Assembly: GCF_002000365.1 (NCBI RefSeq)
Contig: NZ_MVBK01000040.1
Span: forward strand, 34,438 to 87,045
Source of the DNA: Thioalkalivibrio denitrificans
GTDB lineage: Bacteria > Pseudomonadota > Gammaproteobacteria > Ectothiorhodospirales > Ectothiorhodospiraceae
Reading direction: 5' to 3'
DNA: 52,608 bases
The notes beneath the pieces were generated by a model. That model was not told where the DNA came from. It did not search any database and worked only from the letters and a program-made list of their open reading frames with translations. Position numbers and translations under genes: made by a program. Of this stretch, positions 1 through 52,608 are shown one piece after another. The stretch's first letter is position 1. Each line of letters opens with the position of its first letter.

Positions 1-51
1 TGTGACCTCTGTGGCTAAACGTCCTTTGTGGCCTCTGTGGCAAGAGAGAAG
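1..51. repeat. Class A tandem-unit palindrome, right arm only (cut by window edge)
   Basis: The first bases read as repeats of a 9-bp unit (TGACCTCTG / TGGCCTCTG) ending in TGTGGCAAGA. This matches the right arm of the palindromes at 39996-40228, 41718-41812 and 46644-46718. The left arm would lie before the window. No coding function is seen here. Confidence 0.6.
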
Positions 52-62
52 AAAAGAATTGT

Positions 63-147
63 TCTCGCAAAGACGCGAAGCACGCCAAGAGATCATTACT
101 GTTAAAATCACTCTTTCGTCTTGGCGCACTTGGCGTCTTTGCGAGAG
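63..147. repeat. Class F palindrome (CGCAAAGACGC arms) upstream of serA
   Basis: Arms at 63-90 and 119-146 are near-perfect reverse complements (TCTCGCAAAGACGC at the outer left, its complement at the outer right) around an AT-rich loop of about 28 bp. The right arm ends about 46 bp before the serA start, so it probably lies in or next to the serA leader. Confidence 0.75.
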
Positions 148-192
148 ACATCTGCCTTTTGTTGGCAAAAGGTATTTCAAGGCATACCCCAC

Positions 193-1356
193 ATGTACAA
201 GATACTTACGCTGAACAATATTTCCGTTAAGGGGCTGGACTGCTTTCCGCGGGATCACTACGAGATCTCTTCGGAGATGTCGCATCCGGATGCGATTCTC
301 GTGCGCTCCCACAACATGCGCGACATGAAGATTCCGGACGAGGTGAAGGCCATCGGCCGCGCCGGTGCCGGGGTCAACAATATCCCGGTGGAGGAGATGA
401 GCGAGCGCGGCGTCGCCGTGTTCAATGCCCCGGGCGCCAATGCCAACGCGGTCAAGGAGCTGGTGGTGGCGGGCATGCTCATCGCCGCGCGCAACCTGTT
501 CGGCGCCTACGATTACACCCGTACCCTGGATACCGCATCGCCGGATCTTGAGCGGCACGTGGAGGCGGGCAAGAAGAAGTTCGTGGGGTTCGAGCTGCCC
601 GGACGTGTGCTGGGTGTGATCGGCCTCGGAGCCATCGGGGTTCAGGTGGCCAACGCGGCGCGGGCACTCGGAATGCACGTGATCGGCTACGATCCGAAGA
701 TCACGGTGCACAGGGCCTGGCAGCTCTCGTCCGACGTGCAGCACGCGGCCACCGTGGACGAACTGCTGAGCAAGGCCGATTTCCTGACCTTCCACGTGCC
801 CCTGGTGGAAGCAACCCGGAGCATGATCAACGCCGACCGGCTGCAGCGCATGAAGCCCGGGGCGGTCATTCTCAACTTCGCACGCGCCGGTATCGTTGAC
901 GATGAAGCGGCCTGCGTGGCGCTGGACGAGGGGCGCCTGCATGCGTACGTGTCGGATTTTCCGAGCCCGCAACTGATGGCGCACCCGAGGGTCGTCGTGC
1001 TCCCCCATCTGGGTGCCTCGACCCGCGAGGCGGAGGAGAATTGTGCCGTCATCGTGGCCGAGGAGTTGCGCGAGTACCTGGAGAACGGCAACGTGCGCAA
1101 CTCTGTCAACCTGCCCGACCTGTTCCTGCCCCGGGCGGGAGATCACCGCGTGACGGTGGTCAATCGCAACCTGCCGGACATGGTTGGCCAGATGTCCCAT
1201 ATCCTGGGCAAGGCGAACCTCAACATCGTGCACATGGTCAACGAGTCCCGGGGCGCCATCGCCTACAGCATCATGGACGTGGAGGGCGAGATCACCGAAG
1301 ATGCAGCCAGGGAGCTGGACGCCATCGACGGCGTACTGCGAGTGCGGGTGCTGTAA
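193..1356 (+). CDS. serA: D-3-phosphoglycerate dehydrogenase, short ACT-containing type
   Basis: Predicted to oxidise 3-phosphoglycerate to 3-phosphohydroxypyruvate with NAD, the first step of serine synthesis, in the cytoplasm. The 387-residue protein starts at ATG 193 (MYKILTLNN); the open frame runs further upstream but enters repeat DNA. The NAD-binding GLGAIG lies at residues 144-149, FARAGIVD carries the substrate-binding arginine, and PHLGAST carries the catalytic histidine. An ACT domain fills about residues 318-387. The segment usually holding the catalytic glutamate reads SDFPSPQLM here, without an obvious Glu; related short SerA proteins also vary there. It occupies the place where many gammaproteobacteria have serC, directly before pheA (6 bp gap). 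Another D-2-hydroxyacid substrate is possible. Confidence 0.85.
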   Translation: MYKILTLNNISVKGLDCFPRDHYEISSEMSHPDAILVRSHNMRDMKIPDEVKAIGRAGAGVNNIPVEEMSERGVAVFNAPGANANAVKELVVAGMLIAARNLFGAYDYTRTLDTASPDLERHVEAGKKKFVGFELPGRVLGVIGLGAIGVQVANAARALGMHVIGYDPKITVHRAWQLSSDVQHAATVDELLSKADFLTFHVPLVEATRSMINADRLQRMKPGAVILNFARAGIVDDEAACVALDEGRLHAYVSDFPSPQLMAHPRVVVLPHLGASTREAEENCAVIVAEELREYLENGNVRNSVNLPDLFLPRAGDHRVTVVNRNLPDMVGQMSHILGKANLNIVHMVNESRGAIAYSIMDVEGEITEDAARELDAIDGVLRVRVL

Positions 1357-1362
1357 AGACTC

Positions 1363-2454
1363 ATGAGCGAACGGGATCCACTGGAGACGATCCGGGCGCG
1401 CATCGATGCCCTGGACGACGAACTGCTGAAACTGATCAGCGAGCGTGCCCGTTGTGCCCAGGAGGTGGCCCAGATCAAGCGGGCGCAGGATCCGGACGCG
1501 GAGTTTTATCGGCCTGACCGCGAGGCGCGCATCCTGCGCCGGGTCCAGGACAACAATCCCGGCCCTCTGGATTCCGAGGAGGTCGCGCGGCTGTTCCGGG
1601 AGATCATGTCCGCGTGCCTGGCGCTGGAGGAGCCGCTCAAGGTGGCCTTCCTGGGGCCCGAAGGGACGTTCACCCAGGCGGCCGCGGTGAAGCATTTCGG
1701 TCATTCCGTCACCACCGTGCCCCTGGGCGCCATCGACGAGATCTTTCGCGAGGTGGAGTCGGGCGCGGCCCACTACGGCGTGGTGCCGGTGGAGAATTCC
1801 ACCGAAGGCGTCGTGACACACACCCTGGACCGCTTCATGCAGTCCCCCCTGCACATCTGCGGTGAGGTGGAGCTGCGCATTCACCATCACCTGCTGGCGG
1901 CGGAGCATCTCACCCGGGACCAGATCCGGCGTGTCTATTCGCACCAGCAGTCGCTGGCCCAGTGCAGGGAATGGCTGGACGCAAACCTCCCCCAGGCGGA
2001 ACGTATTGCCGTCAGCAGCAACGCGGCGGCGGCGAAACGGATACAGGAAGAGAAGGGCACATCGGCCGCCATCGCCAGCCAGGCGGCTGCCGAGCGTTAC
2101 GGGCTGCAGACGGTCAGTGCCAACATCGAGGACATGCCCGACAACACCACCCGTTTTCTGGTGATCGGCCCGCGCTCCAGCGCCCCGTCCGGCCGGGACA
2201 AGACCTCGTTGCTGCTATCGACCGGAAACAAGCCGGGCGCGTTGTTCCGATTGATTGAGCCCTTCGCCCGCGCCGACGTGAGCATGACGCGTATCGAGTC
2301 CCGGCCGTCCCACTGCGTCAACTGGGAGTATGTGTTCTTCATCGACGTGGAGGGCCATTCGCAGGACACCAAGGTGCGCAAGGCCCTGGCGGCGCTGGAG
2401 AAGGAAGCCGAACTGGTCAAGATCCTCGGCTCCTATCCGCGGGCAGTGCTTTGA
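1363..2454 (+). CDS. pheA: Bifunctional chorismate mutase / prephenate dehydratase (P-protein)
   Basis: Converts chorismate to prephenate and then phenylpyruvate for phenylalanine synthesis. The 363-residue protein has the usual three domains: an AroQ-type chorismate mutase at about residues 1-90 (IRARIDALDDELLKLISERA), prephenate dehydratase from about 93 (KVAFLGPEGTFTQAA) with the TRF catalytic motif near 262-264, and a C-terminal ACT domain from about 280. The phenylalanine-sensing ESRP motif at about residue 312 predicts feedback inhibition by Phe. It starts 6 bp after serA and is followed by hisC after a palindromic repeat, so serA-pheA-hisC-tyrA probably share transcripts. Confidence 0.96.
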   Translation: MSERDPLETIRARIDALDDELLKLISERARCAQEVAQIKRAQDPDAEFYRPDREARILRRVQDNNPGPLDSEEVARLFREIMSACLALEEPLKVAFLGPEGTFTQAAAVKHFGHSVTTVPLGAIDEIFREVESGAAHYGVVPVENSTEGVVTHTLDRFMQSPLHICGEVELRIHHHLLAAEHLTRDQIRRVYSHQQSLAQCREWLDANLPQAERIAVSSNAAAAKRIQEEKGTSAAIASQAAAERYGLQTVSANIEDMPDNTTRFLVIGPRSSAPSGRDKTSLLLSTGNKPGALFRLIEPFARADVSMTRIESRPSHCVNWEYVFFIDVEGHSQDTKVRKALAALEKEAELVKILGSYPRAVL

Positions 2455-2459
2455 GGGCG

Positions 2460-2556
2460 GTCAGTTGTCAGTGGTCAGTGGTCAGTTGTCAGTTGTCACT
2501 GGCCCGCTCTCGTGATCTGCTCCTCTACAACTGACCACTGACAACTGACAACGGAC
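2460..2556. repeat. Class C palindrome of 7-bp tandem units (GTCAGTT) between pheA and hisC
   Basis: The left arm (2460-2499) is about five copies of a heptamer CAGTTGT/CAGTGGT; the right arm (2527-2556) holds the complementary units (ACAACTGACCACTGACAACT). The loop is about 27 bp. It fills nearly the whole pheA-hisC gap and ends 7 bp before the hisC ATG, so it would place a long hairpin in the operon mRNA close to the hisC start. Confidence 0.8.
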
Positions 2557-2563
2557 CAAACCC

Positions 2564-3685
2564 ATGAGTTGTGATTATCGAGCCCTGGCGTTGGCCGGTG
2601 TGCGGGATCTGACCCCTTACCAGCCGGGCAAGCCCATCGAGGAGCTGGAACGGGAGCTGGGCATCCGGGAGAGCATCAAGCTGGCCTCCAACGAGAACCC
2701 GCTCGGTCCGAGCCCCCATGCCCTGGAAGCGTTGCGGGGGCACCTGGGCGGCATCTCGCTGTATCCCGACGGCAACGGTTTTGCCCTCAAGCGTCGCCTG
2801 GGCGAGTTGCTCGACGTGGATCCGGCATGCATCACTTTGGGCAATGGCTCCAACGAAATCCTGGAACTGGTTGCGCGGGCGTATCTCGAGCCCGGGCGCA
2901 ATGCCGTATTCAGCGCCCATGCCTTCGCGGTGTACCCCATCGTCGTTCAGGCAGTCGGTGCCGACGCAAGGGTGGCGCCCGCCAATCCGGCCGACCACGC
3001 GATGCCCTACGGTCACGACCTGGACGCCATGGCGTCGCGCATCGACGCCGATACGCGGGTGGTGTTCGTGGCCAATCCGAACAATCCCACCGGGACCTGG
3101 CTGGACGAGGCCGCGGTGCACGGGTTCCTGAAGCGCGTGCCGGACGAAACGCTGGTGGTCATGGATGAGGCCTATTTCGAGTACGTGCAGGCGGACGGCT
3201 ATCCGGATGCGACCCGCTGGCTGAAGGCGTTTCCCAACCTGCTGGTGACGCGGACCTTCTCCAAGATTCACGGCCTCGCGGGCCTGCGCATCGGCTATGG
3301 CGTGTCCGGCGAGGCGGTGGCGGACATCCTCAACCGGGTGCGCCAGCCCTTCAATACCAACAGCCTGGCGCAGGCCGGCGCCCTGGCGGCCCTGGATGAC
3401 GGCGACCACGTGACGGAGAGTGTGCGCATCAACACACTGGGGCTGGCGCAACTGACGGCGGCCTGCCGCGAGCGCGGGCTGGGCTACATTCCCTCGGTGG
3501 GCAACTTTCTCTCCATCGACGTGGGCCGCGAGGCAGGGCCCGTGTATCAGGCGCTGCTGCGCGAGGGCGTGATCGTGCGGCCCGTGGGCGGCTACGGTCT
3601 GCCGAATCACCTGCGCGTGACCGTCGGTCGGGAGCAAGAGAACAGGCGTTTCATTGACGCGCTGGACCGGGTTCTGCGGGGATGA
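2564..3685 (+). CDS. hisC: Histidinol-phosphate aminotransferase
   Basis: PLP-dependent class I/II aminotransferase that transfers the amino group from glutamate to imidazole-acetol phosphate in histidine synthesis. Relatives in this context may also act on aromatic keto acids. The 373-residue protein has the typical N-terminus (DLTPYQPGKPIEELERE and LASNENPLGPSP), the NPNNPTGTW motif, and the PLP-binding lysine at about K234 in TRTFSKIHGLAGLRIGYG. It overlaps tyrA by 4 bp (ATGA), a sign of translational coupling. Its place inside an aromatic operon, away from other his genes, supports a role for aromatic keto-acid transamination; this part is inference. Confidence 0.93.
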   Translation: MSCDYRALALAGVRDLTPYQPGKPIEELERELGIRESIKLASNENPLGPSPHALEALRGHLGGISLYPDGNGFALKRRLGELLDVDPACITLGNGSNEILELVARAYLEPGRNAVFSAHAFAVYPIVVQAVGADARVAPANPADHAMPYGHDLDAMASRIDADTRVVFVANPNNPTGTWLDEAAVHGFLKRVPDETLVVMDEAYFEYVQADGYPDATRWLKAFPNLLVTRTFSKIHGLAGLRIGYGVSGEAVADILNRVRQPFNTNSLAQAGALAALDDGDHVTESVRINTLGLAQLTAACRERGLGYIPSVGNFLSIDVGREAGPVYQALLREGVIVRPVGGYGLPNHLRVTVGREQENRRFIDALDRVLRG

Positions 3686-4539
3686 TCCGCAGGCTCTGCA
3701 TCTTCGGTGTGGGTCTGATCGGTGGTTCCCTGGCGCTGGCGCTGCGGCGCAGCGGATTCTGCCAGTCCGTGGTGGGCTGCTCACGCTCCGAACAGCACCT
3801 GGCGCTGGCGGTGGAGAAAGGCGTGATCGACACCTACTGCCTGGATGCGGCGGAGGCCGTGCAGGACGCGGACGTGGTGCTCCTGTCGGTGCCCCTGGGT
3901 GCCATGGGTCCGGTATGCACCAGCATCCGCGAGGCCATCCGGGAGGATGCGGTGCTCACCGACGTGGGCAGCGCCAAGGCCAGTGTGGTGCATGCCGTGA
4001 GCGCGGCCTTCGGAGGCGCGCCCGCGGGTTTCGTTCCGGGTCATCCCATTGCGGGCACGGAGCGGAGCGGCGTGGAAGCTGCCTTTCCGGAACTGTTCGA
4101 GGGCCGGCGCGTGATCCTGACGCCCCTGGAGAGCACCGCCGCGGAGGCGCTGGAGACGGTGCGCGCCATGTGGCAGGCGACGGGTGCGGAGGTGGAGGAG
4201 ATGTCCGTGGCCCATCATGACGAGGTGCTGGCGGCCACCAGCCATCTGCCTCACCTGCTGGCCTTCGGCCTGGTGGACAGCCTGGCGCGCATGGGTGAGC
4301 GCGAGGAGATCTTCCGTTACGCGGCCGGGGGCTTTCGGGATTTCACCCGTATCGCCTCAAGCGATCCGGTCATGTGGCGCGACATCTGCCTGGCCAACAG
4401 CGAGGCCATCCTCAAGGTGATGAAACACTACCGCGAGGATCTGGACGCCATCACCGAGGCCGTCAAACACGGCGACGGCGACACCCTGCTGGCCATCTTC
4501 CGCCGCGCCAAGTCCGCCCGCGACAGGTTCTGTGATTGA
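3682..4539 (+). CDS. tyrA: Prephenate/arogenate dehydrogenase
   Basis: Oxidatively decarboxylates prephenate (or arogenate) in tyrosine synthesis. The 285-residue protein starts at the ATG overlapping the hisC stop. The nucleotide-binding glycine motif GVGLIGGSLA is at residues 9-18, and the family motifs PGHPIAGTERSG and HHDEVLAATSHLPHLL follow. There is no chorismate mutase or ACT domain, so this is the monofunctional short form. It is followed by a 255-bp gap filled by nested palindromes before aroA. Confidence 0.93.
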   Translation: MIRRLCIFGVGLIGGSLALALRRSGFCQSVVGCSRSEQHLALAVEKGVIDTYCLDAAEAVQDADVVLLSVPLGAMGPVCTSIREAIREDAVLTDVGSAKASVVHAVSAAFGGAPAGFVPGHPIAGTERSGVEAAFPELFEGRRVILTPLESTAAEALETVRAMWQATGAEVEEMSVAHHDEVLAATSHLPHLLAFGLVDSLARMGEREEIFRYAAGGFRDFTRIASSDPVMWRDICLANSEAILKVMKHYREDLDAITEAVKHGDGDTLLAIFRRAKSARDRFCD

Positions 4540-4557
4540 ACGGGTTTGGCGGATTAT

Positions 4558-4748
4558 CGCGGAGGGCGCAGAGACGCAGAGGACGCAAAGAAATGCTTTT
4601 TTGACAGGATTAACAGGATTCACAAGATTAATAATAAACAGTGCAATCTCGTGGTCATCCCTGTCATGAAAATCATGTAAATCCTGTTAATCCTGTCAGG
4701 AGTTTTTGAATTCCAGTTTGCGTCCTCTGCGTCTCTGCGCCCTCCGCG
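4558..4748. repeat. Nested palindromes, class F arms enclosing class B arms, between tyrA and aroA
   Basis: The outer arms at 4558-4589 and 4717-4748 are exact reverse complements over 32 bp (CGCGGAGGGCGCAGAGACGC at the left outer end). Inside lies a second pair, about 4601-4630 and 4670-4702, made of the 9-bp unit ACAGGATTA. Two different tandem units therefore share one centre. The structure fills most of the tyrA-aroA gap; no gene or clear promoter is seen in the rest (4540-4557, 4749-4794). Confidence 0.85.
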
Positions 4749-4794
4749 TTAATACCCTAATAAGAAACCACTCACCCAAACAAGAAATCAACGC

Positions 4795-6120
4795 ATGTCA
4801 TCAGGAGAAGAAATCGCATTCCACGTCGACCCAGGCGGAAAACTTAACGGTCGGATCCGCGTGCCGGGGGACAAGTCTATTTCCCACCGGGCTGTCATGC
4901 TCGGGTCGCTGGCGGAGGGGGTCACGGAGGTGACCGGGTTCCTCAACGGCGAGGACTGCATGGCCACGCTGGCGGCATTCCGGGCGATGGGGGTGGAGAT
5001 CGACGGGCCCGAGGACGGGCGGCTGACCGTCCACGGGGTCGGGCTGCACGGCCTCAAGGCGCCCGCCCAGGCTCTGGATCTGGGCAATTCAGGCACGTCC
5101 ATGCGCCTGATGGCGGGGCTGCTGGCCGGCCAGTCCTTCGACACCACGCTGGTCGGTGATGCCTCGCTGACGCGGCGCCCCATGCGCCGGGTCACCGAAC
5201 CGCTGGCTGCCATGGGGGCCCGGATCGACACCGCCGAGTCGGGTACACCGCCGCTTCGCATCCACGGCGGACAGCCGCTTCGGGGCATGGCGTACGCGAT
5301 GCCGGTGGCCAGCGCCCAGGTGAAATCCAGCCTGTTGCTGGCGGGTTTGTATGCCGACGGCACCACCTGCATCACCGAACCGGCGCCCACCCGGGATCAC
5401 ACGGAGCGCATGCTGACAGGGTTCGGCTACCCGGTGACGCGCACCGACGATACGGTCTGCCTCCAGGGCGGTGGACGGCTCAGGGCGACACGCATCGATG
5501 TGCCCGCGGACATCTCCTCGGCGGCGTTCTTTCTGGTGGGTGCCTGCATTGCCCCGGGTTCGGACGTGGTGCTGGAGCATGTGGGCATGAATCCCACGCG
5601 CGTAGGCATGATCGACATCCTGCGCCTCATGGGCGCGGACATTCGTGTGGAGAACCCGCGTGAGGCCGGCGGCGAGCCCGTGGCCGACCTGCGGATCAGC
5701 AGTGGCGTGCTGCGCGGGGTGCGCATTCCCGAGGAACTGGTACCGCTCGCCATCGATGAGTTTCCGGCTATCTTCATTGCCGCCGCCTGTGCCGAGGGCG
5801 AGACCGTGCTCACCGGGGCGGAGGAACTGCGCGTCAAGGAAAGCGATCGCATCCAGGTCATGGCCGACGGGCTCGTGGCCTGCGGCATCGACGCCCGGCC
5901 GACGCCCGACGGCATGCGCATCCGGGGAGGACATCTGCGGGGAGCCACGGTGGACAGCCACGGCGACCATCGCATCGCCATGAGCTTTGCCATGGCGGCC
6001 CTTCGCTCGGACGGGGCGATGCGCATACGCAACTGCGCCAACGTGAACACATCGTTCCCCGGGTTCGTGGAGCTGGCGGCCGGCGCGGGACTCGGTATCC
6101 GCCAGGAGGCGCAGTCATGA
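4795..6120 (+). CDS. aroA: 3-phosphoshikimate 1-carboxyvinyltransferase (EPSP synthase)
   Basis: Transfers enolpyruvyl from PEP to shikimate-3-phosphate, the sixth step of the shikimate pathway. The 441-residue protein begins MSSGEEIAFHVDPGG and has the PEP-site motif PGDKSISHRAVMLGSLAEG near residue 24, LDLGNSGTSMRLMAG, the second signature RVKESDRIQVMADGL, and GDHRIAMSFAMAAL near the C-terminus. It overlaps cmk by 4 bp (ATGA), the usual gammaproteobacterial aroA-cmk coupling. Confidence 0.97.
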   Translation: MSSGEEIAFHVDPGGKLNGRIRVPGDKSISHRAVMLGSLAEGVTEVTGFLNGEDCMATLAAFRAMGVEIDGPEDGRLTVHGVGLHGLKAPAQALDLGNSGTSMRLMAGLLAGQSFDTTLVGDASLTRRPMRRVTEPLAAMGARIDTAESGTPPLRIHGGQPLRGMAYAMPVASAQVKSSLLLAGLYADGTTCITEPAPTRDHTERMLTGFGYPVTRTDDTVCLQGGGRLRATRIDVPADISSAAFFLVGACIAPGSDVVLEHVGMNPTRVGMIDILRLMGADIRVENPREAGGEPVADLRISSGVLRGVRIPEELVPLAIDEFPAIFIAAACAEGETVLTGAEELRVKESDRIQVMADGLVACGIDARPTPDGMRIRGGHLRGATVDSHGDHRIAMSFAMAALRSDGAMRIRNCANVNTSFPGFVELAAGAGLGIRQEAQS

Positions 6121-6797
6121 CGGCGCCGGTGATCACCGTGGACGGGCCCAGCGGCTCCGGCAAGGGCACGGTCAGCCGGCTGGTGGCCGAGCGCCTCGGC
6201 TGGCACTGGCTGGACAGCGGCGCGTTGTACCGTCTGGTGGCGCTGGCGGCCCTGCGCCGCGGTACGGACCCTGCCGACGTGCAGGCACTGGCGACGCTGG
6301 CACGCAATCTCGATGTCCGGTTTGAGGTGGATGATTCCGGGGATCCGGTCATCCTGCTGGACGGCGAGCGGGTGGGGGGCGAACTGCGTACCGAACAGAC
6401 TGGTGACGCGGCCTCACGGGTGGCTGCGCACCAGGCCGTGCGCGACGCTCTGCTGGAGCGCCAGCGGGCCTTTTGCCGGCCGCCGGGGCTGGTTGCGGAC
6501 GGCCGGGACATGGGCACCGTGGTGTTCGCCCAGGCGCCGCTCAAGGTGTTTCTGACCGCCAGTTGCGAAGAACGCGCGAAACGCCGATATAAGCAGTTGA
6601 AAGAACAAGGACTTAGTGCTAATCTTCACGCCCTTTCGGAGGAGCTCGCCGAACGCGACCGCCGGGACGCCGAGCGGCGCGTTGCGCCGTTGAAGCCGGC
6701 CGATGATGCCGTGGTGGTGGATTCCACTCAAATGGACATCGACGCGGTGCTCGAACAGGTGTTGCGGCTTGCCCGTGAAAGAGGTTTAACCAGCTGA
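6117..6797 (+). CDS. cmk: Cytidylate kinase
   Basis: Phosphorylates CMP and dCMP to the diphosphates with ATP. The 226-residue protein has a P-loop GPSGSGKGT at about residues 9-17, DSGALYRLVALAAL, and the VADGRDMGTVVF and LTASCEERAKRRYKQL segments that bind nucleotide and form the lid. It starts at the ATG overlapping the aroA stop and precedes rpsA, the classical cmk-rpsA order. Confidence 0.96.
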   Translation: MTAPVITVDGPSGSGKGTVSRLVAERLGWHWLDSGALYRLVALAALRRGTDPADVQALATLARNLDVRFEVDDSGDPVILLDGERVGGELRTEQTGDAASRVAAHQAVRDALLERQRAFCRPPGLVADGRDMGTVVFAQAPLKVFLTASCEERAKRRYKQLKEQGLSANLHALSEELAERDRRDAERRVAPLKPADDAVVVDSTQMDIDAVLEQVLRLARERGLTS

Positions 6798-6889
6798 GGC
6801 CGGGGCAGGACTGCCCGGGTCCCGATATTCATCAACCAACCGGCTTGTGAACGGATCTTGCCAAGCCCTTTTTCAGGTTCAGACAACTC

Positions 6890-8566
6890 ATGAGTGAAAG
6901 TTTCGCGCAACTGTTCGAAGAGAGCATGGCCTTCACGCAGATGAAGCCAGGCAGCATCATCAACGGCACCGTGATCAACGTGACGCCCGACGTCGTCGTG
7001 ATCAACGCCGGACTCAAGTCCGAGGGTGTCGTCCCCACCGAGCAGTTCCTCAATGAAAAGGGGGAAGTGGAAGTCAAGGTGGGCGACGTGGTGGAAGTCG
7101 CGCTGGAGAGTCCCGAGGACGGCTTCGGCGAGACACGCCTGTCCCGCGAGAAGGCAAAGCGCGCCAAGGCATGGGAGCGTCTGGAATCCGCAATGGAGAA
7201 CGACGAGACCATCACCGGCATGATCTCCGGCAAGGTCAAGGGCGGATTCACCGTGGAGCTGGGCGACATCCGTGCGTTCCTGCCGGGTTCGCTGGTGGAT
7301 GTGCGCCCCGTGCGCGATACCGCCTACCTGGAAGGCAAGGAACTGGAATTCAAGCTCATCAAGCTGGACCAGCGGCGCAACAACGTGGTGGTCTCCCGCC
7401 GCGCCGTGGTGGAGAAGGAATACAGCGCCGAGCGCGAGGAACTGCTCAAGAACCTGCAGGAAGGCATGGTGCTCAAGGGCATCGTCAAGAACCTCACCGA
7501 CTACGGCGCCTTCCTGGATCTGGGCGGCATCGACGGCTTGCTGCACATCACTGACATGGCCTGGAAACGCGTCAAGCATCCCTCCGAGGTGGTGGACATC
7601 GGTCAGGAGATCGAGGTCAAGGTGCTCAAGTTCGACCGCGAGCGCAACCGCGTATCCCTGGGCCTGAAGCAGCTGGGCGACGATCCGTGGGAGAACATCA
7701 CCCGCCGTTACCCCGTGAGCACCCGCCTGTTCGGCAAGGTCACCAACATCACCGACTACGGCTGCTTCGTGGAGATCGAGGACGGTGTGGAAGGCCTGGT
7801 GCACGTCTCTGAGATGGACTGGACCAACAAGAATGTCGCCCCCGGCAAGATGGTCGCCGTGGGAGACGAGGTCGAGGTCATGATCCTCGACATCGACGAG
7901 GAACGCCGCCGCATCTCCCTGGGCATGAAGCAGTGTCAGGCCAATCCCTGGGACGAGTTCGCCGCCACCCACAACCGCGGCGAGAAGGTTTCCGGCGTCA
8001 TCAAGTCGATCACCGATTTCGGCATCTTCGTGGGCCTCGATGGGGGGATCGACGGTCTCGTGCACCTCTCCGACCTGTCCTGGAACATGGAAGGCGAGGA
8101 GGCCGTGCGCAACTACAAGAAGGGCGACGAGATCGAGGCCGTGGTCCTGTCCGTTGATCCCGAGCGCGAGCGCATCTCGCTGGGCATCAAGCAGCTGGAC
8201 AAGGATCCCTTCTCCAACTTCGTCGCTGAGCATGCCAAGGGAAGCATCGTCAAGGGCAAGGTCAAGGAAGTGGACGCAAAGGCCGCCATCGTCGAGCTGG
8301 CCGAAAGCGTGGACGGTGTGCTGCGTGCATCCGAACTGTCCCGGGACCGCGTCGAGGATGCCCGCAGCGTGCTCAACGTGGGCGACGAGGTGGAGGCCAA
8401 GTTCATGGGCGTGGATCGCAAGAACCGCACCGTGACGCTTTCCATCAAGGCGAAGGACTACGAGGAAGAGGCCGAGGCCCTGCAGGATTACAGCGGGTCC
8501 GGCAGCGCCACCACCTCGCTTGGGGATCTGCTCAAGGAGCAGATGGGCGGCAAGCAGGACAAATGA
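6890..8566 (+). CDS. rpsA: 30S ribosomal protein S1
   Basis: RNA-binding protein of the small subunit that recruits mRNA for initiation. The 558-residue protein contains six S1 (OB-fold) repeats, at roughly residues 21-87, 105-171, 192-260, 277-347, 364-434 and 451-520. Recurring motifs include [39 protein letters not shown] and [20 protein letters not shown]. The start [12 protein letters not shown] is the conserved one. The 92-bp gap after cmk and a GC hairpin after the stop suggest its own transcription unit. Confidence 0.98.
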
Positions 8567-8575
8567 CGTCCCGTG

Positions 8576-8609
8576 GGGCCGGCCGCCGTCGGGGCGTGCC
8601 GGCCCGTTT
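8576..8609 (+). terminator. GC-rich hairpin after rpsA
   Basis: GGGCCGGC at 8576-8583 pairs with GCCGGCCC at 8598-8605 and is followed by GTTT. The T-run is short, so it may only attenuate read-through into ihfB. Confidence 0.5.
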
Positions 8610-8694
8610 CGGGGGATAACTGCGCGGTTGATCCGGCATGCCCGGCCTTACACTGACATGCCGTTTCCGGCCGGCGCCACCTGGAGTTGCTGAC

Positions 8695-9018
8695 ATGACC
8701 AAGTCTGAGTTGATCGACGTACTGGCCAGAAAGCAGAGCCATCTGGCCTACAAGGACGTGGAGTTGTCGGTCAAGACGATGCTGGAACACATGAGCCAGG
8801 CGCTGGCCTCCGGAGACCGTATCGAGATCCGAGGATTCGGCAGTTTCTCCCTGCATTTTCGCCCCCCCCGGGTGGGCCGCAATCCGAAGACGGGCGAGAC
8901 GGTTTCGCTGCCGGGCAAGTACGTACCGCATTTCAAGCCCGGCAAGGAACTCCGGGAGCGGGTCAACAGGACGGAGCCGGTCACGGAAGCGGTCGCCGCG
9001 GACGGCGGCTCCCTGTAG
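8695..9018 (+). CDS. ihfB: Integration host factor subunit beta
   Basis: Sequence-specific DNA-bending protein acting as a heterodimer with IhfA. ATG 8695 gives a 107-residue protein beginning [14 protein letters not shown], the standard IHF-beta start; an in-frame upstream ATG at 8638 adds 19 non-family residues and is unlikely. The HU/IHF signature [20 protein letters not shown] and the arm-region motif [15 protein letters not shown] are present. Its position after rpsA is conserved in gammaproteobacteria. Confidence 0.95.
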
Positions 9019-9036
9019 TCTCCCGAGGCCTTTGCC

Positions 9037-9330
9037 TTGCGCAAGCTCATCCTCGTGATCATCCTGATCCTGGCGGTCCTCGTGGGCGCCAGCTTCACAC
9101 TGCTCAATGCCGATCCGGTCCTGGTGAATCTCTACGCGTTGCGTGTGGAATTACCGTTGTCCGTGGTCATTTTCTCGAGTCTTCTGGTCGGCGCCGTTCT
9201 GGCGTCGATTGCCTGTGTGGGCCTCATGCTCCGCCGGGTTCGTGACAACCGTCAGCTTCACAAGCGTGTGAGATTGGCAGAGGACGAGTTGTCCAAGCTT
9301 CGCAAGATACCCATCAAGGATCACTACTGA
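9037..9330 (+). CDS. lapA: LapA family (DUF1049) inner-membrane protein
   Basis: A 97-residue membrane protein with two predicted transmembrane helices (about residues 3-20 and 38-62) and a charged coiled C-terminal tail (RLAEDELSKLRKIPIKDHY). LapA and LapB act together in controlling LPS assembly and LpxC levels in Escherichia coli; that is family knowledge. It uses a TTG start at 9037 (MRKLILVIILIL), with no better in-frame start nearby. The lapB ATG follows 2 bp after its stop, so the pair is surely one transcript. Confidence 0.85.
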   Translation: MRKLILVIILILAVLVGASFTLLNADPVLVNLYALRVELPLSVVIFSSLLVGAVLASIACVGLMLRRVRDNRQLHKRVRLAEDELSKLRKIPIKDHY

Positions 9331-9332
9331 TC

Positions 9333-10526
9333 ATGACCGGGCTCCTATGGCTGCTTCTTCCGATAGCAGCCGCCTCGGGCTGGATCGCCGCTCGTCGCAG
9401 CGGACGAAGGATCAGCCGCACCCCCCGCGGCACGCTGTCGGAAGACTACATCAAGGGTTTGAATTTTCTGCTCAACGAGCAGTCTGACCGCGCCCTTGAG
9501 GTGTTCATCCAGATGGTGGACGTGGACGCCGACACCGTGGAGACGCACCTGATCCTCGGGAGTCTGTTCCGTCGGCGCGGCGAGGTGGATCGCGCCATCC
9601 GCATCCACCAGAATCTCATTGCACGGCCCAATCTCGAACCGGCGCAGCGCGCCAACGCCCTCATGGAACTTGGACGGGATTACATGCGGGCCGGGGTGCT
9701 GGACCGTGCCGAAGGCCTGTTCCGCGAACTGATCAATACCGGGTATCAGCGCGCCGAGGGTTATGCCCGTCTGCGCGACCTCTACGAACAGGAGAAGGAA
9801 TGGGAGAAGGCGATCTGGGCCGCGGAGCACCTGGGGGGGCACACGACGGACTCCCAGAGCGTGCGAATTGCCCACTATTGCTGCGAACTGGGTGAGCAGG
9901 CGGCTCGCAACGGCGACCCCTCCAGTGCCGCACGGCATGCCCGCCGCGCACTGGCCAATGACAGGGATTCCGTCAGGGCCAGTATCCTGCTGGGGGACCT
10001 CGCCGTGGAAGGGGGCGACGACCGCCGTGCCCTCAAGCACTATGCTCATGTGGCGGACCAGCATCCGGATTTCGCCTGCCTGGTGCTTGAGCGCGTGCGT
10101 GAGCTCCATGGCCGGCTCGGGGATGCGGCCGGGTATGAACGATTCCTCGCACAGCTGTCACGACGCGACAACTCTCTTGCCACGCTGCTGGCGCGTCTCG
10201 AGGCACTGCGCGGCCAGGGACGGCAGGCGGAACTGGACGATCTGCTGAACAAGGAACTGGTCCGGGAGCGGGTTGCGCTGCCGGTACTGCAGGTCTTTCT
10301 GCGGCACTGGTCCGGTCGGGTTGAGGATGCCGAGGCCGGCGACGTCCTCAACCGCGCGTCCCACGTGCTTGAGCGCTATCTCGAGCAACGCCCTGTCTAC
10401 CGCTGCATGAACTGTGGGTTCAGCGTGCGGACCCACCTGTGGCATTGTCCCGGCTGTCACCAGTGGAGCACGATCAAACCGCGGGAACTGCACGTTGAAA
10501 GGCCGCAAACGGCCCTGAGCCACTAG
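9333..10526 (+). CDS. lapB: LPS assembly protein LapB (YciM), TPR and rubredoxin-like
   Basis: Membrane-anchored adaptor that coordinates LPS synthesis and FtsH-dependent LpxC turnover (known for the family). The 397-residue protein has an N-terminal transmembrane helix (LLWLLLPIAAASGWIAA), a long TPR region from about residue 40 to 330, and a C-terminal rubredoxin-like zinc knuckle CMNCG...CPGC. Length and domain order match E. coli LapB. The TAG stop codon lies inside the CTAG that borders the 220-bp repeat at 10523-10742, so that element abuts or overlaps the gene end. Confidence 0.94.
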   Translation: MTGLLWLLLPIAAASGWIAARRSGRRISRTPRGTLSEDYIKGLNFLLNEQSDRALEVFIQMVDVDADTVETHLILGSLFRRRGEVDRAIRIHQNLIARPNLEPAQRANALMELGRDYMRAGVLDRAEGLFRELINTGYQRAEGYARLRDLYEQEKEWEKAIWAAEHLGGHTTDSQSVRIAHYCCELGEQAARNGDPSSAARHARRALANDRDSVRASILLGDLAVEGGDDRRALKHYAHVADQHPDFACLVLERVRELHGRLGDAAGYERFLAQLSRRDNSLATLLARLEALRGQGRQAELDDLLNKELVRERVALPVLQVFLRHWSGRVEDAEAGDVLNRASHVLERYLEQRPVYRCMNCGFSVRTHLWHCPGCHQWSTIKPRELHVERPQTALSH

Positions 10527-10742
10527 CTGTGATCTCTCAATACGTTGTTCATCCGGGGTGAGCTGCTGGCAGGCAGGACCGGTTGTAGGAGCCCAGCCCT
10601 CTGGGCGAACGCAGCACGGGTGCAACGCCGGTTCGCCCAGAGGGCTGGGCTCCTACAACAAGCATCGCAGGACATGCTTCGCTCCTTCGCGAGAGCCTCC
10701 TACGCTTTACCTGTGAACAATCTGTTGGCTTAACACAACTAG
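10523..10742 (+). mobile_element. 220-bp MITE-like element, copy 1
   Basis: Bounded by CTAG at both ends (10523-10526 and 10739-10742), with imperfect terminal inverted repeats (CTAGCTGTG at the left, CTAGTTGTG reading in from the right, both followed by TTGTTCA about 20 bp in). In the centre is a REP-like palindrome: 28-bp arms 10583-10610 and 10631-10658 around a 20-bp loop. A second copy of identical length lies inverted at 47505-47724, with about eight mismatches by eye plus a flipped loop. No transposase is encoded. A 62-codon open frame inside is not supported as a gene. Confidence 0.85.
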
Positions 10743-10770
10743 CCCGCGATCCCGGCGAAATATGCGGGCT
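10741..10770. repeat. Short AGCCCGC...GCGGGCT palindrome
   Basis: AGCCCGC at 10741-10747 pairs with GCGGGCT at 10764-10770, and the right arm reads ATATGCGGGCT. It abuts the CTAG end of the 220-bp element and resembles the ends of the repeat at 47722-47904. It lies 16 bp upstream of pyrF. Confidence 0.6.
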
Positions 10771-10786
10771 AAAACCGGAAGCGCTC

Positions 10787-11509
10787 ATGTCCATTGAATC
10801 TCCCGATCCCAAGGTAATCGTTGCCCTCGACTTCCCCGATCCCGGCGATGCCCTGTCTTTCGCCCGGCGGCTCTCGCCGGGCAGCTGCCGTCTCAAGGTC
10901 GGTTTCGAGCTGTTCGTCAGCGGCGGACCCGCCCTGGTGGAGTCGCTGCAGGAAGCGGGGTTCGAGGTGTTTCTGGACCTCAAGTTCCACGATATCCCCA
11001 ATACCGTGGCCTCGGCCTGTCGCGCGGCAGCGCGCCAGGGCGTGTGGATGATGAACGTCCACGCCTCCGGCGGGCGGCGCATGCTGGAGGCGGCGCGCGA
11101 GGCCGTGAACAGCGAGATACATCGGCCCCTGCTGATCGCCGTCACCGTGCTGACGTCCATGGATGCGGGGGACCTTGCCGAGCTGGGTTACCAGGGGGAG
11201 GTTTCCGCGTTGGCCGAGTCCCTGGCCGGCCTTGCGCGTGACGGCGGCCTGGACGGTGTGGTCTGTTCCGCACAGGAGGCCCCCCTGTTGCGGGCGCGTT
11301 CCGGACCCGGCTTCTTGCTGGTTACTCCGGGCATCCGTCCGGCAAGTGCCGCCGGTGATGATCAGCGTCGGGTCATGACCCCGGCGGACGCCATGCGCTC
11401 GGGCGCGAGCTACCTGGTGGTGGGCAGGCCCGTCACCCGGGCCGAGGATCCCGTGGCGGCGCTCGAGGAGATCAACGCGGACGTGCGGGCTGCCTTGCAA
11501 TCTCCATAG
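10787..11509 (+). CDS. pyrF: Orotidine 5'-phosphate decarboxylase
   Basis: Decarboxylates OMP to UMP, the last step of de novo UMP synthesis. The 240-residue protein has [10 protein letters not shown] at the N-terminus, the catalytic [10 protein letters not shown] motif with Lys at about residue 66, and the phosphate-binding segments VTPGIRP and [12 protein letters not shown]. It normally follows lapB; here the 220-bp repeat separates the two. Confidence 0.97.
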
Positions 11510-11611
11510 ACTTTGATAGTCTTACGCGGTCCGCAGCACCAGGTACTCATGGATCGGGGCTGCACGGACGACCATGGAACGCCAAGGAAACCCAAACGGG
11601 AGGCTTAGGTT

Positions 11612-11881
11612 ATGAAGCAATACCTTTCTGCAGTTCTCATCGTGATGTTTCTTCTGCTGTCCGCACCGGCGCTCGCCGAACCCGCGGGCTCCGTCAATGT
11701 GAACACGGCGGATGTTGAGGCGCTGACGATCCTCAGGGGTGTCGGTCCCAGCAGGGCGGAAGCCATCATTGCCTATCGCGAAGCCAACGGGCCGTTTCGT
11801 TCCCTGCATGAGCTGATGCAGGTGCCCGGCATCGGTGAACGCACCCTCGAAGAAAACATGGACGTCATCGTCCTGGAGTGA
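11612..11881 (+). CDS. ComEA-family secreted helix-hairpin-helix DNA-binding protein
   Basis: An 89-residue protein with a signal peptide (residues 1-22, cleavage after ALA) and a ComEA-type double helix-hairpin-helix domain: VNVNTADVEALTILRGVG, AEAIIAYREANGPF and LMQVPGIGERTLEENMDVI. Family members bind DNA in the periplasm and some take part in DNA uptake. A role in natural transformation is inference. It lies alone between pyrF and galU. Confidence 0.9.
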   Translation: MKQYLSAVLIVMFLLLSAPALAEPAGSVNVNTADVEALTILRGVGPSRAEAIIAYREANGPFRSLHELMQVPGIGERTLEENMDVIVLE

Positions 11882-11903
11882 TCCGGTCGCACACGTGATT
11901 GGA

Positions 11904-11939
11904 AACGGCCCCGTCCCTCTACGGAAGGGCGGGGCCGTT
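11904..11939 (+). terminator. GC-rich hairpin between comEA-like gene and galU
   Basis: AACGGCCCCG at 11904-11913 pairs with GGGGCCGTT at 11931-11939, with further pairing of TCCCT and AGGG inside. There is no long T-run. It could end the upstream transcript or serve as a leader structure for galU. Confidence 0.5.
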
Positions 11940-11985
11940 ATGCTATGTTTAATAGTCTCACCAACACGGTTTTCCCCGGACTTTC

Positions 11986-12873
11986 ATGCACAAGAAGATT
12001 CGCAAGGCAGTCTTTCCGGTCGCGGGCATGGGCACGAGGTTTCTGCCCGCCACCAAGGCCAATCCCAAGGAGATGCTCCCCGTCGTCGACAAGCCGCTGA
12101 TCCAGTACGCGGCGGAAGAGGCGGTGGAGGCCGGCATCGATGTGCTGGTGTTCGTCACGGGCCGCAACAAGCGTTCCATCCCGGACCATTTCGACAAGGC
12201 CTACGAGCTGGAGACGGAGCTGGAGGAGCGCGGCAAGGACAGGATGCTCGAGATCGTGAAGAACATCCTTCCGCCGCATGTTTCCTGTGTTTACATCCGC
12301 CAGGCCGAAGCGCTGGGTCTCGGTCATGCGGTAGGGTGCGCACGTCCGGTGGTCGGTGACGAGCCGTTCGCCGTGATACTGGCCGACGATCTGGTCGACG
12401 GCGAAGGAAGCGGCGGTGCACTCCGGCAGATGGTGAACGTTTACGAGCGTTTCAGTTGCAGTGTGCTGGGTGTTGAGGAAGTTCCGAAGGACGAGACCCA
12501 CAAGTACGGGGTCGTGACGCCCGAGGACATGGAACCCGACCTGTGGGCGGTCAAGGGCATCGTGGAGAAGCCGGCGCCCAGGGACGCGCCCTCCAACATG
12601 GCGGTGGTCGGCCGCTACATCCTCACGCCGCGTATCTTCGAACTGCTCGAGAACACCGGCAAGGGGGCCGGTGGCGAGATTCAGCTCACGGATGCCATCG
12701 CAAGCCTCCTGAAGGAGGAACAGGTGCTGGCCCATCGTTTCAAGGGCAAACGCTACGATTGCGGCAGCAAGCTGGGATACCTGCAGGCGACAGTGGAGTA
12801 CGCCCTTAAACACCCCGAGTTGCAGGACGACTTCGCTGCTTACCTGGATGCCTTGTGTGCCGAAAGGCGTTGA
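11986..12873 (+). CDS. galU: UTP--glucose-1-phosphate uridylyltransferase
   Basis: Makes UDP-glucose from UTP and glucose-1-phosphate for envelope polysaccharides. The 295-residue protein has the nucleotidyltransferase signature [20 protein letters not shown] at about residues 13-32, [13 protein letters not shown], the metal-binding ILADDLV, and the sugar-binding EKP and [11 protein letters not shown] motifs. ATG 11986 ([14 protein letters not shown]) is the usual start. It converges with the aminotransferase gene across a palindromic repeat. Confidence 0.96.
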
Positions 12874-12879
12874 AAAGCT

Positions 12880-12993
12880 GACCACGAAGGGACGCCAAGG
12901 TATGCGCGAAGGTTCGCAAGGGGTTTTCTGTCAGAATCCTTCGCGCCCTTCGCGCATACCTCCGCGTTCCTTTGCGGTTCGCTTTAAAAGGGT
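12880..12993. repeat. Class F-like palindrome between convergent galU and aminotransferase genes
   Basis: The inner arms GGTATGCGCGAAGG (from 12899) and CCTTCGCGCATACC (ending 12960) are complementary, and outer parts with ACGAAGGGACGCCAAGG and CGCGTTCCTTTGCGG also roughly pair. It occupies the whole gap between two converging genes, where a bidirectional terminator would be expected. Confidence 0.7.
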
Positions 12994-12999
12994 CTCCAC

Positions 13000-14181
13000 T
13001 CAGGCCCCGTAAACCGCCATAGCCGCCGCCACCGCGCCTCCGGACCGGATGTCCGCGCCCTGGGCGGCCATGGCGCTCTCCAGCGCGCTCAGGCAAAGCA
13101 GCACATTCCTGCGGTTGGCGCCGTAACCCATGAGCCCGATGCGCCACACCTTGCCGGCCAGCGGCCCCAGGCCGGCGCCGATCTCCAGGCTGAAGTCGTC
13201 CAGCAGCATCTTGCGCACCGCGGCCTCGTCGATTCCGTCCGGCACCCTGACGGCGTTGAGCTGCGGCAGTCGATGGTCGCGGGGCACGATCAGCTCCAGA
13301 CCCAGGCTCTCCAGCCCGGCTCTCAGGGCCTCGTGGTGGGCGCGATGACGGGCCCAGGAGTTTTCGAGCCCTTCCTCCTGCAGGATCACCAGGGATTCAT
13401 GCAGGGCGTACAGGGCATTGATGGGTGCCGTGTGGTGGTAGGCGCGCTTGGTGCCGCTGCCCCAGTAACCCATGACCAGGGTGAGATCCAGGAACCAGCT
13501 CTGCACCTTGTGCTCCCGGGCCTTGATGCGCGCCACTGCCGCGTCGTTGAAGCTCACCGGAGAGAGTCCCGGTGTGCAGGACAGGCACTTCTGGCTGCCG
13601 GAGTAGATGGCGTCGATGCCCCAGTCGTCCACGCGCAGTTCCACGCCGCCGAGTCCGGTGACGCTGTCCACGATGACGAGGCAATCATGGCGGTGGGCGA
13701 TTTCGGTGAGCGTCTTTGCGTCCGAACAGGCGCCAGTGGATGTTTCGGCGTGCACGAAGGCAACCGTATTCGCCTCCGGGTGGGCCTTGAGTGCGTCCTC
13801 GAGCTTCTGGGGATCCACCGGGTGACCCCAGGTGTCCTCCACGACCACGGCCGTGGCGCCGCAGCGCTCGACGTTCTCCTTCATGCGCATCCCGAAGACC
13901 CCGTTGATGCACACGATGACGGTGTCCCCCGGCTGCACGAGGTTGACGAAGCACATTTCCATGCCCGCGGACCCCGGTGCCGATACCGGCAGGGTCAGTT
14001 CGTTCTTCGTCTGGAAGGCGTACTGCAGCAGGGCCTTCATCTCGTCCATCATGTCCACGAATACCGGGTCCAGATGCCCGATGGTGGGCCGGCTCATGGC
14101 GGCCAGCACGCGGGGGTTCACGTCGGACGGGCCGGGGCCCATGAGGGTGCGGACGGGCGGATGAAAGGAGCTGGTTGTCAT
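13000..14181 (-). CDS. Class V aminotransferase (alanine/serine-glyoxylate type)
   Basis: PLP enzyme likely to convert glyoxylate to glycine using alanine or serine. The 393-residue protein starts at the ATG at 14181 (MTTSSFHPPVRTLMGPGP) behind an AGGTAGAG ribosome site; the frame continues upstream without family similarity. Family motifs are GPGPSDVNPRVLAAM, CINGVFGMRM, HAETSTGA, VDSVTGLGG and the PLP-lysine segment YSGSQKCLS. It lies downstream of glcE-glcF on the same strand, which fits glyoxylate disposal. Serine-pyruvate or another class V specificity cannot be excluded. Confidence 0.9.
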   Translation of the reverse strand: MTTSSFHPPVRTLMGPGPSDVNPRVLAAMSRPTIGHLDPVFVDMMDEMKALLQYAFQTKNELTLPVSAPGSAGMEMCFVNLVQPGDTVIVCINGVFGMRMKENVERCGATAVVVEDTWGHPVDPQKLEDALKAHPEANTVAFVHAETSTGACSDAKTLTEIAHRHDCLVIVDSVTGLGGVELRVDDWGIDAIYSGSQKCLSCTPGLSPVSFNDAAVARIKAREHKVQSWFLDLTLVMGYWGSGTKRAYHHTAPINALYALHESLVILQEEGLENSWARHRAHHEALRAGLESLGLELIVPRDHRLPQLNAVRVPDGIDEAAVRKMLLDDFSLEIGAGLGPLAGKVWRIGLMGYGANRRNVLLCLSALESAMAAQGADIRSGGAVAAAMAVYGA

Positions 14182-14237
14182 GTCTCTACCTGGGATGTGG
14201 GTTCGGGCGAACCCTGATCGGCTCGCTTGGGTGGAGC

Positions 14238-14267
14238 AGTATAGTGAGCCGGGTACTCGGGTCACAA
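14238..14267 (-). promoter_or_regulatory. Candidate sigma-70 promoter for the aminotransferase
   Basis: On the minus strand, TTGTGA (14267-14262) and TATACT (14243-14238) are 18 bp apart and lie about 57 bp upstream of the start codon, just after the glcF stop. This would let the aminotransferase be expressed apart from glcEF. Confidence 0.45.
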
Positions 14268-14273
14268 GTTCCT

Positions 14274-15506
14274 TCAGGAACGGGGTGATGCCTGCAACAG
14301 CTCGTCCAGGAGCTCAAGCCAGTGCAGCACCGGGACGCCCGCATGGCCTGACAGGTGGGTCTGGCAACCGACATTGGACGTGACGATCACCTCAGGTGTG
14401 CCCTCTTCGAGCGTCTGTACCTTGCGATCCCGCAACTGCGTGGACAACTCCGGCTGGAGCAGGGCGTAGGTGCCCGCGGCACCGCAGCAGAGGTGGGCGT
14501 CCCTGACGGGCGTGAGGCGGAGCCCCGCGGCCTGCAATGCGGCTTCCGCGGCCTCGCGCAGGCGCATGCCGTGTTGCAGGGTGCAGGGGGGGTGAAAGGC
14601 CACGGGGCGCCCGGCCGCATTCACCCCGAGTCGTTTGACAGCCTCAGCGTCGATCACTTCGCACGGGTCGCGCACCCGCTCCACGATGGCGGCCGCCTTG
14701 TCCGAATAGGCCGGGTCGGCCCGAAGCAGGTGGCCATAGTCGCGCACGTGCACGCCGCAGCCGCTGGCGGTGACCAGGATGGCCTCGGCGCCCGCCTGGA
14801 TCTCGGGCCACCAGGCGTCGATGTTGTGTCTTGCCCTCTGCCGCGCGGCCTCCTCGGCATCCAGGTGGTGTTCAACGGCGCCGCAACAGCCATCCGCCGC
14901 ACGTTGCAGGGAGATGCCCAGTCTGTCCAGGATCCGGGCGGCGGCGGCATCCACGTTGGGCGTCAGGACACCCTGGACGCACCCGGCGAGAACCAGCATG
15001 CGGCGTTCATGGCGGGCATCAGGCCACGGACCGGCGGGACCGGTATCTGCGGGCATCTTGTCGGCCAGCCGCGACGGGAGCACCGGCCTGAACCAGCGAC
15101 CGATGTTCAGGGCCGCGGCGAAACGGCGCCGATACGGCAGAACGGCCCGCAACAGGGCCCGTTCGATGCGCTCGAGAACGGGGCGGCGGACACGCCGGTT
15201 CACCTGGTTGCGGCCGATGTCCACCAGGTGCCGGTAATCCACCCCCGACGGGCAGGTGGTCATGCAGTTGAGGCAGGTCAGGCAGCGATCCAGGTGCCGC
15301 TGCGTGGTGCGCGTCGGTTCGGTGCCTTCCAGAACCTGCTTGATGAGGTAGATACGGCCCCGCGGTCCGTCCAGTTCGTCACCGCGGAGCTGGTAGGTGG
15401 GGCAGGTGGCATTGCAGAAACCGCAATGCACGCAGGTCCGCAGGATGCGTTCCGCCTCCCGGCCCTGTGCCGTATCCCGAACGGATGGCGCCAGATGCGT
15501 TTCCAT
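14274..15506 (-). CDS. glcF: Glycolate oxidase iron-sulfur subunit
   Basis: Iron-sulfur subunit of the GlcDEF glycolate dehydrogenase, which oxidises glycolate to glyoxylate and passes electrons to the respiratory chain. The start at 15506 (METHLAPSVRDT) gives 410 residues. There are two 4Fe-4S motifs, CVHCGFCNATCP (C25, C28, C31, C35) and CLTCLNCMTTCP (C75, C78, C81, C85), then two CCG-type domains with GCCGAVEHH, HPPCTLQHG and CCGAAGTYAL. It follows glcE by 2 bp. glcD, the catalytic flavoprotein, is not in the window. Confidence 0.93.
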   Translation of the reverse strand: METHLAPSVRDTAQGREAERILRTCVHCGFCNATCPTYQLRGDELDGPRGRIYLIKQVLEGTEPTRTTQRHLDRCLTCLNCMTTCPSGVDYRHLVDIGRNQVNRRVRRPVLERIERALLRAVLPYRRRFAAALNIGRWFRPVLPSRLADKMPADTGPAGPWPDARHERRMLVLAGCVQGVLTPNVDAAAARILDRLGISLQRAADGCCGAVEHHLDAEEAARQRARHNIDAWWPEIQAGAEAILVTASGCGVHVRDYGHLLRADPAYSDKAAAIVERVRDPCEVIDAEAVKRLGVNAAGRPVAFHPPCTLQHGMRLREAAEAALQAAGLRLTPVRDAHLCCGAAGTYALLQPELSTQLRDRKVQTLEEGTPEVIVTSNVGCQTHLSGHAGVPVLHWLELLDELLQASPRS

Positions 15507-15508
15507 GC

Positions 15509-16576
15509 TCAGCACGCCCCCATGGGGTGGCCGGGGTTGAACACGCCGTCCGGATCCAGTGCCTGCCTGACCCGGACTTGCAGGTTCGAGAGGGCCGGGG
15601 GCAGTGGATGGCAACGGGGCACGCCGTCGGGGGCATGACGGAACAGGGTGGCATGACCGCCGGCGGCCTCGACGGTGCTGCGGATCTCGCCGGCAGGGGC
15701 GTTGCTGGTCAGCCAGCGCTGGGCGCCGCCCCAGTCCGTCAGCCAGTGTCCGGGCAAACCCAGGGGCGCAGTGGCGGGCGGCAGGCTGAGACGCCAGAGA
15801 GGAGTGTCCGTGGAGAAAAACCGGTGTTCGTGTTCGCGCACGGCCCGCCAGAACTGTTCGGATTCGGGCAGTTCGTCCCCACCGATCGCTTTGCCGGCGG
15901 CCTGCAGGGCTGCCGGACCGCCGTCTAGGCGCACGTAAACCGTGCCGTCCAGGTGACATGCCGCGGTCACGGGAAGGGGCTGGGTGGCCCACCGGGTGAA
16001 TAACGCCAGCGCCTCAACCGCGGTGATCCCCTCGCGGCACAGGGTGACGCTGCGTTCCGGCACCGGCATGACCTTCAGAGAGACCTCCAGGATCACGCCC
16101 AGGGTACCCCAGGAGCCGGCCACCAGCCGGGAGACGTCGTAACCCGCCACGTTCTTCATCACCTGCCCGCCGAAGGCCAGCGACTCGGCGCGGCCCGTGA
16201 GCAGGCGTACGCCCAGCACCGCATCCCGGACCGAGCCGCTGTAAGGGCGCCGTGGCCCGGACAATCCGGCACTCACGACACCGCCCACGGTGGCCTGCGC
16301 ACCAAAGGCCGGCGGCTCGAAGGGCAGCTGCTGACCTTCGCCGGCCAGGGTCTGTTCCAGTTCGCTCAGCGGGGTGCCGCAACGGACGGTGACCACCAGT
16401 TCGCTGGGTTCGTAGGTGACGATGCCGCGATGTTCCGTGACATCCAGCGCCGGCAGACCCGCCAGCCCCGCTCCGCCCAAAAAATCCTTGGTGCCGCCTG
16501 CACGAACGTGGAGGGTCTGGCCGCTAGAGCGTGCTTCGCGCACACGCTCGGTCAGGGCCTTGGCATGATCGGACAT
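15509..16576 (-). CDS. glcE: Glycolate oxidase FAD-binding subunit
   Basis: FAD-binding subunit of the glycolate dehydrogenase complex. The 355-residue protein shows a FAD_binding_4 domain with RAGGTKDFLG, QATVGGVVSAGLSGPRRPY and VMKNVAGYDVSRLVAGSWG. It is shorter than GlcD-type oxidases, as expected for GlcE. It is translated first in a glcE-glcF pair on the minus strand with a 2-bp gap. The usual upstream glcD is absent; the upstream neighbour is a phosphatase gene 77 bp away. Confidence 0.92.
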   Translation of the reverse strand: MSDHAKALTERVREARSSGQTLHVRAGGTKDFLGGAGLAGLPALDVTEHRGIVTYEPSELVVTVRCGTPLSELEQTLAGEGQQLPFEPPAFGAQATVGGVVSAGLSGPRRPYSGSVRDAVLGVRLLTGRAESLAFGGQVMKNVAGYDVSRLVAGSWGTLGVILEVSLKVMPVPERSVTLCREGITAVEALALFTRWATQPLPVTAACHLDGTVYVRLDGGPAALQAAGKAIGGDELPESEQFWRAVREHEHRFFSTDTPLWRLSLPPATAPLGLPGHWLTDWGGAQRWLTSNAPAGEIRSTVEAAGGHATLFRHAPDGVPRCHPLPPALSNLQVRVRQALDPDGVFNPGHPMGAC

Positions 16577-16653
16577 GGGTCAGGTGTCTGCCGCTTGATG
16601 AGGCGGACAGTCAATCACAAATCCGCGGACAAGACAAAATGATGGCCGGGCGC

Positions 16654-17397
16654 TCAGTCAGCTGCCGCGTTGGTCCCGGTGGGAAACTCCGTGAGCACCT
16701 GCTCCGGATGAATCTGCAGGATGCTCAGCTTGGCCTCGGACAGCACATCGGCGTAGGCGGCACCGGTGTCCAGGTAATAGATGTTGGCGGCATGCACCGC
16801 CTGCTGGAGCGGGGTATGACCCATGATGACCAGGTCGATGCCGTCCACAGGCGGGACTTCGCCGCTGGCCTCGGAGAGATTGATGCGTTTGCGCGACCAG
16901 ACCGCGTAATCACGCAGGCGTTCGTCGTCGGCCAGCTTGTCAACGAAGTCCTGCCAGCTCAGCTCCAGCGGGATATCGGCATGCACGAGACCCACCTTGC
17001 CCTGGTCGGTATCCACTTCCATCAGGTAGGGGAGATCGCGCATTCGGCGGCGAAAGCGGGCCTGCTCCGCTTTGTCCACATCACGCCACCATTCGCCACC
17101 GTTGAGCGCCACCCAGGTGCAGGCCATGTCCGCATCCGATTCGGAATCCAGAAGGAGGCGTTCGTGATTGCCCTGGATGGCATGAAACCAGGGGCGTTCC
17201 AGGAACTCCAGGGCCCTGTGGGACTCCGGCCCCCGGTCGATGAGATCGCCCACGGACAGCAGCCGGTCCAGCTCGGGGTCGAACTCCAGGGCCTCCAGGG
17301 CGTGCTCCAGATGGGTGAACATCCCGTGCAGATCACCCACAGCGAAGTCACGACCCCGGCTGTTCTTCTTGAGGCGCTCGATGATCTTGCCGCTCAT
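16654..17397 (-). CDS. Metallophosphoesterase, PrpA/PrpB-like serine/threonine phosphatase
   Basis: A PPP-family metallophosphatase of 247 residues from the ATG at 17397 (MSGKIIERLKKNS). Metal-binding and catalytic motifs are in order: GDLHG at residues 21-25, GDLIDRGPE, GNHERLL, the histidine in LVHADIP, and GHTPLQ. The size resembles bacteriophage-lambda-type and PrpA-type protein phosphatases. The substrate cannot be told from sequence; diadenosine polyphosphate hydrolase (ApaH-like) activity is a second possibility. Neighbours give no functional hint. Confidence 0.85.
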   Translation of the reverse strand: MSGKIIERLKKNSRGRDFAVGDLHGMFTHLEHALEALEFDPELDRLLSVGDLIDRGPESHRALEFLERPWFHAIQGNHERLLLDSESDADMACTWVALNGGEWWRDVDKAEQARFRRRMRDLPYLMEVDTDQGKVGLVHADIPLELSWQDFVDKLADDERLRDYAVWSRKRINLSEASGEVPPVDGIDLVIMGHTPLQQAVHAANIYYLDTGAAYADVLSEAKLSILQIHPEQVLTEFPTGTNAAAD

Positions 17398-17477
17398 GGC
17401 CCAATGATACGACGGCCCCGGGCATTTGGGGGCAACGAGCCGATGCACGGTGCAACCACGGGCGTGGTCGGATTACT

Positions 17478-17500
17478 CTTAACCCGCATATCTCACCGGT
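17478..17500. repeat. Fragment of the AACCCGCATATCTCACC repeat
   Basis: The string ACCCGCATATCTCACC at about 17481-17496 matches the left end of the palindromic element at 47722 except for the first bases. No second arm is seen. It may be a remnant, or an unoccupied target for the 220-bp element. Confidence 0.5.
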
Positions 17501-17510
17501 GCATGCCGGT

Positions 17511-18188
17511 TCAGAATTGCCGCGCGAACTGTACGCCGGCCCCGCGCCGGGCGCCGGCTTCCACCTGGAACGAGATGCGGCCGGTGGCGTCCACCAGCAG
17601 ATCGAGGGCGGCCCGAACGGTCACGGCCTCGTCCTCGGAGAGGCTGCGGGTATGCCGGATGGGGCCGCGGGCCCGCTCATCACCGTCGATGGCCGTGTAG
17701 TCGGCCCCGAGGCGCAGGGCCAGCGACTCGCCCCGAATGACCGATTCCACGCCGGCGCCGTACTGATGCCAGCTGTAGCGGGTGTCCTGATCGCCCACGC
17801 GGTCGTCGGCCTCGTGGTAGGTGTAGCGTCCGGACAGGTTCATCGACACCGCCCCGACACGCAGGAAGCGCCAGCGGGCGGACGTACCCAGGTACCAGCC
17901 GGACAGGTCCATGCCCTGGGTGGCGGAATTGCCACTCTGGCTCAAACTCAGGTAACCCCCGTGGAGACCGATCCACAGGCCCTCGGCCACGTGGTCCCGG
18001 ATACTCAGCCCGACCCGGTTGACGCGTGTTTCCACCGTCGGGCCGTCCTCGATGCGCCAGTCACTGATCTCGCGGCTGAGATAGACCTCCAGTTCCGGCC
18101 CGGGACTGAGCGACTGGGCCTGCAGGACCAGCGGGAATGCCGATGCCAGGAACAGGAACAGAACGAGCGAAGCGGTGCGCAGGGACAT
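17511..18188 (-). CDS. Predicted outer-membrane beta-barrel protein, unknown function
   Basis: I do not recognise the family. The 225-residue protein has a signal peptide (residues 1-24, LFLFLASAFPLVLQAQ). The rest consists of alternating amphipathic strands typical of a small barrel (GLWIGLHGGYLSL, GWYLGTSARWRFL, SMNLSGRYTYHEAD, YSWHQYGAGVESVI), and it ends in phenylalanine, as many outer-membrane barrels do. The segment spacing would fit about 8-10 strands. It lies alone between the phosphatase and the TRAP permease. Confidence 0.7.
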   Translation of the reverse strand: MSLRTASLVLFLFLASAFPLVLQAQSLSPGPELEVYLSREISDWRIEDGPTVETRVNRVGLSIRDHVAEGLWIGLHGGYLSLSQSGNSATQGMDLSGWYLGTSARWRFLRVGAVSMNLSGRYTYHEADDRVGDQDTRYSWHQYGAGVESVIRGESLALRLGADYTAIDGDERARGPIRHTRSLSEDEAVTVRAALDLLVDATGRISFQVEAGARRGAGVQFARQF

Positions 18189-18232
18189 GGCGGAAGAGGC
18201 CTGGTGGGGTGATGCGGACTGTAACAGGGCGG

Positions 18233-18260
18233 GACGAACCCGTGAAGGGACGGGTTCGTC
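18233..18260. terminator. Hairpin after the TRAP permease gene
   Basis: GACGAACCCGT (18233-18243) pairs perfectly with ACGGGTTCGTC (18250-18260) around a 6-bp loop. It lies 24 bp beyond the TRAP stop codon. There is no T-run on either side, so intrinsic termination is uncertain. Confidence 0.45.
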
Positions 18261-18284
18261 ACCGTGGATTCATGATGACGGCGA

Positions 18285-21035
18285 TCATGAGGCGCTCACC
18301 CGGCGCCGCTGCAGCACAACGACGATCGCCAGGACAGCCAGCGCGGGGAGGTAGAACCACTCCGGTGCGGGACGATCGGCGGGCACCAGCACTTCCGTCA
18401 CCTGCCAGCCGCTTTCGATGCCCACGCGTTCGGCCGGGCTGCCGAAGGTGACGAAGCTGACGCTGACCCGGTCACCGAGGACCATGATGCCGAGTCCGGC
18501 CCGGGTCAGCCGCTCCTGACCGCTGCCGGCGGCCCCCATGGGCAGCATCACGGTACGCGAGACATCCCGACCGTCCCTGTCCACGCCCTCCACCGTCAGA
18601 CGCAGATGCCCTCCTGGGGATGTCTCCTCGGCCACCTGCTGCAGCTGCGTGACCTCGACGGTCTCAAGCGGCGGATGCAGACGGTCCATCCAGTACCCGG
18701 GGACGAACAGGGTGAATGCCACGAGCAGCAACAGCGCCGTCTCCGCGACGCGGTTGCGGGTGATCATCCAGCCCTGGGTGGCGGCGGCGAAGACCAGCAT
18801 GCCGGCCAGCGCGCCAAAGAACGTGAGCAGCAGTTGCCACACGCTGGTGATGCCTATGAGCAGCAACTGCGTGTTGAAGACGAAGAAAAAGGGCAGGGCC
18901 ACCGTGCGCAGGCTGTACCAGAAGGCCTGGACACCCGTGCTGATCGGGTCTGCCCGCGCCACGGCGGCGGCCGCGAAGGAGGCAAGGCCCACGGGCGGCG
19001 TGACGTCCGCCATGATGCCGAAGTAGAACACGAACAGGTGAGCGGCGATCAGCGGAATGAGCAGGTTGTGCTGTGCGCCGAGGTCCACGATCACCGGCGC
19101 CATCAGCGTGGCGACGATGATGTAGTTGGCGGTGGTGGGCAGCCCGAGCCCCAGGATCAGGCAGATCAGTGCCGTCAGCAGCAGCATCAGCAGGATGTTG
19201 CCGCCGGAGAGCAGTTCCACGAGGTCCGTCATGACCAGCCCGATGCCGGTCATGGCCACGGTGCCGACGATGATGCCCGCGGCGGCGGTGGCCACCCCGA
19301 TGCCCACCATGTTGCGGGCGCCCTGGACCATGCCGTCCGCCAGTTCCACCACGCCGCGGCGCAGGGCCGAAGCGTAGCCGTGGGTGCCCCGCAGCATGGC
19401 CATGATCGGGCGCTGGGTGAGCAGAATGAAGCACATGAACATCACCGCCCAGAAGGCGGACAGACCCGGCGAGAGGCGTTCCACCACCAGGCACCAGATG
19501 AGCACGATCACGGGCAGCAGGTAATGCAGGCCGCTGCGGATGGTGGGACCCGGATCGGGCAGCACCAGGTGGTCCTCGTCCACCATGTGCACCTCGTCGA
19601 CGCGGCTGGCGATGAACATCAGCCCGAGGTAGGCCCCCAGCACCAGCACGCCGATGATCCATATGGCATCGTCCCCCGCCACGGTCTTGATCCAGCCCAG
19701 TCCGTAGTAAACGACCCCGGCAAGGATCAGAAGCCCGGAGACCGTGAGACCGAAACTGACCAGCCGCCGTACCAGTGTCACCTCGCGCAAGCGGGGCAGA
19801 CCTTCCAGGCCCATCTTCAGGGCTTCCAGGTGCACGATGTAGAGCAGGGCGATGTAGGCGATCACCGCGGGCAGGAAGGCATGGCGGATCACCTCCACGT
19901 AGGGGATGCCCACGTACTCCACCATGAGAAAGGCGGCCGCGCCCATGACCGGGGGCATCAGCTGGCCGTTGACGGAACTGGCCACCTCCACCGCGCCCGC
20001 CTTGGGTGCAGACAGGCCCACCTTTCTCATCAGGGGAATGGTGAATGTGCCCGTGGTCACCGTGTTGGCGATGGAGGATCCGGACACCACGCCCGTCAGC
20101 CCCGAGGCGACCACCGCCGCCTTGGCCGGTCCGCCGCGCAGGTGCCCGAGCAGGGCGAACGCGACGCGGATGAAATAACCGCCCGCTCCGGCGCGCTCCA
20201 GCAGCGCCCCGAACAGGACGAACAGGAACACGAAGCTGGTGGACACCCCCAGCGCGATGCCGAATACCCCTTCGTTGGACAACCATTGCTGCGACATGGC
20301 CCGTCCGAAGGAGGCGCCCCTGTGCGCCAGAAGGTCCGGCATCCAGGGCCCGGCGAAGGTATAAAAAAGGAACGCGCCGGCGATGATCATCAGGGCGGGG
20401 CCCAGCACCCGGCGCGTGGCTTCCAGCAGCAGGGCCATGCCGCAGCCGGCCACCACCAGATCGAGTGGGGTGGGGCTCCCGGGGCGCCGCGCAAGCTCCT
20501 GGTGATAGATGAACAGATAGGCGGCGCAGAAGGCCGCCAGGATCGCCAGTCCCCAGTCCATGGCCGGTACGCGCGTGAGCGGCGCGGGCCGAAGGTTGGG
20601 CCAGGACATGGCCACGATCACCGCGCCGATGATGGCGAACACGCCGGCGCGTGGCAGTTCCGAGAGATGGTTGTAGGCGGCCAGGCCCAGCACACCCAGG
20701 CCGAAGATCACGAAAAACACGCCCGCAACGGGCCTGTGCCGACGGGCCAGGGGTGACCAGCCGGGAAACGCCAGAAATGCCAGAAAAACGGCAAAGGCCA
20801 GGTGAATCGCCCGGGCCTGGGTTTCGGGAATGACCAGGAAACCCAGCCAGTACCCGAACGGCGAGGCAATCCAGACCTGGAACAGCGACCACGCCAGGGC
20901 GGTGGCGTAGATGAGGGCGCGGGTCAGGGCGCCCGGATCCCGGGCGCCCGCCTCCATGGAGACAACCAGTTGCGCCGCCTCAGGGGCGGCCGAAGCCCCG
21001 GCCCGGGGGGCCGGGGTCTGATCAGGCGCCGTCAT
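18285..21035 (-). CDS. TRAP transporter permease, fused 4TM-12TM type
   Basis: Membrane permease of a TAXI-type TRAP uptake system, driven by an ion gradient. The 916-residue protein fuses the small DctQ-like and large DctM-like parts. Characteristic segments include GLTGVVSGSSIANTVTTGTF, GLGLPTTANYIIVATLMAP and ADVTPPVGLASFAAAAVA. The last about 160 residues form an extra soluble domain containing a PDZ-like GSPAERVGIESGWQV, followed by a final membrane helix, as in DUF3394-containing TRAP permeases. The binding-protein gene lies 27 bp upstream on the same strand. The substrate is unknown. Confidence 0.92.
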   Translation of the reverse strand: MTAPDQTPAPRAGASAAPEAAQLVVSMEAGARDPGALTRALIYATALAWSLFQVWIASPFGYWLGFLVIPETQARAIHLAFAVFLAFLAFPGWSPLARRHRPVAGVFFVIFGLGVLGLAAYNHLSELPRAGVFAIIGAVIVAMSWPNLRPAPLTRVPAMDWGLAILAAFCAAYLFIYHQELARRPGSPTPLDLVVAGCGMALLLEATRRVLGPALMIIAGAFLFYTFAGPWMPDLLAHRGASFGRAMSQQWLSNEGVFGIALGVSTSFVFLFVLFGALLERAGAGGYFIRVAFALLGHLRGGPAKAAVVASGLTGVVSGSSIANTVTTGTFTIPLMRKVGLSAPKAGAVEVASSVNGQLMPPVMGAAAFLMVEYVGIPYVEVIRHAFLPAVIAYIALLYIVHLEALKMGLEGLPRLREVTLVRRLVSFGLTVSGLLILAGVVYYGLGWIKTVAGDDAIWIIGVLVLGAYLGLMFIASRVDEVHMVDEDHLVLPDPGPTIRSGLHYLLPVIVLIWCLVVERLSPGLSAFWAVMFMCFILLTQRPIMAMLRGTHGYASALRRGVVELADGMVQGARNMVGIGVATAAAGIIVGTVAMTGIGLVMTDLVELLSGGNILLMLLLTALICLILGLGLPTTANYIIVATLMAPVIVDLGAQHNLLIPLIAAHLFVFYFGIMADVTPPVGLASFAAAAVARADPISTGVQAFWYSLRTVALPFFFVFNTQLLLIGITSVWQLLLTFFGALAGMLVFAAATQGWMITRNRVAETALLLLVAFTLFVPGYWMDRLHPPLETVEVTQLQQVAEETSPGGHLRLTVEGVDRDGRDVSRTVMLPMGAAGSGQERLTRAGLGIMVLGDRVSVSFVTFGSPAERVGIESGWQVTEVLVPADRPAPEWFYLPALAVLAIVVVLQRRRVSAS

Positions 21036-21062
21036 GGGTACGACGCGCGCTATACCAAGGCG

Positions 21063-22049
21063 TCAGTTCCCGAGCAGGCCGGCCTCGCGGAAGTAGCGCT
21101 TGGCGCCCTCGTGCATGGGGGCGGAGAGGCCCTGTCCCACCATGGATTCCTTCTCAAGTACTTCAAATGCAGGGTGCATCCCCTTGAAAGCACTAAAGTT
21201 CTCGAACACCGCCTTGACCAGATGGTAGACGGCATCCTCGGAGGTGTCGGTGGAGGACACCAGGGTGGCGCCCACGCCGAACGTCTGGATGGAATCCTCA
21301 TGTCCCGGGTACATGCCGCCCGGAATGGTGGCGCTGAAGTAGTAGGGCGTCGCCTCCACCAGGCGGTCGATGACCTCGCCTTCCACCGGGATGATCCGGG
21401 CGTTGCAGGTGGCGATGGGCTCCTGGATCGCGGCGGACGGATGCCCGACGGTGAACAGCACCACGTCGATACGGTTGTCGCACAGCGCCTGGCCCTGTTC
21501 GCGGGACGGTAGTTCCGAGGCCAGCGAAAAGTCAGACATGCTCCAGCCGTATTCCTCCATGAGGCGTTCCACGGTGCCGCGCTGACCGGAGCCGGGGTTG
21601 CCCACGTTCACGCGCTTGCCCAGGATCTCCTCGAACTTCGTGATGCCGCTGTCGGGGCGCACCAGGACCGTGAAGGGCTCCGGGTGCAGGGAGAACAGCG
21701 CACGCAGAGACTCATGCGGACCGGCTTCCTCGAAGCGATCGCTGCCGTGATAGGCATGGTACTGCCAGTCGGACTGCACCACGCCCAGGTTCATCTCGCC
21801 CTGACGGATGGCATTGAGGTTGAACACCGACCCGCCGGTGGATTCGGCGTTGCAGCGAATGCCGTGTTCACTCGTGCCCCGATTCATGAGTCGGCAGACG
21901 TTCTGGCCCGTCGGATAGTACACGCCGGTTACACCGCCGGTGCCGATGGTGAGGAAACGTTCCTGTGCCACCGCCGTGGTGCCCAGCGACACGAGGGCGG
22001 TGGCGAGCAGGGTGCCGGTAAGCAGGCCTTTCAGACTCGGTGTATTCAT
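21063..22049 (-). CDS. TAXI family TRAP transporter solute-binding protein
   Basis: Periplasmic receptor for the adjacent TRAP permease. ATG 22049 gives 328 residues with a signal peptide (residues 1-29, [13 protein letters not shown]). The TAXI hallmark [20 protein letters not shown] begins the mature protein, and [18 protein letters not shown] is the second conserved segment. The open frame continues upstream through the antisense strand of glyA, but that part is not coding. It is divergent from glyA over 162 bp. Ligands of TAXI proteins are often dicarboxylates or amino acids such as glutamate; none can be assigned here. Confidence 0.92.
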
Positions 22050-22153
22050 GGTTGCTGGTCTCCTTGGATAAACCGTGCTGCCGGCCCTGCCGGCTGCCAG
22101 ATGAATGGACACAGAATATGGGGCCGGATTCTGCCGGCAAGCGCAAAATACAG

Positions 22154-22159
22154 TATAAT
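22154..22159 (+). promoter_or_regulatory. Candidate -10 box for glyA
   Basis: A perfect TATAAT lies 52 bp before the glyA ATG in the divergent gap. No convincing -35 is seen 16-18 bp upstream (CTGCCG), so it may depend on an activator. Confidence 0.4.
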
Positions 22160-22211
22160 TTCCGTCTTTTTTCCGGACACCATACCAGACGTCCTCCCGG
22201 GAGTGTACGCA

Positions 22212-23465
22212 ATGTTTTCCATCCAGATGGGTATAGCAGGATATGACGAAGAACTGTGGCAGGCCATTGAAGGCGAGGCCCGCCGACAGGAGGAACACAT
22301 CGAGCTGATCGCCTCGGAAAACTACGCCAGCCCCCGGGTCATGGAGGCGCAGGGCTCCGTGCTCACCAACAAGTACGCCGAAGGTTATCCCGGCAAGCGT
22401 TACTACGGCGGGTGCGAGTACGTGGACGTGGCGGAACGGCTCGCCATAGAGCGCGTGAAGGAACTGTTCGGTGCCGACTACGCCAATGTGCAGCCCCACT
22501 CGGGTTCCCAGGCCAATGCGGCCGTGTACATGGCGCTGCTCAACCCCGGCGACACCGTGCTCGGCATGAGCCTGGCCCACGGCGGTCACCTGACCCACGG
22601 CGCCAAGGTGAATTTCTCCGGCAAGCTCTATAACGCCGTGCAGTACGGCATCGACGACGAGGGCTACATCGATTTCGACGAAGTGGAGCGCCTCGCTGTG
22701 GAACACAAGCCGAAGATGATCATCGGCGGCTTCTCCGCCTATTCCCGCGCGATCGACTGGCAGAAATTCCGGGACATCGCCGACAAGGTCGGCGCCTGGC
22801 TGCTGGTGGACATGGCGCACGTGGCCGGTCTGGTGGCGGCGGGCGTCTACCCGAGCCCGGTACAGATCGCCGACGTGACCACCTCCACCACCCACAAGAC
22901 CCTGCGCGGTCCGCGCGGCGGCATCATCCTCGCGAAGAGCAACCCGGACGTCGAGAAGAAGCTCAACTCGTTGGTGTTTCCCGGCACGCAGGGCGGCCCC
23001 CTGATGCACGTGATCGCCGCCAAGGCGGTGGCCTTCAAGGAGGCCCTGGAACCGGAGTTCAAGACCTATCAGAAGCAGGTGGTCGCCAACGCCCGCACCA
23101 TGGCCGCCACCATCATGGAGCGCGGCTACAAGGTGGTGTCCGGTGGCACTGACAACCATCTCTTCCTGGTGGACCTGATCGACAAGGGCCTGACCGGTAA
23201 GGCCGCCGACGCGGCGCTGGGCGCCGCGAACATCACCGTGAACAAGAATGCCGTGCCCAACGACCCCCAGTCGCCCTTCGTCACCAGCGGCATCCGCATC
23301 GGCACCCCCGCCATCACCACCCGCGGCTTCGGCGAGCAGGAATCCCGCGACCTCGCCAACTGGATCTGCGATGTACTGGACGATCATGAGAACGCCACAG
23401 TTATCGAGTCCGTAAAGGCGAAGGTGTTGGATATCTGCGCCCGATTCCCCGTCTACGGTCAATGA
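22212..23465 (+). CDS. glyA: Serine hydroxymethyltransferase
   Basis: Interconverts serine and glycine with tetrahydrofolate. The start at ATG 22212 ([19 protein letters not shown]) gives 417 residues. The family motifs [36 protein letters not shown] and [14 protein letters not shown] are present, and the PLP-lysine is K229 in [15 protein letters not shown]. It heads the block glyA-nrdR-rib genes, a common gammaproteobacterial order. A function in recycling glycine made from glyoxylate by the nearby aminotransferase is a reasonable inference. Confidence 0.97.
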
Positions 23466-23473
23466 GGAGCATC

Positions 23474-23548
23474 AGGTACAAAGTACAGGATACAAGGGGA
23501 AAGGGGTTTAACCCCTTGTACCTTGTTCCTTTACCCTTGTACCTGCCC
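23474..23548. repeat. Class E palindrome between glyA and nrdR
   Basis: CAGGTACAAAGTACAGGATACAAG on the left is mirrored by CCTTGTACC...CCCTTGTACCTG on the right, with AAGGGGTTTAACCCCTT at the centre. It fills the glyA-nrdR gap and ends 6 bp before the nrdR ATG. Confidence 0.75.
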
Positions 23549-23553
23549 TGACC

Positions 23554-24072
23554 ATGCGGTGCCCTTTTTGCGGAGCCCCCGATACCCGGGTGATCGACTC
23601 CCGCCTCGCGGGGGAGGGTGATCAGGTGCGCCGGCGCCGTGAGTGCCTGTCCTGCTCGGAGCGTTTCACCACCTACGAAAACGCCGAGCTCAACATGCCC
23701 CGGGTGGTCAAGCGCGACGGTTCCCGGGAGCCGTTCTCCGAGGAGAAACTCAAGTCCGGCATGTTGCAGGCGCTGGAGAAGCGCGCCGTCTCCACCGACC
23801 GGGTGGAAGAGGCGGTGGCGCGCATCAAGCGAAAGCTCCTCGGGCAGGGGGAGCGCGAGGTGCCCTCCAGGCGGGTCGGCGAGTGGGTCATGGAGGAACT
23901 GCGCGGCCTGGACCAGGTGGCCTACATCCGCTTTGCCTCCGTCTATCTCAGCTTCGCCGACGTGCAGGCCTTCCGCGAGGTCATCGAACGCCTGGAAAAG
24001 GACCCCACGCCCGAGATGCGCAAGCACCAGATCCCGCTGCTGGGTGAGGAGGATGAGCATGGGCAGGGTTGA
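23554..24072 (+). CDS. nrdR: Transcriptional repressor NrdR
   Basis: ATP/dATP-sensing repressor of ribonucleotide reductase genes. The 172-residue protein has an N-terminal zinc ribbon (C3, C6, C31, C34; MRCPFCG and ECLSCSERF) and an ATP-cone domain from about residue 49 ([16 protein letters not shown]). Its length fits the family. It lies between glyA and ribD, the standard order, but palindromes separate it from both neighbours. Confidence 0.97.
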
Positions 24073-24073
24073 C

Positions 24074-24217
24074 GGGAAAGGCAATGGACAGGATTGACAG
24101 GATGTTTTCAGGATTAACAGGATATTCTTGATGAAAAATGCTTTTTAACATCCTGTAAATCCATAAAAATCCTGTTCATCCTGTCCATTGCCTTTCCTGT
24201 CAATCCTGTCCATTAAC
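24074..24217. repeat. Class B palindrome of 9-bp units (ACAGGATTG/A) between nrdR and ribD
   Basis: The left side reads GGAAAGGCAATGGACAGGAT followed by further ACAGGATTA units; the right side holds the complement (ATCCTGTTCATCCTGTCCAT, then GCCTTTCC). An additional pair of right-hand units lies outside the arm (CAATCCTGTCCATTAACC). It fills the gap up to about 10 bp before the ribD start. Confidence 0.85.
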
Positions 24218-24227
24218 CTTGCCAGAC

Positions 24228-25343
24228 ATGACCACCGAAGCAGACCACCGTTACATGGCCCGGGCGCTGGTGCTGGCGCGGCGGGGGCTGTACACCACGG
24301 ACCCGAATCCGCGGGTGGGCTGCGTCATCGTGCGCGACGGCGAGGTGGTGGGTGAGGGGTTTCACGTGCGCGCCGGGGAGCCTCATGCGGAGATCCTGGC
24401 CCTCCGGCAGGCCGGAGAGGCGGCCAGCGGGGCGACGGTCTACGTGAGCCTTGAGCCCTGCGCCCATCACGGCCGCACCCCGCCGTGTGCCGATGCCCTC
24501 GTGGCGGCCGGCGTGGGGCGCGTGGTGGCGGCCATGCGGGACCCCAATCCCCGGGTGGCCGGGGAAGGTCTGGCGCGGGTGGCCGCCGCAGGGATCGGCA
24601 CTACCTCCGGAGTTCTGGAAAACGAGGCGCGTGCCATCAATCCGGGGTTCGTCAGCCGCATGGAGCGGGGACGGCCCTACGTGCGCGTGAAGCTGGCCAT
24701 GAGCCTGGACGGGCGCACGGCCATGGCCTCGGGAGAGAGCCGGTGGATCACCGGGGAAGCGGCGCGGCGCGAAGTCCAGTTCTTGCGTGCCCGGGCCGGG
24801 GCCATCCTGACCGGATCGGGCACCGTGCTCGCCGACGACCCGCGGCTGGATGTGCGCCTCAGCGCGGAGGACTTGGGTATTGAGGGCCCGGTGCGCCAGC
24901 CCCTGCGGGTGATCCTGGACACGGCGCTGGCGTGTCCGTCCGCGGCACGACTGCTGGACACCGGTGGCTCCGTCCTGCTGCTCACCGGCAAGCAGGACAG
25001 TGCGCGTCATGCGCCGCTGCAGGCCCGGGGGGCAGAGGTGGTGACGTTGCCCTTGGCCCAAGGGCGGCTGGACCTGCGCGCGTTGATGGCGCTGCTGGCG
25101 GAGCGCGAGATCAACGAGGTGCACGTGGAGGCCGGCCCCCGGCTGTCCGGCGCCTTGATGGAGGCCGGACTGGTGGATGAACTGGTGATCTACATGGCCC
25201 CGCACCTGATGGGCAGCGCCGCCCGGGGCCTCATGGAACTCGGGCTTGAGACCATGGACGAGCGTATCGCGCTCAAGATCGAGGACATCCGCGCCGTGGG
25301 CGAGGACTGGCGCATCACCGCGCGGCCGATTGGAACACCTTGA
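24228..25343 (+). CDS. ribD: Bifunctional pyrimidine deaminase / reductase RibD
   Basis: Second and third steps of riboflavin synthesis: deamination of the pyrimidine, then reduction of its ribosyl side chain. From ATG 24228 the protein has 371 residues. The zinc-binding deaminase motifs are HAE (53-55) and PCAHHGRTPPC (C78, C87). The RibD_C reductase begins near residue 150 (RPYVRVKLAMSLDGRTAMASG). A TTG three codons upstream (24219) is an alternative start; neither has a clear Shine-Dalgarno sequence because repeat DNA precedes them. Confidence 0.96.
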   Translation: MTTEADHRYMARALVLARRGLYTTDPNPRVGCVIVRDGEVVGEGFHVRAGEPHAEILALRQAGEAASGATVYVSLEPCAHHGRTPPCADALVAAGVGRVVAAMRDPNPRVAGEGLARVAAAGIGTTSGVLENEARAINPGFVSRMERGRPYVRVKLAMSLDGRTAMASGESRWITGEAARREVQFLRARAGAILTGSGTVLADDPRLDVRLSAEDLGIEGPVRQPLRVILDTALACPSAARLLDTGGSVLLLTGKQDSARHAPLQARGAEVVTLPLAQGRLDLRALMALLAEREINEVHVEAGPRLSGALMEAGLVDELVIYMAPHLMGSAARGLMELGLETMDERIALKIEDIRAVGEDWRITARPIGTP

Positions 25344-25463
25344 ATGGACAGGATGAACAGGATTTCTCAGGATTAACAGGATCACTTTAAGTTAAAGAAT
25401 TTAATTAACATTTATTAGTAGTATCCTGTAAATCCGGAAAAATCCTGTCAATCCTGTCCATTA
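25344..25463. repeat. Class B palindrome between ribD and ribE
   Basis: It begins directly after the ribD stop codon: ATGGACAGGATGAACAGGAT and further units, then an AT-rich loop, then complementary units ending ATCCTGTCCATTA. It is the same family as 24074-24217 and 26154-26257 but with a different loop, so these are separately diverged copies. Confidence 0.85.
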
Positions 25464-25489
25464 AGCTCTTAACAGAGAGAACCAGAGCC

Positions 25490-26152
25490 ATGTTCACAGG
25501 CATCATCCAGGCCGTCGGCGAGATCGCCGCCATCGAACCCAGGGGTGGAGACTCCCGCCTTCGGGTGCGCACGGGCAAGCTGGATCTCTCCGACGTGCGT
25601 CTCGGCGACAGCATCGCCGTCAACGGCGTGTGCCTCACGGCGGTGGACCTGCCGGGTGACGGATTTGCGGCGGACGTGTCGGGGGAGACGCTCTCGCTCA
25701 CCACACTCGGTGCCTTGAAGTCCGGTGATCCGGTGAACCTGGAAAAGGCCCTGATGCCCACCACGCGTCTCGGCGGACACCTGGTCAGCGGCCACGTGGA
25801 CGGCGTGGGGGAGGTGCTGGCAATGCGCGACGACGGGCGCTCGGTGCGCTACGATATGCGCGCCCCGGAGGGGCTTGCCCGCTACATCGCACCCAAGGGT
25901 TCCATTTGCGTGGACGGCGTGAGTCTCACGGTAAACAGCGTGGACGGTGCGGTGTTCTCTGTGAACATTGTGCCCCACACCCGGCAGGAGACCACCTTCA
26001 GCACCTACCGGGTGGGCACCCGGATCAATCTCGAGGTGGACCTGATCGCCCGCTACCTGGAACGGCTGCTGCTCGGGGACAGGGCGGCCCAACCCGGCTC
26101 GCGCCTGACAGAGGCCTTCCTGGCGGAGCACGGGTTTCTCGGGAAGGCATAA
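25490..26152 (+). CDS. ribE: Riboflavin synthase, alpha subunit
   Basis: Dismutates two 6,7-dimethyl-8-ribityllumazine molecules into riboflavin. The 220-residue protein starts with the canonical MFTGIIQAVGEI and has two lumazine-binding repeats (about residues 1-96 and 97-200), each with an SxxxxGVCLT-like motif (GDSIAVNGVCLTAV, GSICVDGVSLTVNSV) and LGGHLVSGHVDGVG at the junction. An AGAGAGAACCAGAG stretch precedes the ATG. Confidence 0.96.
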   Translation: MFTGIIQAVGEIAAIEPRGGDSRLRVRTGKLDLSDVRLGDSIAVNGVCLTAVDLPGDGFAADVSGETLSLTTLGALKSGDPVNLEKALMPTTRLGGHLVSGHVDGVGEVLAMRDDGRSVRYDMRAPEGLARYIAPKGSICVDGVSLTVNSVDGAVFSVNIVPHTRQETTFSTYRVGTRINLEVDLIARYLERLLLGDRAAQPGSRLTEAFLAEHGFLGKA

Positions 26153-26153
26153 A

Positions 26154-26257
26154 ATGGACAGGATTGACAGGATGTTTCAGGATTAACAGGATTTTATGGT
26201 TTAAAAACAATTCTTAATATCCTGTTAATCCTGGAAAATCCTGTTCATCCTGTCCAT
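26154..26257. repeat. Class B palindrome between ribE and ribBA
   Basis: ATGGACAGGATTGACAGGAT and following units start 1 bp after the ribE stop and are mirrored by units ending ATCCTGTCCAT at 26257, around an AT-rich loop. It is the third class B copy in about 2.2 kb. Confidence 0.85.
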
Positions 26258-26293
26258 TGCTTTTCACGTATTCACCATGATCACAGCACCCGG

Positions 26294-27412
26294 ATGACCA
26301 TGCCCTTCAACAGCACAGAAGAGATCATCGAGGACCTGCGCCAGGGGCGCATGGTGGTCATCCTGGATGACGAGGACCGGGAGAACGAGGGCGACCTGCT
26401 AATGGTGGCCTCCCTGGTGCGCCCGGAGGACGTGAATTTCATGGCCCGCTACGGGCGCGGCCTCATCTGCCTGACCCTGACCCGGGAACGCTGCCGGCAG
26501 CTTCGGCTGCCGCTGATGGTCAACGATACCAACGACCAGCACGGGACCAATTTCACGGTGTCCATCGAGGCGGCGGAAGGCGTGACCACCGGGATCTCCG
26601 CCTACGATCGTGCCCATACCATCCGTACAGCCGTGGCCCCCAATGCGAAGCCCAGCGACCTGGTTCAGCCCGGGCATGTGTTTCCCCTGATGGCCCGGCC
26701 GGGCGGGGTGCTGGTGCGCGCCGGGCATACGGAGGCCGGCTGCGATTTCGCGCGCCTGGCGGGATTCGAGCCCGCTGCGATGATCGTGGAAATCCTCAAC
26801 GAGGACGGCACCATGGCACGGCGCCCGGACCTGGAGCGTTTCGCCGCCGAGCACGGACTCAAGATCGGCACCATCGAGAACCTGATCCGTTATCGCATCG
26901 AGAACGAGAAGAGCGTCGAGCACGTGGCCGAAACACCCTTTCCGACGGAGTTCGGCGAATTCCGCCTGCACGCCTTCGAGGATGCGATCGACAAGGAACT
27001 GCACTTCGTTCTGGTGATGGGTGACATCCGCGGTGAAGAGCCGACGCTGGTTCGGGTGCACGTGGAACATACCCTGTGCGACGCGCTGGCCTACAATGGC
27101 CCCCAATGCGGCTGGCCGCTTCGCGACGCGTTGTCGCGGATTGCGCGGGCGGGCAAGGGCGTGGTGGTCATCATCCGCAAGCGCGAATCCTCCCGCGAAC
27201 TGGTACGACGCATTCGGGATATGGCTATTGCGGGGGGAAAGGCCGAAGAAGCTTCCCACCATACGGAGCCGGCGGAACTGCGTACCCACGGTGTTGGGGC
27301 CCAGATCCTCGCCGAACTGGGTGTGCGCAAGATGCGCCTCCTTTCGGCCCCGAAACGTTTCCACGGTCTCGGCGGCTTCGGTCTGGAGGTTGTGGAGTAT
27401 GTGAATGACTGA
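26294..27412 (+). CDS. ribB: 3,4-dihydroxy-2-butanone 4-phosphate synthase with degenerate GTP cyclohydrolase II domain (RibBX type)
   Basis: The N-terminal domain (about residues 1-205) is an intact RibB with DDEDRENEGDL, TGISAYDRAHTIR and AGHTEAGCDF; it makes the four-carbon precursor from ribulose 5-phosphate. The C-terminal domain has the RibA fold pattern but lacks the zinc site. The usual RVHSEC...RCDCG reads RVHVEHTLCDALAYNGPQCG, keeping about one of three cysteines. It is therefore unlikely to have GTP cyclohydrolase II activity. This matches the RibBX variant known from Proteobacteria. A genuine ribA should be elsewhere in the genome. Confidence 0.92.
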   Translation: MTMPFNSTEEIIEDLRQGRMVVILDDEDRENEGDLLMVASLVRPEDVNFMARYGRGLICLTLTRERCRQLRLPLMVNDTNDQHGTNFTVSIEAAEGVTTGISAYDRAHTIRTAVAPNAKPSDLVQPGHVFPLMARPGGVLVRAGHTEAGCDFARLAGFEPAAMIVEILNEDGTMARRPDLERFAAEHGLKIGTIENLIRYRIENEKSVEHVAETPFPTEFGEFRLHAFEDAIDKELHFVLVMGDIRGEEPTLVRVHVEHTLCDALAYNGPQCGWPLRDALSRIARAGKGVVVIIRKRESSRELVRRIRDMAIAGGKAEEASHHTEPAELRTHGVGAQILAELGVRKMRLLSAPKRFHGLGGFGLEVVEYVND

Positions 27413-27455
27413 TTCAAAATTCAAAGTTCAAGATTCAAGATTCAAGATTCAAGGC
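27412..27455. repeat. Class D tandem heptamers (AAGATTC), single arm, between ribBA and ribH
   Basis: Six or so copies of a 7-bp unit (ATTCAAA, GTTCAAG, ATTCAAG) begin at the ribBA stop codon and run to 27455. No complementary arm is present before ribH, unlike the class D element at 28446-28562. It looks like a half element. Confidence 0.75.
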
Positions 27456-27513
27456 GGTGCGCAGCACTGAGTTCTAGTATCTTTTACCTCTCGGTTCCCA
27501 TACTGGACATGAA

Positions 27514-27993
27514 ATGAATAACATCGAAACCATCGAAGGGGATTTCACCGACGCTGCAGGCGGCCGTTACGGTATCGTGCTGGCGCGTTTCAACAGCTTC
27601 ATCGTCGAGCGCCTGCTGGAAGGCACAGTCGACACCCTGCGCCGCCACGGGGTCAAGGAGGGGAGCCTGACCGTTGTGCGTGTGCCGGGGGCCTACGAGT
27701 TGCCGCTGGCGGCCCAGGCCATGGCGAAGTCGGGCAAGTACGACGCGATCATCGCGCTGGGTTGCGTGATCCGGGGCGCCACACCGCATTTCGACTACGT
27801 GGCGGGCGAGAGCGCCAAGGGCCTGGCGGCAGTGTCCATGGAATCCGGCCTGCCGGTGGCCTTCGGCGTACTCACCACGGACACCATCGAACAGGCCGTG
27901 GAGCGTGCAGGCACCAAGGCGGGCAACAAGGGAGTCGATGCCGCCATGGGTGCCCTGGAGATGGTGAGCCTGATGAAACGGCTCAAGGGCTGA
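27514..27993 (+). CDS. ribH: 6,7-dimethyl-8-ribityllumazine synthase
   Basis: Condenses the RibD product with dihydroxybutanone phosphate; it normally assembles into large hollow capsids or decamers. The 159-residue protein has the substrate motifs [26 protein letters not shown] and [14 protein letters not shown], the catalytic histidine in TPHFDYV, and [17 protein letters not shown]. It ends 2 bp before nusB. Confidence 0.97.
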
Positions 27994-27995
27994 TC

Positions 27996-28439
27996 TTGTC
28001 CTCCACCCACGCACGCCGTCTCAGTCATGCGCGCCGACAGGCCCGGAGAGTGGCCATGCAGGCCCTCTACCAGTGGCAGATGACCGGCTACGAACCGAAG
28101 GACATCCTGCTCCAGTATCGGGAAGACCCCGAACTGGACAAGGCGGACAAGGACTATTTCCGGGAGCTGTTCCTGGGTGTCACCGACGAGGCTGTCGATC
28201 TCGATGAACTGCTCTCCGGCCACATGGATCGCGGTGCGGCGGAACTGGATCCGGTGGAACGTGCCATCCTGCGGGTGGCCGCGTTCGAGTTGAAGGAACG
28301 CATGGATATCCCCTACCGGGTCGTCATCAACGAGGCGGTGGAGCTGACCAGGAAATTCGGCGCCACAGAGGCCCACAAGTTCGTCAATGGTGTACTGGAC
28401 AAGCTGGGACGGCAGCTTCGCGGCCCCGAGGCGGGATGA
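27996..28439 (+). CDS. nusB: Transcription antitermination protein NusB
   Basis: Part of the NusB-S10 antitermination complex on rRNA operons. The TTG at 27996, 2 bp after the ribH stop, gives 147 residues beginning MSSTHARRLSHARRQARRVA; the basic helix ARRQARRVAMQALYQWQ is the family N-terminus. An internal ATG at 28056 would cut this helix. VERAILRVAAFEL and YRVVINEAVELTRKFG are the conserved C-terminal motifs. Confidence 0.94.
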   Translation: MSSTHARRLSHARRQARRVAMQALYQWQMTGYEPKDILLQYREDPELDKADKDYFRELFLGVTDEAVDLDELLSGHMDRGAAELDPVERAILRVAAFELKERMDIPYRVVINEAVELTRKFGATEAHKFVNGVLDKLGRQLRGPEAG

Positions 28440-28445
28440 AGGCAA

Positions 28446-28562
28446 ATCCGGATTCAAGATTCAAAATTCAAAATTCAAGGGAAAGGCAAGCCCGGCGTCG
28501 CCGCAAGCCGAGACGACTGCCGGGACACCCCCTTGAATCTTGAACATTGAATCTTGAATCGT
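28446..28562. repeat. Class D palindrome (AAGATTC units) between nusB and thiL
   Basis: The left arm GGATTCAAGATTCAAAATTC (from 28448) is mirrored by CTTGAATCTTGAACATTGAA and further units ending near 28560. Between them is a small GC hairpin (GCCCGGC with GCCGGG). The element ends 8 bp before the thiL GTG. Confidence 0.8.
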
Positions 28563-28569
28563 CCTTTCC

Positions 28570-29517
28570 GTGTCCGAATTCGATCTCATCCGAAACTACT
28601 TCACCTGGCCCGCTTCCCGCGAGGACGTGACCCTGGGTGTGGGTGATGACGGGGCGCTGCTGCGTGTGCCGCCGGGCCAGGAACTGGTGGTCTGTGTCGA
28701 CACCCTGGCGGCGGGCGTGCATTTTCCCGACGAGACTCCCGCTGATGCCCTGGGACACAAGGCCCTTGCGGTGAACCTGAGCGATCTGGCTGCCATGGGT
28801 GCGGAGCCGGCCTGGGCGACGCTGGCGCTGACCTTGCCGGCGGCGGATGAAGACTGGGTGGGGGCGTTCAGTGAAGGATTCCGGTCACTTGCAGAGGAGT
28901 ACGGAGTGGCCCTCGTCGGTGGTGATACCACGAGAGGCCCGCTGAGCATCACCGTGCAGGTGATGGGTTTCGTGCCACGGGGGCACGCGCTGCGCCGCGA
29001 CGGGGCGCGCCCGGGAGACGGCATTTACGTGACCGGTACGCTGGGCGATGCGGCACTGGGCCTTCGCCACTGGACGCAGCGCACCACGGACGGTCCGCAC
29101 GTGCATGCGTTGCTGGCACGGCTCATGCGGCCCGTGCCCCAAGTCGCCGCCGGGCTGGCCTTGCGCGGCCTCGCCGGGGCGGCCATCGACCTGTCAGACG
29201 GGCTGCTCGCCGATCTCGGTCACGTGCTCGACGCGTCCGGTACGGGGGCCGCCATCAACCTGGCCCAACTGCCCCTCTCCGATGCCTTCCGTGCGGTGAG
29301 CGGCGATGCGCCGGACTGGTCGCTGCCGCTTTCCGGGGGTGATGACTACGAACTGCTGTTCACCCTTGCACCGGATATGGAAGCAAGGGCGCGGGAGGTG
29401 CTGCCTGTGCCCTTCACGCGCATCGGTACGATCGAGGCGTCGCCCGGCATTCGTGTCACGGACGGGGAAGGGCAGCCGTTTTCGCCCTCCCGTAGCGGCT
29501 ACCGTCATTTCAACTGA
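28570..29517 (+). CDS. thiL: Thiamine-monophosphate kinase
   Basis: ATP-dependent last step of thiamine diphosphate synthesis. The GTG start at 28570 gives MSEFDLIRNYF, the usual N-terminus, and 315 residues. AIR-synthase-fold motifs are GVGDDGALLRVP, VDTLAAGVHFP, GGDTTRGPLSITVQVMG and LSGGDDYELLFT. No Shine-Dalgarno sequence is seen; the class D palindrome sits directly upstream. The order nusB-thiL-pgpA is typical. Confidence 0.95.
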   Translation: MSEFDLIRNYFTWPASREDVTLGVGDDGALLRVPPGQELVVCVDTLAAGVHFPDETPADALGHKALAVNLSDLAAMGAEPAWATLALTLPAADEDWVGAFSEGFRSLAEEYGVALVGGDTTRGPLSITVQVMGFVPRGHALRRDGARPGDGIYVTGTLGDAALGLRHWTQRTTDGPHVHALLARLMRPVPQVAAGLALRGLAGAAIDLSDGLLADLGHVLDASGTGAAINLAQLPLSDAFRAVSGDAPDWSLPLSGGDDYELLFTLAPDMEARAREVLPVPFTRIGTIEASPGIRVTDGEGQPFSPSRSGYRHFN

Positions 29518-29554
29518 CACGCGCGTCCCCACGACCAAAAGCGGATCAGCACAC

Positions 29555-30043
29555 ATGCCCCGAGTCGAACAACCGCCGGCACGTACCGTATTGACCGATC
29601 CGGTGCACTTTCTCGCCTTCGGATTCGGCTCCGGCCTTTCACCCTGGGCGCCCGGCACCGCAGGCACGGTGGCGGCCATTCCCGTCTACCTGCTGCTCCA
29701 ACCGCTGCCCCTGTGGGCTTACCTTCTGGCCACGCTGCTGGTCATCCTTGCGGGCTTCTGGCTTTGTGGCGTCAGTGCCCGGCGGCTCGGTGTTCACGAT
29801 CACCCGGGCATCGTCTGGGACGAGATTGCCGGCTTCCTGGTCACCATGATCGCGGCGCCCGCGGGCTGGTGGTGGGTGGTCATCGGGTTCGTCCTGTTCC
29901 GGTTTTTCGACATCGTCAAGCCGTGGCCGGTGCGCTGGGTCGACCGGCGTATGCACACGGGGGCGGGCATCGTGCTGGACGACGTAGTGGCGGGAATCTA
30001 TGCACTGGCGGTCATGCAGTTGCTGGCCTGGTGGCTGGTTTAG
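29555..30043 (+). CDS. pgpA: Phosphatidylglycerophosphatase A
   Basis: Inner-membrane phosphatase that makes phosphatidylglycerol from its phosphate. From ATG 29555 the protein has 162 residues. Family motifs include GFGSGLSPWAPGTAGT, the acidic DEIAGFLVTM and FFDIVKPWPVRWVDR, with about four membrane helices. The frame extends upstream into thiL DNA but without family similarity. Confidence 0.93.
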   Translation: MPRVEQPPARTVLTDPVHFLAFGFGSGLSPWAPGTAGTVAAIPVYLLLQPLPLWAYLLATLLVILAGFWLCGVSARRLGVHDHPGIVWDEIAGFLVTMIAAPAGWWWVVIGFVLFRFFDIVKPWPVRWVDRRMHTGAGIVLDDVVAGIYALAVMQLLAWWLV

Positions 30044-30092
30044 GGTTATAACCGACCGCGTACCCTCGGTGTTTACGGCAGGGAATGGACAC

Positions 30093-30749
30093 ATGACCCG
30101 CGTTCGTGCGCTGACCGCCCTGGTGGCTGCACTGATCCTGATGCTGGCAGGCCCGCTTCAGGCCAGGGACCTGCTCGTCCTGGGGATCTTCCCGGACCGC
30201 GCGCTGATCCAGGTGGACGGTGAGCGGCACGTGTTGCGTGTCGGCGAGGCGACCGACCACGGCATTCGCCTGCTGTCCACCGACAGTCGGGCGGGGCATG
30301 TGACGCTTGAGGTGGCGGGGCAGCGACGGCAGGTGGCCCTGGGCAGCCGTGCAGGGGGCGCCTTCCAGCCGCGCCAGAGTTCGCGGGCGCAGATCTATCC
30401 CAACTCGGCCGGAGCCTATACCACCACCGGCAGCGTCAACGGCCGGACCGTCACCTTCCTGGTGGACACGGGCGCCACCTCGGTGGCGATGAACAGCAAC
30501 GAGGCCCGGCGCCTGGGCATCGATTACACCCGCGGCCATTTGACCCAGGTCCACACGGCCTCCGGAACGGCCTTCGCGTACCGCGTCACGCTGGACCGGG
30601 TGCGGGTGGGCGATATCGAGCAGCGCAACGTGGAGGCCATGGTCGTGACCGGGGATGCTCCGCGCATCGCCCTGCTGGGCATGAGCTTCCTCAACCGGGT
30701 GGAACTGCGCAACGAGGGGCAGGCCCTGATCCTCGAGCAGCGTTTCTGA
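30093..30749 (+). CDS. Retropepsin-like aspartic protease, TIGR02281 type
   Basis: A 218-residue secreted or membrane-anchored protein with a signal sequence at residues 1-23 (ALILMLAGPLQA). The C-terminal half carries a single-domain aspartyl protease with catalytic D125 in FLVDTGATSVAMN, the flap region around TASGTAFAYRV, and IALLGMSFLNRVEL near the end. Members act as homodimers in related systems. The substrate is unknown. It is the last gene of the plus-strand run and converges with the reductase gene. Confidence 0.88.
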   Translation: MTRVRALTALVAALILMLAGPLQARDLLVLGIFPDRALIQVDGERHVLRVGEATDHGIRLLSTDSRAGHVTLEVAGQRRQVALGSRAGGAFQPRQSSRAQIYPNSAGAYTTTGSVNGRTVTFLVDTGATSVAMNSNEARRLGIDYTRGHLTQVHTASGTAFAYRVTLDRVRVGDIEQRNVEAMVVTGDAPRIALLGMSFLNRVELRNEGQALILEQRF

Positions 30750-30797
30750 GCGCGCCGCGACCGGCTGTTGCGCTGCCGGCGCGTCCTTCCAGGAAAT

Positions 30798-31817
30798 TCA
30801 TCCCTCGCGGATGTGCAGATGTCCGGTTTCGAAAGTGCGCTGATGTTCCGGGTGAACGCCGGTCGCCAGCGCCGCCTCGCGCGCGACCTGCACAAACGAC
30901 GCCGGACCGGCAATGAACGCGTAGCGATCCGCCGGACGGCTGATCCCCTGCAGTGCGTTGTCCAGAAGGGACCTGAGCGACCGTGCGTCAGATCCCGATT
31001 CCCACTCCAGGCCCCGGTAGTGGAAATTGTCGATGGCATCCTGCCATGCACGGCACAGGTTGCCCTGGTAATGCCCTGTCGAGTTGTTGGCCACCCACAG
31101 GAGGTCGATGTCCTCGGTGTTCTCCTGGGCGAGCACATGTTCCACCAGACTGCGCACCGGTGCGAATCCGGTATCGGCGGCCAGGAACAACAGTGGACGC
31201 GGTTTCTCATCGGGCAGTACGAAATCACCGAAAGGACCGTGCACTTCCACCGTATCCCCGTTGCGGGTCTGTTCGAAGCAGTGCCGGACGAACGGATCAT
31301 CATCCTGCGCGTTCAGGTGCAGTATCAGGTTGCGGTCGTCGCACGGGCAGTTGGCAAGCGGCTGCGTGGTGGACACGGCACCGTTGTCCATTTCCAGCTG
31401 CACATGCTGCCCGGCGAGGAAACGAAGGCGCCGGGTGCGCGGTGTCTGAAGGCGCATGATCAGTACATCGGGATTCGGGCGCTCGGTGCCGCGCACCGTG
31501 GTGGAGATGTCCTGCATCGGGATCTGGTCGGGGTGCTCGGCGACGTTCGTGTCCACCACCAGATCCGACTCCGGCGTGACCGAACACAGCAACGCATAAC
31601 CCGCGAGCTTCTCTGTTTCGGTGAGTGCGTAGTCATGCGCCCGGACCTTTTTCACCTGCCCGGACACCACCCGGGCCCGGCAATCGCCGCAGCTGCCGTT
31701 GGTGCATCCGTAGCTGATGGCGATGCCGGCACGCAGTGCCGCTTCCACGACGGTTTCCTCTCCTTCCACCGGGAAGCTGTGGTCACCGGAAACGAGTCGG
31801 ACGGTCCAGGAACTCAT
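30798..31817 (-). CDS. 2Fe-2S ferredoxin-NAD(P)H reductase fusion (AscD/flavin-reductase-like)
   Basis: An electron-transfer protein of 339 residues from the ATG at 31817 (MSSWTVRLVSG). The N-terminal plant-type ferredoxin domain holds the cluster cysteines C38, C43, C46 (YGCTNGSCGDC) and C78. Then come an FAD-binding segment (near RFLAGQHVQLEMD) and an NAD(P)-binding module (LLFLAADTGFAPVRSLVEH). Similar proteins serve as reductase components of oxygenases, as CDP-glucoseen reductases or as flavin reductases. Its partner is not evident. It follows the RND pump gene by 35 bp on the same strand. Confidence 0.85.
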   Translation of the reverse strand: MSSWTVRLVSGDHSFPVEGEETVVEAALRAGIAISYGCTNGSCGDCRARVVSGQVKKVRAHDYALTETEKLAGYALLCSVTPESDLVVDTNVAEHPDQIPMQDISTTVRGTERPNPDVLIMRLQTPRTRRLRFLAGQHVQLEMDNGAVSTTQPLANCPCDDRNLILHLNAQDDDPFVRHCFEQTRNGDTVEVHGPFGDFVLPDEKPRPLLFLAADTGFAPVRSLVEHVLAQENTEDIDLLWVANNSTGHYQGNLCRAWQDAIDNFHYRGLEWESGSDARSLRSLLDNALQGISRPADRYAFIAGPASFVQVAREAALATGVHPEHQRTFETGHLHIREG

Positions 31818-31852
31818 GGTTGGTTGCTTGGTTGTAGACCCATGACAGTGTA

Positions 31853-34800
31853 TCACCCGGCATGCTGCGGGTTGTCCGTGCGGCCCGAAAGACGGTCTGC
31901 GAGACGTTCATGTACCGCCAGCAGGGCGGGAATCACCAGCAGCACCAGCAGCGTCGCGACGCCGAGGCCGAAGACGATGGACACGGCCATGGGAATCAGG
32001 AACTGGGCCTGCACGGATCGCTCGAACAGCAGGGGCGTGAGACCCGCGATGGTGGTGAAAGACGTCAGCACCACCGCACGCAGGCGTTGGCAGGAGGCCT
32101 CCACGATGGCCGTTTCGCGGCCCATGCCCTCTTCGCGCAGGGACTGGTAAAAACTCACCAGGATGATGGAGTTGTTGACCACGATGCCGGTCAGACCGAA
32201 CAGGCCGAACAAGGACAGGATGGTCAGCTCCAGGCCCATGAGCCAGTGGCCCACCAAGGCGCCCAGCAGCCCGAAGGGTATGATGGCCATCACCACCAGC
32301 GGCCAGCCGTAGGAGCCGAACACCCAGGCCAGCACCAGGTAGATCATGACCAGGGCGAAGAACAGGCCCGTGCGCATGTCCCCGAGGGTTTCCGCCTGAT
32401 CGGCCGCCCGGCCTTCGAAGGAATATTCCACGCCGTACAGTCGGTCAAGATCCGGCAGCACGTCCCGCGCCAGTTGCTCACGGATGCGCGCGGCGTTGTT
32501 CTGCGTGCGGTCCACCTCGGCGGAGACGGACACGGCGAGCCGCCCGTCCGCGTGGCGCAATGCCTCGAAGCCCTGCCGCGGCAGGAGTTCGGCCACCGTG
32601 TCCAGCGGCGCGACACCGCTATCCGGCAGCACCACCGCGAAACGCTCCAGTGTGGCCGTGCGATGGCGCTCCTCGTCCGGAAGCACCACGCGCACCTCGA
32701 TCTCCTCGAGCCCCTCCTGGTAGATCTGCACCATGCGTCCGTCAAAGGCGGCGCGCAGCTGCCGGCCCAGGGATTCGATGGTGAGACCCAGCGCCAGACC
32801 CTCGGGCTTCAGCCGGTAGATCAGTTGTTCCCGCCCGAAGGGCATGTCGTCCTCGACCGCGTAGACGCCCGGGAAGTCGTTCAGTGCCTCCGCCAGATCC
32901 AGTGCGGCCAGCTTGAGGCGATCGGGATCCGCACCCGTGAGGCGCACGTCCACATCCCGTCCCGGCGGGCCCGTCTGACGCTCGGTGATGCTGAACAGTT
33001 CCAGGCCGGCGGGTTCGCGCACCCGTTCCCGCCAGGCCCGGATGAAGTCGGTGTTGCGCACGTCACGCCGGTCCGGTGAGACCAGTTCCACCAGGATCGA
33101 TGCGAACTGATCGCCGGTCGGTCCCGCCACGCCGCCCTGGTCCACACCGCTGCCGAGGCGCACCACCACGTTGCGGATCAGGCCGCCGCCGAGGGCCTCC
33201 TCCGCATCGAACAGGGCCGCCTCGACCTGGCGCACGAAGGCCTCGACGCGCTGCGGCGGCGTGCCCGCCACGAAGTTCGCCGCGGCGTTCACCACGGTGC
33301 CCTCGGGGCTCGGAAAAAAGGTGAAGCCGATGCGTCCGCCGGCCATCAGACCAACGGACAGGATCAGCACGGCGACGGCACCGGCCAGGGTGGTGCCTGC
33401 GTGACCCACGGCGTACTGCACCGTTCGCCGGAAGCCGTGCTCCCGGAAGTGCTCGAAACGGGCGTCGAAGCGGGCGCGAAACGAGCCTTCCCGGGGCGGG
33501 CGGATCTTCTCCATGCTGTGCTTAAGATGCGCGGGCAGGATCAGGAAGCTGATGATCAGCGTGGCAAGGATCACGCAGACCACCACCACGGGGATGTCGA
33601 AGAGGATATTGCCGATGATGCCGCCGATGAGCATGAGCGGCACGAAGGCCGCCACCGTGGTGAGCGAGGCGGAGATCACCGGCGCGAACATGCGCCGGGC
33701 CCCGCGCTCGGCGGCCTGGGTGGGGGTCATGCCGCGCTGGTACTGGGTGTACGCGTGTTCGCCGACCACGATGGCATTGTCGACGATGATGCCCAGCGAC
33801 ATGATGAAACCGAACAGTGAGATCATGTTGATGCTGCCGCCCAGCAGCCACAGGACAAGAAAGGCGGCGGTAAAGGCCACGGGGATGCCGAGTGCCACCC
33901 GCAGCGCCAGGCGCCCGTTCAGAAACAGGAACAGGATCCCCAGGACCAGCAGCAGGCCGCCCAGGCCGTTCTTGAGCAGCAGCATGATGCGCTCGTGAAT
34001 GAGTTCCCAGAACTGGTCGTAGAGGTGCAGTTCCACGCCCGGGGGCAGGGTGGGGGTGATCTCCTCGATCCAGTCCATGAGAATGCGCGAGGAGTGCAGC
34101 GCGTCGGCGGTTTCGGTGCGCTGCAACTGCATCTCCACGGCCGGACGCCCCAGGTAGCGCACCGACACCTGGTTGTCGCGGGGTCTGCGCTCGATGCGTG
34201 CGATATCCCCCAGGCGGATCAGGCCGCCTTCGGCGTCGGAGCGCAGGGGCAGGTGCTCGAATCCGATTTCCTCGCGGCGCTGTTCCAGGCTCCGCAACTG
34301 CCGCGCCGTGTCGTCCCGGCCCACCATGCCCGCCGGCAGGTCACGGGAGAGCGCGGCGATGCGGTCGCCGATGTCGTCCAGGCTCATGCCCAGGTCCAGA
34401 CTGCGGGCCATGGGCACCTGGACGGCCATCTCCTCATCATGCAGACCCTTGAAGTCGATGCGCGCGATGCCCCGGTCAAGCAGCTGCTGCTCGAAGTCGC
34501 GCACCAGCGGGCGCAACTGGCGCATATCGTCCGGACCGGTGACCAGAAGCCGGGCAACCGGTTCGTAGCGGATCACGCGCGTGACGATGGGTTCCTCGGC
34601 CGCCTCCGGCAGGTTGCGCTGCTGCGCCACCAGGTCCCGGACCTGTTCGGTGGCCAGGGACATGTCCGTGCCGGACTCGAACTCCAGCGTGATGGCGGCC
34701 ACGCCCAGCGCGGCGGTGGAGGTCATCTCGCGCAGGCCGTCCACGGTGCGCAGGTCCTGTTCCAGCGGGATGACGATGCCGGTCTCCACGTCCTCGGCGC

Positions 34801-34975
34801 TGGCGCCGGTCCACAGGACCCTGACGGTGACGAAATCCAGCGCGAAGTTGGGAAAGAACTGGGTATTGAGCTTAAGCAGCGCCCAGGAGCCGGCCAGCAG
34901 CATGATGGCCACCAGCAGGTTGGCGGCCACGCGATGGCGCAGGAACAGGCCGATGGGTCCGCGGGGGCGTGCCAT
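31853..34975 (-). CDS. RND-family efflux transporter permease
   Basis: Inner-membrane pump of 1040 residues with the AcrB-like plan: two sets of helices and two large periplasmic loops. Recognisable parts are the N-terminal GLFLRHRVAANLLVAIMLLAG, TM4 GIIVDNAIVVGEHAYTQYQR and the later GIVVNNSIILVSFYQSLREEG. Of the AcrB proton-relay residues, the paired Asp-Asp of TM4 appears as Asp-Asn and the TM10 lysine position appears as Asn. The coupling therefore differs from AcrB, as in other divergent RND groups. The adaptor gene lies 2 bp upstream. No outer-membrane factor is present. The substrate is unknown. Confidence 0.92.
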   Translation of the reverse strand: MARPRGPIGLFLRHRVAANLLVAIMLLAGSWALLKLNTQFFPNFALDFVTVRVLWTGASAEDVETGIVIPLEQDLRTVDGLREMTSTAALGVAAITLEFESGTDMSLATEQVRDLVAQQRNLPEAAEEPIVTRVIRYEPVARLLVTGPDDMRQLRPLVRDFEQQLLDRGIARIDFKGLHDEEMAVQVPMARSLDLGMSLDDIGDRIAALSRDLPAGMVGRDDTARQLRSLEQRREEIGFEHLPLRSDAEGGLIRLGDIARIERRPRDNQVSVRYLGRPAVEMQLQRTETADALHSSRILMDWIEEITPTLPPGVELHLYDQFWELIHERIMLLLKNGLGGLLLVLGILFLFLNGRLALRVALGIPVAFTAAFLVLWLLGGSINMISLFGFIMSLGIIVDNAIVVGEHAYTQYQRGMTPTQAAERGARRMFAPVISASLTTVAAFVPLMLIGGIIGNILFDIPVVVVCVILATLIISFLILPAHLKHSMEKIRPPREGSFRARFDARFEHFREHGFRRTVQYAVGHAGTTLAGAVAVLILSVGLMAGGRIGFTFFPSPEGTVVNAAANFVAGTPPQRVEAFVRQVEAALFDAEEALGGGLIRNVVVRLGSGVDQGGVAGPTGDQFASILVELVSPDRRDVRNTDFIRAWRERVREPAGLELFSITERQTGPPGRDVDVRLTGADPDRLKLAALDLAEALNDFPGVYAVEDDMPFGREQLIYRLKPEGLALGLTIESLGRQLRAAFDGRMVQIYQEGLEEIEVRVVLPDEERHRTATLERFAVVLPDSGVAPLDTVAELLPRQGFEALRHADGRLAVSVSAEVDRTQNNAARIREQLARDVLPDLDRLYGVEYSFEGRAADQAETLGDMRTGLFFALVMIYLVLAWVFGSYGWPLVVMAIIPFGLLGALVGHWLMGLELTILSLFGLFGLTGIVVNNSIILVSFYQSLREEGMGRETAIVEASCQRLRAVVLTSFTTIAGLTPLLFERSVQAQFLIPMAVSIVFGLGVATLLVLLVIPALLAVHERLADRLSGRTDNPQHAG

Positions 34976-34977
34976 GG

Positions 34978-36225
34978 TCAGTCGACGTCCGTTTCGATGC
35001 GCAGGCCGTCCACCGCATTGGGCAGGCGCGTGGTCACGAGCCTGTCGCCGTCACGAATCCCCGGGCTGTGCACCAGCACGCGTTCACGTCCTTCGGCGTC
35101 GATCCATTCGCCGCGCCGATCCACGGTCAGCGCGCGCATGCGCCCTTCCTCCTCCCGATAGACCCGGTCGGTACCGTACAGGGCCTCGAAGGGCAGGGCG
35201 ATCACGTCGGCCTGTTCCGGCAGCGTCAGGCGCACGGTGAGGAAACGACCGAGGGGCGCGTGCTCACCGCCCTCCACGATCCGGAACAGACCCTCCACAC
35301 CGGCCCCCGTGGCGGGGGCCTCGCCGGCCAGGCGGGTGAGTTCCATGCGCACCTCCGCCCTGTCGATCTCGCCCCGGGCCGTGAGCGTTTCGCCGGCTTC
35401 CAGTGCGGTGCGAACCATGGGCAGGTACAGGGCGGGGATGCGTGCGCGCACCTCCAGGGCCCTGGCGTCAAACAGGGTCACCAGCACGTCACCCACCCGC
35501 ACCCGGTCGCCGGGGGCGACGGCCAACCGGGCGATGCGTCCGTCGAACGGGGCGCGCACGCGAGTGCGCTCCAGATTCAGCCGCGCGTCCTCCAGTTGCG
35601 CCTCGGCGCGCTGCTCACGGGCGGCGAGTTGCGCCATGCGGGCATCGAAGTCCTCCAGGGCCAGGCGCCGCGTGTTCACCGCCAGGGCCTGCTGCTCGTA
35701 TGCCCGCCGGGCGTCGTCCAGGGCACTCAGGCTGCCCGCGTCGCGGGCCAGCAGGTCACGGGCGCGATCCACGTTGCGCGCAGTCAGTTCCAGCAGGGCC
35801 TCGTCGTGGCCCAGGGCCTCCCTGTCACGCACATGCCTGAGTCGCTCCGCGGTGATCTGGGCGCGGATATCGGCAAGATCCGCCTCCCGCTGCATGACCT
35901 GCAGGGCCGTCTCGCGCTCATCCAGCCGGACCAACACGTCATCTGCGGCGACCATGCGGCCTTCCTCGGCGGGCGTGTCGCGCACGTCCGCCTCCACCGC
36001 TGCGCGCAGGTTTGCGGTACGGGGTGTGGTCACGTGGCCGTAGAGCTGCAAAGCGGGCGACAGCGTTTGCGGCGAGACCACCTCGGAATCGACCCGCCAG
36101 ACCCGTTCGGCCACTTCCATGGGCGGGCTTTCGGGGGCGGTGGCCCGAAGGATCAGGAAACCGGTGATGCCGGCCGCCAGGATGAGCAGGGGCAGCAGGG
36201 CACGGAAAGGGCGGGGCAGGGTCAT
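34978..36225 (-). CDS. RND efflux periplasmic adaptor (membrane fusion protein)
   Basis: A 415-residue adaptor linking the RND pump to an outer-membrane channel. It has an N-terminal membrane anchor (LLPLLILAAGITGFLIL), a split lipoyl domain (AAVEADVRDTPAEEGRMVAA near residue 80 and RVRAPFDGRIARLAVAPGD near 235), an alpha-helical hairpin rich in Arg/Glu/Ala between them (about 110-225), and beta-barrel and proximal domains after. The pump gene starts 2 bp after its stop. Confidence 0.9.
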   Translation of the reverse strand: MTLPRPFRALLPLLILAAGITGFLILRATAPESPPMEVAERVWRVDSEVVSPQTLSPALQLYGHVTTPRTANLRAAVEADVRDTPAEEGRMVAADDVLVRLDERETALQVMQREADLADIRAQITAERLRHVRDREALGHDEALLELTARNVDRARDLLARDAGSLSALDDARRAYEQQALAVNTRRLALEDFDARMAQLAAREQRAEAQLEDARLNLERTRVRAPFDGRIARLAVAPGDRVRVGDVLVTLFDARALEVRARIPALYLPMVRTALEAGETLTARGEIDRAEVRMELTRLAGEAPATGAGVEGLFRIVEGGEHAPLGRFLTVRLTLPEQADVIALPFEALYGTDRVYREEEGRMRALTVDRRGEWIDAEGRERVLVHSPGIRDGDRLVTTRLPNAVDGLRIETDVD

Positions 36226-36320
36226 GAAAAAAGCGCTTCCTTGAGACGTGCAGGTCTTGGAATTCTTGCGGTTCAGGGTGCAGAGGCGACTCCCACAGTG
36301 ACGGTGTCACGAAGGAAGCG

Positions 36321-36405
36321 CAGAGACAAGATACAAGATGCCAGAGACAAGTGGAAAAGCCGCTCTGGATTTTTCTTGCATCTTGCCTCTTGTATCTTGC
36401 CTCTG
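36321..36405. repeat. Class E palindrome upstream of the RND operon
   Basis: CAGAGACAAGATACAAGATG at the left is mirrored by CATCTTGCCTCTTGTATCTT and CTCTG at the right, with AAAGCCGCTCTGGATTTTT in the loop. It lies between modC (ending 8 bp away) and the adaptor start, so it may end modC transcription. Confidence 0.75.
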
Positions 36406-36413
36406 GAGCTCTA

Positions 36414-37484
36414 CTACCCCATCAGTGCGACGCTCTTGATCAGTGCATAGACAGGTTGCCCGGGCGCCAGATTCAACTGAGCGGCTGCCCGGGTGGTGAT
36501 TTCGGCCAGCAGCAGCTGGCCGTCGGCGGTGCGTGAGGCCACCAGGCTGCGGTGGTCCCTGAGCGGATCGATCCGCTCGATCGTCACCCGGAGATGGTTC
36601 TGGATGCTGATCCGTTGCGGATCGTCCAGCGCCAGGCTCACGTCCCGGGCCAGGATCCGCAGGCGCCCCGTGCCGCCCGACGGCCGGTCGTCCGGGCAGG
36701 CGACCCAGAGCCGCGTCCCGTTGGTCCCGAAAGGGCGCAGCCCCTCATCCGCCATGGGCCCGAGCGCCCCTTCCAGGACCGAGGCGGGGCCCTCGTCGGC
36801 AAACAGGGGCGAGTCCGCCCGGCCCAGCGCCTCGCGCAGGGTCTCGCTGCGTTCGATGCGTCCCTCGTGCATGAACACCACCCGATCGGCCAGGCGCTCC
36901 ACCTCATCGGGGGCATGGGTGACCATGACGATGGGTACGCCGGCTTCCTTTGCGAGCCTGGAGAGGAAAGGCATGATCTCGCGCTTGGTCTGGGCGTCGA
37001 GCGCCGAGAGCGGTTCGTCCAGGAGCAACAGCTGGGGGCTGGTGAGCAGTGCCCGCCCCAGGGACACCCGCTGGCGCTGGCCGCCGGAGAGCCGGTCGAT
37101 GGGACGTTCCAGCAATTCGGGGATGCCCAGCATGTCGGCCACTTCCGGCAGGTGCAGCCGACGCTGCGACTTCGGCGTGCGCTTGTAGCCGTAGAGCAGG
37201 TTGTCGCGTACCGAGAGATGGGGCAGGAGGCTGTGCTCCTGGAACACCAGGCCGATGCGCCGATGGTGCAGGGGCACGAAGTGCCGCCCCTCCTGCCACA
37301 GCCGATCACCAAAGCGCACGCGGGCACCGCGCACCCTTTCAAGCCCCGCAATGATGCGCAACAACGTGGTCTTGCCACAGCCCGAACGGCCGAACAGGGA
37401 GGTCACGCCGTCCAGGGGCAGATCCATGTCCACGTCCAGCGTGAAGTGATCCCGCGTCAGGCAGGCACGGACCGCGAGGCTCAT
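36414..37484 (-). CDS. modC: Molybdate ABC transporter ATP-binding protein
   Basis: ATPase of the ModABC molybdate importer. The 356-residue protein has Walker A FGRSGCGKTTLLR near residue 32, the signature LSGGQRQRVSLGRAL, Walker B LLLLDEPLSALD and the H-loop VTHAPDE. A C-terminal Mop domain (VTIERIDPLRDHRSLVASRT ... YALIKSVALMG) binds oxyanion for regulation. It overlaps modB by 4 bp. Confidence 0.95.
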   Translation of the reverse strand: MSLAVRACLTRDHFTLDVDMDLPLDGVTSLFGRSGCGKTTLLRIIAGLERVRGARVRFGDRLWQEGRHFVPLHHRRIGLVFQEHSLLPHLSVRDNLLYGYKRTPKSQRRLHLPEVADMLGIPELLERPIDRLSGGQRQRVSLGRALLTSPQLLLLDEPLSALDAQTKREIMPFLSRLAKEAGVPIVMVTHAPDEVERLADRVVFMHEGRIERSETLREALGRADSPLFADEGPASVLEGALGPMADEGLRPFGTNGTRLWVACPDDRPSGGTGRLRILARDVSLALDDPQRISIQNHLRVTIERIDPLRDHRSLVASRTADGQLLLAEITTRAAAQLNLAPGQPVYALIKSVALMG

Positions 37485-38167
37485 ATTCTGGCCACCCGGA
37501 AGCGCCGCGTGATGCCGTAGACGATGAACAGGGTGAGGAAGGAGAAGATCAGCAGCATGAGCGAGAGACGGTGGGCCGATTCGTAGTTCATGGCCTCGGT
37601 ATGGTCGTAGATGAGCACGGAGAGCACCTTGGTCTCGCCGGGGATGCTACCGCCCAACATGAGAATCACCCCGAACTCGCCCAGCGTATGGGCAAAGGTG
37701 AGCGTGGCCGCCACCACGAATCCGCCCCTGGTGAGCGGCAGGATCACGGTCAGGAAGCGATCGATCGCATTGGCGCCCAGGCTGCCGGCCACCTCCACGG
37801 GGCGGCGCCCCAGATTGTTGAAGGCCTCGGTCAGGGGCTGCACGGCGAAGGGCATGGAGTAGATCACTGAGGCGATCAGGATGCCTTCGAAGGTGAAGGC
37901 CAGGTGATGCAGGCCCATGGACTCCAGGGTGCCGCCCACGAAGCCCCGGGGGCCGAGCACAATGAGCATGTAGAAACCAAGCACCGTGGGTGGCAGCACC
38001 AGGGGGAGGGCGACCACGGCCTGTACCGCCACCCGTGCCGCGGAACGGCCGCTGGACAGCCACCAGGCGATGGGCGTGGCGATGACCAGCAGGATGAGGG
38101 TGGTGTAGAGGCAGAGCTTGAAGGTGACTTCAATGGCCTGCCAGTCTTCCGGGCCGAGACCGAACAT
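37481..38167 (-). CDS. modB: Molybdate ABC transporter permease
   Basis: A 228-residue inner-membrane permease with about five helices, starting MFGLGPEDWQAIEVTFKLCL. ALPLVLPPTVLGFYML and the EAA-loop region EVAGSLGANAIDRFLTVILP are characteristic, followed by AHTLGEFGVILMLGGSIPGE. It lies 55 bp after modA and overlaps modC. Confidence 0.95.
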   Translation of the reverse strand: MFGLGPEDWQAIEVTFKLCLYTTLILLVIATPIAWWLSSGRSAARVAVQAVVALPLVLPPTVLGFYMLIVLGPRGFVGGTLESMGLHHLAFTFEGILIASVIYSMPFAVQPLTEAFNNLGRRPVEVAGSLGANAIDRFLTVILPLTRGGFVVAATLTFAHTLGEFGVILMLGGSIPGETKVLSVLIYDHTEAMNYESAHRLSLMLLIFSFLTLFIVYGITRRFRVARI

Positions 38168-38222
38168 GGGATCCGCCTTCCTGTCGTCGTTGCAGTCAGT
38201 GGTCGGATGTCTGCCGGATGGC

Positions 38223-39002
38223 CTACCCGGGCATCACGAAGCCGTAGCGTTCCATGACGTCATGGGCTTCGTCGGTCTCCATGAACCGCACGAAGTGCGT
38301 CACCGCTGCATTCCCGCCGCCGCGCCGGGTGACGACATAGCCCTGGGTCAGGGGGTTGTGCAGCGAGTCGTCGATCAGGTGATGGGGATGCTCGGCCAGC
38401 GCCGGGAACAGGGCCAGGGACAGGGCGATGATGCCCACGTCGGCGGCACCGGATTCCACCATCTGTGCGGCGTGGGCGATGTTCTCACCGAACACCAGCC
38501 TGGGCTGCACGGCCTCCCAGACCCCGGCGGCCTCCATGGCTTCCCGGGCACGCAGGCCGTAGGGGGCGTGGGAAGGCTGGGCGATGGCGATGCGGCGGAT
38601 GCGCTCGTCGGTCGCCAGGTCCCGGAGAGTGAGCTGAGAGGCGTCCAGCGTGTTGCTCCAGATGACGATGCGACCGATGGCGTAGACGGCGGGGTCTGTC
38701 ACGGTCAGGTCCGCTTCATGGAGTCGCTGGGGAAACCGGATGTCGGCGGAGAAGAAGATGTCGTAGGGCGCCCCGTTCATGATCTGGGTGGTCATCTTGC
38801 CGGACGAGCCGTAGATGACCCGCACCGCATGATCCGGATGCCGTTCACGATAGAGGGCGATGATGTCGTCCAGGGCGAAGCGCAGATCGGATGCGGCCGC
38901 GATCGTGAATCGCTCGGCCTGGGCGGAGAACGACAGCATGGGCAGTGCGGCGATCAGCACGCTCAGGAACAGGCGTTTCAACGAGGTGTTCCGAAGATTC
39001 AT
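38223..39002 (-). CDS. modA: Molybdate ABC transporter substrate-binding protein
   Basis: Periplasmic oxyanion receptor. From ATG 39002 the protein has 259 residues with a signal peptide (residues 1-27, LIAALPMLSFSAQA). Motifs are FTIAAASDLRFALDDI, VIYGSSGKMTTQIMNGAPYD, FFSADIRFPQRL and VESGAADVGIIALSLAL. It starts 23 bp after the modE stop, so modE-modA-modB-modC look like one operon. Confidence 0.94.
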   Translation of the reverse strand: MNLRNTSLKRLFLSVLIAALPMLSFSAQAERFTIAAASDLRFALDDIIALYRERHPDHAVRVIYGSSGKMTTQIMNGAPYDIFFSADIRFPQRLHEADLTVTDPAVYAIGRIVIWSNTLDASQLTLRDLATDERIRRIAIAQPSHAPYGLRAREAMEAAGVWEAVQPRLVFGENIAHAAQMVESGAADVGIIALSLALFPALAEHPHHLIDDSLHNPLTQGYVVTRRGGGNAAVTHFVRFMETDEAHDVMERYGFVMPG

Positions 39003-39025
39003 TGATCCGGAGTGCAAGTGAATGG

Positions 39026-39823
39026 TCAGGTGTTGACGGCGAGCATCACGTGCGGCGCCTTGATCAGCGCACACACCCGGCTGCCCACCGCCAGCCACGG
39101 GGCGGCGAGCGATTCACTGGTCACGATGGCGGTCAGGACACGGCCCTCGGCGAGTCGCAGCTTCACCTCGCCGTTGACGGCGCCGTCGCGGGTCTCGATC
39201 ACGGTGCCGCACAACCGGTTGCGGGCGCTGCATCTGAGGGCGGGGTTGTCCTCGGCCAGGATCACGCTGGAGGCGTCGAACAGCACCTGCACCTCGCCAC
39301 CCTCCACCAGCCCCAGATCGCCCACCGCCGCGCGGGTGACGATGGCCACCACGTCCTGGCCTCCGCCGATGTCCACGGACACCTGGTCGTTGACCGCGCC
39401 AGTGCGTATCTCTCTGATGCGACCCTGGAAGTGGTTGGCGGCAGTGGTGCGCATGGACATCTTCCTCATGAATCCGACCACGTCCCCCAGGTCCGAGAGA
39501 CGCTCTTCCAGTTGCTCCATGAAGCGGCGATAGGCCTCGTCGGCGGCCCGATAGTGATGAATGACCCGGTGCCCGAACCGGGTGAGCCTTGTCCCGCCAC
39601 CTCGCTTGCCGCCCGCCTGCCTGATGACCAGGGGCTGTTCCGCCAGGTTGTTCATGGCCTCGACGGCATCCCAGGCGGCCTTGTAGCTCATGCCCATGGA
39701 CCGCGCGGCGGCGGAGATGGAGCCCGTCTCACCGATGCGCTCCAGCAGCTCGATGCGCCCGGCACCCAGAAAGCCCCGGTCGCTCACGTTCAGCCAGAAT
39801 CGTCCGTCCACGTGGGCCTTCAT
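39026..39823 (-). CDS. modE: Molybdate-responsive regulator ModE
   Basis: DNA-binding regulator that represses molybdate uptake when molybdate is bound. The 265-residue protein has an N-terminal winged helix-turn-helix (ERIGETGSISAAARSMGMSY, residues about 28-47) and two C-terminal Mop domains (about 125-190 and 197-262). It is the first gene of the mod operon, 22 bp downstream of a perfect ModE-type operator, which predicts autoregulation. Confidence 0.95.
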   Translation of the reverse strand: MKAHVDGRFWLNVSDRGFLGAGRIELLERIGETGSISAAARSMGMSYKAAWDAVEAMNNLAEQPLVIRQAGGKRGGGTRLTRFGHRVIHHYRAADEAYRRFMEQLEERLSDLGDVVGFMRKMSMRTTAANHFQGRIREIRTGAVNDQVSVDIGGGQDVVAIVTRAAVGDLGLVEGGEVQVLFDASSVILAEDNPALRCSARNRLCGTVIETRDGAVNGEVKLRLAEGRVLTAIVTSESLAAPWLAVGSRVCALIKAPHVMLAVNT

Positions 39824-39845
39824 GCACCTGCCTCCATGGGGAATG

Positions 39846-39869
39846 CGTTATATATCGTCGTATATAACG
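39846..39869. promoter_or_regulatory. ModE operator
   Basis: CGTTATATA (39846-39854) and TATATAACG (39861-39869) form a perfect 9-bp inverted repeat with a 6-bp spacer. This matches the known ModE box layout. It lies 22 bp upstream of the modE start codon. Confidence 0.9.
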
Positions 39870-39995
39870 ATCATGTCAAGAAAACTTCCCGATCCCACGG
39901 TTCGTAGGCCCGATAAGGCATAGCCGCATCCGGCACCGGGCTTACTGGTAGATGCCTTGGGGGTGCGGCTTATTCCTGGATCCCGTGGGATTGTC

Positions 39996-40228
39996 TAGCC
40001 ACAGAGGTCACAGAGGTCACAGAGAAGAAAAAGACACGCGGACCTGTAGGTCGGGCTTTAGCCCGACAGAGCGGTGTCCGACAGAGCCCCTGCGTCGGGC
40101 TGAACGAATCGCCGGGAGCGATTCGTCGCGTGAGCCCCCTTGGGGTGAGGCGCAGGGAGGCGCCGAACAAGCCCGATCTGCAGGTCCGAAAGTTTTTTTC
40201 TCTGTGACCTCTGTGTCCTCTGTGGCTA
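39996..40228. repeat. Class A palindrome enclosing a REP-like palindrome, between modE and dacB
   Basis: The outer arms (TAGCCACAGAGGTCACAGAG from 39996; complement ending 40228) consist of 9-bp CACAGAGGT units. Inside, a second pair of 20-bp arms lies at 40039-40058 and 40169-40188 (CGGACCTGTAGGTCGGGCTT and its near-complement). That pair contains the perfect hairpin GTCGGGCTTTAGCCCGAC at 40050-40067. This explains most of the 450-bp gap 39824-40273. Apart from the ModE site, 39870-39995 shows nothing recognisable. Confidence 0.85.
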
Positions 40229-40273
40229 AATAGCCTTGAACCACCCCAAGCATTGCTACACGAACCACCGTCC

Positions 40274-41695
40274 ATGCTCCGCCTGATTCTGCCCATCCTC
40301 CTGCTGCTCCTCGCTATCCCAAACGCCGCCAGCGCGCAGAATCCGCTGCCCGCCCAGATCAACCGCGTCATCCAGGCCCACGGCATGGATCCGCAACAGA
40401 TCGGCGTCTGGGTGCAGCCGGTGAGCGGGGGGGAGCCGTGGCTTGCGCACAACCCCGATACCGCGCTCAATCCGGCCTCGCTGATCAAGCTCGCCACCAG
40501 TCTGGCGGCCCTGGAGGTGTTGGGGCCCGCGTATACCTGGAAGACCCGCGTCCATCTGGATGGCCCCGTGCAAGGGGGCGTGCTTCAGGGGGATCTGTGG
40601 CTCATCGGGGGCGGCGATCCCTTTCTGGTGACCGAGGAGTTCTGGAAGCTCACGGGCGCGTTGCGTCGTCTGGGCATCCGCCGCATTGAAGGGGATCTGG
40701 TCTTCGACCTGTCCTATTTCGAGCTTCCGGAGGAGACGCCCGCCGACTTCGACGGGCAACCTCACCGGGTCTACAATCAGCCGCCCCATGCGATGCTGGT
40801 CAATTTCAACGCGCTCCACGTGGAGGTCTCCCCGGCCATGGACGGGGAACGCGTGGACGTGGCCGTCGATCCGCCCCTCGACGGCCTGCGCGTCGACAAT
40901 CGGTTGCGCCAGCGCGGCGGGCCGTGCGGGGGCTACCGGTTGGGTATCCGTTACCGGGTGCTGGAATCGGAGCCGGGCATTGCGGTGGACGGTCAGTTTC
41001 CCGGCGCCTGCGGGCGGCATCGTTTTGCGCGTACCGCTCTGACGCCGGAGGACTATGTCCACCGCCTGTTCACGGCCCTCTGGTCCCAGTGGGGCGGAGA
41101 ATTCACGGGCGGTTGGCGTATCGACGAGTGGCCGCACACGGATCGGGAACCGGACCTGGTGCACGAGTCCCGCCCGCTGGGAGACCTGATCCGGCTGGCC
41201 AACAAACACAGCAACAACGTCATGACCCGGCACTTCAAGCTGACGCTGGGTGCGGAAACCCTGGGCGCGCCGGCCACGCCCGCGAAAGGCGTCAACGCCA
41301 TTCTCGATTACCTGGATTCCAGGGGCATTGCCACGGAGGGACTGGTACTCGACAACGCGGCGGGGCTGTCCCGCCACAATCGCATCACCGCGCGGCAGCT
41401 GGCCGGTATCCTGCGCGCCGGGCGTGAGAGTCCCTTAATGCCGGAGTTCGTCTCGTCACTGGCGCTGGCGGGCATGGACGGAACCCTGCGCACCCGCTTC
41501 GAAGACGATCCCGCCACGGGGCGCATGCACCTCAAGACCGGTTTCCTGGAGGGCGTGTCGAGTGTCGCAGGCTACATAAAAACGGCCGACGGCGAGGACG
41601 TCATCGCGGTGGTCATGGCCAACGGGCCCGGCGTGCACTGGAGCACGGGCATCGAACTGCAGGACGCGGTGCTTCAGTGGGCGTTCAGCCGTTAG
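40274..41695 (+). CDS. dacB: D-alanyl-D-alanine carboxypeptidase/endopeptidase (PBP4 family)
   Basis: Periplasmic class C penicillin-binding protein that trims peptidoglycan. From ATG 40274 the protein has 473 residues with a signal peptide (residues 1-19, LLLLLAIPNAASA). The active-site motifs are S69-L-I-K72, S313-N-N315 and K421-T-G423. The length matches E. coli DacB. An in-frame upstream ATG at 40253 would precede the signal peptide by 7 residues and is less likely. Confidence 0.95.
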   Translation: MLRLILPILLLLLAIPNAASAQNPLPAQINRVIQAHGMDPQQIGVWVQPVSGGEPWLAHNPDTALNPASLIKLATSLAALEVLGPAYTWKTRVHLDGPVQGGVLQGDLWLIGGGDPFLVTEEFWKLTGALRRLGIRRIEGDLVFDLSYFELPEETPADFDGQPHRVYNQPPHAMLVNFNALHVEVSPAMDGERVDVAVDPPLDGLRVDNRLRQRGGPCGGYRLGIRYRVLESEPGIAVDGQFPGACGRHRFARTALTPEDYVHRLFTALWSQWGGEFTGGWRIDEWPHTDREPDLVHESRPLGDLIRLANKHSNNVMTRHFKLTLGAETLGAPATPAKGVNAILDYLDSRGIATEGLVLDNAAGLSRHNRITARQLAGILRAGRESPLMPEFVSSLALAGMDGTLRTRFEDDPATGRMHLKTGFLEGVSSVAGYIKTADGEDVIAVVMANGPGVHWSTGIELQDAVLQWAFSR

Positions 41696-41717
41696 TCAAA
41701 GCCAAGAGCTGGTTCTT

Positions 41718-41812
41718 GCCACAGAGGTCACAGAGGGCACAGAGAAAATTCAGAAAAAGAAGCAACCGAGTTTGTTTGTCTTTCCCTCTGTGACCTCTGT
41801 GCCCTCTGTGGC
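41718..41812. repeat. Class A palindrome between convergent dacB and btuD-like genes
   Basis: The left arm GCCACAGAGGTCACAGAGGG (from 41718) and the right arm ending CCCTCTGTGGC at 41812 are built from the same two 9-bp units, but their order is swapped between arms. Pairing is therefore near-perfect, not exact. It fills the gap between two converging genes and could terminate both. Confidence 0.85.
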
Positions 41813-41821
41813 TAAACGCCC

Positions 41822-42595
<774 letters not shown>

Positions 42596-42596
42596 C

Positions 42597-43568
42597 TCAG
42601 CGGCTCCGGTGTAGCAGGTAGAGGAACACGGGCACGCCCAGCAATGCAGTGATCACGCCTACGGGCAGTTGTTGCGGGGCGATCACGGTGCGCGAGAGGG
42701 TATCGGCCAGCGTGAGGAGGATGCCGCCGGCAAGTGCCGCAGCCGGCAGGATGATCCGCTGGTCGTTGCCCAGCACCAGGCGCAGCATGTGCGGCACGAT
42801 CAGACCCACGAACCCCACGGTGCCGGCCAGGGTGACCGCGGTGGCGGTGAGTACGGCGGCCAAGAGGTAGACGATCCATTCCAGCGGGCGCACCGAGACA
42901 CCCAGTGCTGCCGCCTGCAGGGCGCCGCGGGCCAGCACGTTGAGGCTTCTGCCCAGCGGCCAGGCGAGCAGGACGACGATGGCCAGCACGATCCAGGCGG
43001 GCCCGGGATGACGCGCATGGGAGAGATCCCCCATGAGCCAGTAGAGCATGCCCGGCAGTTCCGCGCCGGGGGCCACGGCCAGAATGAAACTGATCAACGC
43101 GCCCCATCCCGCCGCCACCACCACGCCGGTCAGCAGCAGGCGCACCGGGGTCCAGCTGCCGGTGCCGTGGGCCAGTCCGAAGACAAGGAGGGTGGACAGC
43201 AGCGCACCGGCAAAGGCGGCACCCGAGACGACAGCGGTGGCCAGTCCGGCCAGCATCGACAGCAGGGCACCCACGGCGGCCCCGCCGGAGATACCCAGCA
43301 CATAGGGATCAGCCAGGGGGTTTCGCAGCAGGACCTGCATCAGGGCGCCTGCCACCGCGAGCAACCCGCCGGTGGCGAAGGCGGCCAGGGTACGGGGCAG
43401 GCGCAGCTCCAGCACGAGGGCCTGATGCAGGGGATCCCCCCCGCCGGTGAGCACGGTGCCCACATCGACCGGCGATACGGGCACGCTGCCGAGCATGAGT
43501 GATATGCCAATGGCCGCCGCTGCAGCAAGACACAGCACGGACAGGATCGTGGCAAGCCGGCCGCTCAA
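42597..43568 (-). CDS. btuC: Cobalamin/iron-chelate ABC transporter permease (BtuC/FecCD family)
   Basis: A 323-residue permease with about ten helices. Family motifs include TGGLLAVAGALMQVLLRNPLADPYVLGISGGAAVGA (split motif GALMQVLLRNPLADP) and GFVGLIVPHMLRLVLGNDQR near the end. It overlaps the btuF-like gene by 4 bp and precedes btuD by 1 bp, so the three form one operon in the order btuF-btuC-btuD. Confidence 0.9.
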   Translation of the reverse strand: MSGRLATILSVLCLAAAAAIGISLMLGSVPVSPVDVGTVLTGGGDPLHQALVLELRLPRTLAAFATGGLLAVAGALMQVLLRNPLADPYVLGISGGAAVGALLSMLAGLATAVVSGAAFAGALLSTLLVFGLAHGTGSWTPVRLLLTGVVVAAGWGALISFILAVAPGAELPGMLYWLMGDLSHARHPGPAWIVLAIVVLLAWPLGRSLNVLARGALQAAALGVSVRPLEWIVYLLAAVLTATAVTLAGTVGFVGLIVPHMLRLVLGNDQRIILPAAALAGGILLTLADTLSRTVIAPQQLPVGVITALLGVPVFLYLLHRSR

Positions 43569-44506
43569 GGGGCGGTCTCCGGGCGGCGGGCGCGGGCCTC
43601 ATCCAGATACTCGCAAAGCATCTCTGCGCCATCGAGGATGCGCGGCGTCTGTCGCTGGATAAGCGAAGGCGGGATAAAGAACAGGTTGTCCCGGCGTACG
43701 GCAGTCAGGCCGCTCCATCGGCGCCAGCCGTCCACCCAGGCACGGTTGTCTTCGCCGGATCCGCCGCCCACGATGACTTCCGGATCCGCCGCGAGCACCG
43801 CCTCCCGGCTCAGCCGCGGGACCAGTGCCGGCAACTCGCCAAAGAGATTTTTCCCACCGCACAGCGCGATCAGTTCACCGATGAGATGCTGGTCGTTGAC
43901 GGTCATGAGCGGGTCATCCCAGATCTGGTAGAAGAGGGGCACGGCCGGCCGGTGCGCGTAACGTGTCGCCAGTTTCCGGCTTCGTTCACGCAGTTGCGCC
44001 GCCTGCGCAGCTCCGGTTTCGGATGAACCGGTGAGCACGGCGAGCCTTTCCAGGGTATCCGCCAGATCCGACAACCGGCGCGGTTCGTTGTAGTAGACCG
44101 TCAGGCCCAGTGCCTCAAGACGGGCCACCTGCCGGGCCGGATTGCCGCTGCGCCAGGCCACCACCAGATCGGGTTGCAGGGCCAGGATGCGTTCCAGGTC
44201 CAGCTGTCCGGCGTTGCCCACCCGGGGAATCTGCCGTGCAGCCTCGGGGTGGTCACTGAAGCTCACCGTGCCGACGATCCGGTCGCCGGCGCCCACCTCG
44301 AACAGGAGCTCCGTGAGGTGGGGCGACAGGCTGACGATCCGGTGTGCCGGTTCGGCAAGGCGCACTTCACGATGGCTGTCGTCGGTGACGCGGATCTCGG
44401 CCTGTACCGCTGCGCCGCCACCTGCCAGCACTGCCGACCCCGCCAGCAGGCTCAACAGCCATAACCATGGGCCAGGGCGCGTACTGACGAAGCGGACAAG
44501 AGACAT
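43565..44506 (-). CDS. btuF: BtuF-like cobalamin-binding periplasmic protein
   Basis: Periplasmic receptor of the ABC importer. ATG 44506 gives 313 residues; a GTG at 44530 is an alternative. There is a signal peptide ([20 protein letters not shown]), then [40 protein letters not shown] and [20 protein letters not shown]. The WRSGN-ARQV-LEALG pattern is closest to BtuF among class III binding proteins. No cobalamin riboswitch was recognised in the 138 bp upstream. Confidence 0.85.
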
Positions 44507-44644
44507 GGCGAAGGTGGTCGACGGGGACACAGGATGTGCATCATACCAGCCGGGCTGCGTGATACCGCCGGGTGCCTGATGAAGCGCGGCGGGCCGTCTG
44601 ATACCCTATGCGCCTTTCTCCCAACCGTATCCGAGCGCCCGTCA

Positions 44645-46057
44645 ATGAAAGTCCGCACCCGCTTCGCGCCCAGCCCCACCGGCTACCTGCATATCGGTGG
44701 GGCCCGCACGGCGCTGTTTTCCTGGCTGTATGCCCGCAAACATGGCGGCGATTTCGTCCTGCGCGTGGAGGATACGGATCTGGCCCGCTCCAACGCCGAA
44801 TCGGTCAACGCGATTCTCGAGGGTATGAACTGGCTGGGGCTCGAGTACGACGAGGGGCCTTTCTACCAGACGCAGCGCTTCGAACGTTACAGGGAGGTGG
44901 TGCAGCGGCTGCTCGACGAGGGCAAGGCCTACCACTGTTACTGCACGAAGGAAGAGCTGGACGCCATGCGCGCCGAGCAGATGGCGAGCAAGCAGAAGCC
45001 GCGCTACGACGGACGCTGCCGCCATCGCACCGAGCCCCGGGAAGGGGTGGAACCGGTGGTCCGCTTTCGCAATGCCGACGACGGTGTGACCGTCGTGGAG
45101 GACATGGTGCGGGGCCGCGTGGTGTTCCAGAACAGCGAACTGGACGACCTGATCATCGCCCGTTCCGACGGCAGCCCCACCTACAACCTCACCGTGGTGG
45201 TGGATGACTGGGACATGCAGATCACCCACGTTATCCGCGGCGACGATCATCTCAACAACACGCCCCGCCAGATCAACATCCTGAAGGCACTGGACGTGGA
45301 GCCGCCGAAGTATGCCCACCTGCCCATGATCCTCGGTCCGGACGGCACCAAGCTGTCCAAACGGCACGGAGCGGTGAGCGTCATGCAGTACCGCGACGAC
45401 GGGTTCCTCCCCGAGGCGCTGATCAACTACCTGGTACGACTCGGCTGGTCCCACGGCGACCAGGAAGTGTTCACGCTCGAGGAACTCATCGAGTTGTTCG
45501 ACATCGTGGACGTGAATCACTCGGCGTCGGCTATCAACCCCGACAAGCTGCTGTGGCTCAACCAGCATTACATCAAGCACTCCGACCCTGACCACGTGGC
45601 GCGTCACCTGTCGTGGCACATGGGCAATCATGGTATCGATCCGTCGGCCCCGCCGCCGCTGCGTGAGGTGGTGACGGCCCAGCGCGAACGGGCCAAGACC
45701 CTGGCCGAGATGGCTGCCAACAGCGTCTATTTCTACCGGGATTTCGAGGATTACGAGGAGAAGGCTGCCCGCAAGAACCTGACCGGGGACGCCCGGCCGG
45801 TGCTCCAGGCCCTGCACGCCGCCCTTGAGGCCCTGGGCGACTGGACTGCCGAGGCCATCCACGCGGCCGTGGAGGGGGTGGCGGAGCGCCTGGAACTCAA
45901 ACTGGGCAAGGTGGCCCAGCCCCTGCGTGTGGCCGTCACCGGAGGCAGTGTCTCGCCCCCCATCGACCAGACCCTGGCACTGCTGGGCAAGGACCGCACC
46001 CTGGCCCGGATCGGGCGTGCGCTGGACTACATGGAGGCCCGCAGTGAGGAGGCGTAG
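44645..46057 (+). CDS. gltX: Glutamate--tRNA ligase
   Basis: Charges tRNA-Glu with glutamate. From ATG 44645 the protein has 470 residues. Class I signatures are HIGG at residues 16-19 ([19 protein letters not shown]) and KLSKR at 236-240. [10 protein letters not shown] and [20 protein letters not shown] are also present. It is followed by tRNA-Ala and, 380 bp on, by its cognate tRNA-Glu. The frame runs further upstream but without family similarity. Confidence 0.97.
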
Positions 46058-46065
46058 ACCCCTGC

Positions 46066-46094
46066 TTGACAAGGAAAAAGCACTCGCGTAAATT
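46066..46094 (+). promoter_or_regulatory. Promoter of the tRNA-Ala unit
   Basis: A perfect TTGACA (46066-46071) and TAAATT (46089-46094) are separated by 17 bp. The predicted start is near 46101, about 10 bp before the tRNA. A GC-rich CGCGA discriminator follows, as is usual for stringently controlled stable-RNA promoters. Confidence 0.75.
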
Positions 46095-46110
46095 TCGCGA
46101 CTTCCTTGAC

Positions 46111-46186
<76 letters not shown>

Positions 46187-46224
46187 GAACTCCGTCCCGG
46201 CGCCTGACCGAGGAGCGATCCGCC

Positions 46225-46416
46225 ATGTACCGCTTCGGCCGCTACTCGATCATCGTCGGGATTGTTTTGACGGTGATTGCCCTGATCGTGGGCTTCGGTG
46301 CCATGTTCAGGGAAGTGGAGGAATGGGCCAAATTCTTCCTCTCGCTGGTTCCCATCGGGTTTCTGATCACCTTCACCGGACTGGTCACGGTACTGATGAT
46401 CGGCCCGAGAAGATAA
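46225..46416 (+). CDS. Small membrane protein of unknown function between two tRNAs
   Basis: I do not recognise this 63-residue protein. ATG 46225 is preceded by GAGGAGC about 9 bp upstream. It has two hydrophobic segments, YSIIVGIVLTVIALIVGFGA (about residues 7-26) and FFLSLVPIGFLITFTGLVTV (about 37-56), with a short acidic/aromatic loop (REVEEWAK) between and a basic tail (GPRR). Its position between tRNA-Ala and tRNA-Glu suggests co-transcription with both. Confidence 0.7.
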   Translation: MYRFGRYSIIVGIVLTVIALIVGFGAMFREVEEWAKFFLSLVPIGFLITFTGLVTVLMIGPRR

Positions 46417-46438
46417 CGAACAACGACGTTCCGAATAC

Positions 46439-46514
46439 GTCCCCATCGTCTAGAGGCCTAGGACACCGCCCTTTCACGGCGGCGACCGGGGTTCGAATCC
46501 CCGTGGGGACGCCA
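46439..46514 (+). tRNA. tRNA-Glu (anticodon TTC)
   Basis: A 76-nt cloverleaf from GTCCCCATCG to GGGACGCCA. The acceptor GTCCCCA pairs with TGGGGAC. The anticodon stem CCGCC/GGCGG holds the loop CTTTCAC with anticodon TTC. The T-arm is GGGGTTCGAATCCCC and CCA is encoded. It is the cognate tRNA of the gltX product upstream. Confidence 0.97.
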
Positions 46515-46553
46515 TCTCCGCCCGGCGGCCGATGTGCGCCGCTGTCACAGAAG

Positions 46554-46577
46554 AACCCGCCCCGAGCGGGTTTTTTT
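46554..46577 (+). terminator. Rho-independent terminator after tRNA-Glu
   Basis: AACCCGC pairs with GCGGGTT around a CCCGA loop, followed by seven T residues. It lies 40 bp after tRNA-Glu and closes the tRNA unit. Confidence 0.9.
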
Positions 46578-46643
46578 GTGCCCTTTGGGGATGGCTGATG
46601 AGGTGCCCGAGCCGGTGGAGCGGGACGCACCGATTGAGGATCA

Positions 46644-46718
46644 GCCACAGAGGTCACAGAGGCCACAGAGAGTACTTTCACTTTTGACCTTCTCTGTGAC
46701 CTCTGTGACCTCTGTGGC
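46644..46718. repeat. Class A palindrome downstream of the tRNA terminator
   Basis: GCCACAGAGGTCACAGAGGC (from 46644) is mirrored by TCTCTGTGACCTCTGTGACC and further units ending TGTGGC at 46718, around a loop of about 19 bp. In the 387-bp gap 46515-46901 only the terminator and this palindrome are recognisable; 46719-46901 shows nothing except the AGGAGG ribosome site at 46883. Confidence 0.85.
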
Positions 46719-46901
46719 AAGACATATCTCTATCCGGCTGGTCAGCCTGAGTCCGGTGTGCCGGATGCGGCCGCGCCTTATCCGACCTGCGACCCGGTCA
46801 AATATCCGGGCTGACGCGGGCATGGTATGGTGGCTTCCGGTTCGATGAAGCAGGTTCGGGATCAGCCCATTCGGCGTTGGACAGGAGGGATGGACAGCCA
46901 C

Positions 46902-47489
46902 ATGCAGATACACGTATCCAGGGCACTTAGCACCGATCTCAAGCGGTTCCTTGTCCAGGCCCCCGTCAACCTGCAGGCCATGCAGTGGTACGCCCACCGG
47001 GTACACGTGCTCGGGCGCAAGTGTGTGATTGCGATGGAGGCGCGCAGCCGTTACGCGATCGTGATGACGGGACTCCGGAAGGCCGATTTCGATCAGTTTC
47101 CGACGTTGTTTCACGATCGGCTGTGGCGCGAAGCGGTAACCATCTGCAACCTGGACGAGGTGCGTTCCGAGCGTCTGGCGGGACTCGTGGATCTGGTCGC
47201 GCAACCCGTGGAGATCATCACCGGTTTCGATCGAAGCGTGCTTGCACACATCAGGGATGTGGTCTGGGTATTGGAGGACAAGGCGCAGGAGGTCGGCTCG
47301 CTGCCCGGGAGCGCAGCCGAGGAATTCGCATTCGGCCTGTACGTGAACGAGACGCCCCGTTTCCGCGGGGGTGATCCGGAAAGCATCTATCCGCTGAAAG
47401 TGATGCGCGGGTTCTGGCTGGGATTGCTGGAACGCACGGAGCGTCGGAATTCACCGGACAACGTTGTGCCCTTCAACCGGCTGCACTGA
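46902..47489 (+). CDS. DUF6933-like protein of unknown function
   Basis: The pattern MQIHVSRALSTDLKRFL ... WYAHRVHVLGRKCVIAMEAR ... YAIVMTGL resembles the DUF6933 family (uncharacterised, often near mobile or defence genes); this is from memory, not a search. ATG 46902 gives 195 residues, with AGGAGG 13 bp upstream. An in-frame ATG at 46890 lies only 1 bp after the AGGAGGG stretch and is less likely. No signal peptide or membrane segment is seen, and the C-terminus is polar (RRNSPDNVVPFNRLH). It is followed at once by the 220-bp repeat. Confidence 0.7.
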   Translation: MQIHVSRALSTDLKRFLVQAPVNLQAMQWYAHRVHVLGRKCVIAMEARSRYAIVMTGLRKADFDQFPTLFHDRLWREAVTICNLDEVRSERLAGLVDLVAQPVEIITGFDRSVLAHIRDVVWVLEDKAQEVGSLPGSAAEEFAFGLYVNETPRFRGGDPESIYPLKVMRGFWLGLLERTERRNSPDNVVPFNRLH

Positions 47490-47504
47490 CGGGTGGGTCG
47501 GCGT

Positions 47505-47724
47505 CTAGCTGTGTTACCCCAACAGGTTGTTCACAGGTAAAGCGTAGGAGGCTCTCGGGAAGGAGCGAAGCATGTCCTGCGATGCTTGTTGTAGGAGCCC
47601 AGCCCTCTGGGCGAACGCAGCACGGGTACAACGCCGGTTCGCCCAGAGGGCTGGGCTCCTACAACCGGCCCTGCCTGCCAGCAGCTCACCCCGGATGAAC
47701 AACGTATCGAGAGATCACAGCTAG
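47505..47724 (-). mobile_element. 220-bp MITE-like element, copy 2 (inverted, loop flipped)
   Basis: Bounded by CTAG at 47505-47508 and 47721-47724. Read on the minus strand it matches the element at 10523-10742 over its full 220 bp with about eight mismatches by eye. The exception is the 20-bp loop (47617-47636) between the palindrome arms 47589-47616 and 47637-47664. On the plus strand this loop is in the same orientation as in copy 1, so it is inverted relative to the flanks. No transposase gene is present. Confidence 0.85.
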
Positions 47725-47904
47725 CCCGCATATCTCACCACCCTTCTACTGCGGTCGCCGATGCGCTCGCTATGACGGGGCGTGCTCCCTTCGGTCGGCT
47801 TGACGTAGTGACGGCTACGCCTGCGCCGTCCTCCGGTCCGCGCGCCCCGTCACAGCGGCGCCTCAACGCCCTCGCCACGAACGGTGGTGAGATATGCGGG
47901 CTGG
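47722..47904. repeat. 183-bp palindromic element with AGCCCGCATATCTCACC ends
   Basis: AGCCCGCATATCTCACCA (from 47722) and TGGTGAGATATGCGGGCT (ending 47904) are perfect inverted repeats of 18 bp. Inner parts also mirror weakly (TGACGGGGCG near 47776 and CGCCCCGTCA near 47842). It has no plausible coding frame. It shares the CTAG junction with the 220-bp element. Together the two explain the 420-bp gap 47490-47909. Confidence 0.8.
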
Positions 47905-47909
47905 GCCGA

Positions 47910-48794
47910 TCAGTTCTGCCGGGCACCGGCCCAGTCGAACCCGGAATAGTCGGCGAGTTCTGCGGGTGTCAGCACTTCTTCGTACCGGCGCCCATCAATG
48001 ACCCAGGTGGGGAACGTACTGATGCCGGCCCTGACACATGCCGGTGCCGGGCGCCCGTGACGGCCGTCCGGGGAGCATTCCACGTAGGGAAGGTGTTCAT
48101 AGGCCCCGCGGAACAGGCGGTTCTGCTGCTGGCAGGCCGGGCACCAGTAGGCCCCGTAGTAACGCACGCCCGCTTCCGTCAGATGCTGTGCCAAGGGCAC
48201 CAGGCGCGGATCCGGGCGGGGACTGAGCAGATCGCTGTAGTACAGGTGAAGGGTGCCGAGGATCACCGCGGTGACGACAAAATTGTTGGCCAGCCAGAAA
48301 CCCCATGGCTGACCCGGTGCGGTCTCCGGGCGCCGGAACGTGACCCACAGGAAGATGGCCGTGATCGTGGCCAGCGATGCCAGGCACCAGGCGCACAGGG
48401 CGTCCAGATGGATGAGGCCCACGGCGGTGAGATAGACGCTGATGGCCACGCCCACCAGGGAGACGAACCAGAGCCTGCGCCAGCGCTTGAGCCGCCCCGA
48501 GACCTTGACGGCGGTCAGCGCCAGCAGGGCATACACCAGGAACCCCCACAGGGCCACCGGGAGCCCGAGTACCCGGGACCAGCGGCTCTGCTGGATCAGA
48601 TCGCAGCCCGAACCCTCCGCACACAGTAGCGGACCGCCGCCCATCCAGGCGACCAGGGTCAGGTATCCGGTGATCAGCATCCCGATGCCCGCGAGGATGA
48701 CAACGACACGGTCCGCGCCCGGCTGTGGCCGGGCGGCCGGAGCGGTCTTCACTGCCACATCTGCCTTGCGGCGCTTGCCCTTGTTCCTGGCCAT
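47910..48794 (-). CDS. VKOR-family membrane protein fused to a thioredoxin-like domain
   Basis: Predicted to make disulfide bonds in the periplasm, coupling a thiol oxidase to quinone. From ATG 48794 (MARNKGKRRK) the protein has 294 residues; an ATG at 48833 is an alternative. The VKOR part (about residues 30-190, four to five helices) has loop cysteines C58 and C64 and the active-site C134-A-W-C137. The C-terminal thioredoxin-like part (from about 195) has C218-P-A-C221 (YWCPACQQQNRLF) and the cis-proline motif STFPTWVI. VKOR can replace DsbB; the fused domain plays the DsbA-like role. It lies divergent from the AIR-synthase-like gene. Confidence 0.92.
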   Translation of the reverse strand: MARNKGKRRKADVAVKTAPAARPQPGADRVVVILAGIGMLITGYLTLVAWMGGGPLLCAEGSGCDLIQQSRWSRVLGLPVALWGFLVYALLALTAVKVSGRLKRWRRLWFVSLVGVAISVYLTAVGLIHLDALCAWCLASLATITAIFLWVTFRRPETAPGQPWGFWLANNFVVTAVILGTLHLYYSDLLSPRPDPRLVPLAQHLTEAGVRYYGAYWCPACQQQNRLFRGAYEHLPYVECSPDGRHGRPAPACVRAGISTFPTWVIDGRRYEEVLTPAELADYSGFDWAGARQN

Positions 48795-48838
48795 GAAGCG
48801 CTGGGTCTCCTGAATCCGCGTGGTGGGAGGCATTACAC

Positions 48839-49104
48839 AGTGTACCCCGCCACTCATTTTGCAACATTCAGAGTGTGACTGAGTCGACAGTGCAAGGCGC
48901 AATCCGCAGTGAATGGCAAGCCCTTTACAAGGATTGGAACGCAGCAATGTCGACTCAGACACGCTCCCGAAGGGCGAGCCGGAAAGCGCTCATCTGCGGC
49001 GTTATGTCTCTTGGCAAGGACGCTGCCATTGCCTGCGAGCCATGCCTTGCAGCTAAGCGCTTTCCGACTCGCTGAATGTTACAAAATGAGTGGCGGGGTA
49101 CACT
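48839..49104. mobile_element. 266-bp non-autonomous element with 33-bp terminal inverted repeats
   Basis: AGTGTACCCCGCCACTCATT (from 48839, 33 bp long) is mirrored at 49072-49104 with one mismatch. An inner inverted repeat, GAGTCGAC near 48890 and GTCGACTC near 48949, is also visible. No coding frame of note and no clear target duplication are seen. It fills nearly all of the 348-bp divergent gap 48795-49142 and could carry promoters for both neighbours. Confidence 0.8.
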
Positions 49105-49142
49105 AGCCCGAAACCGACAACGCAATCCCTGGAGATCACATC

Positions 49143-50189
49143 ATGACCGATGGTGCGCCTCCCGATGCGGGACCATGCCTGCCGGTGGGGAAGCTTCCTG
49201 CAGATCTGCTGGAGGCCCTGCTTGGCCTCGCCCCGACCGAACACCCCGAGTTGCTGTTGGGTCCGGGCGTGGGCTTGGACTGCGCAGTCATCGATCAGGG
49301 CGAGCGTCTCCTCGTCTGCAAGTCGGATCCGGTGACATTCGTCACCGATGATCCCGGCCGCTACCTGGTGCGGGTCAATGCAAACGACATCGCCACCACG
49401 GGCGCCGAGCCTCGCTGGCTGATGGTCACCCTCCTGCTGCCGGAAGGGCGCGCGGACTTCGCCATGGCCGAACGGATCATGGGACAGATCGGGGAGGCCT
49501 GCCGGGAACTCCGCATCACGCTGGTCGGCGGACACACTGAGGTGACCCATGGCCTCGCGCACCCGATTGCGGTGGGTGCGCTGCTGGGCGAGGTCGCACG
49601 CGACCGACTGGTGACGCCGCGCGGGGCCCGAAGCGGAGACCGGGTGCTGCTGACCAAAGGTGTGCCCATCGAGGGTACGGCAATCCTCGCCGCCGAGTTC
49701 AGCGAGCGGCTGCGGGAGTCTGTGTCGCCTGCGGACATTGATCGTGCCCGGCGCTTTGTCGACGAGCCGGGGATCAGCGTTGTGGAGGATGCGCGCATCG
49801 CGCTGGGGGCGGGCAGGGTGACGGCCATGCACGATCCCACCGAAGGCGGTGTGGCAGCGGCCCTCTGGGAACTGGCGCGGGCCAGTGGCCGATTGATCCG
49901 GGTGGATCCCGCAGCCATCCCGGTGCCGCCGCTCGCGGCGCGCATCTGTGGTGCACTGGGGCTCGATCCGCTGACCACCATCGCATCCGGGGCGCTGCTG
50001 CTGACCGTGGCCCCGGAGGATGCCTCGGGCATCATTCGGGCGCTCGCATCGGCCTCGATCCCCTGTGCGGAGATCGGCGAGGTGGGTGGTGAGGGCGCTA
50101 GGGTGGAGGGCCCCGACGGGACAATGCCGGAGCCCGGGCGCGACGCCCTGGCCGCCCTGTTTGACGCGCCCGCCGCCTCTCGGGAATAG
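49143..50189 (+). CDS. AIR synthase-related protein (HypE/ThiL/SelD superfamily), specificity unknown
   Basis: A 348-residue protein with the two-domain AIR-synthase fold: an N-terminal nucleotide-binding half (VGLDCAVID, KSDPVTFVTDDPGRYLVRVN, ANDIATTGAEPRWLMVTLLL, LVGGHTEVT) and a C-terminal half with AMHDPTEGGVAAALWELA and TTIASGALLLTV. The DPTEGG segment is HypE-like, but the protein lacks the HypE C-terminal cysteine motif, and no hydrogenase maturation genes are near. It does not fit ThiL, PurM or SelD closely. The function is unknown; an ATP-dependent phosphorylation or dehydration is a family-based guess. Confidence 0.8.
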   Translation: MTDGAPPDAGPCLPVGKLPADLLEALLGLAPTEHPELLLGPGVGLDCAVIDQGERLLVCKSDPVTFVTDDPGRYLVRVNANDIATTGAEPRWLMVTLLLPEGRADFAMAERIMGQIGEACRELRITLVGGHTEVTHGLAHPIAVGALLGEVARDRLVTPRGARSGDRVLLTKGVPIEGTAILAAEFSERLRESVSPADIDRARRFVDEPGISVVEDARIALGAGRVTAMHDPTEGGVAAALWELARASGRLIRVDPAAIPVPPLAARICGALGLDPLTTIASGALLLTVAPEDASGIIRALASASIPCAEIGEVGGEGARVEGPDGTMPEPGRDALAALFDAPAASRE

Positions 50190-50223
50190 TGGTCGTCCCC
50201 GCCCGATTCCGGAGGAGATTGCC

Positions 50224-50703
50224 ATGGGATTCGCACTGTCCGACATGCAGCTGACCAGTCCCGCCTTTGGTGACGGAGGCGCGATTCCGAAACGTCATGC
50301 CGGCGAGGGCGACGATGTCTCACCGGCGCTGACCTGGAGCGGTACGCCCGCAGGCACGCGCAGTTTCGCGGTGGTCTGCCACGATCCGGATGCGCCGCTG
50401 GTCTCGCCTTCGGGCACCTACGGCTTCGTGCACTGGGTGCTCTACAACATCCCCGCTTCGGTCGAGGGTCTGCCGGAAGGCGTCGGCGACTTCACGCCGG
50501 GACGCAACGATTTTGGCAAGCCGGGCTACGGCGGCCCCATGCCGCCGCCGGGACACGGGACCCATCGCTATTACTTCTGGGTGCTGGCCCTCAAGAGCGA
50601 GGTGCAACTGAAGCCGGGGCTTACGCTTTGGGAACTGCTGGCGCAGGTCGAACCACACGTCATCGGCATGAACCGGCTGGTCGGTACCTATCAGCGCAAG
50701 TGA
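50224..50703 (+). CDS. YbhB/YbcL family PEBP-like protein
   Basis: A 159-residue phosphatidylethanolamine-binding-protein homologue, starting at ATG 50224 behind GGAGGAGA. The anion-site motifs are CHDPDAPLVSPSGTYGFVHW and PPPGHGTHRYYFWVLAL. There is no signal peptide, so it is cytoplasmic. The biochemical role of bacterial YbhB proteins is unclear. It follows the AIR-synthase-like gene by 34 bp and may be co-transcribed with it. Confidence 0.92.
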   Translation: MGFALSDMQLTSPAFGDGGAIPKRHAGEGDDVSPALTWSGTPAGTRSFAVVCHDPDAPLVSPSGTYGFVHWVLYNIPASVEGLPEGVGDFTPGRNDFGKPGYGGPMPPPGHGTHRYYFWVLALKSEVQLKPGLTLWELLAQVEPHVIGMNRLVGTYQRK

Positions 50704-50733
50704 GTGCCCCACGGTCGGGCCGGCCGACGGGCC

Positions 50734-51825
50734 TCAGGGCAGGTGGGGTTTCTCCAGGTAGGCGTGGGACTGCATCTCCTGGAGCCGGCTGTGTGTACGC
50801 TGGAACTCGCGACTCAGCCATTTACCCTGGTACAGGCGATCCGGCGGGGTTTGCGCCGAGACGATGAGTTTGACGTTGCGATCGTAGAACTCGTCGACCA
50901 GTGCCATGAAGCGCCGGGCTTGGTTCTCCATGCCCTCGTCCATGACCGGAATCCCGGAAACCAGCACCGTGTGACACATGCGCGCGATCTCCACGTAGTC
51001 GAGCTGGCTGCGCGGGCCGTCGCAGATGTCCGGAAAGCGGAACCAGACCACCCCGTCAGCCTGCCGTACCACGGGGATGCGTCGGCTGTTGACCTCCAGT
51101 TCTCCTCCCACCTCGCCGGTATCCGGGGCAATGGAACGGAACGCCTCGGCGAGGCGGTCGTCCGCCGCGTCGTCCAGCGGGGCGTGATAGATTTCGGCCT
51201 GTTCCAGGGAGCGCAGGCGATAGTCGACACCGCTCTCAAGATGAAACACCTCCAGGTGTTGCTTGAGCAGGTCAATGGCCGGAAGGAAGAGGTGTCGATG
51301 CAGACCGTTGCGGTAGAGGTCGTCGGGCGGAATGTTGGATGTGGTGATCAGGGTGACGCCGTTGCGGAACAGGCCGGTCAGGAGCTTGTGCAGGAGCATG
51401 GCATCGGTGATATCCGACACGTAGAACTCATCCAGGCAGAGGATGCGGGATTCGCCCAGGCGCCGCGCCACCTCGTCCACGGGATTGGCCTGGTGGCCCA
51501 GTGTCCTGAGTTCAGCATGCACCCGCTGCATGAAGCGGTGAAAGTGCAGCCGCAGCTTGCGATCGAAGGGCAGGGTGTCAAAGAAGCTGTCAACCAGACA
51601 CGTCTTGCCCCGACCCACGCCTCCCCAGAGATAGAGCCCGCGCACGGGGGCGGCCGGCGGGGCGGATCTGCCCAGCAGACGTGCGAGGGGCGAGATGCGT
51701 CGGGGGGCGGGAGCGCTCAACAGTTCGCGGCGTACGCGCGCGAGATGCTCAAGCGCCTCTGCCTGTGCGGAATCCAGCGGCTGAACAGTCTCTGCCATGC
51801 TCTGGACGGATGGGTTGCCGGACAT
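50734..51825 (-). CDS. zapE: Cell division protein ZapE (AFG1-like ATPase)
   Basis: ATPase that associates with the Z-ring under stress or low oxygen in E. coli. The 363 residues from ATG 51825 contain the P-loop LYLWGGVGRGKTCLVDSFF, the HFHRFMQRVHAEL motif, Walker B ILCLDEFYVSDITDAM, and TTSNIPPDDLYRNGLHR. Starts at 51882 and 51798 are possible alternatives. It converges with the PEBP gene. Confidence 0.93.
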   Translation of the reverse strand: MSGNPSVQSMAETVQPLDSAQAEALEHLARVRRELLSAPAPRRISPLARLLGRSAPPAAPVRGLYLWGGVGRGKTCLVDSFFDTLPFDRKLRLHFHRFMQRVHAELRTLGHQANPVDEVARRLGESRILCLDEFYVSDITDAMLLHKLLTGLFRNGVTLITTSNIPPDDLYRNGLHRHLFLPAIDLLKQHLEVFHLESGVDYRLRSLEQAEIYHAPLDDAADDRLAEAFRSIAPDTGEVGGELEVNSRRIPVVRQADGVVWFRFPDICDGPRSQLDYVEIARMCHTVLVSGIPVMDEGMENQARRFMALVDEFYDRNVKLIVSAQTPPDRLYQGKWLSREFQRTHSRLQEMQSHAYLEKPHLP

Positions 51826-51983
51826 GAAGGGCCAATCACCGGTGTGTCGGTTGCTGCAACGCAGCATAGCATGGCATGACAATAAGATGACATAGGTGAC
51901 TCATGACACTCGGACTGCGGGCTAGCGATTGCTACCGTGTCTCGCCGGTTTCGCTCCTTTAATCAGCCCGTTATGAAAACTTC

Positions 51984-52014
51984 TTGACAACGTCTCTACT
52001 GGTTGCGCTACGAT
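51984..52014 (+). promoter_or_regulatory. Candidate promoter of the L,D-transpeptidase gene
   Basis: A perfect TTGACA lies at 51984-51989. The best -10 match is TACGAT at 52009-52014, 19 bp away, which is long. The rest of the 238-bp gap 51826-52063 shows no gene or repeat. Confidence 0.4.
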
Positions 52015-52063
52015 TCACAACGATTCGGGGAGCCACGCGCAACAACAACAGGGGAGACGGCGC

Positions 52064-52591
52064 ATGCGGCTGATTCCTGGCCTGGTGGCGAGTTTGAGCC
52101 TGGGAATGTTCGTTTTCGGTGCCCATGCGGACTACACGCCCGTGGAGGCCTTGGCGGACAGTCTGCCTGAAGCGGACAAGGTGCTGGTGCGCAAGAGCGA
52201 GCGCCGGCTGTTTCTGTTGAGGAACGGAGAACCCTTCCGGGAGTACCGCATCGCGTTGGGGGGCAATCCGGTGGGTCACAAGCTGAAAGAGGGTGATCAG
52301 CGTACTCCCGAGGGCGATTACCACATCAACTGGCGCAATCCCAACAGTGACTTTCACCTCTCCCTGAGCATCTCCTATCCGAACGAGGAGGATATCGCCC
52401 GCGCGGCGAGGAAAGGCGTCTCTGCCGGTGGAAATATCATGATCCACGGGCAGAAAAACGGGGAGGAGTGGTTTGAGAACTTCCAGCAGCTTCGGGATTG
52501 GACCGAGGGCTGCATCGCGGTGACCAACGCGGCCATGCAGGAGATCTGGCACGCCGTGCCCAACGGGACGCCGATCCGGATCGAACCGTAG
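52064..52591 (+). CDS. L,D-transpeptidase family (YkuD domain) protein
   Basis: A 175-residue exported protein with a signal peptide (residues 1-22, LGMFVFGAHA). The YkuD catalytic motif is present: H128 in IMIHGQKN and C150 in DWTEGCIAVTNAAM. The N-terminal part of the domain reads KVLVRKSERRLFLLRNGEP, and GDQRTPEGDYHINWRNPNS follows. It is close to the YafK/ErfK type and may cross-link peptidoglycan or modify the envelope. Confidence 0.92.
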   Translation: MRLIPGLVASLSLGMFVFGAHADYTPVEALADSLPEADKVLVRKSERRLFLLRNGEPFREYRIALGGNPVGHKLKEGDQRTPEGDYHINWRNPNSDFHLSLSISYPNEEDIARAARKGVSAGGNIMIHGQKNGEEWFENFQQLRDWTEGCIAVTNAAMQEIWHAVPNGTPIRIEP

Positions 52592-52608
52592 GAGCCTGTC
52601 GGACTTAG

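Follow-up and report, generated by a model that had tools for sequence, protein, structure and literature searches.

A 220-bp element at positions 47505-47724 of the window (the whole stretch of Thioalkalivibrio denitrificans DNA that was analyzed, 52,608 nt) carries the loop of its central hairpin inverted with respect to its own flanks. Loop orientation is variable in the element family, and this copy holds the minority form. We favor, at a probability of roughly 0.6, an explanation by template switching between the REP arms of the hairpin during replication. DNA polymerase switching between the arms would first have made the two identical, and inversion of the loop would have followed in a minority of copies, the one at 47589 among them. 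A known and ordinary type of mutation, acting on a conveniently placed hairpin, is the most likely mechanism.

Two copies of the element are found in the window, at 10523-10742 and 47505-47724, in opposite orientation. Loop orientation was read from the left flank to the right flank, with form A being CGGCGTTG..GTGCTGC and form B being GCAGCACGGGTACAACGCCG. The features of the two copies are as follows.

47505-47724, plus strand: IS481-type miniature element with flipped (B) loop; CTAG at 47505-47508 and 47721-47724; both ends shared with the autonomous IS481 element of G001, a sister species
47509-47533, plus strand: left end CTGTGTTACCCCAACAGGTTGTTCA, counterpart of the IRR in the IS481-family element
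47588-47616, plus strand: left REP arm GTTGTAGGAGCCCAGCCCTCTGGGCGAAC, 29 nt
47617-47636, plus strand: 20-nt loop, form B, inverted relative to the element flanks
47637-47665, minus strand: right REP arm, 29 nt, 100% complementary to the left arm
47697-47720, plus strand: right end GAACAACGTATCGAGAGATCACAG, counterpart of the IRL in the IS481-family element
10523-10742, minus strand: IS481-type miniature element with majority (A) loop, between the lapB-like and pyrF genes; CTAG at 10523-10526 and 10739-10742
10582-10610, plus strand: REP arm of this second copy
10611-10630, minus strand: 20-nt loop of the second copy, form A relative to its own flanks
10631-10659, minus strand: REP arm of the second copy

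The flanks of the two copies align with each other solely as inverted repeats (122 nt at 93% and 88 nt at 98%), while their 78-nt hairpins match directly at 99%, with one base different. This bears out the initial annotation, which had described opposite-facing copies whose loops run the same way on the plus strand; its loop length of 20 nt also holds, but the arms given there as 28 bp are 29 nt long. The loop motif GCAGCACGGGT occurs in the window at 10611 and 47617 only, both times on the plus strand, with 0.10 occurrences expected by chance. Folded as single-stranded DNA, the hairpin of the 47505-47724 copy reaches -40.8 kcal/mol (z -13, that is, 13 standard deviations below shuffles). A palindromic repeat with the ends TAGCCCGCATATCTCACC and GGTGAGATATGCGGGCTA, which themselves contain CTAG, abuts the element at both window loci (47721-47905 and 10739-10769) and also lies beside several other copies (L002, L005, L015, L019).

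Two different IS481-like ends and the CTAG target identify the 220-bp element as a non-autonomous miniature transposon of the IS481 type. CTAG is the target of IS481, and it is found at both ends of both window copies and of several others, for example L004 and L008, having been lost in some copies. The transposase of an autonomous element in sister species G001 (L118) matches the IS481-family model NF033577 far above the cut-off (E 2e-92), and the ends of that element next to CTAG, TGTGATCTCTCAATAGGTTGTTCA and TGTGTAACCCCAACAGGTTGTTCA, are both present in the miniature element. Thus ends and target are common to the miniature element and to IS481-family insertion sequences, the former differing in its length of 220 bp and its lack of a transposase. 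A close IS481 transposase was not found in the draft genome of the window (G000), where matches were weak and below the cut-off; such a transposase in the same genome would be needed for current mobility, not for descent. Insertion can be followed at one of the two window loci. The gap between the lapB-like gene and pyrF is about 15-20 bp in four relatives (G001-G004) versus 260 bp in G000, where it is taken up by the miniature element together with an additional short palindrome, so that the empty site of the 10523-10742 copy is present in 4/4 relatives. At the 47505 locus the relatives carry a different sequence downstream of the VKOR gene. The CTAG at 10523-10526 supplies the lapB-like gene with its TAG stop codon; in the relatives the stop is TGA, followed by the short stretch to pyrF. 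An IS481-type DDE element does not require a hairpin, and with ends of this type the earlier proposal that the loop flipped through processing of the hairpin during transposition is not supported.

The central hairpin is a GTAG-type REP doublet (REPIN), consisting of two inverted REPs with a GTAG head, a short spacer and a hairpin fold. Eight matches to Y1_Tnp-like transposases are present in G000, one of which, partial, lies beside REPs of the same type. GTAG-type REP doublets have been described for many bacteria, Thioalkalivibrio among them, and share with the present hairpin the GTAG head, the two inverted REPs, the short spacer, the fold and the genomic Y1 transposases (PMC3116915, PMC3733652). 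REP dimers within other repeats are also on record for known REPINs, but unlike these the REPIN here rides in an IS481-type miniature element (PMC3116915, PMC3733652). As far as we searched, a REPIN carried by such an element constitutes an undescribed family. The word inversion is absent from both REPIN papers (PMC3116915, PMC3733652), and the literature search returned no report of REPIN loop inversion or of bacterial microinversions, which is weak evidence given the collection covered. Because each REPIN copy has unique flanks, REPIN orientation is normally unreadable. Placement of a REPIN in a miniature transposon provides fixed flanks, making arm homogenisation and loop inversion countable across copies, and the element family would thus provide a natural assay of template switching at hairpins on a bacterial chromosome.

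The draft genome (3.64 Mb, 167 contigs) holds about 30 full or partial copies of the element. The initial annotation had asked whether the loop is fixed relative to the flanks in other copies, and tabulation shows that it is not: among the 15 readable loops 12 are A (L002, L004, L005, L006, L007, which is window 10582, L008, L009, L010, L012, L013, L018 and L024) and three are B (L001, which is window 47589, L003 on contig C11 and L011 at the start of contig C4). These 15 include three copies with one flank only (L011, L013, L024), one that retains little of its left flank (L012) and one broken by Ns (L018). L006, L012, L013 and L018 form a subfamily recognizable by a 4-bp duplication, GAAC, where arm and loop meet. 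Of the pair L010 (contig C73) and L020 (contig C140), one has its right half swapped for another palindrome (CCATAGGGCGGCCCGTGG...) and one is broken inside the REP by unrelated DNA.

An older pair in the same genome, L107 and L108, has loops inverted relative to an IS481 right-end remnant; with one loop reversed, most of the 20 bases match, a result equaled in 0 of 20,000 shuffles. The flanks of this pair are far more diverged, making it weaker evidence for flipping.

Perfect arms could let an assembler close the loop the wrong way in a draft of this kind, and such an assembly or gap-filling error at 47589 has to be considered. The hairpins of L014, L015 and L018 contain Ns or coincide with contig ends, indicating that the assembler struggled at exactly these sites. 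However, arbitrary closure would be unlikely to yield 12 A and 2 B copies (L003 left aside; one-sided binomial approximately 0.006), L003 is of form B despite having imperfect and distinguishable arms, and the window is free of Ns at the 47505-47724 copy. An artifact is therefore an unlikely source of the flipped loop.

The arrangement of a REPIN with IS481-type ends is also found in G001 and G002, where the REP arms are mostly unlike, with CCCAG..CTGGG on one side versus CCCGG..CCGGG on the other. In every unlike-armed REPIN listed for these two genomes the loop keeps a single orientation with respect to the arms; among the copies that could be read with the right flank, 7/7 have one orientation relative to that flank. 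The REPIN arms of more distant family members differ. The two arms of nearly every G000 copy are identical, and both loop orientations occur there. Taking G001 and G002 as outgroups on the strength of the shared genus, the arms appear to have been homogenised in G000. Alignment of the loops to those of G002 points to A as the ancestral form, a result that is not significant; the majority in G000 and the arm order in G002 suggest a change from A to B.

The L003 copy, with its unlike arms, departs from this pattern. It has the order Q-arm, B loop, P-like arm, which mirrors the order P, A, Q seen in the sister species, as if arms and loop had been inverted together, and its outermost base pair is altered on both sides (ATT..AAT versus GTT..AAC). 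Inversion of a whole REPIN is what would be expected if a REP-associated Y1 transposase (RAYT) cut the REPIN out in the form of a single-stranded hairpin, to be put back in either direction. REPIN excision has been proposed (PMC3116915), and the eight Y1-like matches, including the one beside REPs of the same type, would offer candidate enzymes. Nevertheless, the position of the junction is the same in A and B copies, no copy lacking the REPIN at that junction was found among the elements (L027 being an internal deletion), and no flips are seen in the sister species with the same arrangement, so we regard RAYT-driven flipping as very improbable. Scarcely more probable is a version in which RAYT transposases nick and rejoin REP doublets as hairpins and cause in-place flips at an appreciable rate, the loop orientation then recording RAYT action. 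Were it true, that activity would be naturally recorded in elements that carry a REPIN between fixed flanks.

Template switching between the arms would account for both the homogenised arms and the turned loop. During replication the nascent strand would switch to the opposite strand inside one arm, the loop would be copied off that strand, and a switch back would take place in the other arm. The spacer of the 47505-47724 copy is exactly inverted between unchanged arms, as template-switch spacer inversion leaves it. Arm homogenisation together with spacer inversion is the signature of template switching between inverted-repeat arms, the inversion being ascribed to an intermolecular switch and occurring mostly on arms that are already perfect (PMC8604942). 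The identical arms and flipping loop of G000 fit that last observation, and the mirrored arms and loop of L003 likewise speak for template switching. Perfect arms, an inverted spacer and arm homogenisation are shared with the yeast genes in which this was described, where spacer inversion is recurrent and reversible; spacers there are 2-5 nt and arms 10-16 bp, versus 20 nt and 29 bp here, and the present repeat is a bacterial intergenic mobile element (PMC8604942). Nearly the same geometry is found in the minute inversions of chloroplast hairpins such as trnH-psbA, with a 25-27 bp loop and arms of at least 18 bp (PMC2903610). Both loop orientations occur within species in these hairpins (PMC2903610; Kelchner and Wendel 1996, cited there). 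The chloroplast case concerns a single organelle locus, whereas here the hairpin belongs to a dispersed mobile repeat. The process of loop inversion is thus already known from chloroplasts and yeast. Where it is ignored, short repeats may be misaligned.

The same outcome could be reached by ectopic gene conversion, in which the core of one copy is overwritten by that of an opposite-facing copy; since palindromic arms allow pairing either way, the loop would end up turned. A suitable donor exists for the 47589 copy, as L009 lies 5.2 kb downstream on the same contig in opposite element orientation. On the same strand the cores of L001 and L009 are direct repeats with one base different, and the L009 loop is the exact reverse complement of B. 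The loop at 47589 scores 24/24 against the reverse complement of that of L009 and -1 against its own reverse complement, and has no appreciable self-symmetry. The L001 core is explained equally well by conversion from L009 as by template switching. Additionally, the 20-nt loops of L009, L001, L003 and L011 are identical despite diverged flanks, those of L001, L003 and L009 differing at 8-15 of 126 positions. However, both ends of a conversion tract would have to fall inside arms of about 29 bp, the arms of L003 are unlike those of any other copy in the family and leave it with no visible donor, and identical short loops are possible by chance at this divergence. We therefore regard conversion as a less likely source of the B form.

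The number of events can be approached through the flanks. In a flank-only tree (126 columns) L001 and L003 are not sisters, implying two changes (AU test p = 0.016), which suggests more than one origin of the B form or its transfer between copies. The flanks of L001 lie near the center of the star-like tree, and the identical loops in all three B copies also fit one flip followed by spread. In the initial annotation the flipped loop had been taken as direct evidence of recombination between the palindrome arms or of strand switching at the hairpin. Either remains the best explanation, because the loop is not turned the same way in every copy and this variation comes with homogenised arms, but orientation alone is no direct proof of a flip in place, since conversion from an opposite-facing copy looks the same.

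A functional role for the loop as an invertible segment, also raised earlier, has hardly any probability. Two orientations do exist, as they would if a recombinase turned the segment in a programmed manner, but the loop is a mere 20 nt, the element is intergenic, no promoter, gene or recombinase could be tied to the loop, and the copies lie at unrelated loci.

Several other repeats were noted in the window. Clusters of CAGGATTAACAGGAT-type repeats form inverted pairs between genes at 24059-24219, 25332-25467 and 26142-26263, and CCACAGAGGTCACAGAG-type repeats, likewise in inverted pairs, are located at 1-45, 39992-40237, 41705-41823 and 46640-46731. Near the start of the VKOR gene, inverted arms of 38 bp (48839-48876 and 49067-49104) are 92% complementary and lie 190 nt apart.
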